From Shewanella gelidimarina (lineage in GTDB: Bacteria; Pseudomonadota; Gammaproteobacteria; Enterobacterales; Shewanellaceae), in NCBI RefSeq assembly GCF_023283945.1, contig NZ_JAKIKW010000001.1, positions 236,807-300,806 on the forward strand: 64,000 bases of DNA, written 5' to 3'. The notes beneath the pieces are model-generated. The model saw only the letters and a program-made list of their open reading frames with translations. It did no database searches and was not told where the DNA came from. The position numbers and the translations under genes were made by a program. Numbering within the stretch: the first letter of the stretch is position 1; each line of letters begins with the position of its first letter. Shown here one piece after another: positions 1-64,000 of this stretch.

Positions 1-277
1 ATCAGATGTTTTCGTTGAGCACATGGACTCTCTCTTTTATAAAGAGTCGCAGCGAGCCTCTGTGGCGTCTGCACATACGGTCGTTCATTCACATCCATGT
101 GGTCACGAGATTCGGACATCCTGTCCAGCACCACCGCAGGTAATTGGAACCACTGTGGCTGGAGTTTTCTTCTCTTGTAGAAGGGTGAGACTGGATTTAT
201 GGACGAGAAAAGGAAGCTCACGGGTATATCAAGTGAAGCTTGATAAAAGTGTCAAAAGGTGATTAAAATTCAACTCA
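1..277. other. Left edge: no supported gene; three short hairpins
   Basis: The plus strand is open from the window edge to a stop near 262, but the translation looks like no family I know and its composition is not gene-like, so I do not call it. Three small inverted repeats follow each other: 90-101 (CACAT/ATGTG), 114-126 (GGACA/TGTCC) and 169-183 (CTTCT/AGAAG). They may be part of a structured intergenic repeat downstream of menE. Confidence 0.4.
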
Positions 278-1741
278 CTATTTTGGTAGAAGAGCTGCTG
301 CAATAATCTGTTTCCGTACTACTTTAATTCCTGCAGTGGTAACTTCTGGCCATGGGTAGTAACACCTTGGGCGCTTAAAACGGGCTATTTTGTCGGCGAG
401 GAACTCAGTTAAATCTGCTTCCGAAAGCGGGTTAGCTGAATTATTAGCAGGTTTAATAATGGCTGCTGGTAGTGTGCCAAACTTGGCATCAGCTTTAGGG
501 AAGACGATGGCGTCAACAATTAAGGGGTGTAGCTTTAACGCGGCTTCAACCTCTTCTGGTTGTAAGTTTTCACCGCCGCAGACAAACATGTTGTCTAAAC
601 GGCCGTCAATGCACAAATTACCGTTGTTATCCCAGTGACCTAAGTCTGTACTTCGAAACCAGCCTTGTGTCTCTAATCGCTTAGCTAGAGGCTTATTAAG
701 GCCATCGACACCAAGGTAGCCAAGAAACAAACATTCGCCCTTTAACCATATCTCACCGTCCACTATTTTCAGCTCTCGATGGGGTAAAACTTGGCCGCTT
801 GATCCGTCTGCACGGGCGATGCCAGTGGTGATCTGTGAGCCCATCTCGGTCATGCCGTAACTGGTAAAAGCGTTAATATTGAGCACGGCAAGTTGGTTGA
901 GTAGATCGGCTGAAATCGCGCCACCACCTAACAGCATCGCTTTGACTTGATGTAAGCAGTGAGTGTCAGCGCTCAGTAACGGCTGCAGTTGCGTGCTGAC
1001 CAATGACAAATGGCTGACTTGGTCTCTGGTTAATTGCTTGGCGAGGCTGATTGATTTATCTTCAAATACCACGCAGGCACCCACGAGTGCACAACGATTG
1101 AGAATAGCCAGCCCACCGATATGAAACAGCGGCAGCGAGAGTAACCAGCTATCTGTCTCCATAATATCGATCAACGTTTTAGCGCCTTTGGCACTGGCGA
1201 TATGGTTCTGCAGGCTATGCACTGCGGCTTTGGGTAAGCCAGTACTCCCTGAGGTGAGAATGGCATCTACCGCTTGCTTAGGATCGATCTTGAGCGGTTG
1301 CTGAGAACTTGTTTTGTCAAACTCAAATTCTAGCAAGCGAGTGTTATCTGGGCCCAGTGTCAACAGTTCAGCTTTTAGATCTGGTAATAGGGCGTGGATG
1401 TTATTGGATAGCCAACAATAGCGATATTGATGGGTTTGGATTAACTCAATTAGTTGTATTTGCGCAAAGCGTGGTGACACAGGGCAAAACAGAAGGCCAT
1501 TGTCGACGCATGCCCAATAAAGCTTGAGTAGCTCAGGGCTATTATTGGCAATACAAGCGACTCTATCGCCTTGCTGCAACCCTGCTTGCTTAAGCTGCTC
1601 ACCAATCGCAATGACGTGCTGGCTTAGTTGCTGATAACTGATAGCCTTGCCACTCACTTTATAGGCAATTGAATCCGGTCGCTGTAGAGCAACCAGATGA
1701 ATAGGTGATTGAATGCGGGCGTTAGCAGCACGGTTCGGCAT
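278..1741 (-). CDS. menE: o-succinylbenzoate--CoA ligase MenE
   Basis: This is an adenylate-forming enzyme of 487 residues that activates o-succinylbenzoate to its CoA thioester in menaquinone synthesis. The AMP-binding P-loop TSGSTGLPK lies near residue 162. A YGMTE motif follows near 297, and the C-terminal STDLGHWD and GRLDNMFVCGGENLQPEEVE-type hinge is present, so the fold looks complete. It is the last gene of a menD-menH-menC-menE operon and starts 6 bases after menC stops. The order and the pathway neighbours separate it from other acyl-CoA ligases. Confidence 0.95.
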   Translation of the reverse strand: MPNRAANARIQSPIHLVALQRPDSIAYKVSGKAISYQQLSQHVIAIGEQLKQAGLQQGDRVACIANNSPELLKLYWACVDNGLLFCPVSPRFAQIQLIELIQTHQYRYCWLSNNIHALLPDLKAELLTLGPDNTRLLEFEFDKTSSQQPLKIDPKQAVDAILTSGSTGLPKAAVHSLQNHIASAKGAKTLIDIMETDSWLLSLPLFHIGGLAILNRCALVGACVVFEDKSISLAKQLTRDQVSHLSLVSTQLQPLLSADTHCLHQVKAMLLGGGAISADLLNQLAVLNINAFTSYGMTEMGSQITTGIARADGSSGQVLPHRELKIVDGEIWLKGECLFLGYLGVDGLNKPLAKRLETQGWFRSTDLGHWDNNGNLCIDGRLDNMFVCGGENLQPEEVEAALKLHPLIVDAIVFPKADAKFGTLPAAIIKPANNSANPLSEADLTEFLADKIARFKRPRCYYPWPEVTTAGIKVVRKQIIAAALLPK

Positions 1742-1747
1742 AAGGGT

Positions 1748-2791
1748 CTAGCCCAACGCGAGTAGCAGTTGCAGATCGCCTAACTGCAGGCATTTTGCTT
1801 TACCTGTGCTTTGCAGCAGGTCTTGGCTAAATGCGCTTAAGGTGTCGATCCCAGGGATCTCATCTGGGGTCATAATGCTGGCCAAACGGCTGAGGGCAGC
1901 AATACCTAAACTGGCTTCCAAACTTGAGCTTAATATTGAGCGAACCCCATGTTCAGTGGCCAAATGCTGCAGCGACTGCAACTTCTCTAAGCTACCGATC
2001 AGCATAGGTTTGATGATAATAGCGCGGAGACCAGCTTGCATTTCAAACTGGTAGTGTGGGTCATTGAGTGACTCATCGAGTGCCCAAGGTGCTCCAATCG
2101 CGTTATAAAATTTTGGGTTATCGGCAGGTTGCTTGCAAGGCTCTTCAATGTACTCAATCGCATGCAAAGGAATACAGGCGATAAACTCAATGGCTTGTTG
2201 TAACTCAAAACCGCGGTTTGCGTCGAGTCGGAGTTTTAAATCGGGACGTATGGCTAAGATCTGATGGATCAACTGGATCTCATCTTCAAAGGACGTTTGT
2301 GCGACTTTGACTTTAACCGCATGAACGTTGTTAGCCAGCGCCGCCACACGCTCAGTAACGACCGTTAATGGCTCATCTTGATTATGGTAAATAAGCGGAA
2401 TGGTGCGAGTCTCAAGACTGTGTCCATCGAGTGATCCCATCAGTTTGGCATGCAGTAAACTTAAACCATAGCTGATTGCGTTCTGCTCGGTTTCATCTGC
2501 AAAATCAAGCAGTCTAATCACTGGTTGTTGATGCAGCGCAGCGAGATATTTACTGAGTTGGTCGCTTGTTTGCAAAAGAGAGTGCTGACTAAAACCGGTT
2601 AACGGATGTCCATCGATATCAAGACCTGAAAGCGGTGAGATCTCCACCTGCTCAGTTCGCTCATCTGTAGCGGAACTGATTGTTGCGCTGAGCACCAAAC
2701 CATGGCGCTGATCGATGCGTTGCTTACCCACGGGCAATAATCTATCGAGATCAATAGTGTATTGATAAAGGCTAAGTTTAGTGAGGATCAT
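1748..2791 (-). CDS. menC: o-succinylbenzoate synthase MenC
   Basis: This enolase-superfamily enzyme dehydrates SHCHC to o-succinylbenzoate. Catalytic and metal residues appear in order: the K-x-K pair of VKVKVAQ near residue 160, Asp in RLDANRG near 189, Glu in YIEEPC near 215, Asp in ALDES near 239 and the second catalytic Lys in IIKPML near 260. Its ATG overlaps the menH stop by one base (TAATG), which indicates translational coupling. Length (347 residues) is a little above the E. coli protein (about 320). Confidence 0.95.
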   Translation of the reverse strand: MILTKLSLYQYTIDLDRLLPVGKQRIDQRHGLVLSATISSATDERTEQVEISPLSGLDIDGHPLTGFSQHSLLQTSDQLSKYLAALHQQPVIRLLDFADETEQNAISYGLSLLHAKLMGSLDGHSLETRTIPLIYHNQDEPLTVVTERVAALANNVHAVKVKVAQTSFEDEIQLIHQILAIRPDLKLRLDANRGFELQQAIEFIACIPLHAIEYIEEPCKQPADNPKFYNAIGAPWALDESLNDPHYQFEMQAGLRAIIIKPMLIGSLEKLQSLQHLATEHGVRSILSSSLEASLGIAALSRLASIMTPDEIPGIDTLSAFSQDLLQSTGKAKCLQLGDLQLLLALG

Positions 2792-3597
2792 TAAGTGGGC
2801 CTATTGGATGATGGATTAGATGAGCATGGCTTAAGCAGCTGTAATACCTGCTTGCTAAACGCCATGGGTGCAGCACTATGGACATTATGGCCACTGGCCG
2901 CAACGCTATACATAGCGATGGGATATTGTTGCTGCCAGCGAGTCGCGAGTGAGAGAAATTTTTGGTCGTCAGAACCAGCAATAAAATAGCATGGCGCAGA
3001 TATTATCGCTGGAGTGTCCCAAAGGTCAGCTTGCTCAGCGAGTGAAGTGGCTTGATAACAGTTGCCTAGGGCTAAGACTTGGTTGCCGCGGCGCTGCTGG
3101 ATCATCGCTTGACGTTTGCTGGCACTAAGGTCGGCAAATACGGCTTGTTGATACCAAAGCGCTAAGAAATTCTCGATAGTCAGGCTATTTAATTGAGTTG
3201 CCCAGCGCGCATCACTGGTTTTTCTTGCGGCTCTGTCATCGGCAGATTTCAGCCCTGGATGGCACGACTCGAGTATTAAGCTCAAAATATTATCGGGGGC
3301 TTGCCGCGCAAGGTGCAGCGCAATACGGCCACCGAGTGAATAGCCAACCAAGTGATACTGCTGGATCTTAAGCTGTAATAGTGTTTGCTGGATAAGGGCG
3401 GTGCAGGCATCAAATCCAGGTGTTGGCAATGTATGGTTAAGGCTCTGGCCGTGGCCAGGTAGATCGATGCTAATGCAATAATATTGCTCCGCGAGCACCT
3501 CAATAACCGCAGACCAATCGGCTTTGCTGCCTAAAAAACCATGCAGCAGCACCATTGCTGGCATGCTGGGGTTACCTTGGCATTGATATGCCAACAT
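2791..3597 (-). CDS. menH: SHCHC synthase MenH (alpha/beta hydrolase)
   Basis: MenH removes pyruvate from SEPHCHC to give SHCHC, the second dedicated step after MenD. It shows the alpha/beta-hydrolase pattern: LLHGFLGSKADW oxyanion region near the N-terminus, nucleophile elbow GYSLGG, acid in GSDDQKF and the C-terminal histidine in SGHNVHS. The longest frame begins at 3615, inside menD. I prefer the ATG at 3597 because it forms a TGATG one-base overlap with the menD stop, the same coupling as menH/menC, and gives 268 residues, close to the usual length. Confidence 0.92.
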   Translation of the reverse strand: MLAYQCQGNPSMPAMVLLHGFLGSKADWSAVIEVLAEQYYCISIDLPGHGQSLNHTLPTPGFDACTALIQQTLLQLKIQQYHLVGYSLGGRIALHLARQAPDNILSLILESCHPGLKSADDRAARKTSDARWATQLNSLTIENFLALWYQQAVFADLSASKRQAMIQQRRGNQVLALGNCYQATSLAEQADLWDTPAIISAPCYFIAGSDDQKFLSLATRWQQQYPIAMYSVAASGHNVHSAAPMAFSKQVLQLLKPCSSNPSSNRPT

Positions 3598-5306
3598 CAG
3601 CTTTGTTTCACCCAAGTCGCGATATGCGCAATCTGGTCAGTGGCTTGGTTTTGCGAAACGCTCACTTCGATGACTGACGGCCCAGCGTAGGTCATGGCAT
3701 ATTCGTAAGACTCGATAAAGTCATCGAGATCGTCAACTTGGTTGTAGGCTAAACCAAACATTGCCGCACCAAAACCAAACTCAAGCCCATGGGACAAACG
3801 ATAGTAATCGGTTCGTAGCTGCTCGTTTGGCACAGGCAGTAGATTAAAAATGTTACCGCCATCATTATTGAGGATCACAATGATTAATGGACTGGTGACG
3901 CTGCGCGCAATCGCCAGAGAGTTGAGATCGTGTAATTGAGAAATATCGCCAATAATCAGTGTGGTTGGCTTTTTTTCCGCAATGGCAACGCCGCATGCGG
4001 TGGCGAGTAAGCCATCTATCCCTGAAGCACCGCGATTGGTGAAAACGGTGGCGTGTTCTGCACTAATAGGGGCAAACATATCAAATAGTCTGACAGGCAA
4101 ACTGTTACCAATAAATAGCTGGTGCTGGTTCGTTTGGCGTTTGGCTATTGCTCGTATGGCCTGCGCTTCACCGAATTGAGCATGATCAATTTGCTGCTGG
4201 TATAAGGTTTCTAGCGCTTCATTCTGCTGCACTAATGCTAAGGCCCATTGAGCCTGAGATGAGCGTGGCCAAGGTAGCGCGCTAAAGGTGTTAGCGTGCG
4301 CAATCCATACCTGTTTAGCTTTATGGTTAGGGTCGAGCCTTTGTTGCTGCGGCAGTACTTGCCAGTAGTCTTTCCAGTGATGCTCGCTCAAATAACTGCT
4401 CAAGCGTTTTGACAAGATACGTCCGCCAAACACAATCACTTTTTCGGCCTGTGCTAGCAAAGCTTGCGACTTAGGTTGCAGTAACAGTTGGTCGATATTA
4501 CCAATGGCGGCGCTGCTTTGTCGCAGTTGCGATTGGGCATCGGTCACTATGGGCCAGCCGAGCTTTATCGACAATGCGATCAGTTCCTCGGGGTGATGCT
4601 CTGGAGCCAGTGTCGCCGCGACAATAATGCCTTTACCATGGACAAACCTTGCCAGCGCATCATGGGTTGGCAGTTGTGAAGCGGTTTGGGCTGCGTACTG
4701 AATATAAGGTGCTTTAGTTTGCTGCCATTGGGCTATCGGCTTTAAGTAATGACTAAAGTCTGCTTGGGGCGCTGCAGGGTAGAGTGGCTCGCGGTACATA
4801 CAGTTTATATGCACGGGTTGTGTTTGGTTACTGACGGCATCATCGATTGAGCTCAGTAATGCCGCTGGGCTAATGCTCTTGTCTGGCGTGGGCAAGTTTA
4901 GTGACTTGGCATATTGAGCGAAAATAGCGGGCTGAGTCATCGCTTGGTTAGCGCCACAATCGATAAGCTCTGGTGGACGATCGCCTGAAAGCACAATCAG
5001 TGGAACTTGGGTTAGCCAAGCTTCAATAACAGCTGGATAAAGGTTAGCCACTGCGGTGCCAGAGGTGGTGATGATAGCCACTGGTGCGCCACTGGCCTTG
5101 GCTATGCCCAGCGCCATAAAGCCTAAGCCTCTTTCATCAAAATGCAGATGTTGGCATAGCTTGCCCTGCTTAGCCGCAGCAAGGGTTAAGGGGGTTGACC
5201 GTGACCCTGGCGCCATACAGACATGTTTGACCCCTAGACGAGCAAGCTCCTCTAAGATTAATGTTCCCCAAAGCAGGTTTAATTCAGCTGTATGTTTAGT
5301 TTGCAT
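3597..5306 (-). CDS. menD: SEPHCHC synthase MenD
   Basis: This thiamine-diphosphate enzyme joins 2-oxoglutarate to isochorismate, the first committed step of menaquinone synthesis. The 569 residues include the N-terminal APGSRSTPL motif near residue 33, the ThDP-activating Glu region [11 protein letters not shown] near 58, and the metal/ThDP motif [12 protein letters not shown] near 455. It is the first gene of the men cluster; menF, menB, menA and ubiE/menG are not in this window and must lie elsewhere. Menaquinone is needed for anaerobic respiration in Shewanella-type organisms. Confidence 0.96.
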
Positions 5307-5923
5307 AGATAATTACCATCCCAATGATAATGTTAGTTTAACTTGCTTTAGGGCAAAGGAATATGATCGTCCTTGGTTTTCTTAAATCTAAGGATTTTCA
5401 CTGGCAACGAATAAATCAATAGTCGGTTTTCGACCGTTAAGCACCTAGCAATAGGTGTAACCGTGATTAACATATCGGAATGTTGAATTTATCGCAGGGC
5501 TTATGAATGTATTCTTGGTAAGTGGAGCGTTTAAAATTATCTCCTTTGGCAAAAGATATCATTTCTTTTTACGACCAAATGACATTGTTAACTCGCTGTG
5601 AGATCAACACAAAATGTTATTGTCGATTTTGTCACTGCTCTGGGTGATCGCACTTAAATTATTGCTTTCAAAGGCTGCACAAAGTAATACCAATTGTATT
5701 AAGTATCTGTTCATTGAGTGCTTTGAAAGTCACCCTACAGGAAGCGCTAAATACTTAATACAATTGCTATGGCGGCGGTTATTTACGCAAGCCATCAAGA
5801 TGATTTTCCAAGGCATAAATACCATATACACCATTTGGACGATGCTGTAAAATTGCGGAGTGACAATAATATAAGTTCAAACGTTTTATTTATATCGAGA
5901 AGAAGATTGGAGTTAAAAAAGCA
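5307..5923. other. 617-bp intergenic region upstream of menD and of the pilin gene
   Basis: This divergent region should hold the men operon promoter (minus) and the pilin promoter (plus). I could not pick either with confidence. It contains one short inverted-repeat element at 5688-5769, listed separately. A 78-codon open frame at 5614-5850 crosses the element and is not convincing. Confidence 0.5.
5688..5769. mobile_element. 82-bp inverted-repeat element, short relative of the 6992-7255 element
   Basis: The ends are a perfect 16-bp inverted repeat, CAATTGTATTAAGTAT at 5691-5706 and its complement at 5751-5766. It extends to 19 bp with one mismatch (TACC.../...GCTA). The sequence just inside the left end (CTGTTCATT) and the motif near the right end (CCCT...GGAAGCGCT) also occur in the 264-bp element at 6992-7255. 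This copy therefore looks like an internally deleted member of the same non-autonomous family. It carries no gene and no clear target duplication. Confidence 0.7.
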
Positions 5924-6409
5924 TTGAAAAGTAAGGGCTTTACACTCATCGAGCTGGTGGTAGTTATCATTATATTGGGGATCCTTGCGGTCGCCGTAGC
6001 TCCAAAATTTTTAAACATAAGTCGCGATGCACGTATAGCATCTCTAGATGGGTTTGTCGGTGCGGTTAAATCAGCGAACTCAATTGTTATGAGTAAGGCT
6101 GTTCTCGCGGGAGTTGCATCGGCTAAAGTTGAAACAAACATCCCGAATACTGATTTATATGTGCTTGACGGTAATATGAGCATTAAGCCTGAACACATAG
6201 AAGCTGCAATGAATGTTGATGGGTTTATGATTACTGATTATTCATTAAATGAGCGCATTCCAAGTGCTTTCGTATATTTGGGGGATAAAAAATTAGAATA
6301 TCCAGAGCTTAGAGCCATGAGGTGTTCTGTTCTCCTTTCACGATCAGTCGTCGGTGGCGATATTGTTACCCGTGAATTGCAGGTGGAAAAAATTTACGAT
6401 GGCTGTTAA
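5924..6409 (+). CDS. MSHA-like type IV pilin (prepilin)
   Basis: A 161-residue prepilin with a very short leader (MKSKG) cut before FTLIELVVVIIILGILA; Glu5 of the mature protein is present. The hydrophobic N-terminal helix is followed by APKFLNISRDARIASLDGF, typical of MSHA major pilins. A C-terminal cysteine pair (MRCSV near 134 and the last residue Cys) could form the D-loop disulfide. The start is TTG, with GGAG at 5909-5912. No msh assembly genes are near, so it is an orphan. Processing by PilD (29909-30820) is plausible. Confidence 0.8.
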   Translation: MKSKGFTLIELVVVIIILGILAVAVAPKFLNISRDARIASLDGFVGAVKSANSIVMSKAVLAGVASAKVETNIPNTDLYVLDGNMSIKPEHIEAAMNVDGFMITDYSLNERIPSAFVYLGDKKLEYPELRAMRCSVLLSRSVVGGDIVTRELQVEKIYDGC

Positions 6410-6842
6410 ATTGAATTAGACATTATGTGGGCCAGAGCAAACTTTAGTGCCAAGCGTTCGGTTTGGGATTTGACCTTTAATCGAAAGTTCTGAAGTTCGA
6501 AATAATCGAAATAATCGAAAGTTGGCAGCCACTCCTTAAGTCTCTCTTGTCAAAAATAGTGTTAGCAATGACTGATACACTCCTATTGAAGATAGTAATA
6601 ACCCGTAAACGCGGCAGTGGTTAGCATAACGCCGACTGCTAACCAGCAGACAGATTGCGGCTGATTGCCCTTAGAGAGTGTTGGCCAGCTTAGGGCCATT
6701 GCTTATCAAGCATCAAGGCCTGCGCTAAAACAGAGTTAGGAGGAGTCCGGAGGGTGTTGCCATAACATGCCAGTGGCAATGACTAGCGGCATGGCAAGTC
6801 AATTATCGCTTTCCTTCTTACATCATTTTCAGTTTCATATGA
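6410..6842. other. 433-bp intergenic region with one hairpin
   Basis: No convincing gene. A 9-bp inverted repeat, TGGTTAGCA at 6618-6626 and TGCTAACCA at 6637-6645, forms a good stem with a 10-base loop but lacks a T-run. A short 9-bp tandem (CGAAATAAT) lies around 6497-6520. Confidence 0.45.
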
Positions 6843-7538
6843 TTAACCTTGATTGTCTATCCACTCACTCATCACCACATGCGTTTTAATTTTGGTGATA
6901 TCGTCTTGAGCATCAATAAACTCACGGATCTCGTGTAGGCGTTTCATTGATGCCGCAGTGGCATAGACCAGCAGATCCATATCGCCAATAATACCAGTTG
7001 CATTAAGTATCTGTTCATTCAGTGGGAATTCAAAGCGCTGAAGGCAAGTCGGGAACTTGAAGCTAATAGTAATTCTATATCAAGAGTTTTCGTCGAAGCA
7101 TGCAGCGCTTTGAAACCCACCCTTTGGGAAGCGCTCACGCATTCCACTTCTGCATTGCATTGGCTCACAAGGGAATAACCATTCTGTCGTCAATGCGCCT
7201 TAAATTGAAAAGCTTGAGCGCTTCTGAATTGACAACATACTTGATGCAACTGGTATAAACCCTTTACAAGTAATGATTTCTGGGATGGTATGGAAAATTT
7301 TGACGACATCGGCACAGTTGGCGCATTTGTGTTGGATCTCAAAGTAGGCTGAGACCCCATCAGTTTGGGATGCACTTAATATCACTTGATAACCACGAAT
7401 AGTACCCGATGTTTCCATCTTCTTTATTCGCTCAGTAACTGCAGAGCGAGATAGGTTCACTGCTGCGGCAATGTCTGAGATGCTGCGGCGAGCATCTGTT
7501 CTTAGGGCACTTAAAATGGCATTATCAAACTTATCCAT
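6843..7538 (-). pseudogene. AsnC/Lrp-family regulator, split by a 264-bp element
   Basis: The 5' part (7538 down to 7256) encodes the Lrp-type helix-turn-helix (DNAILSALRTDARRSISDIA...VNLSRSAVTERIKKM) and the start of the effector-binding RAM domain. The rest of that domain (IGDMDLLVYATAASM ... HVVMSEWIDNQG, stop at 6843-6845) continues on the far side of an inserted element. Removing the element and one copy of the flanking TAA rejoins the halves in frame as CKGFIGDMD, giving 142 residues, a normal family length. As it stands, translation runs into the element and stops near 7200 after 112 residues, so the last RAM strands are lost. It is divergent from a YjeH-like exporter that it probably controlled. 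The start at 7538 is chosen over 7589 because the protein then begins in the normal way (MDKFDNAIL). Confidence 0.88.
6992..7255. mobile_element. 264-bp non-coding element (MITE-like) inside the AsnC-family gene
   Basis: Terminal inverted repeats of 19 bp: TACCAGTTGCATTAAGTAT at 6992-7010 and ATACTTGATGCAACTGGTA at 7237-7255, with one mismatch. It is flanked by a direct TAA at 6989-6991 and 7256-7258, read as a 3-bp target duplication. There is no transposase frame inside, so it is non-autonomous. It is related in end sequence to the 82-bp element at 5688-5769. Confidence 0.85.
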
Positions 7539-7618
7539 AATCAATTCCAACATAATGACGGTAGATTTGGTGAAGGTGACGGCGATCAAACGCAGAAAGC
7601 TAGTCAGTCTAGAATTAT

Positions 7619-7630
7619 AATGGTGCCATT
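7619..7630. promoter_or_regulatory. Possible operator between the AsnC-family gene and yjeH-like gene
   Basis: AATGG-TG-CCATT is a perfect 5-bp inverted repeat with a 2-base spacer. It sits 21 bases upstream of the exporter ATG in the divergent intergenic space. The position suits an AsnC/Lrp-family site; binding is inferred only. Confidence 0.35.
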
Positions 7631-7651
7631 GTAAACCAGAGCTTATAAGAC

Positions 7652-8905
7652 ATGAATCAAATACAAGGAACCATAGGCCGCTGGCAAGGTGCCGGGCTTA
7701 TGGCCACCACTTTGTTGGGCACCGGCGTGTTTATCCTGCCACAAATGACAATAGTGACCGCTGGGCAAGGCGCATTAATCGCTTGGCTAGTATTAACGCT
7801 AGCGATTATTCCGGTGACGCTGGTGTTTGGACGTTTAGCCAGTCTGCTACCCCACGCCGCAGGGCCGGCCTATTTTGTAGAGCAAGCGTTTGGTCGTACT
7901 GCTGGACGAACGATTGGCTTGATGTTTTTACTGGTGGTGCCCATCGGTGCTCCGGCCGCTATTCTAATGACCTTTCAATTCGTTAATGCTCTAGTGCCGA
8001 TAAATGGTTGGGCGCAAGTTGGCACTGAGTTGTTATTGCTAGGAGTGCTGCTGTTACTTAATTTACGCGGCATTCAAGTTTCGGCAAAGCTGCAGTTTGG
8101 GTTAACGTTAGCGATTGTCTCGGTTGTGGTCGCGCTATTTGGCGGTGTTGGCTTGAGTTTGTCGGAGCTTGAATCTTTTACCCATCAAGATGCACCTAAT
8201 GTGAGCCTAATCATGGCCGCGGTCGGTATCGCATTCTGGAGCTTTTTGGGTATCGAAGCGATGACGCATCTTGCCAATGACTTTCGTCAGCCTAAGCAAG
8301 ATATGATCCCAGCAATGCTCATCGGCACCGTGTTGGTTGGCGTGGTTTATTTAGCCTGTACTTTATTACTATTGGTCGTGCCAAGCGATACACCAGTGGC
8401 GATGGTCGGGGTGTTCGACAGCTTATTGGGCGGCTATGGCGCACAGGTGATTGGCGTATTGGGGATAGTGAGTGGTTTGGCTACCGTTAATGTTTATACC
8501 GCGAGTGTCTCTAGATTAATCTGGAGCTTTAGCCGAGATGGCGTATTGCCCAAATACTTTAGCCAATTGAATCAGCATCATTCACCTGCTCGTGCTGCAA
8601 TAGCGGTGCTGATTGCGATGGCATTAGTCATTATAGTGACCTACGCAACAGGTCAGCAGTTAGAAGATCTTATTGCGTGGAGCAATGGGGTGTTTGTGAT
8701 TATCTATTTGGCCGCTATGTTTGCTGCGGCTAAATTACTGAGCAAGCGCTACTTGCCATTGGTGATACTGAGCTGTGCATTATGCGCTGTTATTGGTTTT
8801 GCTTTAGGTTGGAATATGACCTACGCGATATTATTAATGCTGGTCCTGTTTCCCATGTTGTGGGCGCAGAAAACCCACCTGAATCGAAAACAACTCGCGT
8901 TGTAG
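7652..8905 (+). CDS. APC-family amino-acid transporter, YjeH-like
   Basis: A 417-residue polytopic inner-membrane protein with about 12 hydrophobic segments. The N-terminal TTLLGTGVFILPQM and the middle AFWSFLGIEAMTHLANDFRQPKQD segment match the APC superfamily, and overall similarity is to E. coli YjeH (L-methionine and branched-chain amino-acid exporter). Divergent pairing with an AsnC/Lrp-family regulator is typical of amino-acid exporters. Because that regulator is broken here, expression may now be unregulated. The substrate is inferred. Confidence 0.85.
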   Translation: MNQIQGTIGRWQGAGLMATTLLGTGVFILPQMTIVTAGQGALIAWLVLTLAIIPVTLVFGRLASLLPHAAGPAYFVEQAFGRTAGRTIGLMFLLVVPIGAPAAILMTFQFVNALVPINGWAQVGTELLLLGVLLLLNLRGIQVSAKLQFGLTLAIVSVVVALFGGVGLSLSELESFTHQDAPNVSLIMAAVGIAFWSFLGIEAMTHLANDFRQPKQDMIPAMLIGTVLVGVVYLACTLLLLVVPSDTPVAMVGVFDSLLGGYGAQVIGVLGIVSGLATVNVYTASVSRLIWSFSRDGVLPKYFSQLNQHHSPARAAIAVLIAMALVIIVTYATGQQLEDLIAWSNGVFVIIYLAAMFAAAKLLSKRYLPLVILSCALCAVIGFALGWNMTYAILLMLVLFPMLWAQKTHLNRKQLAL

Positions 8906-8925
8906 CAGCGGCAATAGCCGTTTGC

Positions 8926-9384
8926 TCAAGGTTTTTGTTGTGTTTCAATTGCGATGTTGCGCATCTGAATGAGTTCGCTATGCCTAAGGTGTAGCAATTC
9001 AGAAGTGCGACGGATCATCTGGTCTTCATATTGGCACAGGTGACCGTCAACATAGGCTAAGCGCCACATTGCGAGGATCAAATGCTGTTTTTGCTCGATA
9101 TCGAAGTTGTCATTAATAGCTTGAGTAAACTCATAAAGTGAGGTTGAATTTTGTTGTGACACGGTCGCATTGGCGATTAATGCGCTGACATCTTCTATCG
9201 ATAAGCCCAAAGTAGTGGTGAGAAGCTCAGGTAATATCTTGGCTTCCTCATCTGACATGTTCTCATCGGCCATGACGACTTCTAAAAGCAAACTGGCTGC
9301 GGCAAGGTTAAGGTGCTGCGCCTGCTCTTCAGCAGAAAGCGTGTGGTGTTGAGCTTCAAAAAATTGTTTTAGCTTGGCAAGCAT
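8926..9384 (-). CDS. TerB-like domain protein
   Basis: A 152-residue, mostly helical acidic protein. Two copies of the TerB-type helical pattern are visible: a first AAASLLLEVVMADENMSDEEAKILPELL and a second LILAMWRLAYVDGHLCQYEDQMIRRTSELL, with the typical A-D-G/E-x-x motif. TerB-like domains occur in tellurite-resistance and other stress proteins; no ter operon is near, so the role is unknown. It converges on the yjeH-like gene with a 20-base gap. Confidence 0.75.
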   Translation of the reverse strand: MLAKLKQFFEAQHHTLSAEEQAQHLNLAAASLLLEVVMADENMSDEEAKILPELLTTTLGLSIEDVSALIANATVSQQNSTSLYEFTQAINDNFDIEQKQHLILAMWRLAYVDGHLCQYEDQMIRRTSELLHLRHSELIQMRNIAIETQQKP

Positions 9385-9448
9385 GCAAGTTCCTCAAAGG
9401 TGATTATAAAAATTAGAACATTAAATCGCATGAGAGTTCCATCTTGAC

Positions 9449-9715
9449 TAGGGGCAGTTGATCTTTCACGGTTGTTTTTGCCGCAGTTTATTGGCTATTT
9501 TGACAAGGCGGAGGCTATGTCGTTTAGTCATTCTCCACAAATAACCTACAACACAGTCAAAATAGCCAAGAAGCGCGGCCCTTCGGGTTCGTTTCATTGC
9601 TTTTATTACTGCGTTACGAGCTTTTCGCTTAGCCAGCTAAGCAGCATCGCTCAAGCCTTGTACTAAAATCATTGAATTCGAACAAAAACTAAGCTCGAAA
9701 GATCAACAGCCCCTA
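9449..9715. mobile_element. 267-bp non-coding inverted-repeat element (family B, copy 1)
   Basis: Ends are TAGGGGCAGTTGATCTTTC at 9449-9467 and GAAAGATCAACAGCCCCTA at 9697-9715, a 19-bp terminal inverted repeat with one mismatch. The outer TA may be the target dinucleotide. The interior has no credible gene. It matches, in inverted orientation, the element at 23865-24156, and matches the fragment at 55834-55953 in the same orientation. Confidence 0.85.
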
Positions 9716-9758
9716 AGCTGAGTGCTTCAACAATAGCCAAGATGGATAAATCTTTGGT

Positions 9759-10268
9759 TTACAATATAGCGCCAAGTCCTTTCATGAGTAGGTCTGAGGT
9801 GCCAGAAGTGCCATTCGTGTCGAGGTAACCCTTTACGATATCAATCATAGGTGCGGCTAAATCTTTAGAAATACCTAGCTTTTCAAAAGCGTCGTATACC
9901 ATAGCACCGCCCTGCAGTGAGTCACCTAATCCACCCGCTTTAGATAATAAGCCTGACATACCTGAATCGTTGTCGAGCTCTGGCACTGCACCTAGCAAAC
10001 CATCAATACCGGGGATAGAGTCCGAAATTGAGCTGAAATCACTGCTGCCCAGTGAAGACTGTGCGAGTGATAACAAACTGCCTAAACCGCCTTCTGCTTG
10101 GCCTTGGCTCAAGCCCAATTGCGACATAACATTACCGACTAAATCATCAGACTGTGAAGGAGTTGAAACCGCTTTGGTTGCTTCTGCTAATGGGTCGAAT
10201 CCGTGGGCGTTAATCTGAGTTGAGAATATGCTGAGAAGGGTCAGAATACTTGCAGTGAATAATTTCAT
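9759..10268 (-). CDS. DUF2780 family secreted protein (VcgC/VcgE-like)
   Basis: A 169-residue protein with a signal peptide (MKLFTASILTLLSIFSTQINA) and a low-complexity Gly/Ser/Leu-rich body. The C-terminal AMVYDAFEKLGISKDLAAPMIDIVKGYL segment is characteristic of DUF2780. The function of the family is unknown; export to the periplasm or beyond is predicted. I prefer the ATG at 10268 over 10277 because the AAGGA sequence lies at good distance from it and it starts right at the basic signal-peptide end. Confidence 0.75.
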   Translation of the reverse strand: MKLFTASILTLLSIFSTQINAHGFDPLAEATKAVSTPSQSDDLVGNVMSQLGLSQGQAEGGLGSLLSLAQSSLGSSDFSSISDSIPGIDGLLGAVPELDNDSGMSGLLSKAGGLGDSLQGGAMVYDAFEKLGISKDLAAPMIDIVKGYLDTNGTSGTSDLLMKGLGAIL

Positions 10269-10454
10269 AAGGGCCATCCTTTTAAGTTAAATCTGTTGTG
10301 TTTTTTTAGGAGTTTAACGGTTTTAACAAATTGTTTGCAGTTTTTTTACTTTTAACAAATAGCGAATACGTGATTTCAACTGTGCATTAATTACCAAACT
10401 TGGGTATCCTTAGCCCTAATTCGTGTTACTCGATTTCATTTTTTGGAAAACTCT

Positions 10455-11183
10455 ATGTCATTATCAGCAATCTTGACTCAAGCATTTAACTTTTTTCGTA
10501 ATAATATTAGCCAATTAGCGGCTTTGACTGTTCCAGTGTTGTTTATTCAAGTGGGTATTCAGCTGTGGTTGAGTTTAGAGATAAACGCTGCTGATCTTGA
10601 AAACCCCCAGTTCGGCACCAGTCATATGGTCGCTATGATGGTGTTGTTGCTGGTATTTTCATTTTTAATTGCCGCATTAACGCTATTTTTAGAGATCCGT
10701 TCACAGGGACACAGTCCTAGTAACGGCATGATATTAAAAACCAGTTTGAACTTTGTTCCTGCGCTATTGTTAGCTGGCGTCTTTTCGGGTCTAGCGGTAC
10801 TGGCACCTTTCTTCGTGCTACTCGCGATCAACCCTATGCTGGGAATAATTGGTTTGGTGATGAGTGTTTATCTTTTTGCTCGGCTGGCCTTTGTTAACTT
10901 CATGGTGGTCGTTGAGCGATTGACACCCATGGAAGCCATTAAGCGTAGCTTTGCATTTAGTGGACCGATAACACTGAAAACAATAACGGTATTATTACTG
11001 TATATTCCGGTCTCTTTGGTGGGAAGCGTACTAGCGATGGCGACACAACTTGGCGGTCTACCGTTACAGTTAGTGGGTGAAGTTATTGTGGCATTTTTTG
11101 GCTTATTCGTTAACGTGGTCCTATTTCGTTTATATATGGTGTCACGTGAACAGCCAGATACAGCCGGTAACCTAGAGCCGTAA
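10455..11183 (+). CDS. YciC-like (UPF0259) inner-membrane protein
   Basis: A 242-residue membrane protein with about six hydrophobic helices, starting MSLSAILTQAFNFFRNNISQL, which resembles E. coli YciC. The segment VVERLTPMEAIKRSFAFS between helices is conserved in the family. The function is not known. The frame extends to a TTG at 10443, but the ATG at 10455 has GGAAA in front of it and gives the family-like N-terminus. Confidence 0.8.
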   Translation: MSLSAILTQAFNFFRNNISQLAALTVPVLFIQVGIQLWLSLEINAADLENPQFGTSHMVAMMVLLLVFSFLIAALTLFLEIRSQGHSPSNGMILKTSLNFVPALLLAGVFSGLAVLAPFFVLLAINPMLGIIGLVMSVYLFARLAFVNFMVVVERLTPMEAIKRSFAFSGPITLKTITVLLLYIPVSLVGSVLAMATQLGGLPLQLVGEVIVAFFGLFVNVVLFRLYMVSREQPDTAGNLEP

Positions 11184-11290
11184 CCCTCAGTATTGAACAT
11201 CGGCAATGATGGCGAGTGTTTTGGATGACATGCGCCATTGTTCTAGCTAATTCAACGTAACGCAGGTGGTAAACGGCGTGGGAGCATATC

Positions 11291-12700
11291 TTGTTAAACG
11301 ATATTGAATTCGTTAATCAGTTTTCAGTCGAGCTGGGACAGGATTATCGCAAGGCTAAAAGCTTTGTAACTGATGTGCCAACGCAAGCTTTGCTTCATGT
11401 CAGAAGCTTTAGCCATAAGCTCACCAGCTTATTGGCTGAAGAGCATGCTATCGATTTCGATAGCCCCAACCTTTACGATCGGATTGAACTGCTAAACCAA
11501 CGCAGACTTATCGATGTTAAAACCACCCGAGCTCTACATAAACTGCGTGCCGATGGTAATCGTGGTGCCCATCCTGAAAAGTATCACCTTACTCCTGAGC
11601 AATTGCAGCAGTTAAGTCAGCGCGCAATAAAAAATCTACTCTTGCTGGTGGATTCACTGTTTAGTCAGGTGACGAATACGAGCAAGCCAGAATATTACTT
11701 TGAAGAGTTTGATGCCTTAGCGGGTAGAGACTTGTGCTATCGCGCGGTGATGGAGCGAGATGCAGAATCGCAATATCTGGTCGGTATGTCGCTTAAGACA
11801 CGAGCGTTAATGCAAAGAGAGCAGGAATTAGCATTACAAGAAAGCCGTGAAGACAGGGTTGAAGATCGCTCTACTGCATCGTTTAAGCAAGCCAGCTATT
11901 GGTTTGCGCAAGCCGCCAATGATGATGTGAATGCCTTATATGAACATGGCGTATCATTAGTCCATGGTTACAGCGGTGAATTTGATGTTGTAGCGGGTGA
12001 GCAGGCGATTGCTTCAGCGGCAGCTGAGGGGGTTGCTAATGCCATGGCGTTGTTAGGTTACTTCTATTTAGTCGGTAGTCAGCATTTTGAAGCCGATGTT
12101 CAGCTTGCAGAGCGTTACTTGAGTCAAGCAGCGAAGCTTGAGCAATCAGAAGCTATGGCAAATCTGGGTGTACTTTATTATCAGCAATCTGATCTAAAAA
12201 CGGCTTATAAATATATCAGTCGCGCAGCAAAAGTCGGCTTCCCGCATGCACAGTACCATCTGGCACTGATGCTAGCCCGCGGTGAAGGCTGCGATGCTGA
12301 TGCGGTACAAAGCGAACATTGGTTGGCTGAGGCTGCAGAGCAAGGCCAAGTCGATGCTATGTTCTCTAGAGCGCAGTCGATGCTACATGATGACACTGGA
12401 TTAGGTGATGATTACTCTCAAGCAGAAAGCTATTTACGTGAAGTGATTAAATACGGTCATAGCGTGCCAGCGATGATAGAGCTGAGTATTGCGCTTGCCG
12501 ACGGCATGCTGGGGCGTATCGATGTGGTTGCTTCAGCCTCGTTATTGAAACTGGCCCGGGAGCACGCTAATGATGAAGAGCTGGCGGTTATCGAACCCTT
12601 ATGGGCTTCACTTGAGCAGCAAGTGCTCTCTGTGATTAAAATGACAAACTCACCTCAAGAAAAAGAAGCGTTAGCAAAAGCGGCTGAATTACTTAGCTAA
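11291..12700 (+). CDS. DUF4145 domain plus Sel1/TPR repeats
   Basis: A 469-residue soluble protein. Residues about 1-120 form a DUF4145-like helical domain (LLHVRSFSHKLTSLLAEE...IDVKTTRALHKLRADGNRGAHPEK), a fold often joined to nucleases or defence proteins. Residues about 190-420 hold Sel1-type repeats (AEGVANAMALLGYFYL, SEAMANLGVLYYQ, PHAQYHLALMLARGEG, VDAMFSRAQSML). No enzymatic domain is present, which suggests a protein-interaction scaffold. The start is TTG with GGGAG upstream; no ATG fits better. Confidence 0.75.
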   Translation: MLNDIEFVNQFSVELGQDYRKAKSFVTDVPTQALLHVRSFSHKLTSLLAEEHAIDFDSPNLYDRIELLNQRRLIDVKTTRALHKLRADGNRGAHPEKYHLTPEQLQQLSQRAIKNLLLLVDSLFSQVTNTSKPEYYFEEFDALAGRDLCYRAVMERDAESQYLVGMSLKTRALMQREQELALQESREDRVEDRSTASFKQASYWFAQAANDDVNALYEHGVSLVHGYSGEFDVVAGEQAIASAAAEGVANAMALLGYFYLVGSQHFEADVQLAERYLSQAAKLEQSEAMANLGVLYYQQSDLKTAYKYISRAAKVGFPHAQYHLALMLARGEGCDADAVQSEHWLAEAAEQGQVDAMFSRAQSMLHDDTGLGDDYSQAESYLREVIKYGHSVPAMIELSIALADGMLGRIDVVASASLLKLAREHANDEELAVIEPLWASLEQQVLSVIKMTNSPQEKEALAKAAELLS

Positions 12701-12993
12701 AGTCATTTATTTGCGTTTTATAATGTACTCACTACTAATGCATATTAGTTTGTTCCACCTTTCCTAAGCGGTATGAATGAACCTGATTGAACTGAATATT
12801 TTGTATCCAGGTTGGCTATAATTCAGTGAAACAGCGGATTGAAAACATAGTGTCGTTGATTTATCTCCTCTGAAGCATCACTGCTGACAGTACACTTTTT
12901 GTCACATGACGATGTGAATTATTCGTTAACCACTCGTTGTATACATTATTCAATGCGTGTACATTGACGACAATCTACACGCTGGAGCGCCAC

Positions 12994-14277
12994 ATGCCTT
13001 ACTCTGCTAACAAAGAAGCAAAATCCATTGTTACACCTCTCACGGATCTTAACGCCAGCAACCAAGAACTTAATCAGTTTGCGGAGCGCTATACTCGATT
13101 TGCGCTTGCAATCGGACAGCATGACGAACTTTACGTTGATGCGTATTTTGGCCCTAGAGCATGGCAAGAGGAGGCTTTTTGGCAGCCATTAACAGAGCTT
13201 AGGTCGCAATACGAAGAGGGCTGTCAGGTGCTTGCGGTTATTGGCGAAAATCATCTTGATAAAGAATTGAGTGGTCGCTATTGTTTCCTCGAAAAGCAAT
13301 GGCTATCGATTGGTGCGTATTTAGATCTATTGGAGGGGAAGCCCCTTAGCTTTGGGGAAGAAGCTCGTCGGCTGTACGATTCAGCGGTCGCTGAATACTC
13401 ATTAGCAGAATTGAACAGTATCCATATAGAGCTCAATACTTTATTGCCTGGCGAAGGGGCATTAGCAAGCCGTTTGGCCGAATTTAAGTTGTCTTATATT
13501 GTACCGAAAGATAAAGCCGCTGCAGTATTTAACGCGGCGATTGATAAAGCGCGTGAATTGACTAAAAAGCAGTTCATATTACCTGCCCATGAGAATTGTG
13601 AAATTGAGTATGTTAATGACAAAGTGTGGACCGCATATAATTGGTACAAAGGTGATTACCATAGCTTAATTCAACTCAATCAAGATCAACCGTTAACGAT
13701 TGACCGTTATTTGGAGTTAGCGACTCACGAAGGCTATCCTGGTCATCATGTCTTCAATGCCCTGCAAGAGCAGTTGTTGGTAAAAGAAAAAGGTTGGTTG
13801 GAATATTCAATCTATCCTTTGTTCAGTCCAATATCTTACCTTGCTGAAGGCAGCGCTAATTATGCTTTGCGTCTATTGATGAGTCAGGATGAGAGGGTGT
13901 CATTTGAGCGTGATGTGTTAATGCCGTTGGCTGGCCTCGAGGCGGACCTTACTCTGTTCCACCAGGTGTTTGCTTGTATTAAGCGGCTTGGGTACTTTGA
14001 AAACCATGTCAGTAAATTATTAACGGATAAAAAGATTGATCATGAAGAGGCGACTCGTCTGCTGGTTGATGACGCGTTTTATACTCACTCAAAAGCGGAA
14101 CAACGCACTCGTTTCTTTGAGCAAAATCGTTCGTATATTATTAACTATAGTGTTGGGGAAGATGCTGTTGCTGAGTGGGTGGAGAGTGGAACTGCTGATA
14201 AAGCGATACACTGGCAGCGATTTGAGGCCTTATTATCAAGACCTCGTAGCGCATCAGCAATGAAAGTTACTCGTTAG
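12994..14277 (+). CDS. DUF885-like metallopeptidase family protein
   Basis: A 427-residue protein whose signature is ATHEGYPGHHVFN near residue 247, the HExxxGHH-type zinc motif of the DUF885 family; a further LAEGSANYA segment near residue 287 supplies a likely Glu ligand. There is no signal peptide, so it is probably cytoplasmic. The open frame reaches a TTG at 12937, but the ATG at 12994 follows GGAG by seven bases. The gene end overlaps the convergent small membrane gene by 11 bases. The substrate is unknown. Confidence 0.75.
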   Translation: MPYSANKEAKSIVTPLTDLNASNQELNQFAERYTRFALAIGQHDELYVDAYFGPRAWQEEAFWQPLTELRSQYEEGCQVLAVIGENHLDKELSGRYCFLEKQWLSIGAYLDLLEGKPLSFGEEARRLYDSAVAEYSLAELNSIHIELNTLLPGEGALASRLAEFKLSYIVPKDKAAAVFNAAIDKARELTKKQFILPAHENCEIEYVNDKVWTAYNWYKGDYHSLIQLNQDQPLTIDRYLELATHEGYPGHHVFNALQEQLLVKEKGWLEYSIYPLFSPISYLAEGSANYALRLLMSQDERVSFERDVLMPLAGLEADLTLFHQVFACIKRLGYFENHVSKLLTDKKIDHEEATRLLVDDAFYTHSKAEQRTRFFEQNRSYIINYSVGEDAVAEWVESGTADKAIHWQRFEALLSRPRSASAMKVTR

Positions 14278-14590
14278 GATTATGCTCAAAGATACGGCCT
14301 GCTGCCGTTGATTGAGAAGTGTTTTCTCGGGAAACGTTTTCTTGAGATGTATCGTCTTTCTGAAATTTTTGTCCAGCTTGCTGTTTATTGAAACGGGCGA
14401 GTTGACGCTTTAGGTAAACGCGACCAAACAAGCTTAATGCCATAAATGTGATGGCGCCGAAAAGCAGCAAAAAAGGCAGCGCGACGAGCGCTAGAGTCAT
14501 AAAGGCCAAACCGATAATGAATGCTAACCAGCCACGAGAGCCAGAAAATCGATTTTGCATTGGGTTGCTTTGAAACGAGTTATAAATCAT
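14267..14590 (-). CDS. Small membrane protein of unknown function
   Basis: 107 residues with a short polar N-terminus and two adjacent hydrophobic segments (GWLAFIIGLAFMTLALVALPFLLLFGAITFMALSLFG, about residues 20-55). A basic stretch KRQLARFNKQQ and a polar, low-complexity Ser/Thr/Gln tail follow. GGAGAAG just before the ATG is a strong ribosome-binding site, which supports a real gene. I recognise no family. Confidence 0.6.
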   Translation of the reverse strand: MIYNSFQSNPMQNRFSGSRGWLAFIIGLAFMTLALVALPFLLLFGAITFMALSLFGRVYLKRQLARFNKQQAGQKFQKDDTSQENVSRENTSQSTAAGRIFEHNPNE

Positions 14591-14708
14591 ATCTTCTCCA
14601 AAATGTCTTAGTTGTTAGCTTACACTAAAAAGATTAATAGCAACTGAATGGGCAAGTTAACGGTTTTAATATTGCCGATTATCTAAGCAGAGATCACGTT
14701 AATAAAGG

Positions 14709-15704
14709 TTAATCTTGTTCTGCGTTCAAAAAGTGCTTTAAGTCAGGTGAATTGAAAGCTGTTGCAACACTTTGACAAATAACATTTTTCACCCACTGGT
14801 GCCCTGGATCATCATCGTTTCTTTGGTGCCAAAGCAATACATAGGCAAGTGGCATGAATTCGAAAGGCAGTGGCAGTTCCGCTAGCGGGTACAATTTCTT
14901 TGCATGTTGGGCAAAACTCGCGGGCAGGGTAAATATCAAATCACTATGGGCGCAGATACTCGCAGCGCCATAAAAGTCAGGTACAGTGGTACTGATCCGG
15001 CGATGATGCCCTAGATCTGCCAGATGATAATCTAATGCCCACCAATCATTGCCTTCACAGCGCACCTGTACATGAGACATCTCTAAATAGATATTTAGAT
15101 CCCAGAGGCCGGTTGCAATCGTAGCCAGCAAGGGGTGATCTTGCCTGACTAAGCAAACTTGCTCATCGGTGAATAGGGTCTGGTGTGCAATACCTTCTGG
15201 CAGGCGATCAATTTTAAAAGCGGACTGAGGGTGAAGATCACGCCCTGAAATACCGAAATCTATCTGACCTTGCTGAATCGCTAGGGTCGAGTTTTCCGTC
15301 CAAACATAGCTGTCTAATTTAAGATTGGGTGCCTTGGTCAGCAAAGGGCCGATAAAGTAGGGGATCAGCGTTTCATATGCACTCTCAACCATAGAAAATG
15401 AAAACTGCCGAGTGCTGCTGCCAGGTTCAAAACTGGGGGGTAAAGTCAGTTGATATAAGCTCTGTAAACTTTGAGGCAGCAATTTTCCAAGTTGTACGGC
15501 ATGGGCAGTAGGCCTTAAGCCATGCGCCGTGCGTAAAAAAAGTGGATCGCCTAAGGTATCTCTCAAACGATTAAGGCTCTTACTCAATGCTGACTGACTT
15601 ACATGTAAGCGATTTGCTGCTCGGGTAACACTTTGCTCCTCCAATAGTATTTGTAGAATGACGAGTAGGTTTAAGTCGATACGTGCCAAATTCTCTAATT
15701 TCAC
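14709..15704 (-). CDS. LysR-family transcriptional regulator
   Basis: 331 residues with a winged helix-turn-helix at about 5-65 (IDLNLLVILQILLEEQSVTRAANRLHVSQSALSKSLNRLRDTLGDPLF) and a periplasmic-binding-like effector domain after it. It is transcribed divergently from a Bcr/CflA-like drug exporter with about 100 bases between them, so it most likely controls that pump and itself. The effector is unknown. Confidence 0.88.
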   Translation of the reverse strand: MKLENLARIDLNLLVILQILLEEQSVTRAANRLHVSQSALSKSLNRLRDTLGDPLFLRTAHGLRPTAHAVQLGKLLPQSLQSLYQLTLPPSFEPGSSTRQFSFSMVESAYETLIPYFIGPLLTKAPNLKLDSYVWTENSTLAIQQGQIDFGISGRDLHPQSAFKIDRLPEGIAHQTLFTDEQVCLVRQDHPLLATIATGLWDLNIYLEMSHVQVRCEGNDWWALDYHLADLGHHRRISTTVPDFYGAASICAHSDLIFTLPASFAQHAKKLYPLAELPLPFEFMPLAYVLLWHQRNDDDPGHQWVKNVICQSVATAFNSPDLKHFLNAEQD

Positions 15705-15804
15705 GAGATATTCCTCAATGGAAATTCATTATGGAAATAATATCATTTCTGTTCATACCATAGTTTGATTAATATAGCCGTGTTTACAATATTTGAGAAA
15801 GATA

Positions 15805-17007
15805 ATGCGCCGTAATTTACTCCCTATTTTAATGTCGATGGTTGTACTCAGCCCATTGGCGATCGATATTTACCTTCCTTCTATGCCTGCTATGGCGACT
15901 GAATTTGCTGTTTCGGCTAGTCAAATACAGTCGACTTTAGTGTTGTTCCTTTTTGCTATGGGAACGGGACAATTATTAATTGGACCGTTAGCCGATAGAT
16001 ATGGCAGACGACCTGTCGCATTGGGCGGTATTATTCTTTACATCGCCAGCAGTATCCTTGCCGCCGTTTCCGTTGAATTTCACTGGTTGCAGTTTGCGCG
16101 TGTATTGCAGGGCTTAGCGGCTTGTTCGACCTCTATTGTGGTCTTTAGTGCGGTACGTGACTGCTTCACTCCAAAAGAGAGCGCGCGTTATTATAGCTAT
16201 CTTAACGGCATGATTTGCGTTATCCCTGCATTGGCACCAACCTTGGGTGGTTTACTGGCATTGCAGTTTGGTTGGCGTTCGACCTTCGTGTTTATGACGT
16301 TGTATGCGATATTAATCCTGATTTTTGTGGGTTATCGCTTACCGGAAACACGTCCTAAAAGTACCGATAGTTCAGGGCCATTATACCGTTGGGCTCGCTA
16401 TAAACCCGTAGTGATAGAGACACACTTTTTGTTCTATGCATTTGCCTGCATGGCGGGAATGGCAGCTATTTTAAGCTATGTCTCATACGCTCCGGTGTGG
16501 TTGATTGACCGATTAGGGGTATCAGAGTTGATGTTTAGTGGATTGTTCGGTTTAAATGCTGCCGTCAACATCGTCGCTTGTTTTGCCGCGCCTTTAGTCA
16601 TCAAAAAATTAGGTAACCGTCCCACTGTCATTGTCGCACTTTGGTTTATGTTAGCGTCTGCAGCCACCCAAGTATTGGTGCAGGTGGTTGGCCCACAAAC
16701 TGGGTTAGCGGCAGCGATTAGCTTTATGTTACCAATGATGTTGCTCTGTATTGGCTTTGCTTTATTGCTTGGCCCTGCAACCAGTATGGCGTTATCCGCA
16801 TTTGGTGAGAGAGCTGGCACTGCGACGGCAATGCTCGGTTTTATTCAGATGAGCGGTGCGTCACTGCTGACTGCGATAGTGCAACAAACGAGTTTGCCTG
16901 CACCTTATGCTGTTGCCGTTATCATGGGCGGATTGGCGATTATCTTGTTGGCTATGATGGCGATGTCTCGCTTTGATCATTGGCATCAAGAGCAGTACGC
17001 TCACTAA
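15805..17007 (+). CDS. MFS multidrug efflux transporter, Bcr/CflA type
   Basis: 400 residues, 12 predicted membrane helices. The MFS signature GQLLIGPLADRYGRRPVALGG after helix 2 and the DIYLPSMPAMA motif in helix 1 are those of the Bcr/CflA (DHA1) drug:proton antiporters. The ATG at 15805 is preferred to the TTG at 15793 because GAGAAAG lies just in front and the basic MRRN end suits a membrane protein. It is divergent from a LysR regulator. Transported compounds are unknown. Confidence 0.85.
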   Translation: MRRNLLPILMSMVVLSPLAIDIYLPSMPAMATEFAVSASQIQSTLVLFLFAMGTGQLLIGPLADRYGRRPVALGGIILYIASSILAAVSVEFHWLQFARVLQGLAACSTSIVVFSAVRDCFTPKESARYYSYLNGMICVIPALAPTLGGLLALQFGWRSTFVFMTLYAILILIFVGYRLPETRPKSTDSSGPLYRWARYKPVVIETHFLFYAFACMAGMAAILSYVSYAPVWLIDRLGVSELMFSGLFGLNAAVNIVACFAAPLVIKKLGNRPTVIVALWFMLASAATQVLVQVVGPQTGLAAAISFMLPMMLLCIGFALLLGPATSMALSAFGERAGTATAMLGFIQMSGASLLTAIVQQTSLPAPYAVAVIMGGLAIILLAMMAMSRFDHWHQEQYAH

Positions 17008-17063
17008 CAAATTAAGGATTAACCGTTAGCGTAACGCGACGGTTAACCGTAAAACACCCTTTG

Positions 17064-17099
17064 ACCTGTATGAATTAACCATTCATGCAGGTTTTTTTT
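17064..17099 (+). terminator. Rho-independent terminator after the MFS gene
   Basis: ACCTGTATGAAT pairs with ATTCATGCAGGT across a 5-base loop with one mismatch, followed by a run of seven T. Confidence 0.8.
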
Positions 17100-17170
17100 A
17101 TCCATAAATTGGCTTGGAATTGGTATAAACTAAGCACTATCGAGTTTGTCCCATTATTAGGTTTACACTT

Positions 17171-17773
17171 TTGTCTCGTCCTAACTGCCCTTCGTGCCAC
17201 TATCCACTAAAAGCCTGTTTGTGCGCCAGCATCAAAAAAATGCAGGTTAAAACTGAGCTGATTATTTTGCAAGATCCCACTGAAGTGGGCCACGCTAAAA
17301 ATAGTGTGCGGCTGTTGGAGTTAGTTATTCCTCAGGCGCAAGTCGTGGTAGGCGAAACCGCAGAGGACTTTGCTCTGTTGCGTGAGCAATTGGCTTTGGC
17401 CAATAAACCGATATATTTGGTGTATCCATCAACGGCAAGTCAGTCAGTGACTGATATCGTCATTGATACCGATGTGATTCTAATCTTGCTCGATGGTACC
17501 TGGCGCAAGGCATATAAATTATTGCAATTAAACCCATGGTTACAGGCTTTTCCGGCTTTGCATCTTGATTTAGATTGCGCTTCTAACTACACGATTCGTA
17601 AAGCCAGCCGCAGCGATAGTGTGTCAACATTGGAAGCGAGTGCGATGATGCTAAAAGTGATAGAGCCTGAACAAGATGTGACACCACTAACCGATGCGTT
17701 AGCGGCTTTAGTCGAACAGAGGTTAGCGTCAATGCCGGCTGATGTGCGCGCACGATACCAAGAAAATAAATAG
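17171..17773 (+). CDS. DTW-domain tRNA-uridine aminocarboxypropyltransferase (TapT-like)
   Basis: A 200-residue protein of the DTW family, which adds the acp group from SAM to uridine in the variable loop of tRNA (acp3U47 in E. coli, enzyme TapT/YfiP). Visible features are the N-terminal zinc knuckle CPSCHYPLKACLC, the helix QDPTEVGHAKNSVRLL, the family motif LLDGTWRKAYKL near 110 and the conserved SDSVSTLEA near 155. The start is TTG at 17171; the zinc knuckle begins five residues later, so a downstream start would remove it. Confidence 0.85.
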   Translation: MSRPNCPSCHYPLKACLCASIKKMQVKTELIILQDPTEVGHAKNSVRLLELVIPQAQVVVGETAEDFALLREQLALANKPIYLVYPSTASQSVTDIVIDTDVILILLDGTWRKAYKLLQLNPWLQAFPALHLDLDCASNYTIRKASRSDSVSTLEASAMMLKVIEPEQDVTPLTDALAALVEQRLASMPADVRARYQENK

Positions 17774-17980
17774 AAGTAGGATTTGTGAATTGCATCGTCT
17801 CTTACTTAATAAAACCCCATTTAGGTCACGCTAATTCAATAAGAGATAGGGTTTAATAGAGATGTCAGCTAGATTAGTTGATATAAGAGGCTGCCTCTTT
17901 CACCGCTTTTGCAGGGAGCGATACTGAATTTATTCAGGTGATTGATGCAGTCATCTTTTAGTACAATGGCACTTATTATT

Positions 17981-20098
17981 TTAAGCTTTTTTTAGCAAGC
18001 TTAATGATTCCGATGCAAAAACCTCGGCCGTAGCTGGCCAGCCAAAGTAATAACCTTGACCATATCCTTTACCCATCTGCAGTATTAGATCTTTTTGCGC
18101 TTGGGTTTCAACACCTTCAGCGATATAGCAAATATTCAATGTATGAGCCAGTTGCACCATGGCTTTGCATAACTCTTTGCCTTGAGGTTCGTGCAGTCGT
18201 TGCGCGAAACTGGAATCGATTTTCAAGCAATCAATGGGCAAGCTACCTAATCGGCTTAGCGAGGATAGACCTGCGCCGAAATCGTCAATGGCTATGCCAA
18301 TATTGAGTTGTTTGAGCTCGTTTAATACTGCCGCTATCATAGCGGGTTTGCGGATCAAAGCTGACTCTTCAATTTCAATCACCAGTTTGTCGGAAGGTAA
18401 TTGAGTTTGCTGCAGAACCTTGGTTAACATTGACAAGAAGTCTGGATGTTCTAACTGCGAAGTGGAAATATTGACCGTGATTTTCAACTGGTCATTGTAC
18501 TGCGCATGCCACTTACTCATCTGGTTACAAGCTTGCTCAAGAGCCCATAGCCCTACGCTCACCATTGAGTTGGTTTCTTCTAGTAATGGGATAAATTCAC
18601 GGGCTTCCAATATCTCGCCGCTACTGCGTTTCCATCTTAATAGTGCTTCGACAGCAATCATATTATTGTTTTCGAGATCAATAATCTGTTGGTAAACCAA
18701 ACTGAATTGACCCAGGCTTTGTGCATGTCTTAGATCATTGAGTATACGCAGTTTTTTCTCTGCTGCTTCTCTGATCGCTGCATTATAGAATCGAATATGA
18801 TTTGGGCTTTTCTTAGCGGAATACATTGCAGTATCAGCCATGCTGAGCAATTGATTCGCCTCGTCGCTTTGCTGTGGAAATAACGATATGCCGATACTGG
18901 TGCTTAAATAAAACTTTTGACCGTCTATCTCAAAGGGGACATCAAACAAGGACAGTACCAGATCTGAAAAAGCTTCTATCTCTTGTTTGTTTTTGCACTT
19001 TGGCAGCACTAAGGTAAATTCATCGCCCCCTAAGCGGGCTATCTCTGCATCGTCTAGGCAACAGGTTTCTAATCTAGCAGCCACAAGCTGTAAGACTTTA
19101 TCACCCGTGGCATGACCAAAACTGTCATTAATATTCTTAAAACCATTGAGATCCAAAAACATCAAGGCGCCAATCATTGTGCTGTGTTGCTTGATATTAT
19201 TAATGGCTTTATTAAGGATTTTAATAAGGTGGAATCGATTAGGCAGGCCAGTCAGTTTGTCATACATTGCTTGCTGAGTGAGCTTGGCTTCCAGCCGCTT
19301 CTTTTCACTGATATCGCTGAATAAGTTAACGAAATAGACGGTATTGCTAGCATAGATACGCCTGCAACTTTGCCAGGCAGGAAATTTTGAGCCGTCGGAA
19401 CGATATTTCCACACCTCTCCTTGCCAGCTACCTTTGTTTTTTAATGGATTTGGAGCAATGCCATCATTAATCATCGCCTCAAGGTTAAGCTCACTGGGTG
19501 TTTTACCCAACATGTGCTCAGCGCTATAGCCGCAAATGCGGCACATCGCTTTGTTTACCGCAAAAATATGACCGTCTTCGTCAGTAATATAAACAGCTTC
19601 AGCACTGTCTTCTAAGGTGATCGACATTAACTCTTTGGGTAGATCTTCAAAGCCATTACTTGAGTGTGAACGCCGTTTTCCACGCCTATCCATAGGCGTA
19701 AATTGGATTAATACCACATCATTACCATCAAGACTAAACGGATAAAGCGTGACTTTTGTTGGGAGTTCAGTGCCTTGCTGACTTAAGTGTAACCAGTTAA
19801 AGGAAACGATCTTTCCTTTGGCGGCTTCACGCAGCTGTTGTTGGCCATATTCGACACTATTTCTTCCAGAAGATTGGATCCTCGGGGAAAAATCATAGGG
19901 TGTGGAATGGATGAAATTTTGTTCAATACTTTCGAAATAGCTTAGAGCAACGGAGTTGGCACCAATGAAGCGGTAGTCTTGTACAATTGCCAGAGCGGGC
20001 AGAGCTTCAGCGTTTTCAAATTGAATAAGCTGCTCGGAAAGAGAAGGGGTGGCAGATCTCAGACGAGAGTATAACTCTGACCACTTTTGCATACTCAT
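17981..20098 (-). CDS. PAS-PAS-GGDEF-EAL c-di-GMP enzyme
   Basis: 705 residues, no membrane helix, so cytoplasmic. Two PAS-like sensor domains (about 30-135 and 160-270) precede a GGDEF domain with an intact RLGGDEF motif near 360. The EAL domain then shows AVEALLRW, VNIS, EIEESAL, IDDFGAG, LKIDSSF, AEGVET and GQGYYF, i.e. the usual catalytic and metal ligands. Both cyclase and phosphodiesterase activity are therefore possible. PAS signals are unknown. It stands alone, without an obvious operon partner. Confidence 0.9.
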   Translation of the reverse strand: MSMQKWSELYSRLRSATPSLSEQLIQFENAEALPALAIVQDYRFIGANSVALSYFESIEQNFIHSTPYDFSPRIQSSGRNSVEYGQQQLREAAKGKIVSFNWLHLSQQGTELPTKVTLYPFSLDGNDVVLIQFTPMDRRGKRRSHSSNGFEDLPKELMSITLEDSAEAVYITDEDGHIFAVNKAMCRICGYSAEHMLGKTPSELNLEAMINDGIAPNPLKNKGSWQGEVWKYRSDGSKFPAWQSCRRIYASNTVYFVNLFSDISEKKRLEAKLTQQAMYDKLTGLPNRFHLIKILNKAINNIKQHSTMIGALMFLDLNGFKNINDSFGHATGDKVLQLVAARLETCCLDDAEIARLGGDEFTLVLPKCKNKQEIEAFSDLVLSLFDVPFEIDGQKFYLSTSIGISLFPQQSDEANQLLSMADTAMYSAKKSPNHIRFYNAAIREAAEKKLRILNDLRHAQSLGQFSLVYQQIIDLENNNMIAVEALLRWKRSSGEILEAREFIPLLEETNSMVSVGLWALEQACNQMSKWHAQYNDQLKITVNISTSQLEHPDFLSMLTKVLQQTQLPSDKLVIEIEESALIRKPAMIAAVLNELKQLNIGIAIDDFGAGLSSLSRLGSLPIDCLKIDSSFAQRLHEPQGKELCKAMVQLAHTLNICYIAEGVETQAQKDLILQMGKGYGQGYYFGWPATAEVFASESLSLLKKA

Positions 20099-20489
20099 TT
20101 TTCCCGTTCCTTCATTACATTATTCAAATAGCAGACACTGACTAAAAGTGAATAAATCTAGCGTTTTAGCAACTGCTTTCCATAAGCGTCAAAAATACCT
20201 TTATTTGACGCTTTGTACAAACTTGTTGTAACAAAATTTTATATTTAGTGAATTTACGAGATGTTAATCCTATTTATTGCGGAGGTGTTTACTGAAAACT
20301 AACGTTCAAACAAAAGCAGAGTACTGTATTTTTTACATGAATTAGTGGCTTGTTATGGCTGTAGATTGTCGTTGTTGTGAGGTGATTGGTATAACACATT
20401 GGTATCAGACCCAAACAAAAAGTGATAAATGAATCATGCTGTTGCTAGAATGTGACTGATTGACTCACACTGATAAAAGGAATTGTTTG
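20099..20489. other. 391-bp intergenic region
   Basis: Divergent promoters for the GGDEF-EAL gene and the small secreted protein must lie here. The only repeat-like element seen is GATTGGTATAA near 20383-20393, identical to one end of the 23703-23866 element plus TAA, probably a lone relic end. Confidence 0.4.
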
Positions 20490-20849
20490 ATGATGGCACT
20501 AAAATCACCTCATATAAGATGGATATTCGGAGTTTTCCTGTGTTTTATCAGTAGCAGTATCATGGCTGCTGATGAGCCATCACTGGCTGAAAGAGGTGAG
20601 ACTGCAAAGGAACGCTCTTTGACAATAGAGCAAGAACAGTTGAAAAAAGCACGCGAAGCGTCCAGTTTACATGCTGAACAAGAGGAAAAACTGTTGTCGA
20701 AGGCTGAGCCAAGCGATTGGGAAAGTCAGCAATATGAAAAAGCTCAGCAGCACTTTGAAGCGCGTGAATCGAGAGAAGAGAAGTACTTACGTGAGGCAAA
20801 GGAAGCGGCGAGTAAAGAACGCAAAATGCCTAAACCTATTAAGGACTAG
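20490..20849 (+). CDS. Small secreted coiled-coil protein, unknown function
   Basis: About 119 residues. A signal peptide (IRWIFGVFLCFISSSIMAA) is followed by a highly charged Glu/Lys/Arg/Ala-rich helix of about 85 residues (LAERGETAKERSLTIEQEQLKKAREA ...), likely a periplasmic coiled coil. AAGGA upstream fits the ATG at 20490 (a second ATG follows directly); the frame itself reaches a TTG at 20460. No family recognised. Confidence 0.6.
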   Translation: MMALKSPHIRWIFGVFLCFISSSIMAADEPSLAERGETAKERSLTIEQEQLKKAREASSLHAEQEEKLLSKAEPSDWESQQYEKAQQHFEARESREEKYLREAKEAASKERKMPKPIKD

Positions 20850-20984
20850 TTAATTATGTTGAGGTTAGGGGCTGTTGCTTATCTGTAGCAATAAATAAGC
20901 GCGGTATGAGTGCAAATATGCGATGAAAGTTAAACAGTCCCCTGATACTTATCATCAAAACAATAGCTAAAACTAACCTGAGTA

Positions 20985-21659
20985 GTGAGACGTCATTTGA
21001 GTTTATGTCCTTTATGCCAACAAACGAGTTTGAGCGTATTTCATCAGGATAACGTTCGGGCATATCAACGCTGTGACAACTGCTCTCTAGTCTCTGTGGC
21101 GGCTGCGTTTCGATTGAGCGTGATAGACGAAAGAGCGATTTACGATCAACATCAGAATGATCCTGATGATCAGCACTATAGACAATTTCTTGCTCGAGCC
21201 ATTAATCCGCTATTTGAGCGAATAGAGCCTGATGTAGAAGGGTTAGATTTTGGCTGTGGCCCGGGGCCTACCATTAGCGTGATGGCTGCGGAGTTAGGGA
21301 TCAAGACTCACAATTATGACCTGTACTACTTTAATGATCCCGAGTTGCTTAGTCGCCAGTATGACTTTGTCACTATGACAGAAGTGATTGAGCATGTGGC
21401 AGAGGCACTGCCATTGTTGCAAACGTTAGACTCACTGCTTAAGCCTGGTGCCATTTTAGTAGTGATGACGAAGCGTGTTATTAGTGAAGCGGCGTTTTCA
21501 ACATGGCACTATAAGCAAGACTTAACTCACATCAACTTTTACTCAATCGAAACATTTGAGTGGATCGCGGCCAAGTTTAATTGGACGCTTGAAGTGATAG
21601 GCGCCGATGTGGTGTTTTTGACAAAGCCGCTAGTAGCGGAGGTTAATTGTTATACTTAA
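20985..21659 (+). CDS. Zinc-ribbon SAM-dependent methyltransferase
   Basis: 224 residues. The N-terminus carries a four-cysteine zinc ribbon (CPLC near 8, CDNC near 31). A class I methyltransferase fold follows, with the SAM-binding LDFGCGPGPT near 85, the acidic YDLYYF and the motif II-like DFVTMTEVIEHV near 125. This domain pair is common in Methyltransf_23 proteins. The start is GTG at 20985. Substrate unknown. It stands 51 bases before a secreted zincin-like gene on the same strand. Confidence 0.75.
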   Translation: MRRHLSLCPLCQQTSLSVFHQDNVRAYQRCDNCSLVSVAAAFRLSVIDERAIYDQHQNDPDDQHYRQFLARAINPLFERIEPDVEGLDFGCGPGPTISVMAAELGIKTHNYDLYYFNDPELLSRQYDFVTMTEVIEHVAEALPLLQTLDSLLKPGAILVVMTKRVISEAAFSTWHYKQDLTHINFYSIETFEWIAAKFNWTLEVIGADVVFLTKPLVAEVNCYT

Positions 21660-21710
21660 CAGCTGAGTGTTTCCCCTTTTATCCATCATGATTTTAACGG
21701 AATAATAAAT

Positions 21711-22682
21711 ATGATAAATCGAATGTCGCGTGTGATTGGTTACGCAGTATTGGTCTCTGGGCTGCTATTAAGTGGCATCGTGCAGGCAAAGGCGCCTTAT
21801 TCAATCGCATTTCTCAATAAAACTGAAGCTGCACTGGTACTGACCCAAAATGATGATTTCATCCAGCGTGTGAGTCAGTTTGATATCGACGCCAGAATGA
21901 AGCAGCCCAATGCACAGTCAAAAAGTGATTATCTTGCTTTTGTCGCGCAGCAGACAATGGATTGGAATGAACAAGAGCAATTAGTGCTCACTAAGGCATT
22001 TGACAGTATTAGCGCTAAACTAGTGGATTTAAATATTCATTTACCTGAACCGATTCAGTTTATTAAGACCACGGGGCTAGAGGAGGGCGGCGCTGCTTAT
22101 ACGCGTGGGCAAGCGATAATTTTACAGGCTCGCCAAGTTGCTAATGAAGAGGGGCTTCCGCGGTTATTGGCGCATGAACTGTTGCATGTTTATTCTCGAT
22201 TCAACCCAAAAGTTAAACAGCAATTATATGGCGCGATTGGTTACCACTATATCGGTGATATTGATTTTCCGAGCAAGCTTGCACAGCAAAAACTCACTAA
22301 CCCCGATGCACCTGTCAATGACTTTGCAATACGCGTTAACTATAAAGACCAGCCAGTGTGGGTCGTTCCCATTTTATTTGCTGACGTTGCGCAATATGAT
22401 CTTGAAAGGGGCGGTGAGTTCTTCGATTATCTAACCTTTGAATTTGTCATTGTTGGCCGAGATACTGAAGCTAGCAAAAGCACTTATGATGCCGCTGAAG
22501 TTGAAATAGTTGCGGTGCCTGAGCTAAAGGGCTTCTTTAGCCAAGTGGGTCGTAACACCAACTATATTATTCATCCGGAAGAAATTATTGCCGACAATTT
22601 TGCTTTATTGGTTATTGAAGAAACCGAATTGAAATCACCAAAAATCTTGTTCAAAATTGAACAGGTCTTTAAGCAACACTAA
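21711..22682 (+). CDS. Secreted HExxH (zincin-like) protein
   Basis: 323 residues with a signal peptide ending near QAKA. The motif LLAHELLHVYSR near residue 155 is a zinc-binding HExxH, and HPEEIIADNFALL near 287 offers a plausible third Glu ligand. A periplasmic or exported metallopeptidase is inferred; I know no named family. It follows the methyltransferase gene on the same strand, but a shared function is not evident. Confidence 0.6.
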   Translation: MINRMSRVIGYAVLVSGLLLSGIVQAKAPYSIAFLNKTEAALVLTQNDDFIQRVSQFDIDARMKQPNAQSKSDYLAFVAQQTMDWNEQEQLVLTKAFDSISAKLVDLNIHLPEPIQFIKTTGLEEGGAAYTRGQAIILQARQVANEEGLPRLLAHELLHVYSRFNPKVKQQLYGAIGYHYIGDIDFPSKLAQQKLTNPDAPVNDFAIRVNYKDQPVWVVPILFADVAQYDLERGGEFFDYLTFEFVIVGRDTEASKSTYDAAEVEIVAVPELKGFFSQVGRNTNYIIHPEEIIADNFALLVIEETELKSPKILFKIEQVFKQH

Positions 22683-22715
22683 TCGGTAATACTAAACGAT
22701 ATTAAAAATCAGTAA

Positions 22716-23405
22716 TCATTGGTTTTTAGGGTTCTGTAATAAATGGTGCAAGATAACCTTTTGCACCATTTTTTCTGTTTCATCGTGTTCAGTTTCTAAA
22801 ATTAGCCCATATTGGATCTGTCCTGTTTGACCCTCTGCATCTTGTTGATTCTTCAGGGTGACCAAGGTTTCGATACTGTCGTCTTGCCCTTCAAGGTCGA
22901 CTTGCAACAGGTATTGACGACCCAATTCAAAGCCTTCTATCTCGTCACCCACAAAAGCGCCCCCCTTGATTGATATATCACGCAAGTTGCCATGAGATAC
23001 CACATTACGAGTGGTGGTACACACTAGGTTGGCTGTCACGTTAATCGGCACCCGAGAGTGTTGTCTTAGTGCGACCGTTTGCAGCGCTTTGGGGTAATCA
23101 ATAATTATCCAGCGGCCAACGACGCTGATGATCTTCTGAATACGACTTCTGAAGGCTAGAATGTTAGCGTCATGCTCATCACTATTAACCACGCGCATAA
23201 TCACGCTTTGATGCTCCCTTACAAATGGAGCCGCCGCTAGCCAAGCTTTATCATTGCCGTGAGCCAGTATTATCGACCGACCGGAGTCCACGCCAATCAA
23301 CTTACTGCGCAATCGAATCGCTTGAGTGGGTGTCAAAATCTGCAAATGAACCTCTGTATTACAGGTTAAATTATCAAGTGCATTAAAATCATTTTCTGTT
23401 GGCAT
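22716..23405 (-). CDS. PilZ-domain c-di-GMP receptor with YcgR-like N-terminal domain
   Basis: 229 residues. The N-terminal about 110 residues resemble the YcgR_2/flagellar-brake module. The C-terminal PilZ domain carries the c-di-GMP motifs RQHSR (RxxxR) near 113 and DISIKGG (D/NxSxxG) near 143. Predicted to bind c-di-GMP and act on motility or adhesion; the partner is not known. Convergent with the secreted zincin gene. Confidence 0.85.
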   Translation of the reverse strand: MPTENDFNALDNLTCNTEVHLQILTPTQAIRLRSKLIGVDSGRSIILAHGNDKAWLAAAPFVREHQSVIMRVVNSDEHDANILAFRSRIQKIISVVGRWIIIDYPKALQTVALRQHSRVPINVTANLVCTTTRNVVSHGNLRDISIKGGAFVGDEIEGFELGRQYLLQVDLEGQDDSIETLVTLKNQQDAEGQTGQIQYGLILETEHDETEKMVQKVILHHLLQNPKNQ

Positions 23406-23702
23406 GCTCAGACATATAGTGGCAAAAGTCGTAGCTTGAAGCTAACACACAATCGTGGTTTAGTTGATATTTCACTAAGATATTTTGCTGCATTATGGCT
23501 GTCACAATTAAGGGATAACCGCTGCTCACATCGCGTTATTTCGTTGCAGTGCTAGTGCAAAAACGGCTAAAAAATCAAATGTTAGCCAAGCTGGCTGTTA
23601 CCTTTTATTAACCAATGTTACGATTAATTTACCGAGCGTTACAAATAATGTGCTGGCTTAATTTGATTTTCTCGACGATTTGCTTTGTTATGTCAGCTGG
23701 AT

Positions 23703-23866
23703 AATACCAATCAGATTAAATAAGTGGTCTATTTATTAATGTGAATCAATGTGCCTTTACCAGACGTGAATGGCCATAACGAGTGTCTTAATTATAACGT
23801 TCACCACATGGTAGAAGTGCATTCTAGCCATTAATAGTGACCAGATAATAAATGAGATTGGTATTA
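23703..23866. mobile_element. 164-bp non-coding inverted-repeat element (family C)
   Basis: Outer ends are TAATACCAATC (23703-23713) and GATTGGTATTA (23856-23866), an exact 11-bp inverted repeat. Weaker matching continues inward for about 25 bases (for example TGGTC against GACCA). There is no coding capacity. The last two bases are shared with the start of the next element. Lone TACCAATC-type ends occur at about 20383 and 55760. Confidence 0.75.
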
Positions 23867-24156
23867 GGGGCTGTTGATCTTTCGAGCTTGGTTTTTGTTC
23901 GACTCTTTCCCGTAAAGAATAATGGTTTTAGTACAAGGCTTGAGCGATGATGTTTTAACGTGTTAAATAAGCTTGTAACGCACGCTTGTAGTAAAAGACT
24001 AAAAGCATTGAAACGAACCCTAAGGGCCGCGCTTCTTGGCTATTTTTACGGTGTTGTAGGCTATTTGTGGAGAATGACTAAACGACATAGCCTACGCCTT
24101 GTCAAAATAGCCAATAAACTGCGGCAAAAACAACCGTGAAAGATCAACAGCCCCTA
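23865..24156. mobile_element. 292-bp non-coding inverted-repeat element (family B, copy 2)
   Basis: Ends TAGGGGCTGTTGATCTTTC at 23865-23883 and GAAAGATCAACAGCCCCTA at 24138-24156 are a perfect 19-bp inverted repeat. The interior matches the 9449-9715 copy in opposite orientation but is about 25 bases longer. It overlaps the end of the family C element at TA, consistent with insertion of one into the other's edge. Confidence 0.87.
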
Positions 24157-24240
24157 GTCAATATCGGTAATTAAAACTGATATTTATAGTCATTTAGTTG
24201 CTTGCGACTATGACGTAAGTGCTCAAACAAGGAGCGAATA

Positions 24241-25572
24241 ATGAAGCGCTATACAAAGGCATTGTTAGTGTCTGTGGGTATGCTATTGACAGCACCTGCA
24301 GTTCAGGCAACAGAAGCCAAAGATATTCAAAGTTTCACGCTGGATAACGGCATGAAAATAATGGTGTTGGAAGACAGCTCGATCCCTAACGCCAACATGT
24401 ACCTTTTTTGGAAGGTCGGCTCTCGAAATGAGGTACCTGGTATTACCGGTATATCGCATTTCTTTGAGCATATGATGTTCAATGGCGCGAAAAAATACGG
24501 CCCGAAAATGTTTGACCGCACCATGGAGGCGGCAGGTGGCGCAAACAATGCTTACACCACCGAGAATCTAACGGTGTATACCGATTGGTTCCCCGCCAAT
24601 GCGATTGAAACCATTTTTGAGTTGGAAGCAGATCGTATCGAGAACCTCGATATTAGTGCCGACATGGTTGAAAGCGAGCGAGGCGTTGTTGCCTCTGAGC
24701 GATTAACCGGGCTCGAAAACTCAAATTGGCGTAACTTGCAAGAGGAGCTTAAAGGCGCTGCCTTTAGAGCGCATCCATATAGTTGGTCGGTGATTGGTCA
24801 TGAGTCCGATATTGCGGCTTGGACATTAGATGATTTAGTTCAGTACCATAAAACATACTATGCACCGAATAATGCTGTTGTGGTGATTGCGGGTGATGTG
24901 AAATTGGCTGACGTTAAACGTCTTGCAGATCAATACTTAGCGCCTATTCCAGCACAAGCACCCCCAAGAGAAGTTAAAACGGTGGAACCGCTGCAAAAGG
25001 GTGAACGTCGGGTATATGTTCAAAAAGCGTCGGTAAGTACACCTAATGTGATGTTGGGCTATCACGTGCCTTCGACTTCAAATGCTGATTATTACGCACT
25101 GGATCTGTTGTCTTCTATTTTAACGACCGGTAATAGCTCACGCATGTATCAAGGCTTGGTCGATAAGCAAGTGGCGATTGAAGTTGAAACCTACATGCCA
25201 ATGTCTTTCGATGCGAATCTCTTTTATGTCATGGGTGTGGCTAATCCTGGCGTGACAGCAACTGAACTTGAAAAAGGCATGATTGCTGAGATCAACCGTG
25301 TTGCGCGTGACGGTGTGACAGAGAATGAGCTTGAGAAGGTTAAAAACATCAAGTTAATGGGTTTCTATCAGGCGATGGAAACCATTAATGGCAAGGCTAA
25401 TACAATTGGCACGTATGAACTGTTCTTTGGCAGCTACGATAAACTTTTCAATGCACCGCAAGCCTATAACAAAGTCAGCCCTGCTGATATTCAGCGTGTG
25501 GCGCAAACTTACCTTAAACGTTCAAATAGAACTGTTGCTGTGTTGGCTGCTACTGAGGAGACTGACGAATGA
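24241..25572 (+). CDS. M16 zinc peptidase, catalytic subunit
   Basis: 443 residues, signal peptide ending near VQATEA. The inverted zinc motif HFFEHMMFNG lies near residue 74, with a distal Glu in ELEADRIENL near 143. The second half lacks the Arg/Tyr substrate pair seen in the partner gene. AAGGAG before the ATG is strong. The stop overlaps the next start (ATGA), so the two products are made together. A periplasmic heterodimer of the M16B type is likely; the substrate is unknown. Confidence 0.88.
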   Translation: MKRYTKALLVSVGMLLTAPAVQATEAKDIQSFTLDNGMKIMVLEDSSIPNANMYLFWKVGSRNEVPGITGISHFFEHMMFNGAKKYGPKMFDRTMEAAGGANNAYTTENLTVYTDWFPANAIETIFELEADRIENLDISADMVESERGVVASERLTGLENSNWRNLQEELKGAAFRAHPYSWSVIGHESDIAAWTLDDLVQYHKTYYAPNNAVVVIAGDVKLADVKRLADQYLAPIPAQAPPREVKTVEPLQKGERRVYVQKASVSTPNVMLGYHVPSTSNADYYALDLLSSILTTGNSSRMYQGLVDKQVAIEVETYMPMSFDANLFYVMGVANPGVTATELEKGMIAEINRVARDGVTENELEKVKNIKLMGFYQAMETINGKANTIGTYELFFGSYDKLFNAPQAYNKVSPADIQRVAQTYLKRSNRTVAVLAATEETDE

Positions 25573-27008
25573 AAACCAATGTCTTGAAAATAAAACAAGT
25601 TGTCAGTGCAATGACCATTGCAAGCGTTATGGCGCTTACAGGCTGCGCGGCGACAGACATGAAAGCCACCACTGTGGATACCGGCAGTTTTAGTGTGCCC
25701 GCCTATCAGCAAATGACGCTTGATAATGGCCTGACTATCTACCTTATGCCGCAAACCGAAGTGCCGTTAATCACCGTGAATGCGACTATTCGTGCCGGTG
25801 CGGTGAACGATACTACATCGGGTGTTGCACAGGTGACTGCAGCGAGTTTGATGTTGGGTGCTGCGGGTAAAACGAAGCTGGAAATCGAACAAGAGATCGA
25901 CTTCTTAGGCGCTAGCCTTTCAAGTGGTGCGGGTAAAGAGGGCAGCTATCTAAGTGCTGACTTTATGGCAAAAGATGCTGATATCATGTTGCCTTTGATC
26001 CAAAGTATCCTGTTATCGCCAGATTTTGACGCGACTGAGTTTGATAAGCTACGTCAAAGAGATATCGCCGGATTAGGGCAATCTAAAGAGAGTCCTCGCG
26101 CTGTAATCAGCCGTTATTACGACAAATTAATTTTTGCTGATCACCCTTATGGTAATGCCGCGTCAGGCAACAGTGGTTCGCTAGCAGAGCTTAATGTGTC
26201 GCAGTTGCGTGCTTTTCATAAGAGTTACTACCAGCCATCAAATACCGCCATTAGTGTCGTCGGAGATTTTGATGCCGCGACAATGAAAGCTAAATTGCAG
26301 CAGTTATTCGCTAAGTGGCAAGATACAGAGACCGTCACTCGTTTAAACCTAAAACAGGGCTTACCAAAGCTTGATTCAAGCAATGTGTTGTTAGTCGATA
26401 AAGGCGATGCGGTGGAAACCACGTTTTTAGTCGGCGGCATGGGCATTAGTCGTGATAACCCTGATTTTGTTGGTTTAACCGTAGTCAATACCATATTAGG
26501 TGGCCGTTTTACTTCATGGCTAAATGATGAATTAAGGGTCAATGCTGGGTTAACCTACGGCGCTCGTTCAGGCTTTAGTGCTTATTCTGCGGCAGGTACC
26601 TTTAGGATTAGTACTTTCACTAAGACGGCGACGACTAAAGAAACCATAGATTTGGCTTTGAAAACCTATAACCGCTTATGGGAGCAAGGCCTTGATCAAG
26701 CCACGTTAGATTCGGCTAAGGCTTACGTTAAAGGGCAATTTCCGCCTAAGTATGAGACCAGTGGTCAGTTAGCTGGGCTAATGTCGGATATGTATCTTTA
26801 TGGTTTCGATGATACCTTTATCAATGAATTTCAGGCAAAGGTAGATGGCTTAACGTTGCAAGAATCAAAGCGCTTAATCGATACTTACTTCCCTAAAGAC
26901 AACTTACAGTTTGTTATTATTGGCAATGCCGCCAAGATAGCGCCTATTGCTAAGCAATACGGGTCGGTAAAGCAGGTCGATATTAAAGATGTTGGTTTTG
27001 GTGGGTAG
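25569..27008 (+). CDS. M16 peptidase-like lipoprotein, non-catalytic partner
   Basis: 479 residues with a lipobox (MALTGC, Cys near 26), so membrane-anchored. The HxxEH motif is absent (VTAASLMLGAAGKT at that place), but the C-terminal half keeps the LRVNAGLTYGARSGF segment with the Arg/Tyr pair used for substrate binding. This is the pattern of the inactive subunit in M16B heterodimers. Four-base overlap with the upstream subunit; a good GAGGAG lies inside the upstream gene. Confidence 0.87.
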   Translation: MKTNVLKIKQVVSAMTIASVMALTGCAATDMKATTVDTGSFSVPAYQQMTLDNGLTIYLMPQTEVPLITVNATIRAGAVNDTTSGVAQVTAASLMLGAAGKTKLEIEQEIDFLGASLSSGAGKEGSYLSADFMAKDADIMLPLIQSILLSPDFDATEFDKLRQRDIAGLGQSKESPRAVISRYYDKLIFADHPYGNAASGNSGSLAELNVSQLRAFHKSYYQPSNTAISVVGDFDAATMKAKLQQLFAKWQDTETVTRLNLKQGLPKLDSSNVLLVDKGDAVETTFLVGGMGISRDNPDFVGLTVVNTILGGRFTSWLNDELRVNAGLTYGARSGFSAYSAAGTFRISTFTKTATTKETIDLALKTYNRLWEQGLDQATLDSAKAYVKGQFPPKYETSGQLAGLMSDMYLYGFDDTFINEFQAKVDGLTLQESKRLIDTYFPKDNLQFVIIGNAAKIAPIAKQYGSVKQVDIKDVGFGG

Positions 27009-27065
27009 CCGATAACTTGAGCTTCATTATCTTGAGTTCAGGTTATACTGATATTCGCTAATCGA

Positions 27066-27098
27066 TCAAAAAGCCGCGATGAATGTCGCGGCTTTTTT
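27066..27098. terminator. Bidirectional terminator between the M16 operon and mutT
   Basis: GCCGCGA at 27073-27079 pairs with TCGCGGC at 27086-27092, flanked by A-run and T-run, so it can end transcripts from both sides. Confidence 0.85.
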
Positions 27099-27124
27099 AC
27101 GCTTAATTTATTATTAAAACATAA

Positions 27125-27520
27125 TTAGGCTGTCGCTAAGATCTTCTCGACTATCGCTTTATTGGCTGCGGGGAACTCAAACGAGGCTAAATCTTTCTTA
27201 GCGACCCACTGCACCTCTTGGCCTTCTACACCATTGGCAACCCCAGAAAAATCGGTCACCCAATGAATATCAAGCATGACCTTTTTATCACCGTAATCAT
27301 GATGGATCTCCATCATAGGCGTGGTGCTTGATACACAGAGGTCGACCTCCTCTTTAAGCTCTCTTATGAGCGCTTGAGAAGTGGTTTCACCAGATTCTAC
27401 CTTACCCCCTGGAAACTCCCATTTTCCACCTTGATGCAGGTGTACGTGACGTTTAGCCAACAAAATTTGCTTGGCGTTGTTTTCAATCACCCCTACCGCG
27501 ACGTGAATTTGTTGACTCAT
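27125..27520 (-). CDS. mutT: MutT 8-oxo-dGTP diphosphatase
   Basis: 131-residue Nudix hydrolase. The Nudix box [22 protein letters not shown] near residue 38-59 is complete, and the N-terminus ([20 protein letters not shown]) is that of MutT. It hydrolyses oxidised dGTP to prevent A:T to C:G changes. It overlaps yacG by four bases and ends the coaE-zapD-yacG-mutT cluster, the usual gammaproteobacterial order. Confidence 0.92.
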
Positions 27521-27744
27521 TGCTTATTGTCATCGTCGTTGAGAAAGAAGTCCGCATCATCGTAGCCGAGTTGATCGAGCATCTCGGGGTCAAATTCAGG
27601 TTTAACAGGGATCGCGTGCTTCTCTGACGCCCAATCACCGAGATCAATCAGCTTGCAGCGGTCACTGCAGAAAGGCTTAAATTTAGCGTTGTTGTCCCAA
27701 GTGACTTCTGCTTGGCAGGTCGGGCATTTTACAGTAAGAGGCAT
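27517..27744 (-). CDS. yacG: DNA gyrase inhibitor YacG
   Basis: 75-residue zinc protein. Four cysteines bind zinc: CPTC at residues 6-9 and [14 protein letters not shown] near 25-30. YacG binds GyrB and blocks DNA binding by gyrase in E. coli. The acidic C-terminal tail is typical. It lies between zapD and mutT. Confidence 0.93.
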
Positions 27745-27793
27745 AATTTAATTAGCAGTGCTTAAAAATGAGAGTGAGACGATTTTATCGCTT

Positions 27794-28528
27794 TTAAGGA
27801 CAGGTTGCCATCTCAAACTGAAAGGATTGATCTGAGTGCTTTTGTTTATCAAACTGCACAAAATGGATTGCATAACGGTTTTTATGGCCGCTAATGGTAG
27901 GGTAGCAGCCTTCTTCGGCAGCGAGCTTAACTCTGATCAGCGATAATGTCTGGTCGCTGTTGCCTTGATAAAACCCAGCCACGGCTTGGTGCTCAGTATA
28001 CTCGGTTGATTGTCGTGTTAAGTCGAGTAGCAACTTAATCGGTGATAGAAGGCAAGCAAACTGGCTCATCCATTCTTGATATTCAGCCTGACGAGCTTCC
28101 CAGGGTTTAGCCAGCCAAAAATGCAGTTGTGGCAGGTCAAAATTACAGCTTGCACCAGGCATGTTAAAGCGTTGTCTGAGTGCTGAAAGAAAGCGATCCT
28201 GTTTTAACTGCATGCCGGTGCGTTGCGAAATTTGTAAAACCTCTCGCGCCACACTGAGTTTGTCGATATACGTTTCGACCTCTGCGTTATCAATAGTGGG
28301 TAGAGATTGCCATTTAGACAGCGCAAAAAGTTGTCTGTCTAAGTCTTTAAGCACTTCACCACGATAATCGCAGCGCTCGGTGAGTTCACATAGTGAGAAT
28401 AGCGGATAGAAACAGCGGTGCTGGTGGTCATGATCTAAATTGGCCTGTAATTGTTCAGCCAAATACTCTAACCGTAAATAGCGGCGTATTTTTTCGTTGA
28501 GTGGTTGTTCATAGATCAAATCAGTCAT
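27794..28528 (-). CDS. zapD: Cell division protein ZapD
   Basis: 244 residues matching ZapD (formerly YacF), which cross-links FtsZ filaments at mid-cell. The N-terminus YEQPLNEKIRRYLRLEYL and the internal DLPQLHFWLAKPWEARQAEYQEWM segment are diagnostic of the family. It starts 8 bases after coaE ends, so both are probably co-transcribed. Confidence 0.93.
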   Translation of the reverse strand: MTDLIYEQPLNEKIRRYLRLEYLAEQLQANLDHDHQHRCFYPLFSLCELTERCDYRGEVLKDLDRQLFALSKWQSLPTIDNAEVETYIDKLSVAREVLQISQRTGMQLKQDRFLSALRQRFNMPGASCNFDLPQLHFWLAKPWEARQAEYQEWMSQFACLLSPIKLLLDLTRQSTEYTEHQAVAGFYQGNSDQTLSLIRVKLAAEEGCYPTISGHKNRYAIHFVQFDKQKHSDQSFQFEMATCP

Positions 28529-28536
28529 GGCGTTAT

Positions 28537-29142
28537 TTAAGCACTACTTGATAATTTTAAATAAAGTGTGTTTAGTGCATTTACCTTGCACTTTAACGCT
28601 GATACCTCTCCATGATTGTCTATGACATCATCAGCTTGTGACAGTTTCTCGGCTCTAGTGGCCTGACTGCCTATTATATTTTGTACTTGCTTAGCAGACA
28701 CCGCGTCTCGTGCAACGGTTCTTTGCTGTTGTAACTCAGGTGAAATATCCACCAAAAGTGTACGATGCACTAACCTATCTAACCCGTTCTCAAATAGCAA
28801 GGGAACAACCATAATTACATAATTTGATTGCGCTTCCTTACATTTTTCCAGCATGGTTTCTCTGATCAACGGATGCAATAAGCTATTTAACCATAAGCGA
28901 TCGTCATCGTGATTAAAGATACGCTCTCTTAGCTTTGAGCGATCTAAATGACCATCGCCGAGTAAGATACTGTCGCCAAAATGGTACACAATCGCATTGA
29001 GTCCCTTGGAGCCAATGCTGACCACTTCACGCGCTACAATATCGGCATCCACTAAGGTCACGCCAAGGTCCGCAAACAGGTTAGCCACCGTGGTTTTACC
29101 GCTGCCGATGCCTCCCGTTAGCCCTATGATGTAATCAGCCAT
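28537..29142 (-). CDS. coaE: Dephospho-CoA kinase CoaE
   Basis: 201 residues. The P-loop GLTGGIGSGKTTVAN near residues 8-22 and LVDADIVAREV near 31 are those of the last enzyme in coenzyme A synthesis (phosphorylation of the 3'-OH). It is separated from pilD by a 766-base repeat array, unlike the close spacing seen in many relatives. Confidence 0.95.
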   Translation of the reverse strand: MADYIIGLTGGIGSGKTTVANLFADLGVTLVDADIVAREVVSIGSKGLNAIVYHFGDSILLGDGHLDRSKLRERIFNHDDDRLWLNSLLHPLIRETMLEKCKEAQSNYVIMVVPLLFENGLDRLVHRTLLVDISPELQQQRTVARDAVSAKQVQNIIGSQATRAEKLSQADDVIDNHGEVSALKCKVNALNTLYLKLSSSA

Positions 29143-29908
29143 TTTAGCTATCTCACTATTGGAATTTTAGGTTGATAAGGTCCTAGGTACTAGGACGTTC
29201 GCCAGCTCACTGCTAGGACGGACTACGTCCTGCTAGGAAATCAACAGAAAACACCCTTTGGTTTTTGATGTTGATTTTATGCCGTCGCTTTTCTCTTTTC
29301 TAGTTTTCACCGTAAGCGAAGCGTTCCGGAGTGACGAAGTCACGTGCCCTAGGCCGTTTGCCTAAGATTTTACCGTCTTATCTGAAAGCAGAGAAGGTCC
29401 TAGGTACTAGGACGTTCGCCAGCTCACTGCTAGGACGGACTAGGTCCTGCTAGGAAATCAACAGAAAACACCCTTTGGTTTTTAATGTTGATTTTATGCC
29501 GTCGCTTTTCTCTTTTCTCGTTTTCACCGTAAGCGAAGCGTTCCATAGTGACGAAGTCACGTGCCGTAGGCCGTTCGCCAGCTCACAGCTAGGAAATCAA
29601 CAGAAAACACCCTTTGGTTTTTGATGTTGATTTTATGCGGTCGCTTTTCTCTTTTCTAGTTGTTACCGTAAGCGAAGCGTTCCATAGTGACGAAGTCACG
29701 TGCCCTAGGACGTTCGCCAGCTCACTGCTAGGAAACCAACAGAAAACACCCTTTGGCTTTTGATGTTGATTTTATGCGGTCGCTTTTCTCTTTTCTAGTT
29801 TTCACCGTAAGCGAAGCGTTCCGTAGTGACGAAGTCACGTGCCGTAGGCCGTTCGCCTAAGATTTTACCGTCTTTGCTAGAACGCTAGAACGCTAGAAGC
29901 TAGAAGCG
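29143..29908. repeat. Four-unit repeat array between coaE and pilD
   Basis: A repeated unit is anchored by AACACCCTTTGG...GATGTTGATTTTATG and then TCGCTTTTCTCTTTTCT...ACCGTAAGCGAAGCGTTCC...GTGACGAAGTCACGTGCC. The anchor ACAGAAAACA starts at 29244, 29461, 29600 and 29739, so the spacing is 217, 139 and 139 bases. The longer first two copies carry an extra GGTCCTAGGTACTAGGAC palindromic leader. Each unit holds the stem GTGAC-GAA-GTCAC. The array ends in an 8-bp tandem, GCTAGAAC x3 (29876-29899). There is no coding frame; between two minus-strand genes it may form RNA structure. Confidence 0.88.
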
Positions 29909-30820
29909 TTATAACGTCGACAGATACCATTGGGTAATTAACTCTCCCCATATCATAGCAATCCAGCCCGCGACAGCAATGTAAGGCCCGAAGGGGATAG
30001 GAGTGCCTTGGTTAAGTTTTTTAAACGCAATCATGGTAATGCCAACAATGGCGCCCACTAATGACGAAAGCAATATCACCAATGGCAATACTTGCCAGCC
30101 AAACCATGCGCCAAACACGGCTAACAGCTTAAAGTCGCCGTAACCCATACCATCCTTGCCTGTTAGCAACTTAAAGCCCCAGAACACACTCCAGAGGCTC
30201 AAATACCCTGCGGCGGCACCAATAATAGCATCTGACATCGGCACAAACGTGCCGCTTAAGTTTAAGATCAAACCTAGCCATAACAGTGGCAGCGTGATCT
30301 GATCTGGCAGCAGCATTTCATCAAGATCAATTCCGGTAAGCACGACCAGCGCAAAGGTCAGTATGCTGGTAAATACAAATTCTGAGGTGGGTCCAAAATG
30401 CCAAGCAAGAAAGGCCACTAAACCGCCAGTGAGCAATTCAACAATCGGATAACGTGCCGATATTGGGTTATTACAAGCCGCGCATTTGCCTCTTAATGAT
30501 AGCCAGCCGAGTATGGGCAAGTTATGCATTGGCTTAATATTGGTTTTACACTTTGGGCAAGCAGAGCCCGGCACTACTAAGTTGTACTTCTCAGGAAAAG
30601 CATCAATAGGCGCGTTGAGGGCTGTTTCGTTTGCGTCAAATACTGACTTTTTATATTCGGCTAGGTAATGATTACACTCTTGCTGCCAGTCACGCTTCAT
30701 CATCACCGGTAAACGGTGAATCACCACGTTCAAAAAACTGCCGATAACGGCGGCGAATACAAAGCTAAGCGCAACAAATAACCAAGGGTTATGGTTAAAA
30801 ACAGTGATTAATTCAGTCAT
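29909..30820 (-). CDS. pilD: Prepilin peptidase / N-methyltransferase PilD
   Basis: 303-residue inner-membrane aspartyl protease that cleaves prepilin leaders and methylates the new N-terminus. The cytoplasmic zinc loop has CPKC and CAACNNP (about residues 90-120). The two catalytic Asp are in GIDLDEMLLPD near 165 and GYGDFKL near 229. It should process PilA and the orphan pilin at 5924-6409, and may also serve a type II secretion system elsewhere. Confidence 0.95.
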   Translation of the reverse strand: MTELITVFNHNPWLFVALSFVFAAVIGSFLNVVIHRLPVMMKRDWQQECNHYLAEYKKSVFDANETALNAPIDAFPEKYNLVVPGSACPKCKTNIKPMHNLPILGWLSLRGKCAACNNPISARYPIVELLTGGLVAFLAWHFGPTSEFVFTSILTFALVVLTGIDLDEMLLPDQITLPLLWLGLILNLSGTFVPMSDAIIGAAAGYLSLWSVFWGFKLLTGKDGMGYGDFKLLAVFGAWFGWQVLPLVILLSSLVGAIVGITMIAFKKLNQGTPIPFGPYIAVAGWIAMIWGELITQWYLSTL

Positions 30821-30909
30821 TATTTATCTTTATATTGTTTATATTGTTTATATTATTATGTATCTAAGTTCTTGATATCGATTGTTGAAGTCAAGCTAAT
30901 TAGGTATGC

Positions 30910-32181
30910 CTAACTGCTAACCACATCACCTAATTGGAAAATCGGTAGGTACATACCGACAATCAAGCCACCAACTAAAGTACCAATGACGACCATCATA
31001 ATGGGTTCAATCAAGGTTGATAAGCCATCAACGGCATCATCGACCTGCATTTCATATATATTGGCGACTTTATTGAGCATATTATCTAAGGAGCCTGATT
31101 CCTCACCAATCATCACCATCTGGATCATCAAGTCGGGAAACAGCCCGGTGGTGCGCATCGCCACATTCATCTGCATGCCCGACATCACTTCGGTGCGAAT
31201 ATTGAGCACCGCTTTTTTATACACCGCATTACCCGAGGCGCCTGCAGCAGACTGTAAACCATCGATTAATGGCACACCTGCAGCAAAAGTGGTGGCAAGG
31301 GTGCGAGCAAATTTCGCCATCGCGCCCTTATGTAAAATTTCGCCAACAATAGGGATTTTCAACACGAGGGCATCGACTTTATCACGAAACAGTTGCGAAT
31401 TACGGTGGGCTCGCCTAAAGCTCCATAAAGCAGCGACAATCGCAATAATAAACAGGTACCAAGAGGCTTGCAACCACCGTGACAGGTTAACAATCATTTG
31501 AGTGAAGGCCGGCAGTTCAGCACCAAAGCCTTGAAATATTGATTCAAATTGTGGCACTACAAACAGTAGTAACAGTGAGGTAACCATTATCGCTACAATG
31601 ACCACTGCCGCTGGGTAGAACATGGCCTTTTTAATTTTCGACTTTAGCGCTTCAGATTTTTCGCGGTAGGTGGCAATACGGTCAAATACTGCGTCCAATG
31701 AACCTGAATGCTCACCGGCAGCGACCAAATCGACATAGAGGTCATCGAAATAAAGTCTATGTGGCCTGAGTGAGTCAGACAACGGAATACCCGATTGCAC
31801 GTCACTGACAATGGTGGCCAACAGTTCGCGCACTTTAGGTTTTTCATGGCCTTTACCGAGCAGTTCCAGCGTGGTCACAATCGGCACGCCCGCGGCGAGC
31901 ATGGTGGCAATTTGACGAGTGACCATGGCGATATCCATGGGCTTGATTTTCTTTTCTGTTTTAAACAGCGGCGCCGATTTTTTACGTACCGTTTTGGGGA
32001 TAACGCCTTGGGCTTTTAGTTGGACCCTAATCTCTGCAGTTGATACACCGCGCAGTTCGCCACTGGTGCGACGGCCATCACGGCTGACGCCAGCCCATGT
32101 GTAAGTGACTACCTTAGGTTGGCTTTTTTGCTTTTTTTTTCTATTTCTAATTTGTTTAGATTGTTTGCTTGCAATAGCCAT
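30910..32181 (-). CDS. pilC: Type IV pilus inner-membrane platform protein PilC
   Basis: 423 residues with two T2SF (GspF) domains. The first has MVTRQIATMLAAGVPIVTTLELL and AAGEHSGSLDAVFDRIA, the second FARTLATTFAAGVPLIDGLQ and MVMIGEESGSLDNMLNKVA. Three membrane helices lie between and at the end. PilC links the PilB motor to pilin assembly. An N-terminal basic stretch rich in Lys/Gln precedes the first domain. The pilD upstream region has a 9-bp ATATTGTTT tandem at 30832-30849. Confidence 0.95.
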   Translation of the reverse strand: MAIASKQSKQIRNRKKKQKSQPKVVTYTWAGVSRDGRRTSGELRGVSTAEIRVQLKAQGVIPKTVRKKSAPLFKTEKKIKPMDIAMVTRQIATMLAAGVPIVTTLELLGKGHEKPKVRELLATIVSDVQSGIPLSDSLRPHRLYFDDLYVDLVAAGEHSGSLDAVFDRIATYREKSEALKSKIKKAMFYPAAVVIVAIMVTSLLLLFVVPQFESIFQGFGAELPAFTQMIVNLSRWLQASWYLFIIAIVAALWSFRRAHRNSQLFRDKVDALVLKIPIVGEILHKGAMAKFARTLATTFAAGVPLIDGLQSAAGASGNAVYKKAVLNIRTEVMSGMQMNVAMRTTGLFPDLMIQMVMIGEESGSLDNMLNKVANIYEMQVDDAVDGLSTLIEPIMMVVIGTLVGGLIVGMYLPIFQLGDVVSS

Positions 32182-32298
32182 AGGGGCCCTTGATGCTCTT
32201 TAATGAGTGTTATTATTGGCTTTGCTCGACTTGTATTGAATCTCAAAAAATAATGTTTATAAATAAACACTTAGAAATAAAAGCTCAGCAATAAAAGC

Positions 32299-34005
32299 TT
32301 AGAAACTGGTGACTCGGTTGATCTCGGCAATACTGGTCACGCCTTGAATCACTTTTAACAAGCCTGAATCGCGCAAATCGCGCATACCTTGTGATTTTGC
32401 TTGTTTTAAAATTTGCAGTGAGTTACCGCCTTCCATAATGGTGCGGGCAATTTCATCGGACATCTTCATCACTTCATAAATACCGACTCGGCCCTTGTAG
32501 CCGCCAGAGCAGTGCTCACAGCCGACAGGTTTGTGCGGGGTAATGCCCTCGTCTAGCTGTTGCTGGCTAAAGCCAAGCTTTAGCAGCTCATTATCGGGAA
32601 TAATCTCGGGTGTTTTACAGGCTGGGCATAATCGTCTTGATAGGCGCTGGGCAATAATTAAGTTAACTGAACTGGCAATGTTATAACCTGCCACGCCCAT
32701 GTTGATCAGGCGGGTTAAGGTCTCAGCGGCAGAGTTGGTATGCAAGGTCGATAATACCAAGTGCCCGGTTTGTGCCGCCTTAATGGCTATTTCGGCGGTT
32801 TCTAGATCGCGAATTTCACCGACCATCACCACATCGGGATCTTGTCTTAAAAAAGAGCGCAGCGCCGAGGCAAAAGTGAGCCCGGCCTTTAAATTAATGT
32901 GCACTTGGTTAACGCCTTCAAGGTTTATCTCTACCGGATCTTCGACGGTAGATATATTACGCTCTTCGGTGTTAAGAATATTAAGCCCGGTATACAGGGA
33001 GACGGTCTTACCTGACCCGGTAGGGCCGGTGACCAGTATCATCCCTTGTGGCTTTGATAGCATCTCTTCATACATCAATCTTTGGTCATCTTCGTAACCG
33101 AGCTTTTCAATACCCAATTGCGCCGAAGATGAGTCCAAGATACGCATTACTATTTTTTCGCCCCAAATGGTGGGCAGAGTACTGACACGAAAATCAATCG
33201 ACTTGGTGCGCGACATCTTCATCTTGATACGGCCATCTTGTGGCACACGTCTCTCGGCAATATCAAGCTTTGACATCACTTTTAAACGCGCCGATATACG
33301 GCCTGACAAGTTGACGGGCGGCTCAGAGACCTCTTTTAAAATACCATCGATGCGAAAACGGATGCGATAACGCTTCTCATAGGGCTCAAAATGCAAGTCC
33401 GAGGCGCCTTTACGAATGGCATCGGTGAGAATTTTATTGATATAGATAACAATCGGCGCATCATCTTTACCGTTGCCGGTTTCTTCATCGCGTTTGTCGG
33501 TGTCAGTCACCTCAATGCCAGCAAGAGCTTCTTCATCTATTGCACTTAAGTCGAGCCCGGTAATATCTTCTTCTAAAACGGTTTCTAGCGCTTTAGTGAG
33601 TTTGTCATCTTCCACCAAAATCGCTTCGGCGTGCAGGCCTGCGCTGAATTGGAAGTCCTCAAGCGCGGCAATGTTAGTCGGATCGGAAGTGGCGATATAG
33701 AGGCGGTTACCACGTTTAAACAGCGGCAAGCACTTGTGTTTCTCTATCAGCTTTTTATTGAGAAATTCATCGGGGATCGCACTGATATCAAACTCATTGA
33801 GATCGAGTAGCGGCGTGCCATACTCTTCATAACACAGCTCGGCAATGGTTTTAGCCGATATTAGTTGCTGTTGGATGATGCTGCTCACAAGCGAGGTTTG
33901 ATTTTTACGAGATGCGGTTATTGCCGATGCAATTTGTTCTTCGCTCAGTAGTTGCTTGCGAATAAAGAGAGTGGATAAGCCTAGGTGAACCCCTGTTGTA
34001 GGCAT
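32299..34005 (-). CDS. pilB: Type IV pilus extension ATPase PilB
   Basis: 568 residues. N-terminal MshEN/GspE-type domain (about 1-150), Walker [13 protein letters not shown] near 330, Walker B region [16 protein letters not shown] near 395 and a zinc tetracysteine CPACKTP...CEHCSGG near 460-500. It powers pilus extension. Spacing to pilC is 117 bases, to pilA 61 bases. Confidence 0.95.
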
Positions 34006-34066
34006 GGATGGTTTTATTCCTTATTAAATAATAGTGAGGACAGAGCCTCACTATTACTGTTCAATA

Positions 34067-34543
34067 TTAGCTTGCTGTACAGTTCTTAATTGTTACGTCA
34101 GCACCACCTGTACCCGTTAATGCGCAAGTCCAAGCTAACTCGCCATTTGCATCCTTCGCACCGGTCAGTTCAGCAGTTACTCCGCCTACAACATTGGTAA
34201 GTGTTCCAGCCGATTTGCAATATGCGATTTTAGGAAGTGCAGTAACGGCAGCTTTACCTGCTGTAAGGTCTGCTGCCGCAGCATCTCTTTTTGCACAATT
34301 TAGAAGAGATTCAACGGAATAACGTTCAGCCAATTTTACTTTGGAGCCACTCATACCTGCAACAGCACTGGTTGCATTAGCTTTAGCGATATAATCTTGA
34401 TAAGCAGGCAAGGCAATTGCGGCCAAAATACCGATAATCGCCACTACGATCATTAATTCAATTAGGGTGAAACCCTTAGCGTTGTTCATTTTTGATTTGT
34501 TCATCGCTCTGTTCATCATTGCTCTATTCATCATAGTACCCAT
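34067..34543 (-). CDS. pilA: Type IV major pilin PilA
   Basis: Mature protein starts [31 protein letters not shown] with Glu5, after a leader ending AKG. Four cysteines are present; the last two (WTCAL and KNCTAS) suit the C-terminal disulfide. The start is uncertain: six or more in-frame ATG codons precede the cleavage site, in a duplicated ATGATGAAYAGAGC pattern. The best ribosome site, GGAG seven bases before, points to the ATG at 34543 and a 24-residue leader, long for a type IVa pilin. A start at the last ATG would give a normal 6-residue leader. Confidence 0.9.
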
Positions 34544-36369
34544 GTCTATCTCCATTAGAAATCAGTTAAGTCAGTGTTAGTGTCTATATACAAGAGCACA
34601 GTTTCACGACTTAGTTAAATAGTGCTTCAACCTTGCTTAATGCTCCTGCGCTAGCATGTCGCAATATCCAAAGCTATGAGCCAGTGGTAGAGGTTTTAAT
34701 AAAGACCTATATACCGATGTTGGCTGATAGCGCGACCTAAGGTGTCAGTGTCTATCTTGTTATTAATTCTTATCACTCATTTTTTGAGCATTTTACTTAT
34801 AAATCGTACTTCGAACTCTTTATTTCGAACTTTTAATTTGGAACTTTTAGCCTACTCATTTTCTTTTAGCTGCTTTACATGGATAAAGCCGTTTTTGGTG
34901 ACTTCATCTATGTCAGTTTTCAGGTTGTCGGAAAAGTTAGTCCCAACGTATCTGCGCGATATTTTGGGGCTCTCTTTTGTTTAACCTAAAATGCTACTCA
35001 AGCGCTATGTCCATTTGTTGATATCGACTAGATTACTTAAGCTCGTTTTATCGTACTCGATAGCAGTCAATAGCAGTCAATAGCAGTCAATAGCAAATAA
35101 ATAACAAGCTGCTGTAGCTGTCAGCTTGTCTATAGGCAAAGTTAGTACAAAGTTAATGGAATTGGAATAGGTAATAACAACAAAGTTGCAATATAATTGG
35201 TAATTCATCTAGAAGTTGTGTTTCTGGTACTAAAAAGTTATAGCAGTATATTGGCAGTCGTAGGGTTATTGACGAATTATGACGAAACGTCATTTTTACG
35301 GCGGGTAAAATAGGTTGAGGTAATTTAGTGGTCGCTCAAGCTGTGGTGGCCTGCTTGTGGCTTAAATACTGCAATAGTTGCCGAGTTTTCGATATCTAAC
35401 ATCAACTCTGCAAGTGAATATTCTCAGGTTTTTTTTGATACTCTACTGCTGTTTTATACAGCATTTTACACTGCGATATAGCGGACTTATTTATAGCGGA
35501 CTTAGTCGCGATAAGTTTTCTTACATTGGGCTGTTTTTATATAAGATAGCGATCTTTTTATTTACCTTTTTGCAACATTTAGTGCGGTAAAAGTATGTGA
35601 AAACAACCTGGGTAAATTCAGCAGCGTTTTCTAATCGCAAATAAGTTCAACTGTTTATACTCCCAATACTCCCAATACCATCAATACAATATCTTCTATA
35701 CATGGCTATATGATGTGACTAGTGAGTCTAGATATCACTCGGCCGAATTTGATATTGAGCCGCTGACAACTATTAGTTGCTGATAGCTGCTGATGCTATT
35801 AAAAGCGGATCTATATTTTATCACTTAGCTGGAGTAGGGACGAAAGCACAAATAATAAACAATTAATCATGAGGCGCTTATTATTTAAGCAATATTGATA
35901 CTTGCCTAAAGTAGTCACTTTACATCAGCAACTGATTTCGATTGTTTAATAATGGCGCTAAATGGGCCGTTGTTATCCCAAGGTTAGTTTTGTTTAATTA
36001 TTCATCAGATAACTAGTGATTCGGAGAATAGTCATTAAAAAATGGTCATTAGAACATTAATTAGTCATCAGAAAATCAGTCCTATACTGTTCTGCTTTGG
36101 TCTATTCATTTGTTCTTTTGATTAGGGTGTTTATTGAGCTGTTTAATTGAAAAATGAAATACTGCTTTAACTCAGGGGCTGCACTTAACTGCTTGAGTCT
36201 TGCTTGAGTCGAGTGAAAAGTGACATGGCACGTGACGAGATAGGGCTAAGGATAGCTGCCGAGATAAAAGTGAGGTTGGGGGGAAAGCAAAAAAGGTCTC
36301 AGCGATGAGTTGCTAAAACCTTTTCTATATTCAGTGCTCAATAAATACTATATCAATGCCATGTAAGCG
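34544..36369. other. 1.8-kb AT-rich gap between pilA and nadC
   Basis: No convincing gene on either strand. Plus-strand frames at 34742-34984 and 35378-35590 start at GTG/TTG with no good ribosome site and look like AT-rich noise. On the minus strand about 34985-34856 reads open for about 43 codons of protein-like composition but follows a stop and has no start. It could be a decayed tail. Short tandem duplications are frequent: TAGCAGTCAA x3 (35061-35090), TATAGCGGACTTATT x2 (35477-35506) and TACTCCCAA-type x3 (about 35658-35684). The pilA promoter should lie at its left end. Confidence 0.5.
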
Positions 36370-37733
<1,364 letters not shown>

Positions 37734-38309
37734 GTGGGTTATCTACGTCGGTTAATCGGGGTGTTTTTGCGTTATTCTCTTATTGATGGTTGGTTTACGC
37801 AGGCGCGCTTGTGTTTATCACCACATTTTAACGCGCGGCCGCTAAATGAGGTCAGCTTATTAGTGGTGCATAATATAAGCTTACCAGCAGGTCATTTTGG
37901 TTTGCCTTATATCGACCAGCTTTTTCAAGGCTGCTTAGATGTAAGTGCACAGAGTGATTTTACTGATTTGAACGGGCTGCAAGTGTCGGCGCACTTTTTG
38001 ATCCGGCGTGACGGCGAGCTAGTGCAATATGTGTCGTGTGATGACAGAGCTTGGCATGCTGGTGTGTCTCAATATGATGGGCGGACGGGCTGCAATGATT
38101 TTGCCATCGGCATTGAGCTCGAGGGCACAGATGATATTGATTATACCGATAAGCAATATGTGTGTTTGGCACAGCTAGCTCACAGCCTTATTGAGTATTA
38201 TCCAAATTTAACGCCTGACAGCATTGTCGGGCATAGCGATATTGCACCCGGGCGGAAAACTGACCCCGGTGACAGTTTTGATTGGCAGCGTTTTAAAGGG
38301 TTGCTTTGA
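37734..38309 (+). CDS. ampD: 1,6-anhydro-N-acetylmuramyl-L-alanine amidase AmpD
   Basis: Cytoplasmic zinc amidase that cleaves recycled anhydromuropeptides; its loss derepresses AmpC beta-lactamase where ampR/ampC exist. Zinc ligands are His in VVHNISLP near 46, and His and Asp in GHSDIAPGRKTDPGDSFDW near the C-terminus. The start is uncertain: GTG at 37734 (191 residues), GTG at 37761 or TTG at 37767 (about 180 residues, with GGGG at a usable distance). E. coli AmpD has 183 residues, so a later start is likely. Confidence 0.92.
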   Translation: MGYLRRLIGVFLRYSLIDGWFTQARLCLSPHFNARPLNEVSLLVVHNISLPAGHFGLPYIDQLFQGCLDVSAQSDFTDLNGLQVSAHFLIRRDGELVQYVSCDDRAWHAGVSQYDGRTGCNDFAIGIELEGTDDIDYTDKQYVCLAQLAHSLIEYYPNLTPDSIVGHSDIAPGRKTDPGDSFDWQRFKGLL

Positions 38310-38358
38310 CGCTAAATGGTCACACTTTATAAGTTAGGCAATCGAGGGTGGAAAATCT

Positions 38359-39210
38359 ATGGCTTTATTTTCATTATTAATCGCAATTTTTGTTGAACGC
38401 ATGCGCTTGTTACCAGACGCTTTGCAGTTTGATGTGATCTTGGCTAAATACCATCAAACCCTGTTTGGTGATAAACAAGTTCGCTCAACCTTTATGATGG
38501 CATTGGCGCTGCTGTTACCTGCATTATCAATCAACATCATCTCTTGGTTTATATCCGGAATGTTCTGGGGCGCGATTAGCTTAGTGCTGTGGGTGGCAAT
38601 TGCAGTGTTATGCTTTAGTCATAACCAGCAAAGACAAGCGTTTAAACGCTATATTCAAGCGGCTTGTCGTGGCGATTCGCAGGCCTGTTTTAACTATGCA
38701 GCAGAGCTGGATTCGAGTAAGTGTCTTGAGTCCGTCAGTGAGCAAGATCTTGGTGAACGTGTCGGCCAGAGCGTGGCTTGGATAAACTACCGTTATTACG
38801 GCGCCATTGCCTTGTATCTTATTCTGCTCGGCCCGGTGGGTTCAGTACTGTATTGTACGGTGCGCTTTTACAGTGAAGAGAATCGTAATCGCGATCTTGA
38901 ATTACCCTTGGTTGATACGCTGTTATTTATTCTAGATTGGCTTCCAAGTCGTATCTTTGCATTTGGTTATGTACTCAGTGGTCACTTTAGACTGGCTATT
39001 TCATCTTGGATTAGTCTGGCCTTTAACCCTAAGACGGATGCCAGAGATATTATTACCAAAGTGGCTACCAAAGCGGAAACGCTGCCAGAGTCCTCTTCTG
39101 CCCCCGTTTGCGTGCAATCGACCATTGCACTTTTACAGCTCAGTAAACGTAATTTCATACTGCTTATTACGGTGTTATCGCTGATGACTATTTTTGGTGT
39201 TGTGAGTTAA
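38359..39210 (+). CDS. ampE: AmpE-like inner-membrane protein
   Basis: 283 residues, about four membrane helices; N-terminus MALFSLLIAIFVERMRLLP and the RYYGAIALYLILLGPVGSVLY...PSRIFAFGYVLSGHF region are those of AmpE. It follows ampD by 49 bases. AmpE is linked with beta-lactamase induction, but its biochemical role is not settled. Confidence 0.9.
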   Translation: MALFSLLIAIFVERMRLLPDALQFDVILAKYHQTLFGDKQVRSTFMMALALLLPALSINIISWFISGMFWGAISLVLWVAIAVLCFSHNQQRQAFKRYIQAACRGDSQACFNYAAELDSSKCLESVSEQDLGERVGQSVAWINYRYYGAIALYLILLGPVGSVLYCTVRFYSEENRNRDLELPLVDTLLFILDWLPSRIFAFGYVLSGHFRLAISSWISLAFNPKTDARDIITKVATKAETLPESSSAPVCVQSTIALLQLSKRNFILLITVLSLMTIFGVVS

Positions 39211-39248
39211 ATACGGTAGCAACTCGTAACCCCAAAATATGCTGGATC

Positions 39249-39282
39249 AGAGGGCTTTCTATATAATAGTAGCCCTCTTTTT
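39249..39282 (+). terminator. Terminator after ampE
   Basis: AGAGGGCT at 39249-39256 pairs with AGCCCTCT at 39271-39278, followed by T-run. It separates ampDE from the pdhR operon. Confidence 0.75.
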
Positions 39283-39493
39283 ATTCGGGACCCTTATATC
39301 ATTGCGGATGTTTCCGTGAGGCGTTAATGAACCACGGTTTGATGCGTTGCTCAACGACAATCAGCTAATTGGAACATTGGTCTGACCCCATCTTGAAAAA
39401 AATCAGCTATGCTCACACATCGCGCATGAATATGATGCAGATCACTAACTAGACATATAAAGTGTGATTTGATAAAGTGCGCTCAGTTAACGA

Positions 39494-39510
39494 AATTGGT
39501 AAGACCAATT
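39494..39510. promoter_or_regulatory. PdhR operator upstream of pdhR
   Basis: AATTGGTAAGACCAATT, a perfect 7-bp inverted repeat around AAG, equals the known E. coli PdhR box. It lies 21 bases before the pdhR start, fitting pyruvate-relieved autorepression of the pdhR-aceEF operon. Confidence 0.88.
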
Positions 39511-39531
39511 TACAATAGGAGCTGAGGCCAT

Positions 39532-40284
39532 ATGGCTTATAGCAAAATAAACCAGCCAAAAATATCTGACGTCATCATGGGTCAGTTGGAACAGATGATC
39601 CTGGAAGGTAGTATTCAGCCAGGGCAGAAGCTTCCACCTGAACGTGAATTGGCGCTGCAGTTTGAGGTTTCACGCCCCTCTTTGCGTGAAGCGATTCAAA
39701 AGCTAGAAGCAAAAGGCTTGTTGATGCGCCGCCAAGGTGGCGGTACCTATGTAAAAGAACAGTTATGGCAAAGTCTTGCCGATCCCATCGTTGAGTTAAT
39801 GCATTCTGATTCAGAAAGTCAGTACGACTTACTGGAGTTTCGTCATGCCACTGAAGGCATGATGGCTTATTTTGCTGCACTTCGTGGTAACGACGCTGAT
39901 ATGCAAAATATCCAGCGCTGCATATTAGAAGTGGAAGCGGCAGAAGAGATAGAAGCGCAAGCGGATTCAATTGTACGTTTTTATCGTGCTGTTGCCGAAG
40001 CATCTCATAACGTGGCGATGCTACACCTTGTATTAAGTTTATCTCCTGTGCTGCATAAAAACGTGGCACAGAACTTAGAGCTTTTAAGCCGACGCGAAGA
40101 AGCCTCTACTATGGCGAACGATCACAGACGAGCTTTGCTCGCTGCTATCGTGCGTCGTGATCCTGAAGCAGCCCGAGAAGCTTCCAATGAACACTTAAGT
40201 TACATTGAAGAAGTGATGTTGTCTGTAAGAGAAGAAGATAGCCGGTTGCAGCGTAGTCTGCGCCGCTTAAAAAGTGGTGCTTAG
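39532..40284 (+). CDS. pdhR: Pyruvate dehydrogenase operon repressor PdhR
   Basis: 250-residue GntR/FadR-type regulator. Winged helix at about 10-72 (GQKLPPERELALQFEVSRPSLREAIQKLEAKGLLMRRQGGGTYV), then an FCD all-helical ligand domain. PdhR senses pyruvate. A perfect PdhR box stands directly upstream and aceE follows by 69 bases, as in E. coli. Confidence 0.95.
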   Translation: MAYSKINQPKISDVIMGQLEQMILEGSIQPGQKLPPERELALQFEVSRPSLREAIQKLEAKGLLMRRQGGGTYVKEQLWQSLADPIVELMHSDSESQYDLLEFRHATEGMMAYFAALRGNDADMQNIQRCILEVEAAEEIEAQADSIVRFYRAVAEASHNVAMLHLVLSLSPVLHKNVAQNLELLSRREEASTMANDHRRALLAAIVRRDPEAAREASNEHLSYIEEVMLSVREEDSRLQRSLRRLKSGA

Positions 40285-40353
40285 GGACTAAGTCAAACAC
40301 CACTTTATTCATATAATTCATTATTATTAATGTATATAGGGAAGGACAGCGTC

Positions 40354-43020
40354 ATGTCTGAACATATGCTACACGATTTAGATCCACTAGAAACTCAAGA
40401 ATGGGTAGATTCACTGCAAGCGGTATTAGAGCAAGAAGGCCCTGAACGTGCGCACTACTTATTAGAAAAGTTGATTGATAAAGCCCGTCGTAATGGTACT
40501 CATCTACCTTATAAAGCGACTACCGCTTACTTGAACACTATTCCTTCAGGCCAAGAGCCACATATGCCAGGCAACCAAGAGATGGAGCGCCGTATTCGCG
40601 CTATCGTCCGTTGGAATGCGTTGGCGATGGTGCTACGTGGTTCTAAGAAAGATCTGGAGCTGGGTGGTCACATCTCAAGCTTTGCCTCTAGTGCAACCAT
40701 TTATGACGTTTGTTTTAACCACTTCTTCCGTGGTCCAAATGAAAAAGACGGCGGCGATTTGGTTTACTTCCAAGGCCATATTGCTCCTGGTATCTATTCA
40801 CGTTCTTTTCTTGAAGGGCGCATCACTGAAGATCAGATGAATAACTTCCGTCAGGAAGTAGACGGCAAAGGTCTGCCTTCTTACCCGCACCCTAAGTTAA
40901 TGCCTGACTACTGGCAGTTCCCTACGGTATCTATGGGTTTGGGTCCTATCCAAGCTATCTATCAGGCACGTTTCCTTAAGTATCTGACTGACCGTGGTAT
41001 TAAAGATTGCTCTGAGCAAACGGTATATTGCTTCTTAGGTGATGGTGAGTGTGATGAGCCTGAAACATTAGGCGCTATCGGACTTGCGGCACGTGAAGAA
41101 CTTGATAACCTTTGCTTCATCGTTAACTGTAACCTACAGCGCCTTGATGGTCCTGTGCGTGGTAACGGTAAGATCATCCAAGAACTTGAAGGCGAATTCC
41201 GCGGCGCAGGCTGGGAAGCGGTTAAAGTGATTTGGGGTCGTTATTGGGATCCACTACTTGCCCGTGATACTAGCGGCAAGTTACTGCAGTTGATGGAAGA
41301 AACCGTTGATGGTGAATACCAGAACTGTAAAGCTAAAGGTGGCGCTTATACGCGTAAGCACTTCTTTGGTAAGTACCCAGAGACTGCTGAAATGGTGGCT
41401 AACATGTCAGATGATGACATTTGGCGTCTAAACCGTGGTGGCCATGATCCAGTGAAGATTTTTGCTGCGCTTCAGCACGCTAAAAATACTAAAGGCCGTC
41501 CAACCGTTATCCTTGCTAAAACCGTTAAAGGTTACGGTATGGGTGATGCGGGTGAAGGCAAAAACATCGCGCATAACGTGAAGAAAATGGGCCTTGAATC
41601 CCTTAAATACTTCCGCGATCGTTTCAATATCCCAATTAATGATGATCAGTTAGAAGATATTCCTTTCTATCATCCTGGTGCTGATTCAGAAGAAGTTCAA
41701 TATCTTCAAGCGCGCCGCGCAGAACTGCATGGTGCTATTCCTTCACGCCGTCAGAAGTTCTCAGGCGAGATTGAAGTGCCATCATTGAAGATCTTTGATT
41801 CGGTACTTAAAGGCTCAAACGGCCGTGAGATCTCAAGCACCATGGCGTTTGTGCGTATTCTTACTGCACTGCTTAAAGACAAGAAAATTGGTAAGCAAAT
41901 CGTACCAATTATCCCTGATGAAGCACGTACCTTTGGTATGGAAGGTCTATTCCGCCAGGTCGGTATTTATGCTCACGAAGGACAAAAGTACATCCCACAA
42001 GATTCAGATCAAGTGGCGTACTACCGTGAAGATAAAACCGGTCAAGTACTGCAAGAAGGGATTAACGAGCTAGGTGCAATGTCATCTTGGGTCGCTGCGG
42101 CAACAAGTTACTCTGTTAACGACACGCCAATGATCCCGTTCTATATCTACTACTCAATGTTTGGTTTCCAACGTATTGGCGACATGGCTTGGGCTGCAGG
42201 TGATATGCGTGCGCGTGGCTTTATGATTGGTGGTACATCGGGTCGTACAACGCTTAACGGCGAAGGTCTACAGCATCAAGATGGTCACAGCCATGTGTTG
42301 GCTAATACGATTCCAAGCTGTATCTCTTATGATCCAACCTACGGTTATGAAATTGCAGTTGTGGTTCAAGACGGTATTCGTCGTATGTATGGTGAGGAGC
42401 AGGAAGATGTTTTCTACTACCTAACCACGATGAACGAAAACTACGAACAGCCAGCAATGCCTGAAGGCAGTGAGGAAGGTATCGTTAAAGGTATCTACAA
42501 ACTTGAAACTCTACAGGGTAGCGGTAAAGGCTCTGTACAGTTAATGGGTAGCGGCACCATTCTAGAGCAAGTGCGTAAAGCGGCAGTTGCGCTTTCGAAA
42601 GACTTCGGCATATCTACTGACGTATACAGTGTGACTAGCTTCAATGAGCTAACACGTGATGGCCAAGCGGCAGAGCGTTACAACATGCTGCATCCAACTG
42701 AAACACCAAAAGTGCCTTATATCACTGAAGTGTTATCTAGCGATGCGCCGGCGATTGTAGCCACAGATTACATGAAGATTTACGGTGAGCAGCTACGCGC
42801 TTATATCCCAACAGATTACAAAGTGCTGGGTACAGACGGTTTCGGCCGCAGTGATAGCCGCGAGAACCTACGTCATCATTTTGAAGTTGATGCTAAGTTT
42901 ATCGTTATTGCTTCACTTAAAGCGCTTGTTGACCGTAACGAGCTACCTGTTGATGTGCTGACTAAAGCCATCAAAGAATATGGTATCGACGTTGACAAGA
43001 TCAACCCACAGTACGCGTAA
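40354..43020 (+). CDS. aceE: Pyruvate dehydrogenase E1 component AceE
   Basis: 888 residues (E. coli 887). Homodimeric E1 that decarboxylates pyruvate with thiamine diphosphate. Signatures include GHISSFASSATIYDVCFNHFFRG near 110 and the ThDP motif GDGECDEPETLGAIGLAAREELDNLCFIVNCN near 229. The frame extends 24 bases further up to 40330, but GGAAGGA just before the ATG at 40354 and the MSEHMLHDLDPLETQEW start support 40354. Confidence 0.97.
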   Translation: MSEHMLHDLDPLETQEWVDSLQAVLEQEGPERAHYLLEKLIDKARRNGTHLPYKATTAYLNTIPSGQEPHMPGNQEMERRIRAIVRWNALAMVLRGSKKDLELGGHISSFASSATIYDVCFNHFFRGPNEKDGGDLVYFQGHIAPGIYSRSFLEGRITEDQMNNFRQEVDGKGLPSYPHPKLMPDYWQFPTVSMGLGPIQAIYQARFLKYLTDRGIKDCSEQTVYCFLGDGECDEPETLGAIGLAAREELDNLCFIVNCNLQRLDGPVRGNGKIIQELEGEFRGAGWEAVKVIWGRYWDPLLARDTSGKLLQLMEETVDGEYQNCKAKGGAYTRKHFFGKYPETAEMVANMSDDDIWRLNRGGHDPVKIFAALQHAKNTKGRPTVILAKTVKGYGMGDAGEGKNIAHNVKKMGLESLKYFRDRFNIPINDDQLEDIPFYHPGADSEEVQYLQARRAELHGAIPSRRQKFSGEIEVPSLKIFDSVLKGSNGREISSTMAFVRILTALLKDKKIGKQIVPIIPDEARTFGMEGLFRQVGIYAHEGQKYIPQDSDQVAYYREDKTGQVLQEGINELGAMSSWVAAATSYSVNDTPMIPFYIYYSMFGFQRIGDMAWAAGDMRARGFMIGGTSGRTTLNGEGLQHQDGHSHVLANTIPSCISYDPTYGYEIAVVVQDGIRRMYGEEQEDVFYYLTTMNENYEQPAMPEGSEEGIVKGIYKLETLQGSGKGSVQLMGSGTILEQVRKAAVALSKDFGISTDVYSVTSFNELTRDGQAAERYNMLHPTETPKVPYITEVLSSDAPAIVATDYMKIYGEQLRAYIPTDYKVLGTDGFGRSDSRENLRHHFEVDAKFIVIASLKALVDRNELPVDVLTKAIKEYGIDVDKINPQYA

Positions 43021-43032
43021 GAGGGAAACAAA

Positions 43033-44970
43033 ATGGCTGAATTAAAAGAAGTTTTGGTTCCTGATATCGGTGGTGATGACGTTCAGATTATCGAAATCTG
43101 TGTTGCTGTAGGCGATACGCTCGCAGCAGAAGAATCAATTATCACGGTTGAAAGCGACAAAGCGACCATGGATATTCCAGCACCTTTTGCTGGCGTATTA
43201 AGCGAGCTTAAAGTGGCAGTAGGCGATACCGTATCAGAAGGTACTTTGATTGCGATGATGTCTACCGCAGCAAGTGCAGCACCCGCAGTTGAAGCATCAG
43301 CTCCAGCGCCAGTTGCTGCAGCAGTTGAAGCTCCGGCTCCAGTAGCAGCACCTGCAGCTCCGGTTGCTGGTGGTACAAAAATTATTGACGTGATGGTTCC
43401 AGATATCGGTGATGCAAGCGATGTTGAGATTATCGAAGTCTTAGTGGCTGTTGGTGACAAGATTGATGTTGACACTGGCTTGATTACTTTAGAGACAGAC
43501 AAAGCGACCATGGAGGTGCCTGCACCTTCAGCGGGTATCGTTAAAGCACTTAAAGTGACCTTGGGTGACAAGGTCTCGATGGGTTCTTTAGTACTGACTC
43601 TAGAAGTCGGTGATGCCGCTCCGCTAGCATCGGCTCCAGCCGTTGAGGCTCCTGTCGCTGCGACCGTCGGTGTTAGCTCTGTGCAACAGATTGCAGTACC
43701 AGATATTGGTGATGCTGCAGATGTTGACGTGATTGAAGTACTGGTTGCCATTGGCGATGAAGTGACACTCGATCAAGGTCTAATTACCCTTGAGACAGAC
43801 AAAGCGACCATGGAAGTGCCTGCACCTGTTGCCGGTAAACTGGTTGGTTTGACGGTTAAAATCGGTGACAAGGTATCTCAAGGTAGCGTGATTGCGACCA
43901 TTGAAGCGGTTTCTGCCGCGCCAGTTGCCGCAGCTCCAGCTCCTGTAGCAAGTGCTCCGACTCCAGTGGCAGCGCTAGCTCCTGCAGCAAGCAAGCCACC
44001 CGTTCCGCATCATCCAAGCGCGGGTAGTCAACCTAAAACAGGTGCTGTGCATGCATCACCTGCAGTGCGCCGTTTAGCACGTGAATTTGGTGCTGACTTA
44101 ACTCAGGTGACTGGTACGGGTCGTAAAGGTCGTATTCTGAAAGAAGACGTTCAAGCGTTCATCAAGTATGAACTCAGTCGTCCTAAAGCATCGGCTGCTA
44201 CTGCTGTAGCGGGTGGCGCTGGCGGATTAAACGTGATTGCTGCACCTAAAGTTGATTTCGCTAAGTTTGGCGAAGTTGAAGAAGTGCCGTTAAGTCGTAT
44301 TCAGAAAATATCTGGTCCTAATTTGCATCGTAACTGGGTGACGATTCCCCATGTGACGCAGTTTGATGAAGCCGATATCACTGAAATGGAAGCATTCCGT
44401 AAAGATCAAAACGCGATTGCTGCGAAGAAGAAAGCGGATTATAAGATCACGCCTTTAGTCTTCATGATGAAAGCGGTTGCTAAAGCACTAGCTGAGTTCC
44501 CTGTATTTAACTCAAGCTTAAGTGCCGATGGCGAGTCATTGATTAAGAAGAAGTACTTCCATATTGGTGTTGCTGTTGATACGCCGAACGGTCTTATGGT
44601 ACCAGTGGTGCGTGATGTCGATAAGAAAGGCATTGTTGAACTTTCACGTGAGCTGATGGACATCTCACTCCGTGCGCGTGACGGCAAACTTAAGTCTGCT
44701 GATATGCAAGGTAGCTGTTTCACTATTTCAAGTCTTGGTGGCATTGGTGGTACGGCATTTACGCCTATCGTTAACTACCCTGACGTGGCCATTTTAGGTG
44801 TGTCTAAATCTGAAATTAAGCCGAAGTGGAACGGTAAAGACTTTGAACCTAAGTTAATGTTGCCGTTGTCATTGTCTTACGATCACCGAGTTATTGATGG
44901 TGCGATGGCTGCGCGATTCAGCGTCATGCTTTCAACCGTCCTCAGTGATATTCGCACGCTTATTTTGTAA
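43033..44970 (+). CDS. aceF: Dihydrolipoamide acetyltransferase AceF (E2)
   Basis: 645 residues. Three tandem lipoyl domains, each with the DKA lipoylation motif (Lys near 42, 156 and 256), are joined by Ala/Pro/Val-rich linkers. An E3-binding domain ([16 protein letters not shown], about 338-375) and the catalytic acetyltransferase core with [15 protein letters not shown] near 616 follow. E. coli also has three lipoyl domains. Starts 12 bases after aceE. The Ala/Pro linkers create a long antisense open frame that is not a gene. Confidence 0.97.
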
Positions 44971-44975
44971 AGTTG

Positions 44976-45004
44976 AAGGCTGCTCATGATGAGCAGCCTT
45001 TTTT
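44976..45004 (+). terminator. Terminator between aceF and lpdA
   Basis: AAGGCTGCTC and GAGCAGCCTT pair perfectly with a 5-base loop, then T-run. It suggests lpdA also uses its own promoter in the 126 bases that follow. Confidence 0.88.
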
Positions 45005-45130
45005 CTATTACGACTAGGATTGTGATCAGTATCAAACAAAGGTTAAAATGCGGCCACCTTACAAGATCTGGCTAGATTTTGCAGTTTGGACGGTTTTTCC
45101 GCCAACGACATAAAAAGAATAGAGGAAAAC

Positions 45131-46561
45131 ATGAGTAACGAAATCAAAACTCAGGTAGTTGTACTAGGCGCAGGCCCTGCGGGCTATTCATCGGCATTCC
45201 GTGCTGCGGATCTCGGCCTAGATACTGTCATCGTTGAACGCTTCAGCACATTGGGTGGCGTTTGTTTAAACGTTGGTTGTATCCCATCTAAAGCACTGCT
45301 TCATGTTTCTAAAGTGATTGAAGAAGCTAAAGCTGTTGCTGATCACGGTGTCGTTTTTGGTGAGCCAAAGATTGATCTTGATAAGCTTCGTGGTTTTAAA
45401 GATAAAGTTATTGGTCAGCTTACTGGCGGATTAGGCGGAATGTCTAAAATGCGTAAAGTTGATGTTGTTAATGGTCTAGGTAAGTTCACTGGCCCAAATA
45501 CAATGGAAGTGACTGCGGAAGATGGCACGGTTACAGTTATTAACTTTGACAATGCGATCATTGCTGCGGGTTCACGTCCGATTAAACTGCCATTTATTCC
45601 ACATGAAGACCCACGCATTTGGGATTCTACTGACGCGCTTGAGCTTAAAGAAGTTCCTGCTAAGTTGCTAGTTATGGGCGGCGGTATCATTGGTCTAGAA
45701 ATGGGTACCGTTTACTCATCTCTAGGAAGCGAAATCGACGTGGTTGAGATGTTTGACCAAGTGATCCCTGCTGCAGATAAAGACGTTGTACGCGTATTCA
45801 CTAAGCAAATTAAGAAGAAATTCAACTTAATCTTGCAAACTAAAGTGACTGCGGTTGAAGCAAAAGAAGACGGTATCTACGTTACAATGGAAGGCAAGAA
45901 AGCACCTAGCGAACCTGTTCGTTATGATGCAGTACTTGTTGCTATTGGCCGTTCTCCAAACGGTAAAGGGCTAGACGCAGAGAAAGCTGGCGTTAATGTT
46001 GATGAGCGTGGTTTCATTAACGTTGATAAGCAGATGCGTACTAACGTCCCTAACATCTTCGCCATTGGTGACATTGTTGGTCAACCAATGTTGGCACACA
46101 AAGGTGTGCATGAAGGGCATGTTGCTGCTGAAGTTATTTCAGGTCTTAAGCACTTCTTTGACCCTAAAGTTATCCCTTCAATTGCCTATACAGACCCAGA
46201 AGTCGCTTGGGTTGGTCTAACTGAGAAAGAAGCAAAAGAGCAAGGTGTTGCTTATGAAACTGCGACTTTCCCTTGGGCTGCAAGTGGCCGTGCAATCGCA
46301 TCAGATGCAAGCGAAGGCATGACTAAATTAATCTTCGACAAAGAGACTCATCGTGTTATCGGTGGTGCTATTGTGGGTGTTAATGGCGGTGAATTGCTCG
46401 GTGAAATAGGCCTAGCAATTGAAATGGGTTGTGATGCTGAAGACTTAGCGTTAACGATTCATGCTCATCCAACATTGCACGAATCAGTGGGTCTTGCTGC
46501 AGAAATGTATGAAGGTTCAATTACTGACTTGCCTAACCCTAAGGCAAAAAAGAAAAAGTAA
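45131..46561 (+). CDS. lpdA: Dihydrolipoamide dehydrogenase Lpd (E3)
   Basis: 476 residues (E. coli 474). FAD motif GAGPAGYSSAFRAADLG near 15, redox-active disulfide GGVCLNVGCIPSK near 43-53, NAD motif MGGGIIGLEMG near 185 and the C-terminal HAHPTLHES base motif. Shared E3 of pyruvate and 2-oxoglutarate dehydrogenases. The frame reaches 45086, but the ATG at 45131 has AGAGGA in front and the family start MSNEIKTQVVVLG. Confidence 0.97.
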   Translation: MSNEIKTQVVVLGAGPAGYSSAFRAADLGLDTVIVERFSTLGGVCLNVGCIPSKALLHVSKVIEEAKAVADHGVVFGEPKIDLDKLRGFKDKVIGQLTGGLGGMSKMRKVDVVNGLGKFTGPNTMEVTAEDGTVTVINFDNAIIAAGSRPIKLPFIPHEDPRIWDSTDALELKEVPAKLLVMGGGIIGLEMGTVYSSLGSEIDVVEMFDQVIPAADKDVVRVFTKQIKKKFNLILQTKVTAVEAKEDGIYVTMEGKKAPSEPVRYDAVLVAIGRSPNGKGLDAEKAGVNVDERGFINVDKQMRTNVPNIFAIGDIVGQPMLAHKGVHEGHVAAEVISGLKHFFDPKVIPSIAYTDPEVAWVGLTEKEAKEQGVAYETATFPWAASGRAIASDASEGMTKLIFDKETHRVIGGAIVGVNGGELLGEIGLAIEMGCDAEDLALTIHAHPTLHESVGLAAEMYEGSITDLPNPKAKKKK

Positions 46562-46578
46562 GCTTTTTCTAATTAATC

Positions 46579-46603
46579 AAGCGCTCTGATGAGCGCTTTT
46601 TTT
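46579..46603 (+). terminator. Terminator after lpdA
   Basis: AAGCGCTC-TGAT-GAGCGCTT followed by a run of T. Confidence 0.88.
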
Positions 46604-46697
46604 ATGTCTGTAACCCAGTAAATTGGGAGTTTTTCCAATCAAAGCGTGATTCTGTGTTATCTAAATGATACATTCAAGTTAATCTAATAAAGCTTAA

Positions 46698-46754
46698 TAC
46701 CCAAAGGATTTTAAACCCCCACGGAATCCTGAATTTCCAAGTGACTTGGGTGTA
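46698..46754. repeat. Short dispersed-type repeat just before the propeller-GGDEF-EAL gene
   Basis: TACCCAA at 46698-46704 and TTGGGTGTA at 46746-46754 form imperfect outer arms around CCCCCACGGAATCCTGAATTTCCAAG. The unit ends six bases before the start codon of the next gene. I infer a small palindromic intergenic repeat; no second copy occurs in this window. Confidence 0.35.
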
Positions 46755-46759
46755 TACCA

Positions 46760-49700
46760 ATGAGAATAAGAATTATAAAAAAATGGTTTAGCTTGGTCAT
46801 TTTATTGATTAGTTGCGCTACACCGGCATTAGCCAGTGGAGTCGTTCAGCGGATTTTTACCGCAAGTGATGGGCTAATTAATGGCACCGTATGGGATATT
46901 AGTTTTGATGCCCATGGATTCACTTGGCTGGCAACAGAAGAGGGGCTTTACCGTGTTAGTAGCACTAAAATCAGAAGAATCGATCAAGTTGGTTTAGACT
47001 CAAAACTGAGCGATAACTTGATTCATTTAGTTTCCCCTTTAAGCCAACGTCACCTGCTTGTGAGTAGTTTCTACGAAATCTATCTTTACGATATTTACGC
47101 AAATACTTTTACCGCCTTTGGTAGCAGCACTCTTTTTCCTGAATTTGAAGGCCTGGGGATCATCTCTCAAGTTGAAGATGACAATGGCAACCGAATTTTG
47201 CTCACCAGAGAGGGCGAATTATTACGCTTTAACTACAGGAAAATGTCGTTAGAGCGGGTTAATTTTTTAAGTAGCAATGAGGATTATCCTTGGCGGGCAA
47301 TATCAGCTATTTCAGACAATCGATTACTGGTGGCAACAGAAGGACGCATTGAGGTTAGAGATGAGGTTGGCGAACGGGTGGCCGTGTTGCCTTGGCCAGA
47401 AAGTGATGGGCGAATCGAGCAGATATTTAGAGATTCAAATAATCGAGTTTGGATCAGCTCCAGCAAGGGCTTCTTTGAGTTAATACAGCAGGACTTGTCG
47501 ATCCGCAAGGTTACGCAGCTACCTTATTACATTACCCATATCGCTGAGGACCAACAAGGTTTTTTTTGGTTGGCAACGCGATCCGGTTTATTCAAATGGC
47601 TGCCAGATGCTCCCTCTGGCCAACTTTATGGGAATGAGATAAAGCAAAAGTCGAATATCGATTACATACACGATATTGCCGTTGATGATACTGGCCTTAT
47701 TTGGATCGGTGGCTCAGGCGATGGGGTTGCCGTACTGGCGGATAAACCCGACTTTTTACTGGAGCAATTTAGTAAGGCTGCACCCTACCAACTGCCAGAT
47801 GAAGTCATTTGGTCTATCTATGCCGATAAAGAGGATGTGTGGTTTGGCACTGATGCTGGATTACTCCTCATCGATAGGCAAACAAAGCATCCGTATTTCA
47901 TAACGCCTAAGAATATTGATCTAAACGACAGCATCTATCACATTGAGCCATTGGATGAGCAAAACATTCTGTTATCCAGTACCAATGGGCTCTCTATTGT
48001 CAATAAAAGCACTTTTCATACGCAGACGTTTGGCGATTGGATGGGAGGCTCGGGCACTTTAGAGAGTAAAACGGTTTACGATACCTATTTTGATACACTC
48101 ATTAAAGGTCGGATTTGGTTCGCCACTAATAGGGGATTATTTTTTTGGGAGCCTGGCTTGGCAGAGCCCCAGTATGTCAGCTTGAGTCCTGATAAGAGTA
48201 TCGTTCAACTACAGATAATTAAGCATGTAAACCGAGATAGTGCACAGAGGTTGTGGCTGGGAGGAAACCGGCTGCTTGGATATCTAGATCAACAAGAAAA
48301 TTTTCACGCCGTTACCGCACCACTGGTACATGGATTGGATACTACCTCGGTTAACACCATGAAAGAAGTTGAGCCCGGTCTTTTTTGGATTGGACTTAAA
48401 GATCGCGGTGCCGTTGAATACAACTCACAAACGGGTGATGTTCGGTCTTTAACTGAAGAGTGGAAGATAAGCTGCAATAGTGTGTATTTTATTGAAGAAT
48501 TTGAACAATATCGGATTATAGGTTGTCCACGTTCGATTATCCGATTCGATACCATGACGGATGAAGTCATCGTTGTTGCCGCTGAAGATGGATTCATTAG
48601 TGACGAGCTAAATGAAGGGGCGGTTTTTGTTTCTCCTGAAGGGCTATATGTGGGTACGCCTGATGGAGTAATGCTACTTGATGTAAACAAACTTAAGAAT
48701 CGTATAGTAAAAGATACTATCTTGCTTGAGTCGATGGAGGTCTATTTCGAAGACCGCACCGAGGTTAATTTATTACCGCAAGAGGGTCATCGTATTTTAC
48801 CCGGTGCGCAACTGGTGAGTTTTCAGCTGGCGCGCAATAATTACCTCGATGAGAAACCGTTGCAGCTGCAATACCGTTTACGCCGCGATGAAGATAAAAC
48901 CGCTGGTAGCTATATTTATCTCGACGGCCAATCTCAGTTAAATATTTCAGGCTTAGATGCGGGTACGCACGTGCTTGAAATTATTAGTGTGCAGAATGAA
49001 GTATGGTCGGCTGCCCCATTTTCTTTCTCTTTTGAAGTGGAAATGTACTGGTGGCAAACCGCTTGGTTTAAAGGTTTATTGCTGGTTGTGGTCTTACTGC
49101 TCGGGCTCGGCATTATCTTTGTTCGGCAGCGGCAGGTAATGACATTTAGAGGGATGAACTCCGCGCTTACAGAGAGCGAAAATAGATTAAAACAAGCATT
49201 AAAAGGCAGTAACTCTGAGTTATGGGAGTGGCATCTAGAGACTGATATTTTTAGACTTGAAAATGTGGGCGGTTTATTGAGTAAGCAAGAGACTCAGGTT
49301 CATCTTAAACTTGGTGAATTTCCTATTCATAACGAAGATAAAAGTCATGTGCTTACCGCTTGGAAAGATATGCTCGATGAGCGTACCGATCGCTTCGAAG
49401 TAGAGTACCGCTACTTGCGAAGTGATAACCTTTGGGGTTGGGTGCGAGTATTAGGTAGACCTGTCGAGCGTAATGGTTTTAACGGTAAAATTGAGCGTGT
49501 TGCAGGTATCTATACCGATATTACTGAACAGCGCCAGCTAAAGGATGATGTTTATCTATTGGCTCAAGCATTTGAAAATACAACTGAAGCGGTGCTTATC
49601 TACGACAGAGATGAGTTGATCCAAGTCACCAATAAAGCGGCGCAAGATATATTGGGTTTCAATGCTAACACGCTCATTGGCCGATCATTTGCTGAGGTAC

Positions 49701-51253
49701 TACGGGGTAAAGAGTCGGGTACTCATATTGCTGATTTACTGCAACACGGCTTGAGCTGGACGGGCGAATGCACCGTGGCGTGCGCCAATGATCAGCTGTG
49801 CGCTGTTTGGCTTAACGTATCGTCTATTTTAAATGCCACTGGGGAAGCGACGCATTATGTGGTGGTGTTCTCTGATATTACTGATCGTAAGCGCACGGAA
49901 GCAGATCTTCGTCGTCTGGCTAATTATGATGTACTCACAGGTTTGCCAAATCGTTCTTTATTTTCGAGCAAATTATCTCAATCTATTTATCAGGCTGAAA
50001 AAGAGGGCGGTAAGCTCGCCTTGCTGTTCTTAGATTTAGATCGCTTTAAGCACGTTAACGATTCTTATGGTCATAGCATGGGCGATGCTTTGCTTGTGGA
50101 AGCCTCAAACCGCTTACAAGCGTTTATCACTAATGACAATGTTTTATGTCGCTTTGGTGGTGATGAGTTTGTTATTTTGCTGCGTAGCGATACGGAGCTC
50201 GATAGCATTAATCAACTCTGTGAACAGTTATTGGCCAGTATTCAAAAACCGTTTGATCTTTATGGGCGTGAGTTTTATATCTCAACCAGTATTGGCGTCA
50301 GCCTGTGGCCAGAAGACGCTAAGCAGCCTGAAACGCTGATCAAAAATGCCGATTTGGCCATGTATCATGCTAAAGATGAAGGTAAAGGTAACTTTAAATA
50401 TTATTCCCAAGAGCGTAATGCCGAGGCACTTTATCATTTACGGTTGGAGACGGATCTACGCAAAGCTATCGAAAGGAATGAATTTGAGCTTCACTTCCAA
50501 CCACAAATTGATATTTTACAGAATGATAAGCTTGTTGGAGTGGAAGCCTTATTGCGTTGGAACCACCCTCAAGATGGCTATGTACGTACCGACATTTTTA
50601 TCAAAGTCGCCGAAGCATGTGGGCTTATTGTTGATATTGATCGTTGGGTTATGCGTGAGGCTTGTCGCCATGGTGCCCGTTGGGCACAAATTTTAGATGA
50701 ACCGCTTAAAGTCTCAGTCAATATCTCAGCATTGCATTTTCGCCAGCCAGATTTTATTCATGGTGTCGAAAAAAGCTTGGCAGCAACCGGAATGCCAAAT
50801 CGTTCATTATCGTTGGAGATCACTGAAGGCGTATTGATGAAAGAGCTTGAAGTCGCTAAACAACACCTAAAAGAGCTTAAGAGTTTAGGGATTGATGTCG
50901 CGATTGATGATTTTGGGACGGGTTATTCCTCCTTGGCTTACTTACGTCATTTTGAAGTGAATACTTTAAAAATTGATCGCTCTTTCCTTATTGATATTGC
51001 GACTAATAAAGCCGATCAGGCCATTGCGAGTAGTATTATTGAGCTCGCAAGAAACTTAAAATTAGATGTTGTGGCTGAAGGCGTCGAAACTCATGAGCAG
51101 TTAGAGCAGGTCTTTAGCCGTGGCTGCTATGTCATCCAGGGGTATTACTTTGCCAAACCAATGTCAGGCACTGATTTAGATGCTTACATGGCGCTACGCT
51201 CAGAAGCCAGTTTACTGTCTAAAGCAGGGCAACAGATGACACCTATTGCCTAA
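46760..51253 (+). CDS. Propeller-sensor (Reg_prop/Y_Y_Y) PAS-GGDEF-EAL receptor
   Basis: 1497 residues. A signal peptide (ending ALASG) leads a long periplasmic part (about 30-690) of ligand-sensing propeller repeats (DISFDAHGFTWLATEEGLYR, FRDSNNRVWISSSKGFFEL, VDDTGLIWIGGSGDGVAVL). A Y_Y_Y domain (about 690-760) and a membrane helix (about 768-790, GLLLVVVLLLGLGIIFV) follow. Two PAS domains (about 810-930, 935-1055), a GGDEF domain (FGGDEF near 1131) and an EAL domain (VEALLRW, VNIS, LEITEG, IDDFGTGYSS, LKIDRSF, AEGVET) complete it. All catalytic motifs look intact. The propeller-Y_Y_Y sensor is better known in hybrid two-component systems. Ligand unknown. Confidence 0.92.
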   Translation: MRIRIIKKWFSLVILLISCATPALASGVVQRIFTASDGLINGTVWDISFDAHGFTWLATEEGLYRVSSTKIRRIDQVGLDSKLSDNLIHLVSPLSQRHLLVSSFYEIYLYDIYANTFTAFGSSTLFPEFEGLGIISQVEDDNGNRILLTREGELLRFNYRKMSLERVNFLSSNEDYPWRAISAISDNRLLVATEGRIEVRDEVGERVAVLPWPESDGRIEQIFRDSNNRVWISSSKGFFELIQQDLSIRKVTQLPYYITHIAEDQQGFFWLATRSGLFKWLPDAPSGQLYGNEIKQKSNIDYIHDIAVDDTGLIWIGGSGDGVAVLADKPDFLLEQFSKAAPYQLPDEVIWSIYADKEDVWFGTDAGLLLIDRQTKHPYFITPKNIDLNDSIYHIEPLDEQNILLSSTNGLSIVNKSTFHTQTFGDWMGGSGTLESKTVYDTYFDTLIKGRIWFATNRGLFFWEPGLAEPQYVSLSPDKSIVQLQIIKHVNRDSAQRLWLGGNRLLGYLDQQENFHAVTAPLVHGLDTTSVNTMKEVEPGLFWIGLKDRGAVEYNSQTGDVRSLTEEWKISCNSVYFIEEFEQYRIIGCPRSIIRFDTMTDEVIVVAAEDGFISDELNEGAVFVSPEGLYVGTPDGVMLLDVNKLKNRIVKDTILLESMEVYFEDRTEVNLLPQEGHRILPGAQLVSFQLARNNYLDEKPLQLQYRLRRDEDKTAGSYIYLDGQSQLNISGLDAGTHVLEIISVQNEVWSAAPFSFSFEVEMYWWQTAWFKGLLLVVVLLLGLGIIFVRQRQVMTFRGMNSALTESENRLKQALKGSNSELWEWHLETDIFRLENVGGLLSKQETQVHLKLGEFPIHNEDKSHVLTAWKDMLDERTDRFEVEYRYLRSDNLWGWVRVLGRPVERNGFNGKIERVAGIYTDITEQRQLKDDVYLLAQAFENTTEAVLIYDRDELIQVTNKAAQDILGFNANTLIGRSFAEVLRGKESGTHIADLLQHGLSWTGECTVACANDQLCAVWLNVSSILNATGEATHYVVVFSDITDRKRTEADLRRLANYDVLTGLPNRSLFSSKLSQSIYQAEKEGGKLALLFLDLDRFKHVNDSYGHSMGDALLVEASNRLQAFITNDNVLCRFGGDEFVILLRSDTELDSINQLCEQLLASIQKPFDLYGREFYISTSIGVSLWPEDAKQPETLIKNADLAMYHAKDEGKGNFKYYSQERNAEALYHLRLETDLRKAIERNEFELHFQPQIDILQNDKLVGVEALLRWNHPQDGYVRTDIFIKVAEACGLIVDIDRWVMREACRHGARWAQILDEPLKVSVNISALHFRQPDFIHGVEKSLAATGMPNRSLSLEITEGVLMKELEVAKQHLKELKSLGIDVAIDDFGTGYSSLAYLRHFEVNTLKIDRSFLIDIATNKADQAIASSIIELARNLKLDVVAEGVETHEQLEQVFSRGCYVIQGYYFAKPMSGTDLDAYMALRSEASLLSKAGQQMTPIA

Positions 51254-51317
51254 AGCTTGCACAAGTTAATTAAATACCCTACGTTAAAACATCATTAGAA
51301 GAGTTGAATAAGTCATT

Positions 51318-53534
51318 ATGATACATAGAATTATTATTCTTTGTTTGCTGGTATTCTTTCAGTCATTTGTTAGCGCTACAGAAAGGCCTAAGATAGGCCT
51401 TGTACTCAGTGGCGGTGGTGCCAAAGGTGCTGCGCATATTGGCGTGCTAAAAGTACTGGAAGAGAACAATATCCCGATTGATTACATCACTGGTACCAGT
51501 ATTGGCTCTTATGTCGGTGGCATGTATGCATTGGGTTATAGTGCTGCTGAAATTGAAGCTATTATGATGAATACCAATTGGGATAAGGGCTATTCAGATA
51601 CTATCCCGCGTGAAGAGCTTAGTTTTAAAGATAAAGAGATCCGCGACAAATATAATATCCCGGTTAACGTCGGCTATAGCGATAAGAAAGTTAAAACACC
51701 TGCGGGTTTTCTGCGTGGTCAGTCTATGTCGCAATTGCTGCGAAGCTCTACCAATCTGGTACATCAGTTTGGTCACTTCGATGATCTTTCAATCCCTTTT
51801 AGAGCCGTTGCAACTAATTTAGCGACTAGCCAAGCTGTTGTTTTAAGTGAAGGCAGCCTTGTGGCAGCGATGCAAGCCTCTGCGTCAGTTCCTGGTGCAC
51901 TTCAACCTGCGGTTATCAACGGTATGTTATTGGTCGATGGGGGCATCGCCAACAATATGCCAATAGATGTGGTTAAAGCGATGGGCGCAGACATTGTTAT
52001 TGCGGTCGATATTGGCTCGCCACTTGTCGGGAAAGAAGAACTCGATAGTGCCATTGCGGTGCTCAATCAGTTATCGACCATGCTCACTAATGCCAGCTCT
52101 GAGAGACAAAAAGCGTTATTGTCAGATGAAGATATTCTTATTAGGCCCAATATTGGTGAATTAAGTACCACCGATTTTAGCATCATGCCCATCGCTCTTC
52201 CCTTAGGAGAGATAGCGGCAAGAGAGCAATTAGATAAGCTAGGGAAATACAGTGTCTCTAAGCAGGAGTTTAGCGAGTACCTTGCTGCAAAACGCAGCAA
52301 GAGTAAGGTATGGCTCGATGAGTTGAACCGGCCTCTCATTAAAGTTATCTACGACAACGACTCTAAAGTAAGCGAAAAGTTACTTGCTGATAGCCTCAAT
52401 TTGGATGTGGGTGATCATGTCACCGTCCAAACCCTTGAGGCGGGTATCGCTAGGATCTATTCGTTGGACAAATTTGAGCGAGTAGATGCTGAGTTTGAAG
52501 ATACGCCTGATGGAAGAGTGCTAACCGTTTCGACCAAAGCAAAGTCTTGGGGACCGAACTATTTCCAATTAGGCTTTAGTTGGGAAGATGATTTCAGTCT
52601 CGATTCGGTGATTTCACTGGATGTGGCATACACCATGACCGACTTAACGGAAAATGGTGGTGAATGGCGCCATGAGATCTCGCTTGGGTTTGATAAATTA
52701 TTAGCTTCTGAGTTTTATCAGCCTTTAACAAAAGATCAAGATTATTTTAGTCGAGCACGGCTTGAGTATGAACTTAAGGATTGGAGCTTTTTCGAAGATA
52801 ACAGCCGCGTTCTTCAGCTTAAGCAAACAGCTTACCGAGCTGAAATTGGTATCGGTTTAAATTTCACTCAAAACGGCATGATAGAACTCGGACTATTGGG
52901 TGAGGTTGGTAGCTTAGACAATGATCTTTGGCAACTCGGTACGGTCGATTATGACAGTTACGGCGGTTACTTTAAATTTGCCTACGACGATCTCAATAGT
53001 ATTAATTTTCCGACATCGGGTAATCGTTTTACGTTAAATATGTACCTTAGAAAAGAGGGCTACGATCAGGATCTTGCTTCAGAGTCTTCTGACATGTCAT
53101 TACAAATTGAAGCAGATTGGCGTGGCGCTGTCGGTGTCGGTAACCATGCTTTCGTTGGTATAGCCTCATTTGCGACGGTCGATAAAGATGGTGCCTTCAC
53201 CGTCAATGTGTCTGAATTAGGCGGCTTCTTAAATCTTTCTGGTTACCATAAAAATGCCCTTTATGGCTCGCATAAAGTATTTGGTGCTTTTGTTTATCAA
53301 TACGATCTTGGTCGTGATGTGCTGGGTATGACGGAATATCCTTTGTATTTAGGCACCAGTCTCGAAGCTGGTAACGTCTGGAATCAAAAAGATAATGTGT
53401 CATTAGATGATCTTATTTATGCAGGCAGTATTTTCCTTGGTATTGACACTAGCGTTGGGCCAGCGGCATTTGGCTTTGGTGCTTCAGATGATGGTGAAAA
53501 AACGGTATTTCTGTTTATTGGTAAGAACTGGTAA
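51318..53534 (+). CDS. Patatin-like phospholipase with outer-membrane barrel (type Vd, PlpD-like)
   Basis: 738 residues with a signal peptide ending near SATE. The patatin domain has the GGGAKGAAH oxyanion loop near 33, nucleophile GTSIG (Ser about 60) and the DGG of VDGGIANNMP near 206. A POTRA-like segment (about 330-405) leads to a C-terminal beta-barrel with alternating aromatic strands, ending in FLFIGKNW, a typical outer-membrane terminal signature. This layout is that of PlpD-type autotransporters, in which the barrel exports the lipase. Substrate is unknown. Confidence 0.87.
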   Translation: MIHRIIILCLLVFFQSFVSATERPKIGLVLSGGGAKGAAHIGVLKVLEENNIPIDYITGTSIGSYVGGMYALGYSAAEIEAIMMNTNWDKGYSDTIPREELSFKDKEIRDKYNIPVNVGYSDKKVKTPAGFLRGQSMSQLLRSSTNLVHQFGHFDDLSIPFRAVATNLATSQAVVLSEGSLVAAMQASASVPGALQPAVINGMLLVDGGIANNMPIDVVKAMGADIVIAVDIGSPLVGKEELDSAIAVLNQLSTMLTNASSERQKALLSDEDILIRPNIGELSTTDFSIMPIALPLGEIAAREQLDKLGKYSVSKQEFSEYLAAKRSKSKVWLDELNRPLIKVIYDNDSKVSEKLLADSLNLDVGDHVTVQTLEAGIARIYSLDKFERVDAEFEDTPDGRVLTVSTKAKSWGPNYFQLGFSWEDDFSLDSVISLDVAYTMTDLTENGGEWRHEISLGFDKLLASEFYQPLTKDQDYFSRARLEYELKDWSFFEDNSRVLQLKQTAYRAEIGIGLNFTQNGMIELGLLGEVGSLDNDLWQLGTVDYDSYGGYFKFAYDDLNSINFPTSGNRFTLNMYLRKEGYDQDLASESSDMSLQIEADWRGAVGVGNHAFVGIASFATVDKDGAFTVNVSELGGFLNLSGYHKNALYGSHKVFGAFVYQYDLGRDVLGMTEYPLYLGTSLEAGNVWNQKDNVSLDDLIYAGSIFLGIDTSVGPAAFGFGASDDGEKTVFLFIGKNW

Positions 53535-53689
53535 TCAAGAAGTGAGCGGCTTTAGGCCGCTTGAAATAACATTCATATAATGTGACAAAAACGGGCTTAA
53601 TAGTCTAAAACATAGAGAGCAATATGAATTAAACGATTGTTTTTACGAAAAGTAGAAGCAATTTTTAAAGGACTAAATCGGGGATAAAT

Positions 53690-55747
53690 ATGAATAAGGT
53701 AAGTCAATTAGCATTGTGCGTAGCATTAACATTAGGTGTTGCAGCATGTGGCAGCAGCGATAAAGACGGTATTACAGAAAGTACCACTTCAATGGTTGTT
53801 TCTGGAGTTGAAAAAGCCAACTTTGACCCTGCAGTGCGTCATCAAGATGATTTCTACTACAGCGTGAATGGCACTTGGTTAGCGAACACACCTATCCCTG
53901 CTGATAAATCTAATTACGGTTCATTTTCCGTTCTTTATGAACAAAGCCAAGAAGCACTTAAAAAAATTATTGATGCCGCAGCTGCTAAGCCAAACAAGGC
54001 AAAAGGCAGCAGTGAGCAAAAAGTGGGTGACTTTTATGCGAGCTTCATGGATACCGACGCCATTGAGGGGTTAGGGATCTCACCGCTAAAAGATCAGCTG
54101 TCAGATATTGCCTTTGCATCAACTCACAACGATATAGCGACCTTAATGGGCAGTTTATTGGTGCATGGTTCAACGGTACCATTCGGTTTTTACGTCAATA
54201 ACGATGCTAAAAATTCGAGCCAATATGGGGTCTATCTGTATCAATCAGGTCTCACCTTGCCAGATAGAGATTACTACCTAAAAGATGATGAGAAATTTAC
54301 TGCCAATCGTGCAGCATTAATTCAATATGTCGATGATCTAATGGCCAAAGCGGGCTATAGCAATCCAAAGCGCGCGAGCGAAAGTGTGGCTAAAATTGAA
54401 AAATTTATCGCCGCAAGTCAATGGAGCCGTGTTGAATCGCGTGATGCCAATAAAAGTTATAACAAGATGGACCGTCAACAGCTGCAAGATTTAGTTGAAG
54501 GTTTTGACTTTGTGCAGTTCTCAGCGGGAGCAGACATCGACAAAGTGACGGACGTGATTGTGCGTCAGCCATCTTACTTTGAAAAGTTTGGCAAAGAATT
54601 TAATCAATTTAGCGTGTCCGAGTGGCAAGACTATTTAGCTTTTCATCTGGTGGATGATTACGCAGAACTATTGAGTAAAGATTTCGTTGATCTCCATTTT
54701 GCTTTCCATGGTAATACCTTAATGGGTATTGAAGAGCAGAAGCCTCGTTGGAAGAAGGGTGTTGATGCCGCTGACCAAGTGATTGGTGAGTTGGTGGGCG
54801 AAGAGTATGTTAAGCAAAACTTTAAGCCCGAAGCTAAAGCCAAAATGGAAGAGATGATCCAAAACCTGATCAAAGGGTTTGAGGTCAGCATTAATGAACT
54901 GGAGTGGATGACGCCTGAAACTAAGCTCGCAGCTCAAGAAAAATTGGCGAAGTTTACCTATAAGATTGGCTACCCTGATAAGTGGAAAGATTATACGGCA
55001 CTCGACATTGAAGCTAACGACTTAGTCGGCAACTATCAACGCTATGCTCAATTTGAGTACAAAGCGATGTTAGCTAAATTGGGTCAACCGATTGATCGTA
55101 CTGAGTGGCATATGACGCCACAAACGGTGAACGCTTACTATAGCCCTGTGATGAATGAAATAGTGTTCCCTGCCGCAATTTTGCAGCCACCATTCTTTAA
55201 TATGGATGCTGATGATGCGATTAACTATGGTGGCATCGGTGCTGTTATCGGTCATGAGATCAGCCATGGTTTTGATGATCAAGGCGCTAAATATGATGGT
55301 GACGGTAACCTTCGCGATTGGTGGTCAGATAAAGACCGTGAAGAGTTCCAAAAGCGTGCCGCGCAGTTGTCAAAGCAGTACGCAGGTTATGAAGCCATGC
55401 CGGGTAAGTTCGTTAATGGTGATTTAACCTTAGGCGAAAACATTGGCGACTTAGGCGGTTTAACCGTGGCTGCTCGCTCTTATGCGATGAGCCTTAATGG
55501 TAAACCATCGCCGGTAATAGAAGGCTTAACGGGTGAACAACGCTTGTTCATTGGTTGGTCTCAAGTCTGGCGTCGTAACTACCGAGATGAAGAGCTTGGC
55601 CGCCGTTTAATGACCGATTCACATTCACCGAGCCATTTCCGCGCTATGGGGACACCACGTAATATCCCCGCTTTCTATGAAGCATTTGATTTGAAAGAGG
55701 GCGATAAGATGTTCTTAAGCGAAAGTGATCGCGTTAAGATTTGGTAA
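53690..55747 (+). CDS. M13-family metallopeptidase lipoprotein (PepO/neprilysin-like)
   Basis: 685 residues; lipobox LGVAAC with Cys near residue 20. The M13 signatures are NAYYSPVMNEIVFPAAILQPPFF near 482, zinc motif IGHEISHGFDD near 522 and the ENIGDLGG Glu ligand near 583. It cleaves oligopeptides in the periplasm or at the outer membrane. The 30 or so residues after the Cys are polar linker. It stands alone, with a terminator 30 bases downstream. Confidence 0.93.
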   Translation: MNKVSQLALCVALTLGVAACGSSDKDGITESTTSMVVSGVEKANFDPAVRHQDDFYYSVNGTWLANTPIPADKSNYGSFSVLYEQSQEALKKIIDAAAAKPNKAKGSSEQKVGDFYASFMDTDAIEGLGISPLKDQLSDIAFASTHNDIATLMGSLLVHGSTVPFGFYVNNDAKNSSQYGVYLYQSGLTLPDRDYYLKDDEKFTANRAALIQYVDDLMAKAGYSNPKRASESVAKIEKFIAASQWSRVESRDANKSYNKMDRQQLQDLVEGFDFVQFSAGADIDKVTDVIVRQPSYFEKFGKEFNQFSVSEWQDYLAFHLVDDYAELLSKDFVDLHFAFHGNTLMGIEEQKPRWKKGVDAADQVIGELVGEEYVKQNFKPEAKAKMEEMIQNLIKGFEVSINELEWMTPETKLAAQEKLAKFTYKIGYPDKWKDYTALDIEANDLVGNYQRYAQFEYKAMLAKLGQPIDRTEWHMTPQTVNAYYSPVMNEIVFPAAILQPPFFNMDADDAINYGGIGAVIGHEISHGFDDQGAKYDGDGNLRDWWSDKDREEFQKRAAQLSKQYAGYEAMPGKFVNGDLTLGENIGDLGGLTVAARSYAMSLNGKPSPVIEGLTGEQRLFIGWSQVWRRNYRDEELGRRLMTDSHSPSHFRAMGTPRNIPAFYEAFDLKEGDKMFLSESDRVKIW

Positions 55748-55776
55748 GCCAAGATTAGATACCAATCTCAATAAGT

Positions 55777-55804
55777 AAAAAGCCCATCTTTCGATGGGCT
55801 TTTT
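55777..55804. terminator. Bidirectional terminator after the M13 peptidase gene
   Basis: AAAAAGCCCATC-TTTC-GATGGGCTTTTT, perfect stem with flanking A- and T-runs. A lone TACCAATC element end lies just before it, near 55759. Confidence 0.88.
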
Positions 55805-55833
55805 AATGGAACAAAGCAAGATAATGACTAGAA

Positions 55834-55953
55834 TGCGTTACGAGCTTTTCGCTTAGACTGCTAAGCATTATCGCTCAAGCCTTGTACTAAAATCATTATT
55901 CCTTACGGGAAAGAGTCGAACAAAAACTAAGCTCGAAAGATCAACAGCCCCTA
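55834..55953. mobile_element. Family B element, internally deleted copy (120 bp)
   Basis: Matches the right part of the 9449-9715 copy, from GCGTTACGAGCTTTTCGCTTAG to the terminal GAAAGATCAACAGCCCCTA. The left inverted repeat is missing; only a TAG-like stub precedes the match, so it is a deletion derivative that can no longer move. Confidence 0.8.
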
Positions 55954-55977
55954 AACATCAGTTCTTAGTTCTTTGAA

Positions 55978-56643
55978 TTAGTGTTGCGCAGCGAGAAAGT
56001 CAGGCAGTTGCGCTAAGCTCGCTAACTGATGATGAGCTATGACCCACTTCGCTAAACCCGCCAATTTGGGCTCAGGGATGGCAATTGTTTGCATATTGGC
56101 AGCGCGGGCTGCGACCAATCCATTAAATGAATCCTCAATCGCTAAGCAATGGATAGGATCAATATTGAGCGCGGCAGCGCAATTTAAGTAGACCTCTGGA
56201 TGCGGCTTACCATAGGTTAAATATTCAGCAGACTTAATGGCTTGAAAATATGAACCTATGGCTAGCTTGTTTAAAACAGCATTAATAATATCGCTAGAAG
56301 AGGAGGTCGCCAGGCCGATTTTAAGGCCGTGTTCTTGGCAAGTTTTAAGCGCAGTGATGACGCCTTGCATAGGCGTACCTTCGACTAAAATATGCTTGAT
56401 AACTTGCTCTACAATGGCTTGGGCTGTTTGTGCATTGTCATAATTAGGCCAAGGAAAGCGGGCATACCAAAATGCGACGACGTGATCGATTCTTAGTCCC
56501 GTCGTTTCGACAGTATCTTCAATTGAGATGTTTAAACCGAGCTCCGACATCACCTTATGCTCGGCAATTTGCCATACAGGTTCAGAGTCAATTAGCACTC
56601 CATCCATGTCGAAAATAACGGCTTTTAACTCAGGTGTGGTCAT
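55978..56643 (-). CDS. HAD-superfamily phosphatase, YniC/HxpB-like
   Basis: 221 residues. HAD motifs: I, VIFDMDGVLIDSEP near 9-22; II, LATSSSS near 114; III, the Lys of YGKPHPEVY near 147; IV, AIEDSFNGL near 171. The beta-phosphoglucomutase-like cap matches sugar-phosphate phosphatases such as E. coli YniC (hexitol/2-deoxyglucose-6-phosphatase). The frame reaches 56742, but GGAG five bases before the ATG at 56643 decides the start. Confidence 0.85.
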   Translation of the reverse strand: MTTPELKAVIFDMDGVLIDSEPVWQIAEHKVMSELGLNISIEDTVETTGLRIDHVVAFWYARFPWPNYDNAQTAQAIVEQVIKHILVEGTPMQGVITALKTCQEHGLKIGLATSSSSDIINAVLNKLAIGSYFQAIKSAEYLTYGKPHPEVYLNCAAALNIDPIHCLAIEDSFNGLVAARAANMQTIAIPEPKLAGLAKWVIAHHQLASLAQLPDFLAAQH

Positions 56644-57043
56644 AAGTCTCCAATTATGTTCATTATAACCTTGGTGAATAGTAGTGGTTAATTCTAGTAA
56701 ATATTCAAATAATGCTAAGGTGAATGGCGTATTTAACGACATCGATGGCGAGCTATCACTAATATTAACATCAGTTTGTTATTACTTAACTCTTTGAATA
56801 AAGTAACGAATAAATTCAGTTAACACTATGGTCTAGTTTTATTTTTGGGATTAACCGCTTAAAGTGTGACCATCTTGCTTCTTGAGCATGATTTATCACT
56901 TGTCCAAGTGTGATCTGATTCATACTTTTGCAAAGCTGTAGTATAATACGCCTCGAAATAAGGGTCGAGCCTGCCGAGTCGTCAGTTCCAATGTGAAGAC
57001 GAGCAGTTTCGTTGTGAGAACGCCAAAAAAGAGGAATATTGCC

Positions 57044-59641
57044 ATGCTAGAAGCATATCGTAAACACGTCGCAGAACGTGCTTCAGAGGGCGTAGTCCCT
57101 AAGCCATTAGATGCCCAACAAGTGGCACTACTAGTCGAATTGGTAAAGAATCCACCTGCAGGTGAAGAAGCGTTTCTTCTTGATCTGATTGAAAACCGTA
57201 TCCCACCAGGTGTTGATGAAGCTGCATATGTAAAAGCAGGCTTTTTAGATGCCGTCGCCAAAGGCGAAGTCTCATCAAGCATTCTGTCATCTGCGCGAGC
57301 TGTTGAGCTGCTTGGTACTATGATGGGAGGCTATAACATTGAGCCGCTTATTGCTCAGTTAGATAACGATGCTCAAGCCCCACTGGCTGTTAAAGCGTTA
57401 TCTCACACGTTATTGATGTTTGATTCTTTCCATGACGTAGTGGAAAAAATGCAGGCGGGTAACGACTACGCTAAGCAAGTTGTTCACGCATGGGCTGACG
57501 CTAAATGGTTCCTGTCGCGTCCTAAGCTTGCCGAAAAGATTTCTCTGACCGTCTTTAAAGTGTCAGGCGAAACCAATACCGATGATTTGTCACCTGCACC
57601 AGATGCATGGTCACGTCCTGACATTCCTTTGCACGCATTAGCGATGCTAAAGAATGCTCGTGAGGGTATTGTCCCTGATGAAGCCGGTACTGTTGGTCCA
57701 ATTAAAGAGATAGCGTCACTTAAAACTAAGGGTTTCCCATTGGTTTATGTCGGTGATGTTGTTGGTACTGGTTCTTCACGTAAATCAGCGACTAACTCAG
57801 TGCTTTGGTTCATGGGTGATGATATCCCTAATGTGCCTAACAAGCGTGCGGGTGGTTTCTGTTTAGGTGGCAAGATCGCACCCATCTTTTTCAATACCAT
57901 GGAAGATGCTGGCGCGTTGCCTATTGAGCTAGACGTAGACAAAATGAACATGGGTGATGTTATTGATATCTACCCATACGAAGGCGTTGTTAAGCGTCAC
58001 GATAGCGATGAAGTTATCTCTGAATTTTCGCTAAAGACCGAAGTGTTGATGGACGAAGTTCGTGCTGGTGGTCGTATTCCATTGATCATTGGCCGTGGTC
58101 TTACTGATCGTGCTCGTGAAACACTCGGCGTTGAAGCTTCTACTGAATTTGTGCGTCCAAAAGATGTGGCTGATACTGGTAAGGGCTTTACCCTTGCACA
58201 GAAAATGGTCGGCAAGGCGTGCGGTGTTAGTGGTATTCGTCCAGGCCAATACTGTGAACCTAAGATGTCATCTGTGGGTTCGCAAGATACTACGGGTCCT
58301 ATGACGCGTGATGAGCTAAAAGATCTCGCCTGTCTTGGTTTCAGTGCTGATTTGACGATGCAGTCTTTCTGCCACACAGCCGCTTATCCAAAGCCTATTG
58401 ATGTGAACACACATCATACTCTGCCTGATTTCATCATGAATCGTGGCGGTGTTTCTCTGCGTCCAGGTGATGGAGTGATCCACTCATGGTTGAACCGTAT
58501 GTTGTTGCCAGATACTGTTGGTACTGGCGGGGATTCACATACTCGCTTCCCAATTGGTATCTCATTCCCAGCAGGTTCAGGTCTGGTCGCATTTGCTGCG
58601 GCAACAGGCGTCATGCCACTGGATATGCCTGAGTCGATTTTAGTGCGCTTTAAAGGCGAAATGCAACCGGGTATGACGTTACGTGACTTGGTACATTCTA
58701 TTCCGCTTAAAGCCATTGAGATGGGTCTGTTGACGGTAGAGAAGAAAGGTAAGATCAACGCCTTCTCTGGTCGTGTATTAGAGATTGAAGGTCTTGAACA
58801 ACTTAAGGTTGAGCAAGCGTTTGAGCTTTCTGATGCATCCGCTGAGCGCAGTGCTGCGGGTTGTACGATTAAGCTTGATAAAGAACCCATCATTGAATAT
58901 CTAAACTCTAACATCGTGATGTTGAAGTGGATGATTAGCGAGGGTTATGGCGATCGTCGCACTATTGAACGTCGTGTGATTGCGATGCAAGAGTGGTTAG
59001 CAAATCCTGAGTTAATGGAAGCTGACAGCGATGCTGAATATGCAGAAATTATCGAAATCGATTTGAGCGAAATCAAAGAACCTATTCTTTGTGCGCCAAA
59101 CGATCCAGATGATGCCGTGTTACTTTCATCAGTGGTTGATACTAAGATTGACGAAGTCTTCGTTGGTTCTTGTATGACTAACATCGGTCACTTCCGTGCA
59201 ACCGGTAAGATGCTGGAGAAATTTGCCACGACTCTGCCTACACGTTTGTGGATTGCGCCTCCAACTAAGATGGATCGCGATCAACTTACTGAAGAGGGCT
59301 ATTACGCTATCTTCGGTCGTGTTGGTGCTCGTATTGAGATCCCTGGATGTTCACTGTGTATGGGTAACCAAGCACGTGTTGCTGAAGGTGCAACGGTAGT
59401 TTCTACTTCTACCCGTAACTTCCCCAACCGTCTTGGTACTGGTGCTAATGTATATTTGGCGTCAGCTGAGCTGGCGGCTGTTGCAGCGTTACTCGGTCGT
59501 TTACCATCGCCTGATGAGTACCAGACATACGCTAAAGAGTTAGATGCAACTGCAGCTGATACTTATCGTTATCTGAACTTCGATCAAATTGCATCGTACA
59601 CAGAAAAAGCGAGTGAAGTTATCTTCCAGTCTGCTGTTTAA
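57044..59641 (+). CDS. acnB: Aconitate hydratase B
   Basis: 865 residues, the same as E. coli AcnB. N-terminal HEAT-like domain from [13 protein letters not shown], then the swivel domain (about 160-370) before the catalytic [4Fe-4S] domains, the AcnB order. Cluster cysteines are in SFCHTAAYP-type and [15 protein letters not shown] segments (Cys near 769 and 772). TCA cycle and 2-methylcitrate cycle enzyme. The frame reaches 56993, but GAGGAA before the ATG at 57044 and the conserved start decide. Confidence 0.96.
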
Positions 59642-59664
59642 GATGTAAATTTGTGTCTAGTACG

Positions 59665-59695
59665 AAAAAGGCCAGCTAATTAGCTGGCCTTTTTT
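59665..59695. terminator. Terminator after acnB
   Basis: AAAAAGGCCAGCTA-AT-TAGCTGGCCTTTTTT, perfect; works in both directions (rsd ends downstream on the other strand). Confidence 0.9.
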
Positions 59696-59786
59696 ATGAT
59701 TCATTTACAACTTATAGACAATAAGCACCTTAGGGGTATAGGCAGATATTGCTCAGTACCGCAAATTTCAAATACTTAGTGACTGA

Positions 59787-60254
59787 TTAAGTGTGCTTAG
59801 TGTGCAGCACTTCTAACAGCTTATCTTCAAGCGCAAAACGTGTTTCCATCGCATGCCCAAGTGATGACAAATCTTTATCTAGGTGAAACAGCACTTTTTC
59901 ATCGTCGGCTTCGGTGTACTTGTCGTTGAAGTCGAGCGCAGTGTCGGTTGTTTCGCTAATCTGTGGCACCAATTGCTGCGCAATCTCTTGGCTTGAGCTG
60001 CCATTCTTCTCGCAAGCGGTGACTACTTGGTTATAAATTTCGAAATGGCCTTCAGAGACGTAGTCCATTAATTGATCGCAAAATGCTTTAACAGAATCAA
60101 ATGCAGGTAAGGAATTCTCTGAAACTTCATATGGAGGAATACCAGCGATTTGGCAGTAGTTGATCAGTAGCTTACGACGATTGTTTAACCATTGATCTAT
60201 AAGAGTATTTGAACCGCCCCATTTTTGTTCGGCTTTTTCTAACTTTCTTAGCAT
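59787..60254 (-). CDS. rsd: Regulator of sigma D, Rsd (Rsd/AlgQ family)
   Basis: 155 residues (E. coli 158). Helical anti-sigma-70 protein; N-terminus MLRKLEKAEQKWGGSNTLIDQWLNNRRKLLINYCQIAGI and C-terminal LSSLGHAMETRFALEDKLLEVL match Rsd. It promotes sigma factor exchange in stationary phase. The frame extends to 60317, but the ATG at 60254 has GGGGAAG in front and gives the family start. A candidate small RNA or leader lies upstream on the same strand. Confidence 0.9.
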   Translation of the reverse strand: MLRKLEKAEQKWGGSNTLIDQWLNNRRKLLINYCQIAGIPPYEVSENSLPAFDSVKAFCDQLMDYVSEGHFEIYNQVVTACEKNGSSSQEIAQQLVPQISETTDTALDFNDKYTEADDEKVLFHLDKDLSSLGHAMETRFALEDKLLEVLHTKHT

Positions 60255-60385
60255 GATCTTCCCCAATAAGAATCTATCCCTAACATCTAATGTAGGGACA
60301 AGTACTGTGTTGATCAACTACTTTTCGACGATTTAGGCGGAATAACTGAATGGACATACCAGCTAACAGGTAAGGCTGGGGCGCT

Positions 60386-60480
60386 AAAAAGAAAAAGCCC
60401 AGTGATAGAATTCTATCGCTGGGCGAGTATAGTTTTTGCAGGCTCGATGCGACGAGCTCTTGATTGTTCTTGCTAGCGCA
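60386..60480 (-). ncRNA. Candidate small RNA or terminated rsd leader (about 95 nt)
   Basis: Read on the minus strand: promoter at 60486-60514, then about 95 nt containing the stem GCTCG/CGAGC. It ends in a strong intrinsic terminator, GCCCAGCGATAG-AATT-CTATCACTGGGC (60397-60424, one G-U-type mismatch), followed by TTTTTCTTTTT. The terminator lies about 130 bases before rsd. It is either an independent small RNA or an attenuator in the rsd leader. No known RNA family recognised. Confidence 0.6.
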
Positions 60481-60485
60481 GACTT

Positions 60486-60514
60486 TTTATACCAAAGCTA
60501 AGCAATTGGTGCAA
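60486..60514 (-). promoter_or_regulatory. Sigma-70 promoter for the candidate small RNA
   Basis: TTGCAC (complement of 60509-60514), 17-base spacer, TATAAA (complement of 60486-60491). Both hexamers are close to consensus with ideal spacing; start predicted near 60480. Confidence 0.65.
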
Positions 60515-60776
60515 CTTTTTTCTGTCACATTGAGAGCTGTACAGCGTACATTAAGCTCTATTGTGGGCCTATATCGCACTTTTACTTGATATGAGAACTC
60601 ACATTAACGACTTACAAATAAGGTGGTTAAGGAGATTATAATGTTAGCTTCGACCTCGCGGGGGCTATTTGTCGGGTTACGGGTCACATAATTTCACCGA
60701 TAGAGGTTACTTTATTAACGTAAATGCTAAACTACTGAGCAAGTGGATATCAATATAAGTTTAGGAATCAAGCCAA

Positions 60777-61841
60777 ATGGCAGAATTAAAGAATGATCGT
60801 TATTTACGTGCTTTATTAAAACAGCCTGTCGACAGAACACCTGTCTGGATGATGCGTCAAGCTGGTCGTTATCTTCCTGAGTACAAAGCAACCCGTGCGG
60901 AAGCCGGTGATTTCATGTCGCTTTGTAAAGACAAAGATTTGGCTTGTGAAGTGACTTTGCAACCACTACGTCGTTATGACCTAGATGCTGCAATTTTATT
61001 CTCTGATATTCTTACTATTCCTGATGCGATGGGACTTGGTCTGTATTTTGAAACTGGCGAAGGCCCACGTTTTCAACGTCCAACCGATACTATCGACTCA
61101 ATCAAAAAGCTTTGCATCCCAGATCCAGAAGACGAGCTTGGTTATGTGATGCGTGCTGTCAGCACCATTCGTCGTGAGCTTAAAGGCGAAGTGCCTTTAA
61201 TTGGTTTCTCTGGTTCTCCTTGGACGCTAGCGACTTATATGGTTGAAGGCGGTTCAAGCAAGACTTTCGAAAAGATCAAGAAAATGGCTTATGAAGAGCC
61301 AAAAACATTGCACATGTTGCTTGATAAGTTAGCTGACTCAGTCATCTTGTACCTGAACGCTCAGGTTGCTAACGGCGCTCAGTCACTTATGATCTTTGAT
61401 TCATGGGGCGGTGCACTTTCTCACCACGCTTACCGTGAATTCTCACTGCGTTATATGCAGAAAATCGTTGATGGCTTAACTCGCCATGCAGACGGTCGTC
61501 AAGTGCCTGTGACTCTGTTCACCAAAGGTGGCGGACTATGGCTTGAATCTATGGCTGAAACAGGTTGTGATGCCTTAGGTCTAGATTGGACTGTTGATAT
61601 CGGTGATGCACGTCGTCGTGTTGGGCATAAAGTTGCTCTTCAAGGAAACATGGACCCATCGGTACTTTACGCCTCTCCTGAGCGTATTCGTCAAGAAGTA
61701 GAACAAATTCTATCTTCTTACGGTGAAGGTACTGGTCACGTATTTAACTTGGGCCATGGTATTCACCAACATGTTGATCCTGAGCATGCGGGCGCGTTCA
61801 TCAACTCAGTTACTGAGTTGTCAGGTAAATACCACAAGTAA
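60777..61841 (+). CDS. hemE: Uroporphyrinogen decarboxylase HemE
   Basis: 354 residues. Family signatures [15 protein letters not shown] near 21-35 and [17 protein letters not shown] near 148 are complete; the catalytic Asp is in the [14 protein letters not shown] segment. Converts uroporphyrinogen III to coproporphyrinogen III in haem synthesis. Single gene with its own terminator. Confidence 0.97.
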
Positions 61842-61866
61842 GCCACTACTTCAGTAGTTTGGTTTA

Positions 61867-61893
61867 AAAGGCTCAGTTTACTGGGCCTTTTTT
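61867..61893 (+). terminator. Terminator after hemE
   Basis: AAAGGCTCAG-TTTA-CTGGGCCTTT with one T-G mismatch, followed by T-run. Confidence 0.8.
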
Positions 61894-61900
61894 GTGGACG

Positions 61901-62250
61901 CTATTTGATGATATCTAGAGTATTTTGTGCTTCGATAGGAGTCGGTTTAACACCTAATCGTGACCTAATCGGTTGCCGTTCAATTCTAAAGTCACTGCCT
62001 TTTCTGGGCTGACTTTCGATTTCACCGTTTTAAAGCGATAACTGTTGCCTCACAATCGACAGTCCCACCCCAAGTTGTGGCAATGCCGTTTAAGTCGCTG
62101 CTACGTTCATCTGGGGGCAATAATAACCCAGTATCGATATAGCTTTGCAGTGATGTTAGCGGGGTCTTTAAGTCGTGCGACAGGTGCAACATAAACTCAT
62201 ACGGTTCTTCTCTTTTTAGGTTAATAGCTTTAATGATTCTTATTACAAAA
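61901..62250 (-). pseudogene. Relic of a sensor histidine kinase
   Basis: On the minus strand, 62250 down to about 62070 reads an HisKA dimerisation domain with the H-box EFMLHLSHDLKTPLTSLQSY. It then jumps, with a +1 frame change, to the G2 box and end of an ATPase domain: LGVGLSIVRQQLSL-stop-NGEIESQPRKGSDFRIE, to a stop at 61901-61903. The N box, G1 box and all sensor sequence are gone, and one in-frame TAA interrupts the last part. So this is a deleted, decayed kinase. No response regulator remains nearby. Confidence 0.8.
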
Positions 62251-62851
62251 ATTAATAATGGTTATTATATTTAAACTACAGTATGAGTACTTTATAAAAT
62301 AAAACACATTGTTAATAAATGGTAATTATTCGGAATGAATATCATTTAAATTAAAATGTTGAAATCCCAGTAGATTAGACATTACGAGTAAGCTTTAAGA
62401 TGTAATTATTACTATATTTTAATATGCAGCTATTTATATTATTAAGTTTGTATGCAATAAGTATTTTAGGCTTGGTGATTTTTATTTTTAACTGATTTAT
62501 ACGAGAGTATATAATATTGTGATTAGAGGTTCTTTACTTGAATAGCATACCACCTCTACATTTAACTTTTTAAATGTTACTTTTCGCATGTAAGCTATTG
62601 ATATAAGGTCATTATACGCCATGCGCATTCATCGTTTACATTTCCTAGATTTGTATTTATTTTAGATGACGAAATGTGTGACTGAATGTATCATTGTTGT
62701 TTTTGTTGGTGGTGGTGTCTATTAGCGTGGGTAATACTTGTATTAGATTTTTCTTAGTCTTCATGTATGTATTTATTTCTATAACTGAAAGTGTTATTGT
62801 TTGAAGATGATTTTAATTTAAATATTAATATATATTCATGGACGTATTACA
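62251..62851. other. 600-bp very AT-rich region upstream of the last LysR gene
   Basis: No open frame, repeat or terminator that I can support. Marked AT-richness compared with the neighbouring core genes; it should hold the LysR promoter. Confidence 0.45.
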
Positions 62852-63889
62852 ATGCGAAAGGAACTCTCTAAATTAGATTATTTCACACTTAAAGTTCTCA
62901 TTGGTTTATTTGAATTTAAGAATTGCAGTGTCGTAGCTGAAAAATTAAATACAACTCAGCCTAAAGTCAGCCGTGCCTTAAGCAGCCTCCGTGAAGTCAT
63001 CCAGAATGAATTGTTTGTGCGTCAGCAGTATGGCTTACAACCAAATTCGATGGCCGAAAAAATCTATCCTCTGGCGAAATCGATAGTCGCTACACTGGAA
63101 GAAATAGACCAGGTGGCTATGAGTCAATCAGATGTGATACGTGTCGTGAATGTGGCAGTTCAGGAGCATATGTCTGCATTTTTTTTGGAGGCAATATCTG
63201 AAGTCTGTATTCATTTGAAACAGGAAGTGAGCGTTAACATTCAGCCTTGGTGTGATAATGTTTCCCAACTGATTGCCCAAGGTAAGTTGGACTATGCAAT
63301 CACTGTTAACTCAACTTATCACGAGATGATAGAAAACCTCGAATTGGGGGAGGTAAGTTACCGGTTCGTCGTTGCCAAGAAAGATCATCCCATTTTTCGA
63401 AAGCCTCTGAATTATTCATCGCTTATCGAAAATAGACTTGTTTTTATCAATTACTGCCAAGTGGGTTCGAAGCCAAACTGGTTCGAATCCATTGTGAAGC
63501 AGCGAGGAGAGGAATTAAAACTCATCTTAAAGACCTCTTGTCACAACATGGCGCTGGATCATATCGTTAAATCCGATGACGTGTGTTGTACCGCATCCAT
63601 TTTTGCCTATCAATATTTTAAGAATCGTGATGATATTGACTTTATCGATGCCACAGACTTTTGTCATGTTGAGTTAGCTAAGGCTAAAAAAGAATTAGTG
63701 CCGTCAGATCATCAAAAAGTTTATTATTACCTGCAATATCATCATTCTAATGAGCATGACTTTACTCCTCTTTTGTCGGAAGTATTGAAGCGAAAAATTG
63801 ACTTGATGCAAGATGAATATGAACAGTCTAAATCACTCGGCGCTAAAATAGACACAGCGAACGTTAGAACGCCGATAGTTAAGCCCTAA
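62852..63889 (+). CDS. LysR-family transcriptional regulator
   Basis: 345 residues. Winged helix-turn-helix at about 8-70 (TLKVLIGLFEFKNCSVVAEKLNTTQPKVSRALSSLREVIQNELFVR), then a LysR substrate-binding-like domain with several Cys, and a charged C-terminal extension beyond the usual 300 residues. No clear ribosome site precedes the ATG. No target gene is visible; the window ends 111 bases later. The AT-rich surroundings and the kinase relic suggest an accessory, possibly acquired, region. Confidence 0.85.
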   Translation: MRKELSKLDYFTLKVLIGLFEFKNCSVVAEKLNTTQPKVSRALSSLREVIQNELFVRQQYGLQPNSMAEKIYPLAKSIVATLEEIDQVAMSQSDVIRVVNVAVQEHMSAFFLEAISEVCIHLKQEVSVNIQPWCDNVSQLIAQGKLDYAITVNSTYHEMIENLELGEVSYRFVVAKKDHPIFRKPLNYSSLIENRLVFINYCQVGSKPNWFESIVKQRGEELKLILKTSCHNMALDHIVKSDDVCCTASIFAYQYFKNRDDIDFIDATDFCHVELAKAKKELVPSDHQKVYYYLQYHHSNEHDFTPLLSEVLKRKIDLMQDEYEQSKSLGAKIDTANVRTPIVKP

Positions 63890-64000
63890 TCGAACCAGAC
63901 GAGATGAAAGGTGCTTAGACGATTGACTTGTTCGATCCCCCTGTCGATGCTCGCGATTTAATGATTAGTGGCGAGTGTCCTACCTGTATTTATCTTGAAT

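Follow-up and report, generated by a model that had tools for sequence, protein, structure and literature searches.

The intergenic region between rsd and hemE in Shewanella gelidimarina holds an unannotated small RNA gene with its own promoter and its own terminator. As judged from the positions of these two signals, from its fold (z -4.2) and from its conservation as a unit, the predicted small RNA of about 91 to 95 nt lies on the minus strand at 60386..60480 of the window, which is the whole stretch of 64,000 nucleotides that was analysed. The genes of the neighbourhood are acnB, rsd and hemE; rsd (59787..60254, minus strand) encodes 155 amino acids from an ATG start (Pfam Rsd_AlgQ, 2.9e-61), and hemE (60777..61841, plus strand) is the divergent neighbour (Pfam URO-D, 3.4e-143). 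Computational comparison establishes the presence, architecture, conservation and covariation of the gene and its independence from a fixed downstream gene, and we infer from its sequence that it is transcribed. It is very probably a real and undescribed regulatory RNA, as opposed to a switch for rsd. We consider it likely that this gene stands alone and specifies a non-coding RNA of about 91 nt which acts in trans, with Hfq, by pairing through its 5′ region.

Promoter, terminator and folding of the predicted small RNA

The promoter on the minus strand consists of the -35 hexamer TTGCAC (60509..60514), which is preceded by an A-tract, and the extended -10 element TGG-TATAAA (60486..60494, with TATAAA itself at 60491-60486), and both elements are conserved across loci. 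The hexamers are separated by a 17-nt spacer ending in TGG. A preliminary description had called this promoter near-consensus; the TTGCAC-17-TATAAA arrangement is present, but the term was generous, since TTGCAC agrees with the consensus TTGACA at only 3/6 positions, and a generic promoter scan in which 9/12 positions are needed misses it. As a sigma-70-type extended -10 promoter it would start the small RNA near 60480 (±2), as calculated from the promoter position. The same description had placed an intrinsic terminator after the promoter on the same strand, and this was found at 60386..60424 (z -5.7), with an 11-pair stem at 60424-60397 that has one C-A mismatch and a U-rich tail, TTTTTCTTTTT, at 60396-60386. 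A generic scan omits this terminator, probably owing to the stem mismatch. The terminator would end the small RNA near 60390, ahead of rsd's own predicted promoter, and its position puts the 3′ end in the U-tract at 60396-60386. Because the -35 hexamer agrees at half of its positions and the stem carries a mismatch, the claim is carried by comparison between genomes and not by a match to consensus. The reported lack of a coding frame between promoter and terminator also holds: ATG, GTG and TTG are all absent from the 99-nt transcript region of the window, which gives no support to a leader peptide here.

Folding of 60479-60389 gave -29.3 kcal/mol (z -4.2). The 5′ end is predicted to be unpaired, save for a two-pair closure, up to hairpin 1 (GCUCG / CGAGC, 60442..60457, minus strand). 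This 5′ end contains a near-invariant core, GCGCUAGCAAGAACAAUCAAGAG (60457..60479, minus strand), with 95-100% identity in 70 loci, and the core is made up of a candidate seed (GCUAGCRAA, common to families) and an A-rich linker.

Conservation in Shewanella and in other families of the order

A search with a query of 221 bases found the element in 97/97 genomes of the same genus, and it is flanked by rsd and hemE in 70/70 loci taken out from the genus. When the whole hemE-rsd gap was aligned, identity to the window was about 100% over 60478-60457, was high at the promoter hexamers, the hairpin and the terminator, and was about 20-50% in most intergenic DNA on either side of the element. The conserved or covarying parts are therefore the promoter hexamers, the 5′ stretch CGCUAGCAAGAACAAUCAAG, the small hairpin and the terminator, and not the flanks. 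A TTGNNN-TATAAA promoter is present in 69/70 genus loci, with TTGC at -35 in 68 of these 69 and TTGCAC in 52; the sequence of the spacer is free, while its length is 17 nt in 68/69. For the terminator and hairpin pairs of 42 distinct genus sequences, 97.6% of cells are paired, compared to 30-40% in slid controls, and 11 of these pairs have changes on both sides; in the terminator, both-side changes occur in 9/12 pairs within the genus. As for an independent intergenic small RNA, a conserved promoter and an intrinsic terminator flank a short non-coding stretch, and conservation and compensatory changes exceed those of the flanking DNA. The small RNA core is also better conserved than the protein encoded next to it, Rsd being 47-60% identical in more distant members of the genus.

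A covariance model built from the genus sequences was used for searches of the family and the order, the check proposed in the preliminary description. Within the family it added 12 matches from two other genera; Ferrimonas accounts for 11, every one beside rsd and hemE. Elsewhere in the order, other families gave weaker matches. Homologues are present in Ferrimonas and in at least four further families. A Ferrimonas-type small RNA was also seen in NZ_JAHVJZ010000006.1 (L131), whose species label, Marinobacter nauticus, looks wrong. A second R1 match (G000:C27:3350) has no GCTAGC core and was rejected as a chance terminator match. The small RNA was undetected beside rsd in several families (f2, f11, f12, f15, f16 and others), and in the class-wide model search only 11 candidates were scored per genome, which gives no basis for calling it absent outside the order.

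In the other families, the layout comprises a TTGCA-type -35, a TATAA -10, a 5′ end with GCGCTAGCAAA or GAGCTAGCGAA, a AAGAAGCTC hairpin and the terminator. GCUAGC is kept in most of them, and the linker differs between families in length and sequence. In a structure-fitted alignment of 28 sequences across families, a procedure that favours covariation, every one of the five hairpin 1 pairs covaries, as do 11/12 terminator pairs; paired cells amounted to 95.4% across families, compared to 30-47% in slid controls for the genus and the families. The compensatory changes in both helices point to function at the RNA level. The free small RNA that had been one of two earlier proposals is thus borne out, as far as sequence can tell, by promoter, 5′ core, hairpin and terminator being conserved as a unit throughout the genus and more widely.

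The genes around the small RNA change between lineages. Both rsd and hemE adjoin it in family f20; f6 has hemE beside it, and in some cases rsd is not close by. In f4 and f13 it lies between tex and dsbB (both named by eye from translations), and in f4 dsbB is followed by rsd. Loci with the tex-small RNA-dsbB order are L097, L098, L118, L130 and L124, some of which have rsd beyond dsbB, hinting that dsbB-rsd is the older arrangement. Depending on the lineage, the downstream gene is rsd, dsbB, a GFA-like ORF or a subtilase-like ORF (the last two named by eye). The neighbour common to most families is hemE, which lies on the opposite side from rsd, and the link to sigma-factor control that had been suggested comes down to adjacency with rsd. 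In the two-replicon genomes of f21, which are probably Vibrio, a divergent version lies upstream of hemE in 8/8 genomes read, one of them weaker. This version carries TTGCACCC...TGTTAAAAA, TCGCTAGCGAAAA, a hairpin and the terminator; since its model scores are only about 18-21 bits, the case for homology there is made by its position together with the 5′ core that it shares. These Vibrio-like genomes (L181, L182 and L294-L299) also have, ahead of the terminator, a CATCTCATAACGACATCTTACTTACCCCCTCC stretch that is conserved to a striking degree and that the Shewanella version does not have.

Proposed mode of action and alternative readings

An unpaired 5′ end, a strong terminator and a U-tail are the anatomy of Hfq-type trans-acting small RNAs. 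By analogy, the RNA would act in trans through base pairing, probably with Hfq: its unstructured, near-invariant 5′ region, GCGCUAGCAAGAACAAUCAAGA, would pair with target RNAs, and Hfq would hold the A-rich linker and the terminator U-tail, which are the only Hfq-type features in the sequence. Pairing of the 5′ region with the start regions of the adjacent genes was no better than with shuffles in 70 loci (mean z +0.34 for rsd and +0.57 for hemE). The leader of gtrA (hemA) was tested because Hfq has been tied to heme through gtrA, with an unidentified sRNA raised as one possibility (PMC4214671); pairing there was also no better than with shuffles (mean z +0.31 in 24 genomes). When seven genomes were searched for the complement of the core with up to 3 mismatches, the sole exact match was the small RNA gene itself; the matches were not concentrated near start codons, and no conserved leader target was found. 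In a search of five genomes, TTGCTAGCGC had 23 sites in this genome compared to 5 for a reversed control, mostly within coding regions and away from starts; because this control has a different CTAG content, the excess is not interpretable.

The pairing searches thus yielded no target, which would also fit an RNA whose core and hairpin 1 titrate a protein, in the way that CsrB-type RNAs titrate CsrA and 6S RNA titrates RNA polymerase, in place of pairing with mRNA. That the conserved single-stranded core adjoins the covarying hairpin at a near-constant place agrees with such a role. However, inspection of the transcript found neither the repeated GGA motifs in hairpin loops that mark CsrA-titrating RNAs of the CsrB/RsmY type nor a long 6S-like stem, no Rfam family matches, and a linker that varies among families is more in keeping with an RNA that pairs or binds Hfq. 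We regard protein titration as unlikely.

Slightly less probable still is the second of the earlier proposals, a transcription attenuator in the rsd leader, in which an mRNA starting at 60480 would set rsd expression through conditional bypass of the terminator. The small RNA and rsd are on the same strand, the distance from the terminator to the rsd ATG is 95-319 nt (median 135) in the Shewanella loci inspected, and the synteny of rsd with the unit is constant throughout the genus. However, a conserved block in the genus alignment marks a predicted rsd promoter, TTGATC-17-TACATT (60289..60317, minus strand; TTGATC at 60317-60312 and TACATT at 60294-60289), located after the small RNA terminator. 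This block makes the ATG at 60254, which is preceded by a likely ribosome-binding site, GGGGAAGA, the likely start of rsd, in preference to the TTG further upstream, at 60317, chosen by a mechanical ORF caller. The promoter is present in most loci and is not universal, since L058 and L068 differ in the upstream sequence. The DNA between the terminator and the rsd promoter is not conserved, and inspection of the alignment showed no evident conserved partner for an antiterminator. In an attenuator the regulated gene would always follow, without a separate downstream promoter; here such a promoter is predicted in most loci, and elsewhere the unit precedes dsbB or unrelated genes, depending on the lineage, which together make a leader or attenuator unlikely.

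A promoter or operator acting on rsd or hemE at the DNA level, with an incidental terminator and no functional RNA, is the least credible reading and very improbable: the core includes the promoter start region and contains the palindrome GCTAGC, and since it opens at the predicted start of transcription, promoter function could explain part of its conservation, but the compensatory changes favour the RNA level and the layout of the whole unit is kept in families with different neighbours.

Relation to known RNAs and features near hemE

The small RNA read as a trans-acting regulator resembles the RybB, OmrA and MicA type, Hfq-dependent RNAs of gammaproteobacteria with a seed at the 5′ end, in having about 90 nt, its own sigma-70-type promoter, a conserved unpaired 5′ end and a terminator with a U-tail. 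It differs from them in sharing no Rfam sequence family and in its core, GCUAGCAA, which is unlike an anti-Shine-Dalgarno seed. Neither the window nor the homologous loci from other families gave a match that reached the gathering score of any Rfam 15 family; a snoRNA match at a permissive Rfam threshold was a chance match (E 5.2). In the same genus, RyhB of Shewanella oneidensis also uses Hfq, and hemE (SO_0435) is among the candidate RyhB-repressed genes in a table of PMC5826389; RyhB is a separate, Fur-repressed gene, and the RNA described here has no Rfam match to it. Predicted cis-regulatory terminators and attenuators in Shewanella 5′-UTRs (PMC2659441) are likewise genus-wide terminator-like structures upstream of genes, whereas the unit here would be transcribed from a dedicated promoter, with a separate predicted promoter for rsd beyond it; the main text of that paper does not name rsd or hemE. 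Both genes are also absent from the main text and the table of 16 cis RNAs of the WP3 survey. A search of the open-access literature, in which "hemE" is indistinguishable from "heme", returned no description of the small RNA. It may already sit unnamed in an RNA-seq table, or be listed under a number in a published prediction of Shewanella small RNAs (PMC5471319).

Characterised small RNAs are few in Shewanella, and a core that is more conserved than Rsd, with homologues in several families, makes this RNA a specific candidate for the role of core regulator. We tentatively propose, as a possibility to which we give well below even weight, an undescribed, order-wide small RNA family, ancestral beside hemE and rsd, whose near-frozen 5′ core GCUAGCRAA would act on shared conserved partners and possibly link heme supply, respiration and growth phase. 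Shewanella hfq mutants have strong growth and heme phenotypes (PMC4214671), and such a family, if real, could explain part of these defects.

Downstream of hemE, a 56-aa ORF on the minus strand (62022-62192) contains part of the phospho-acceptor domain of a histidine kinase, LSHDLKTPLTSLQ (HisKA, E 3e-5, below cut-off), and is probably what is left of a sensor kinase gene. It is followed by a strongly AT-rich stretch without long ORFs (62240-62850), ahead of a gene for a LysR-type regulator (62852-63889; HTH_1, 1.4e-8).
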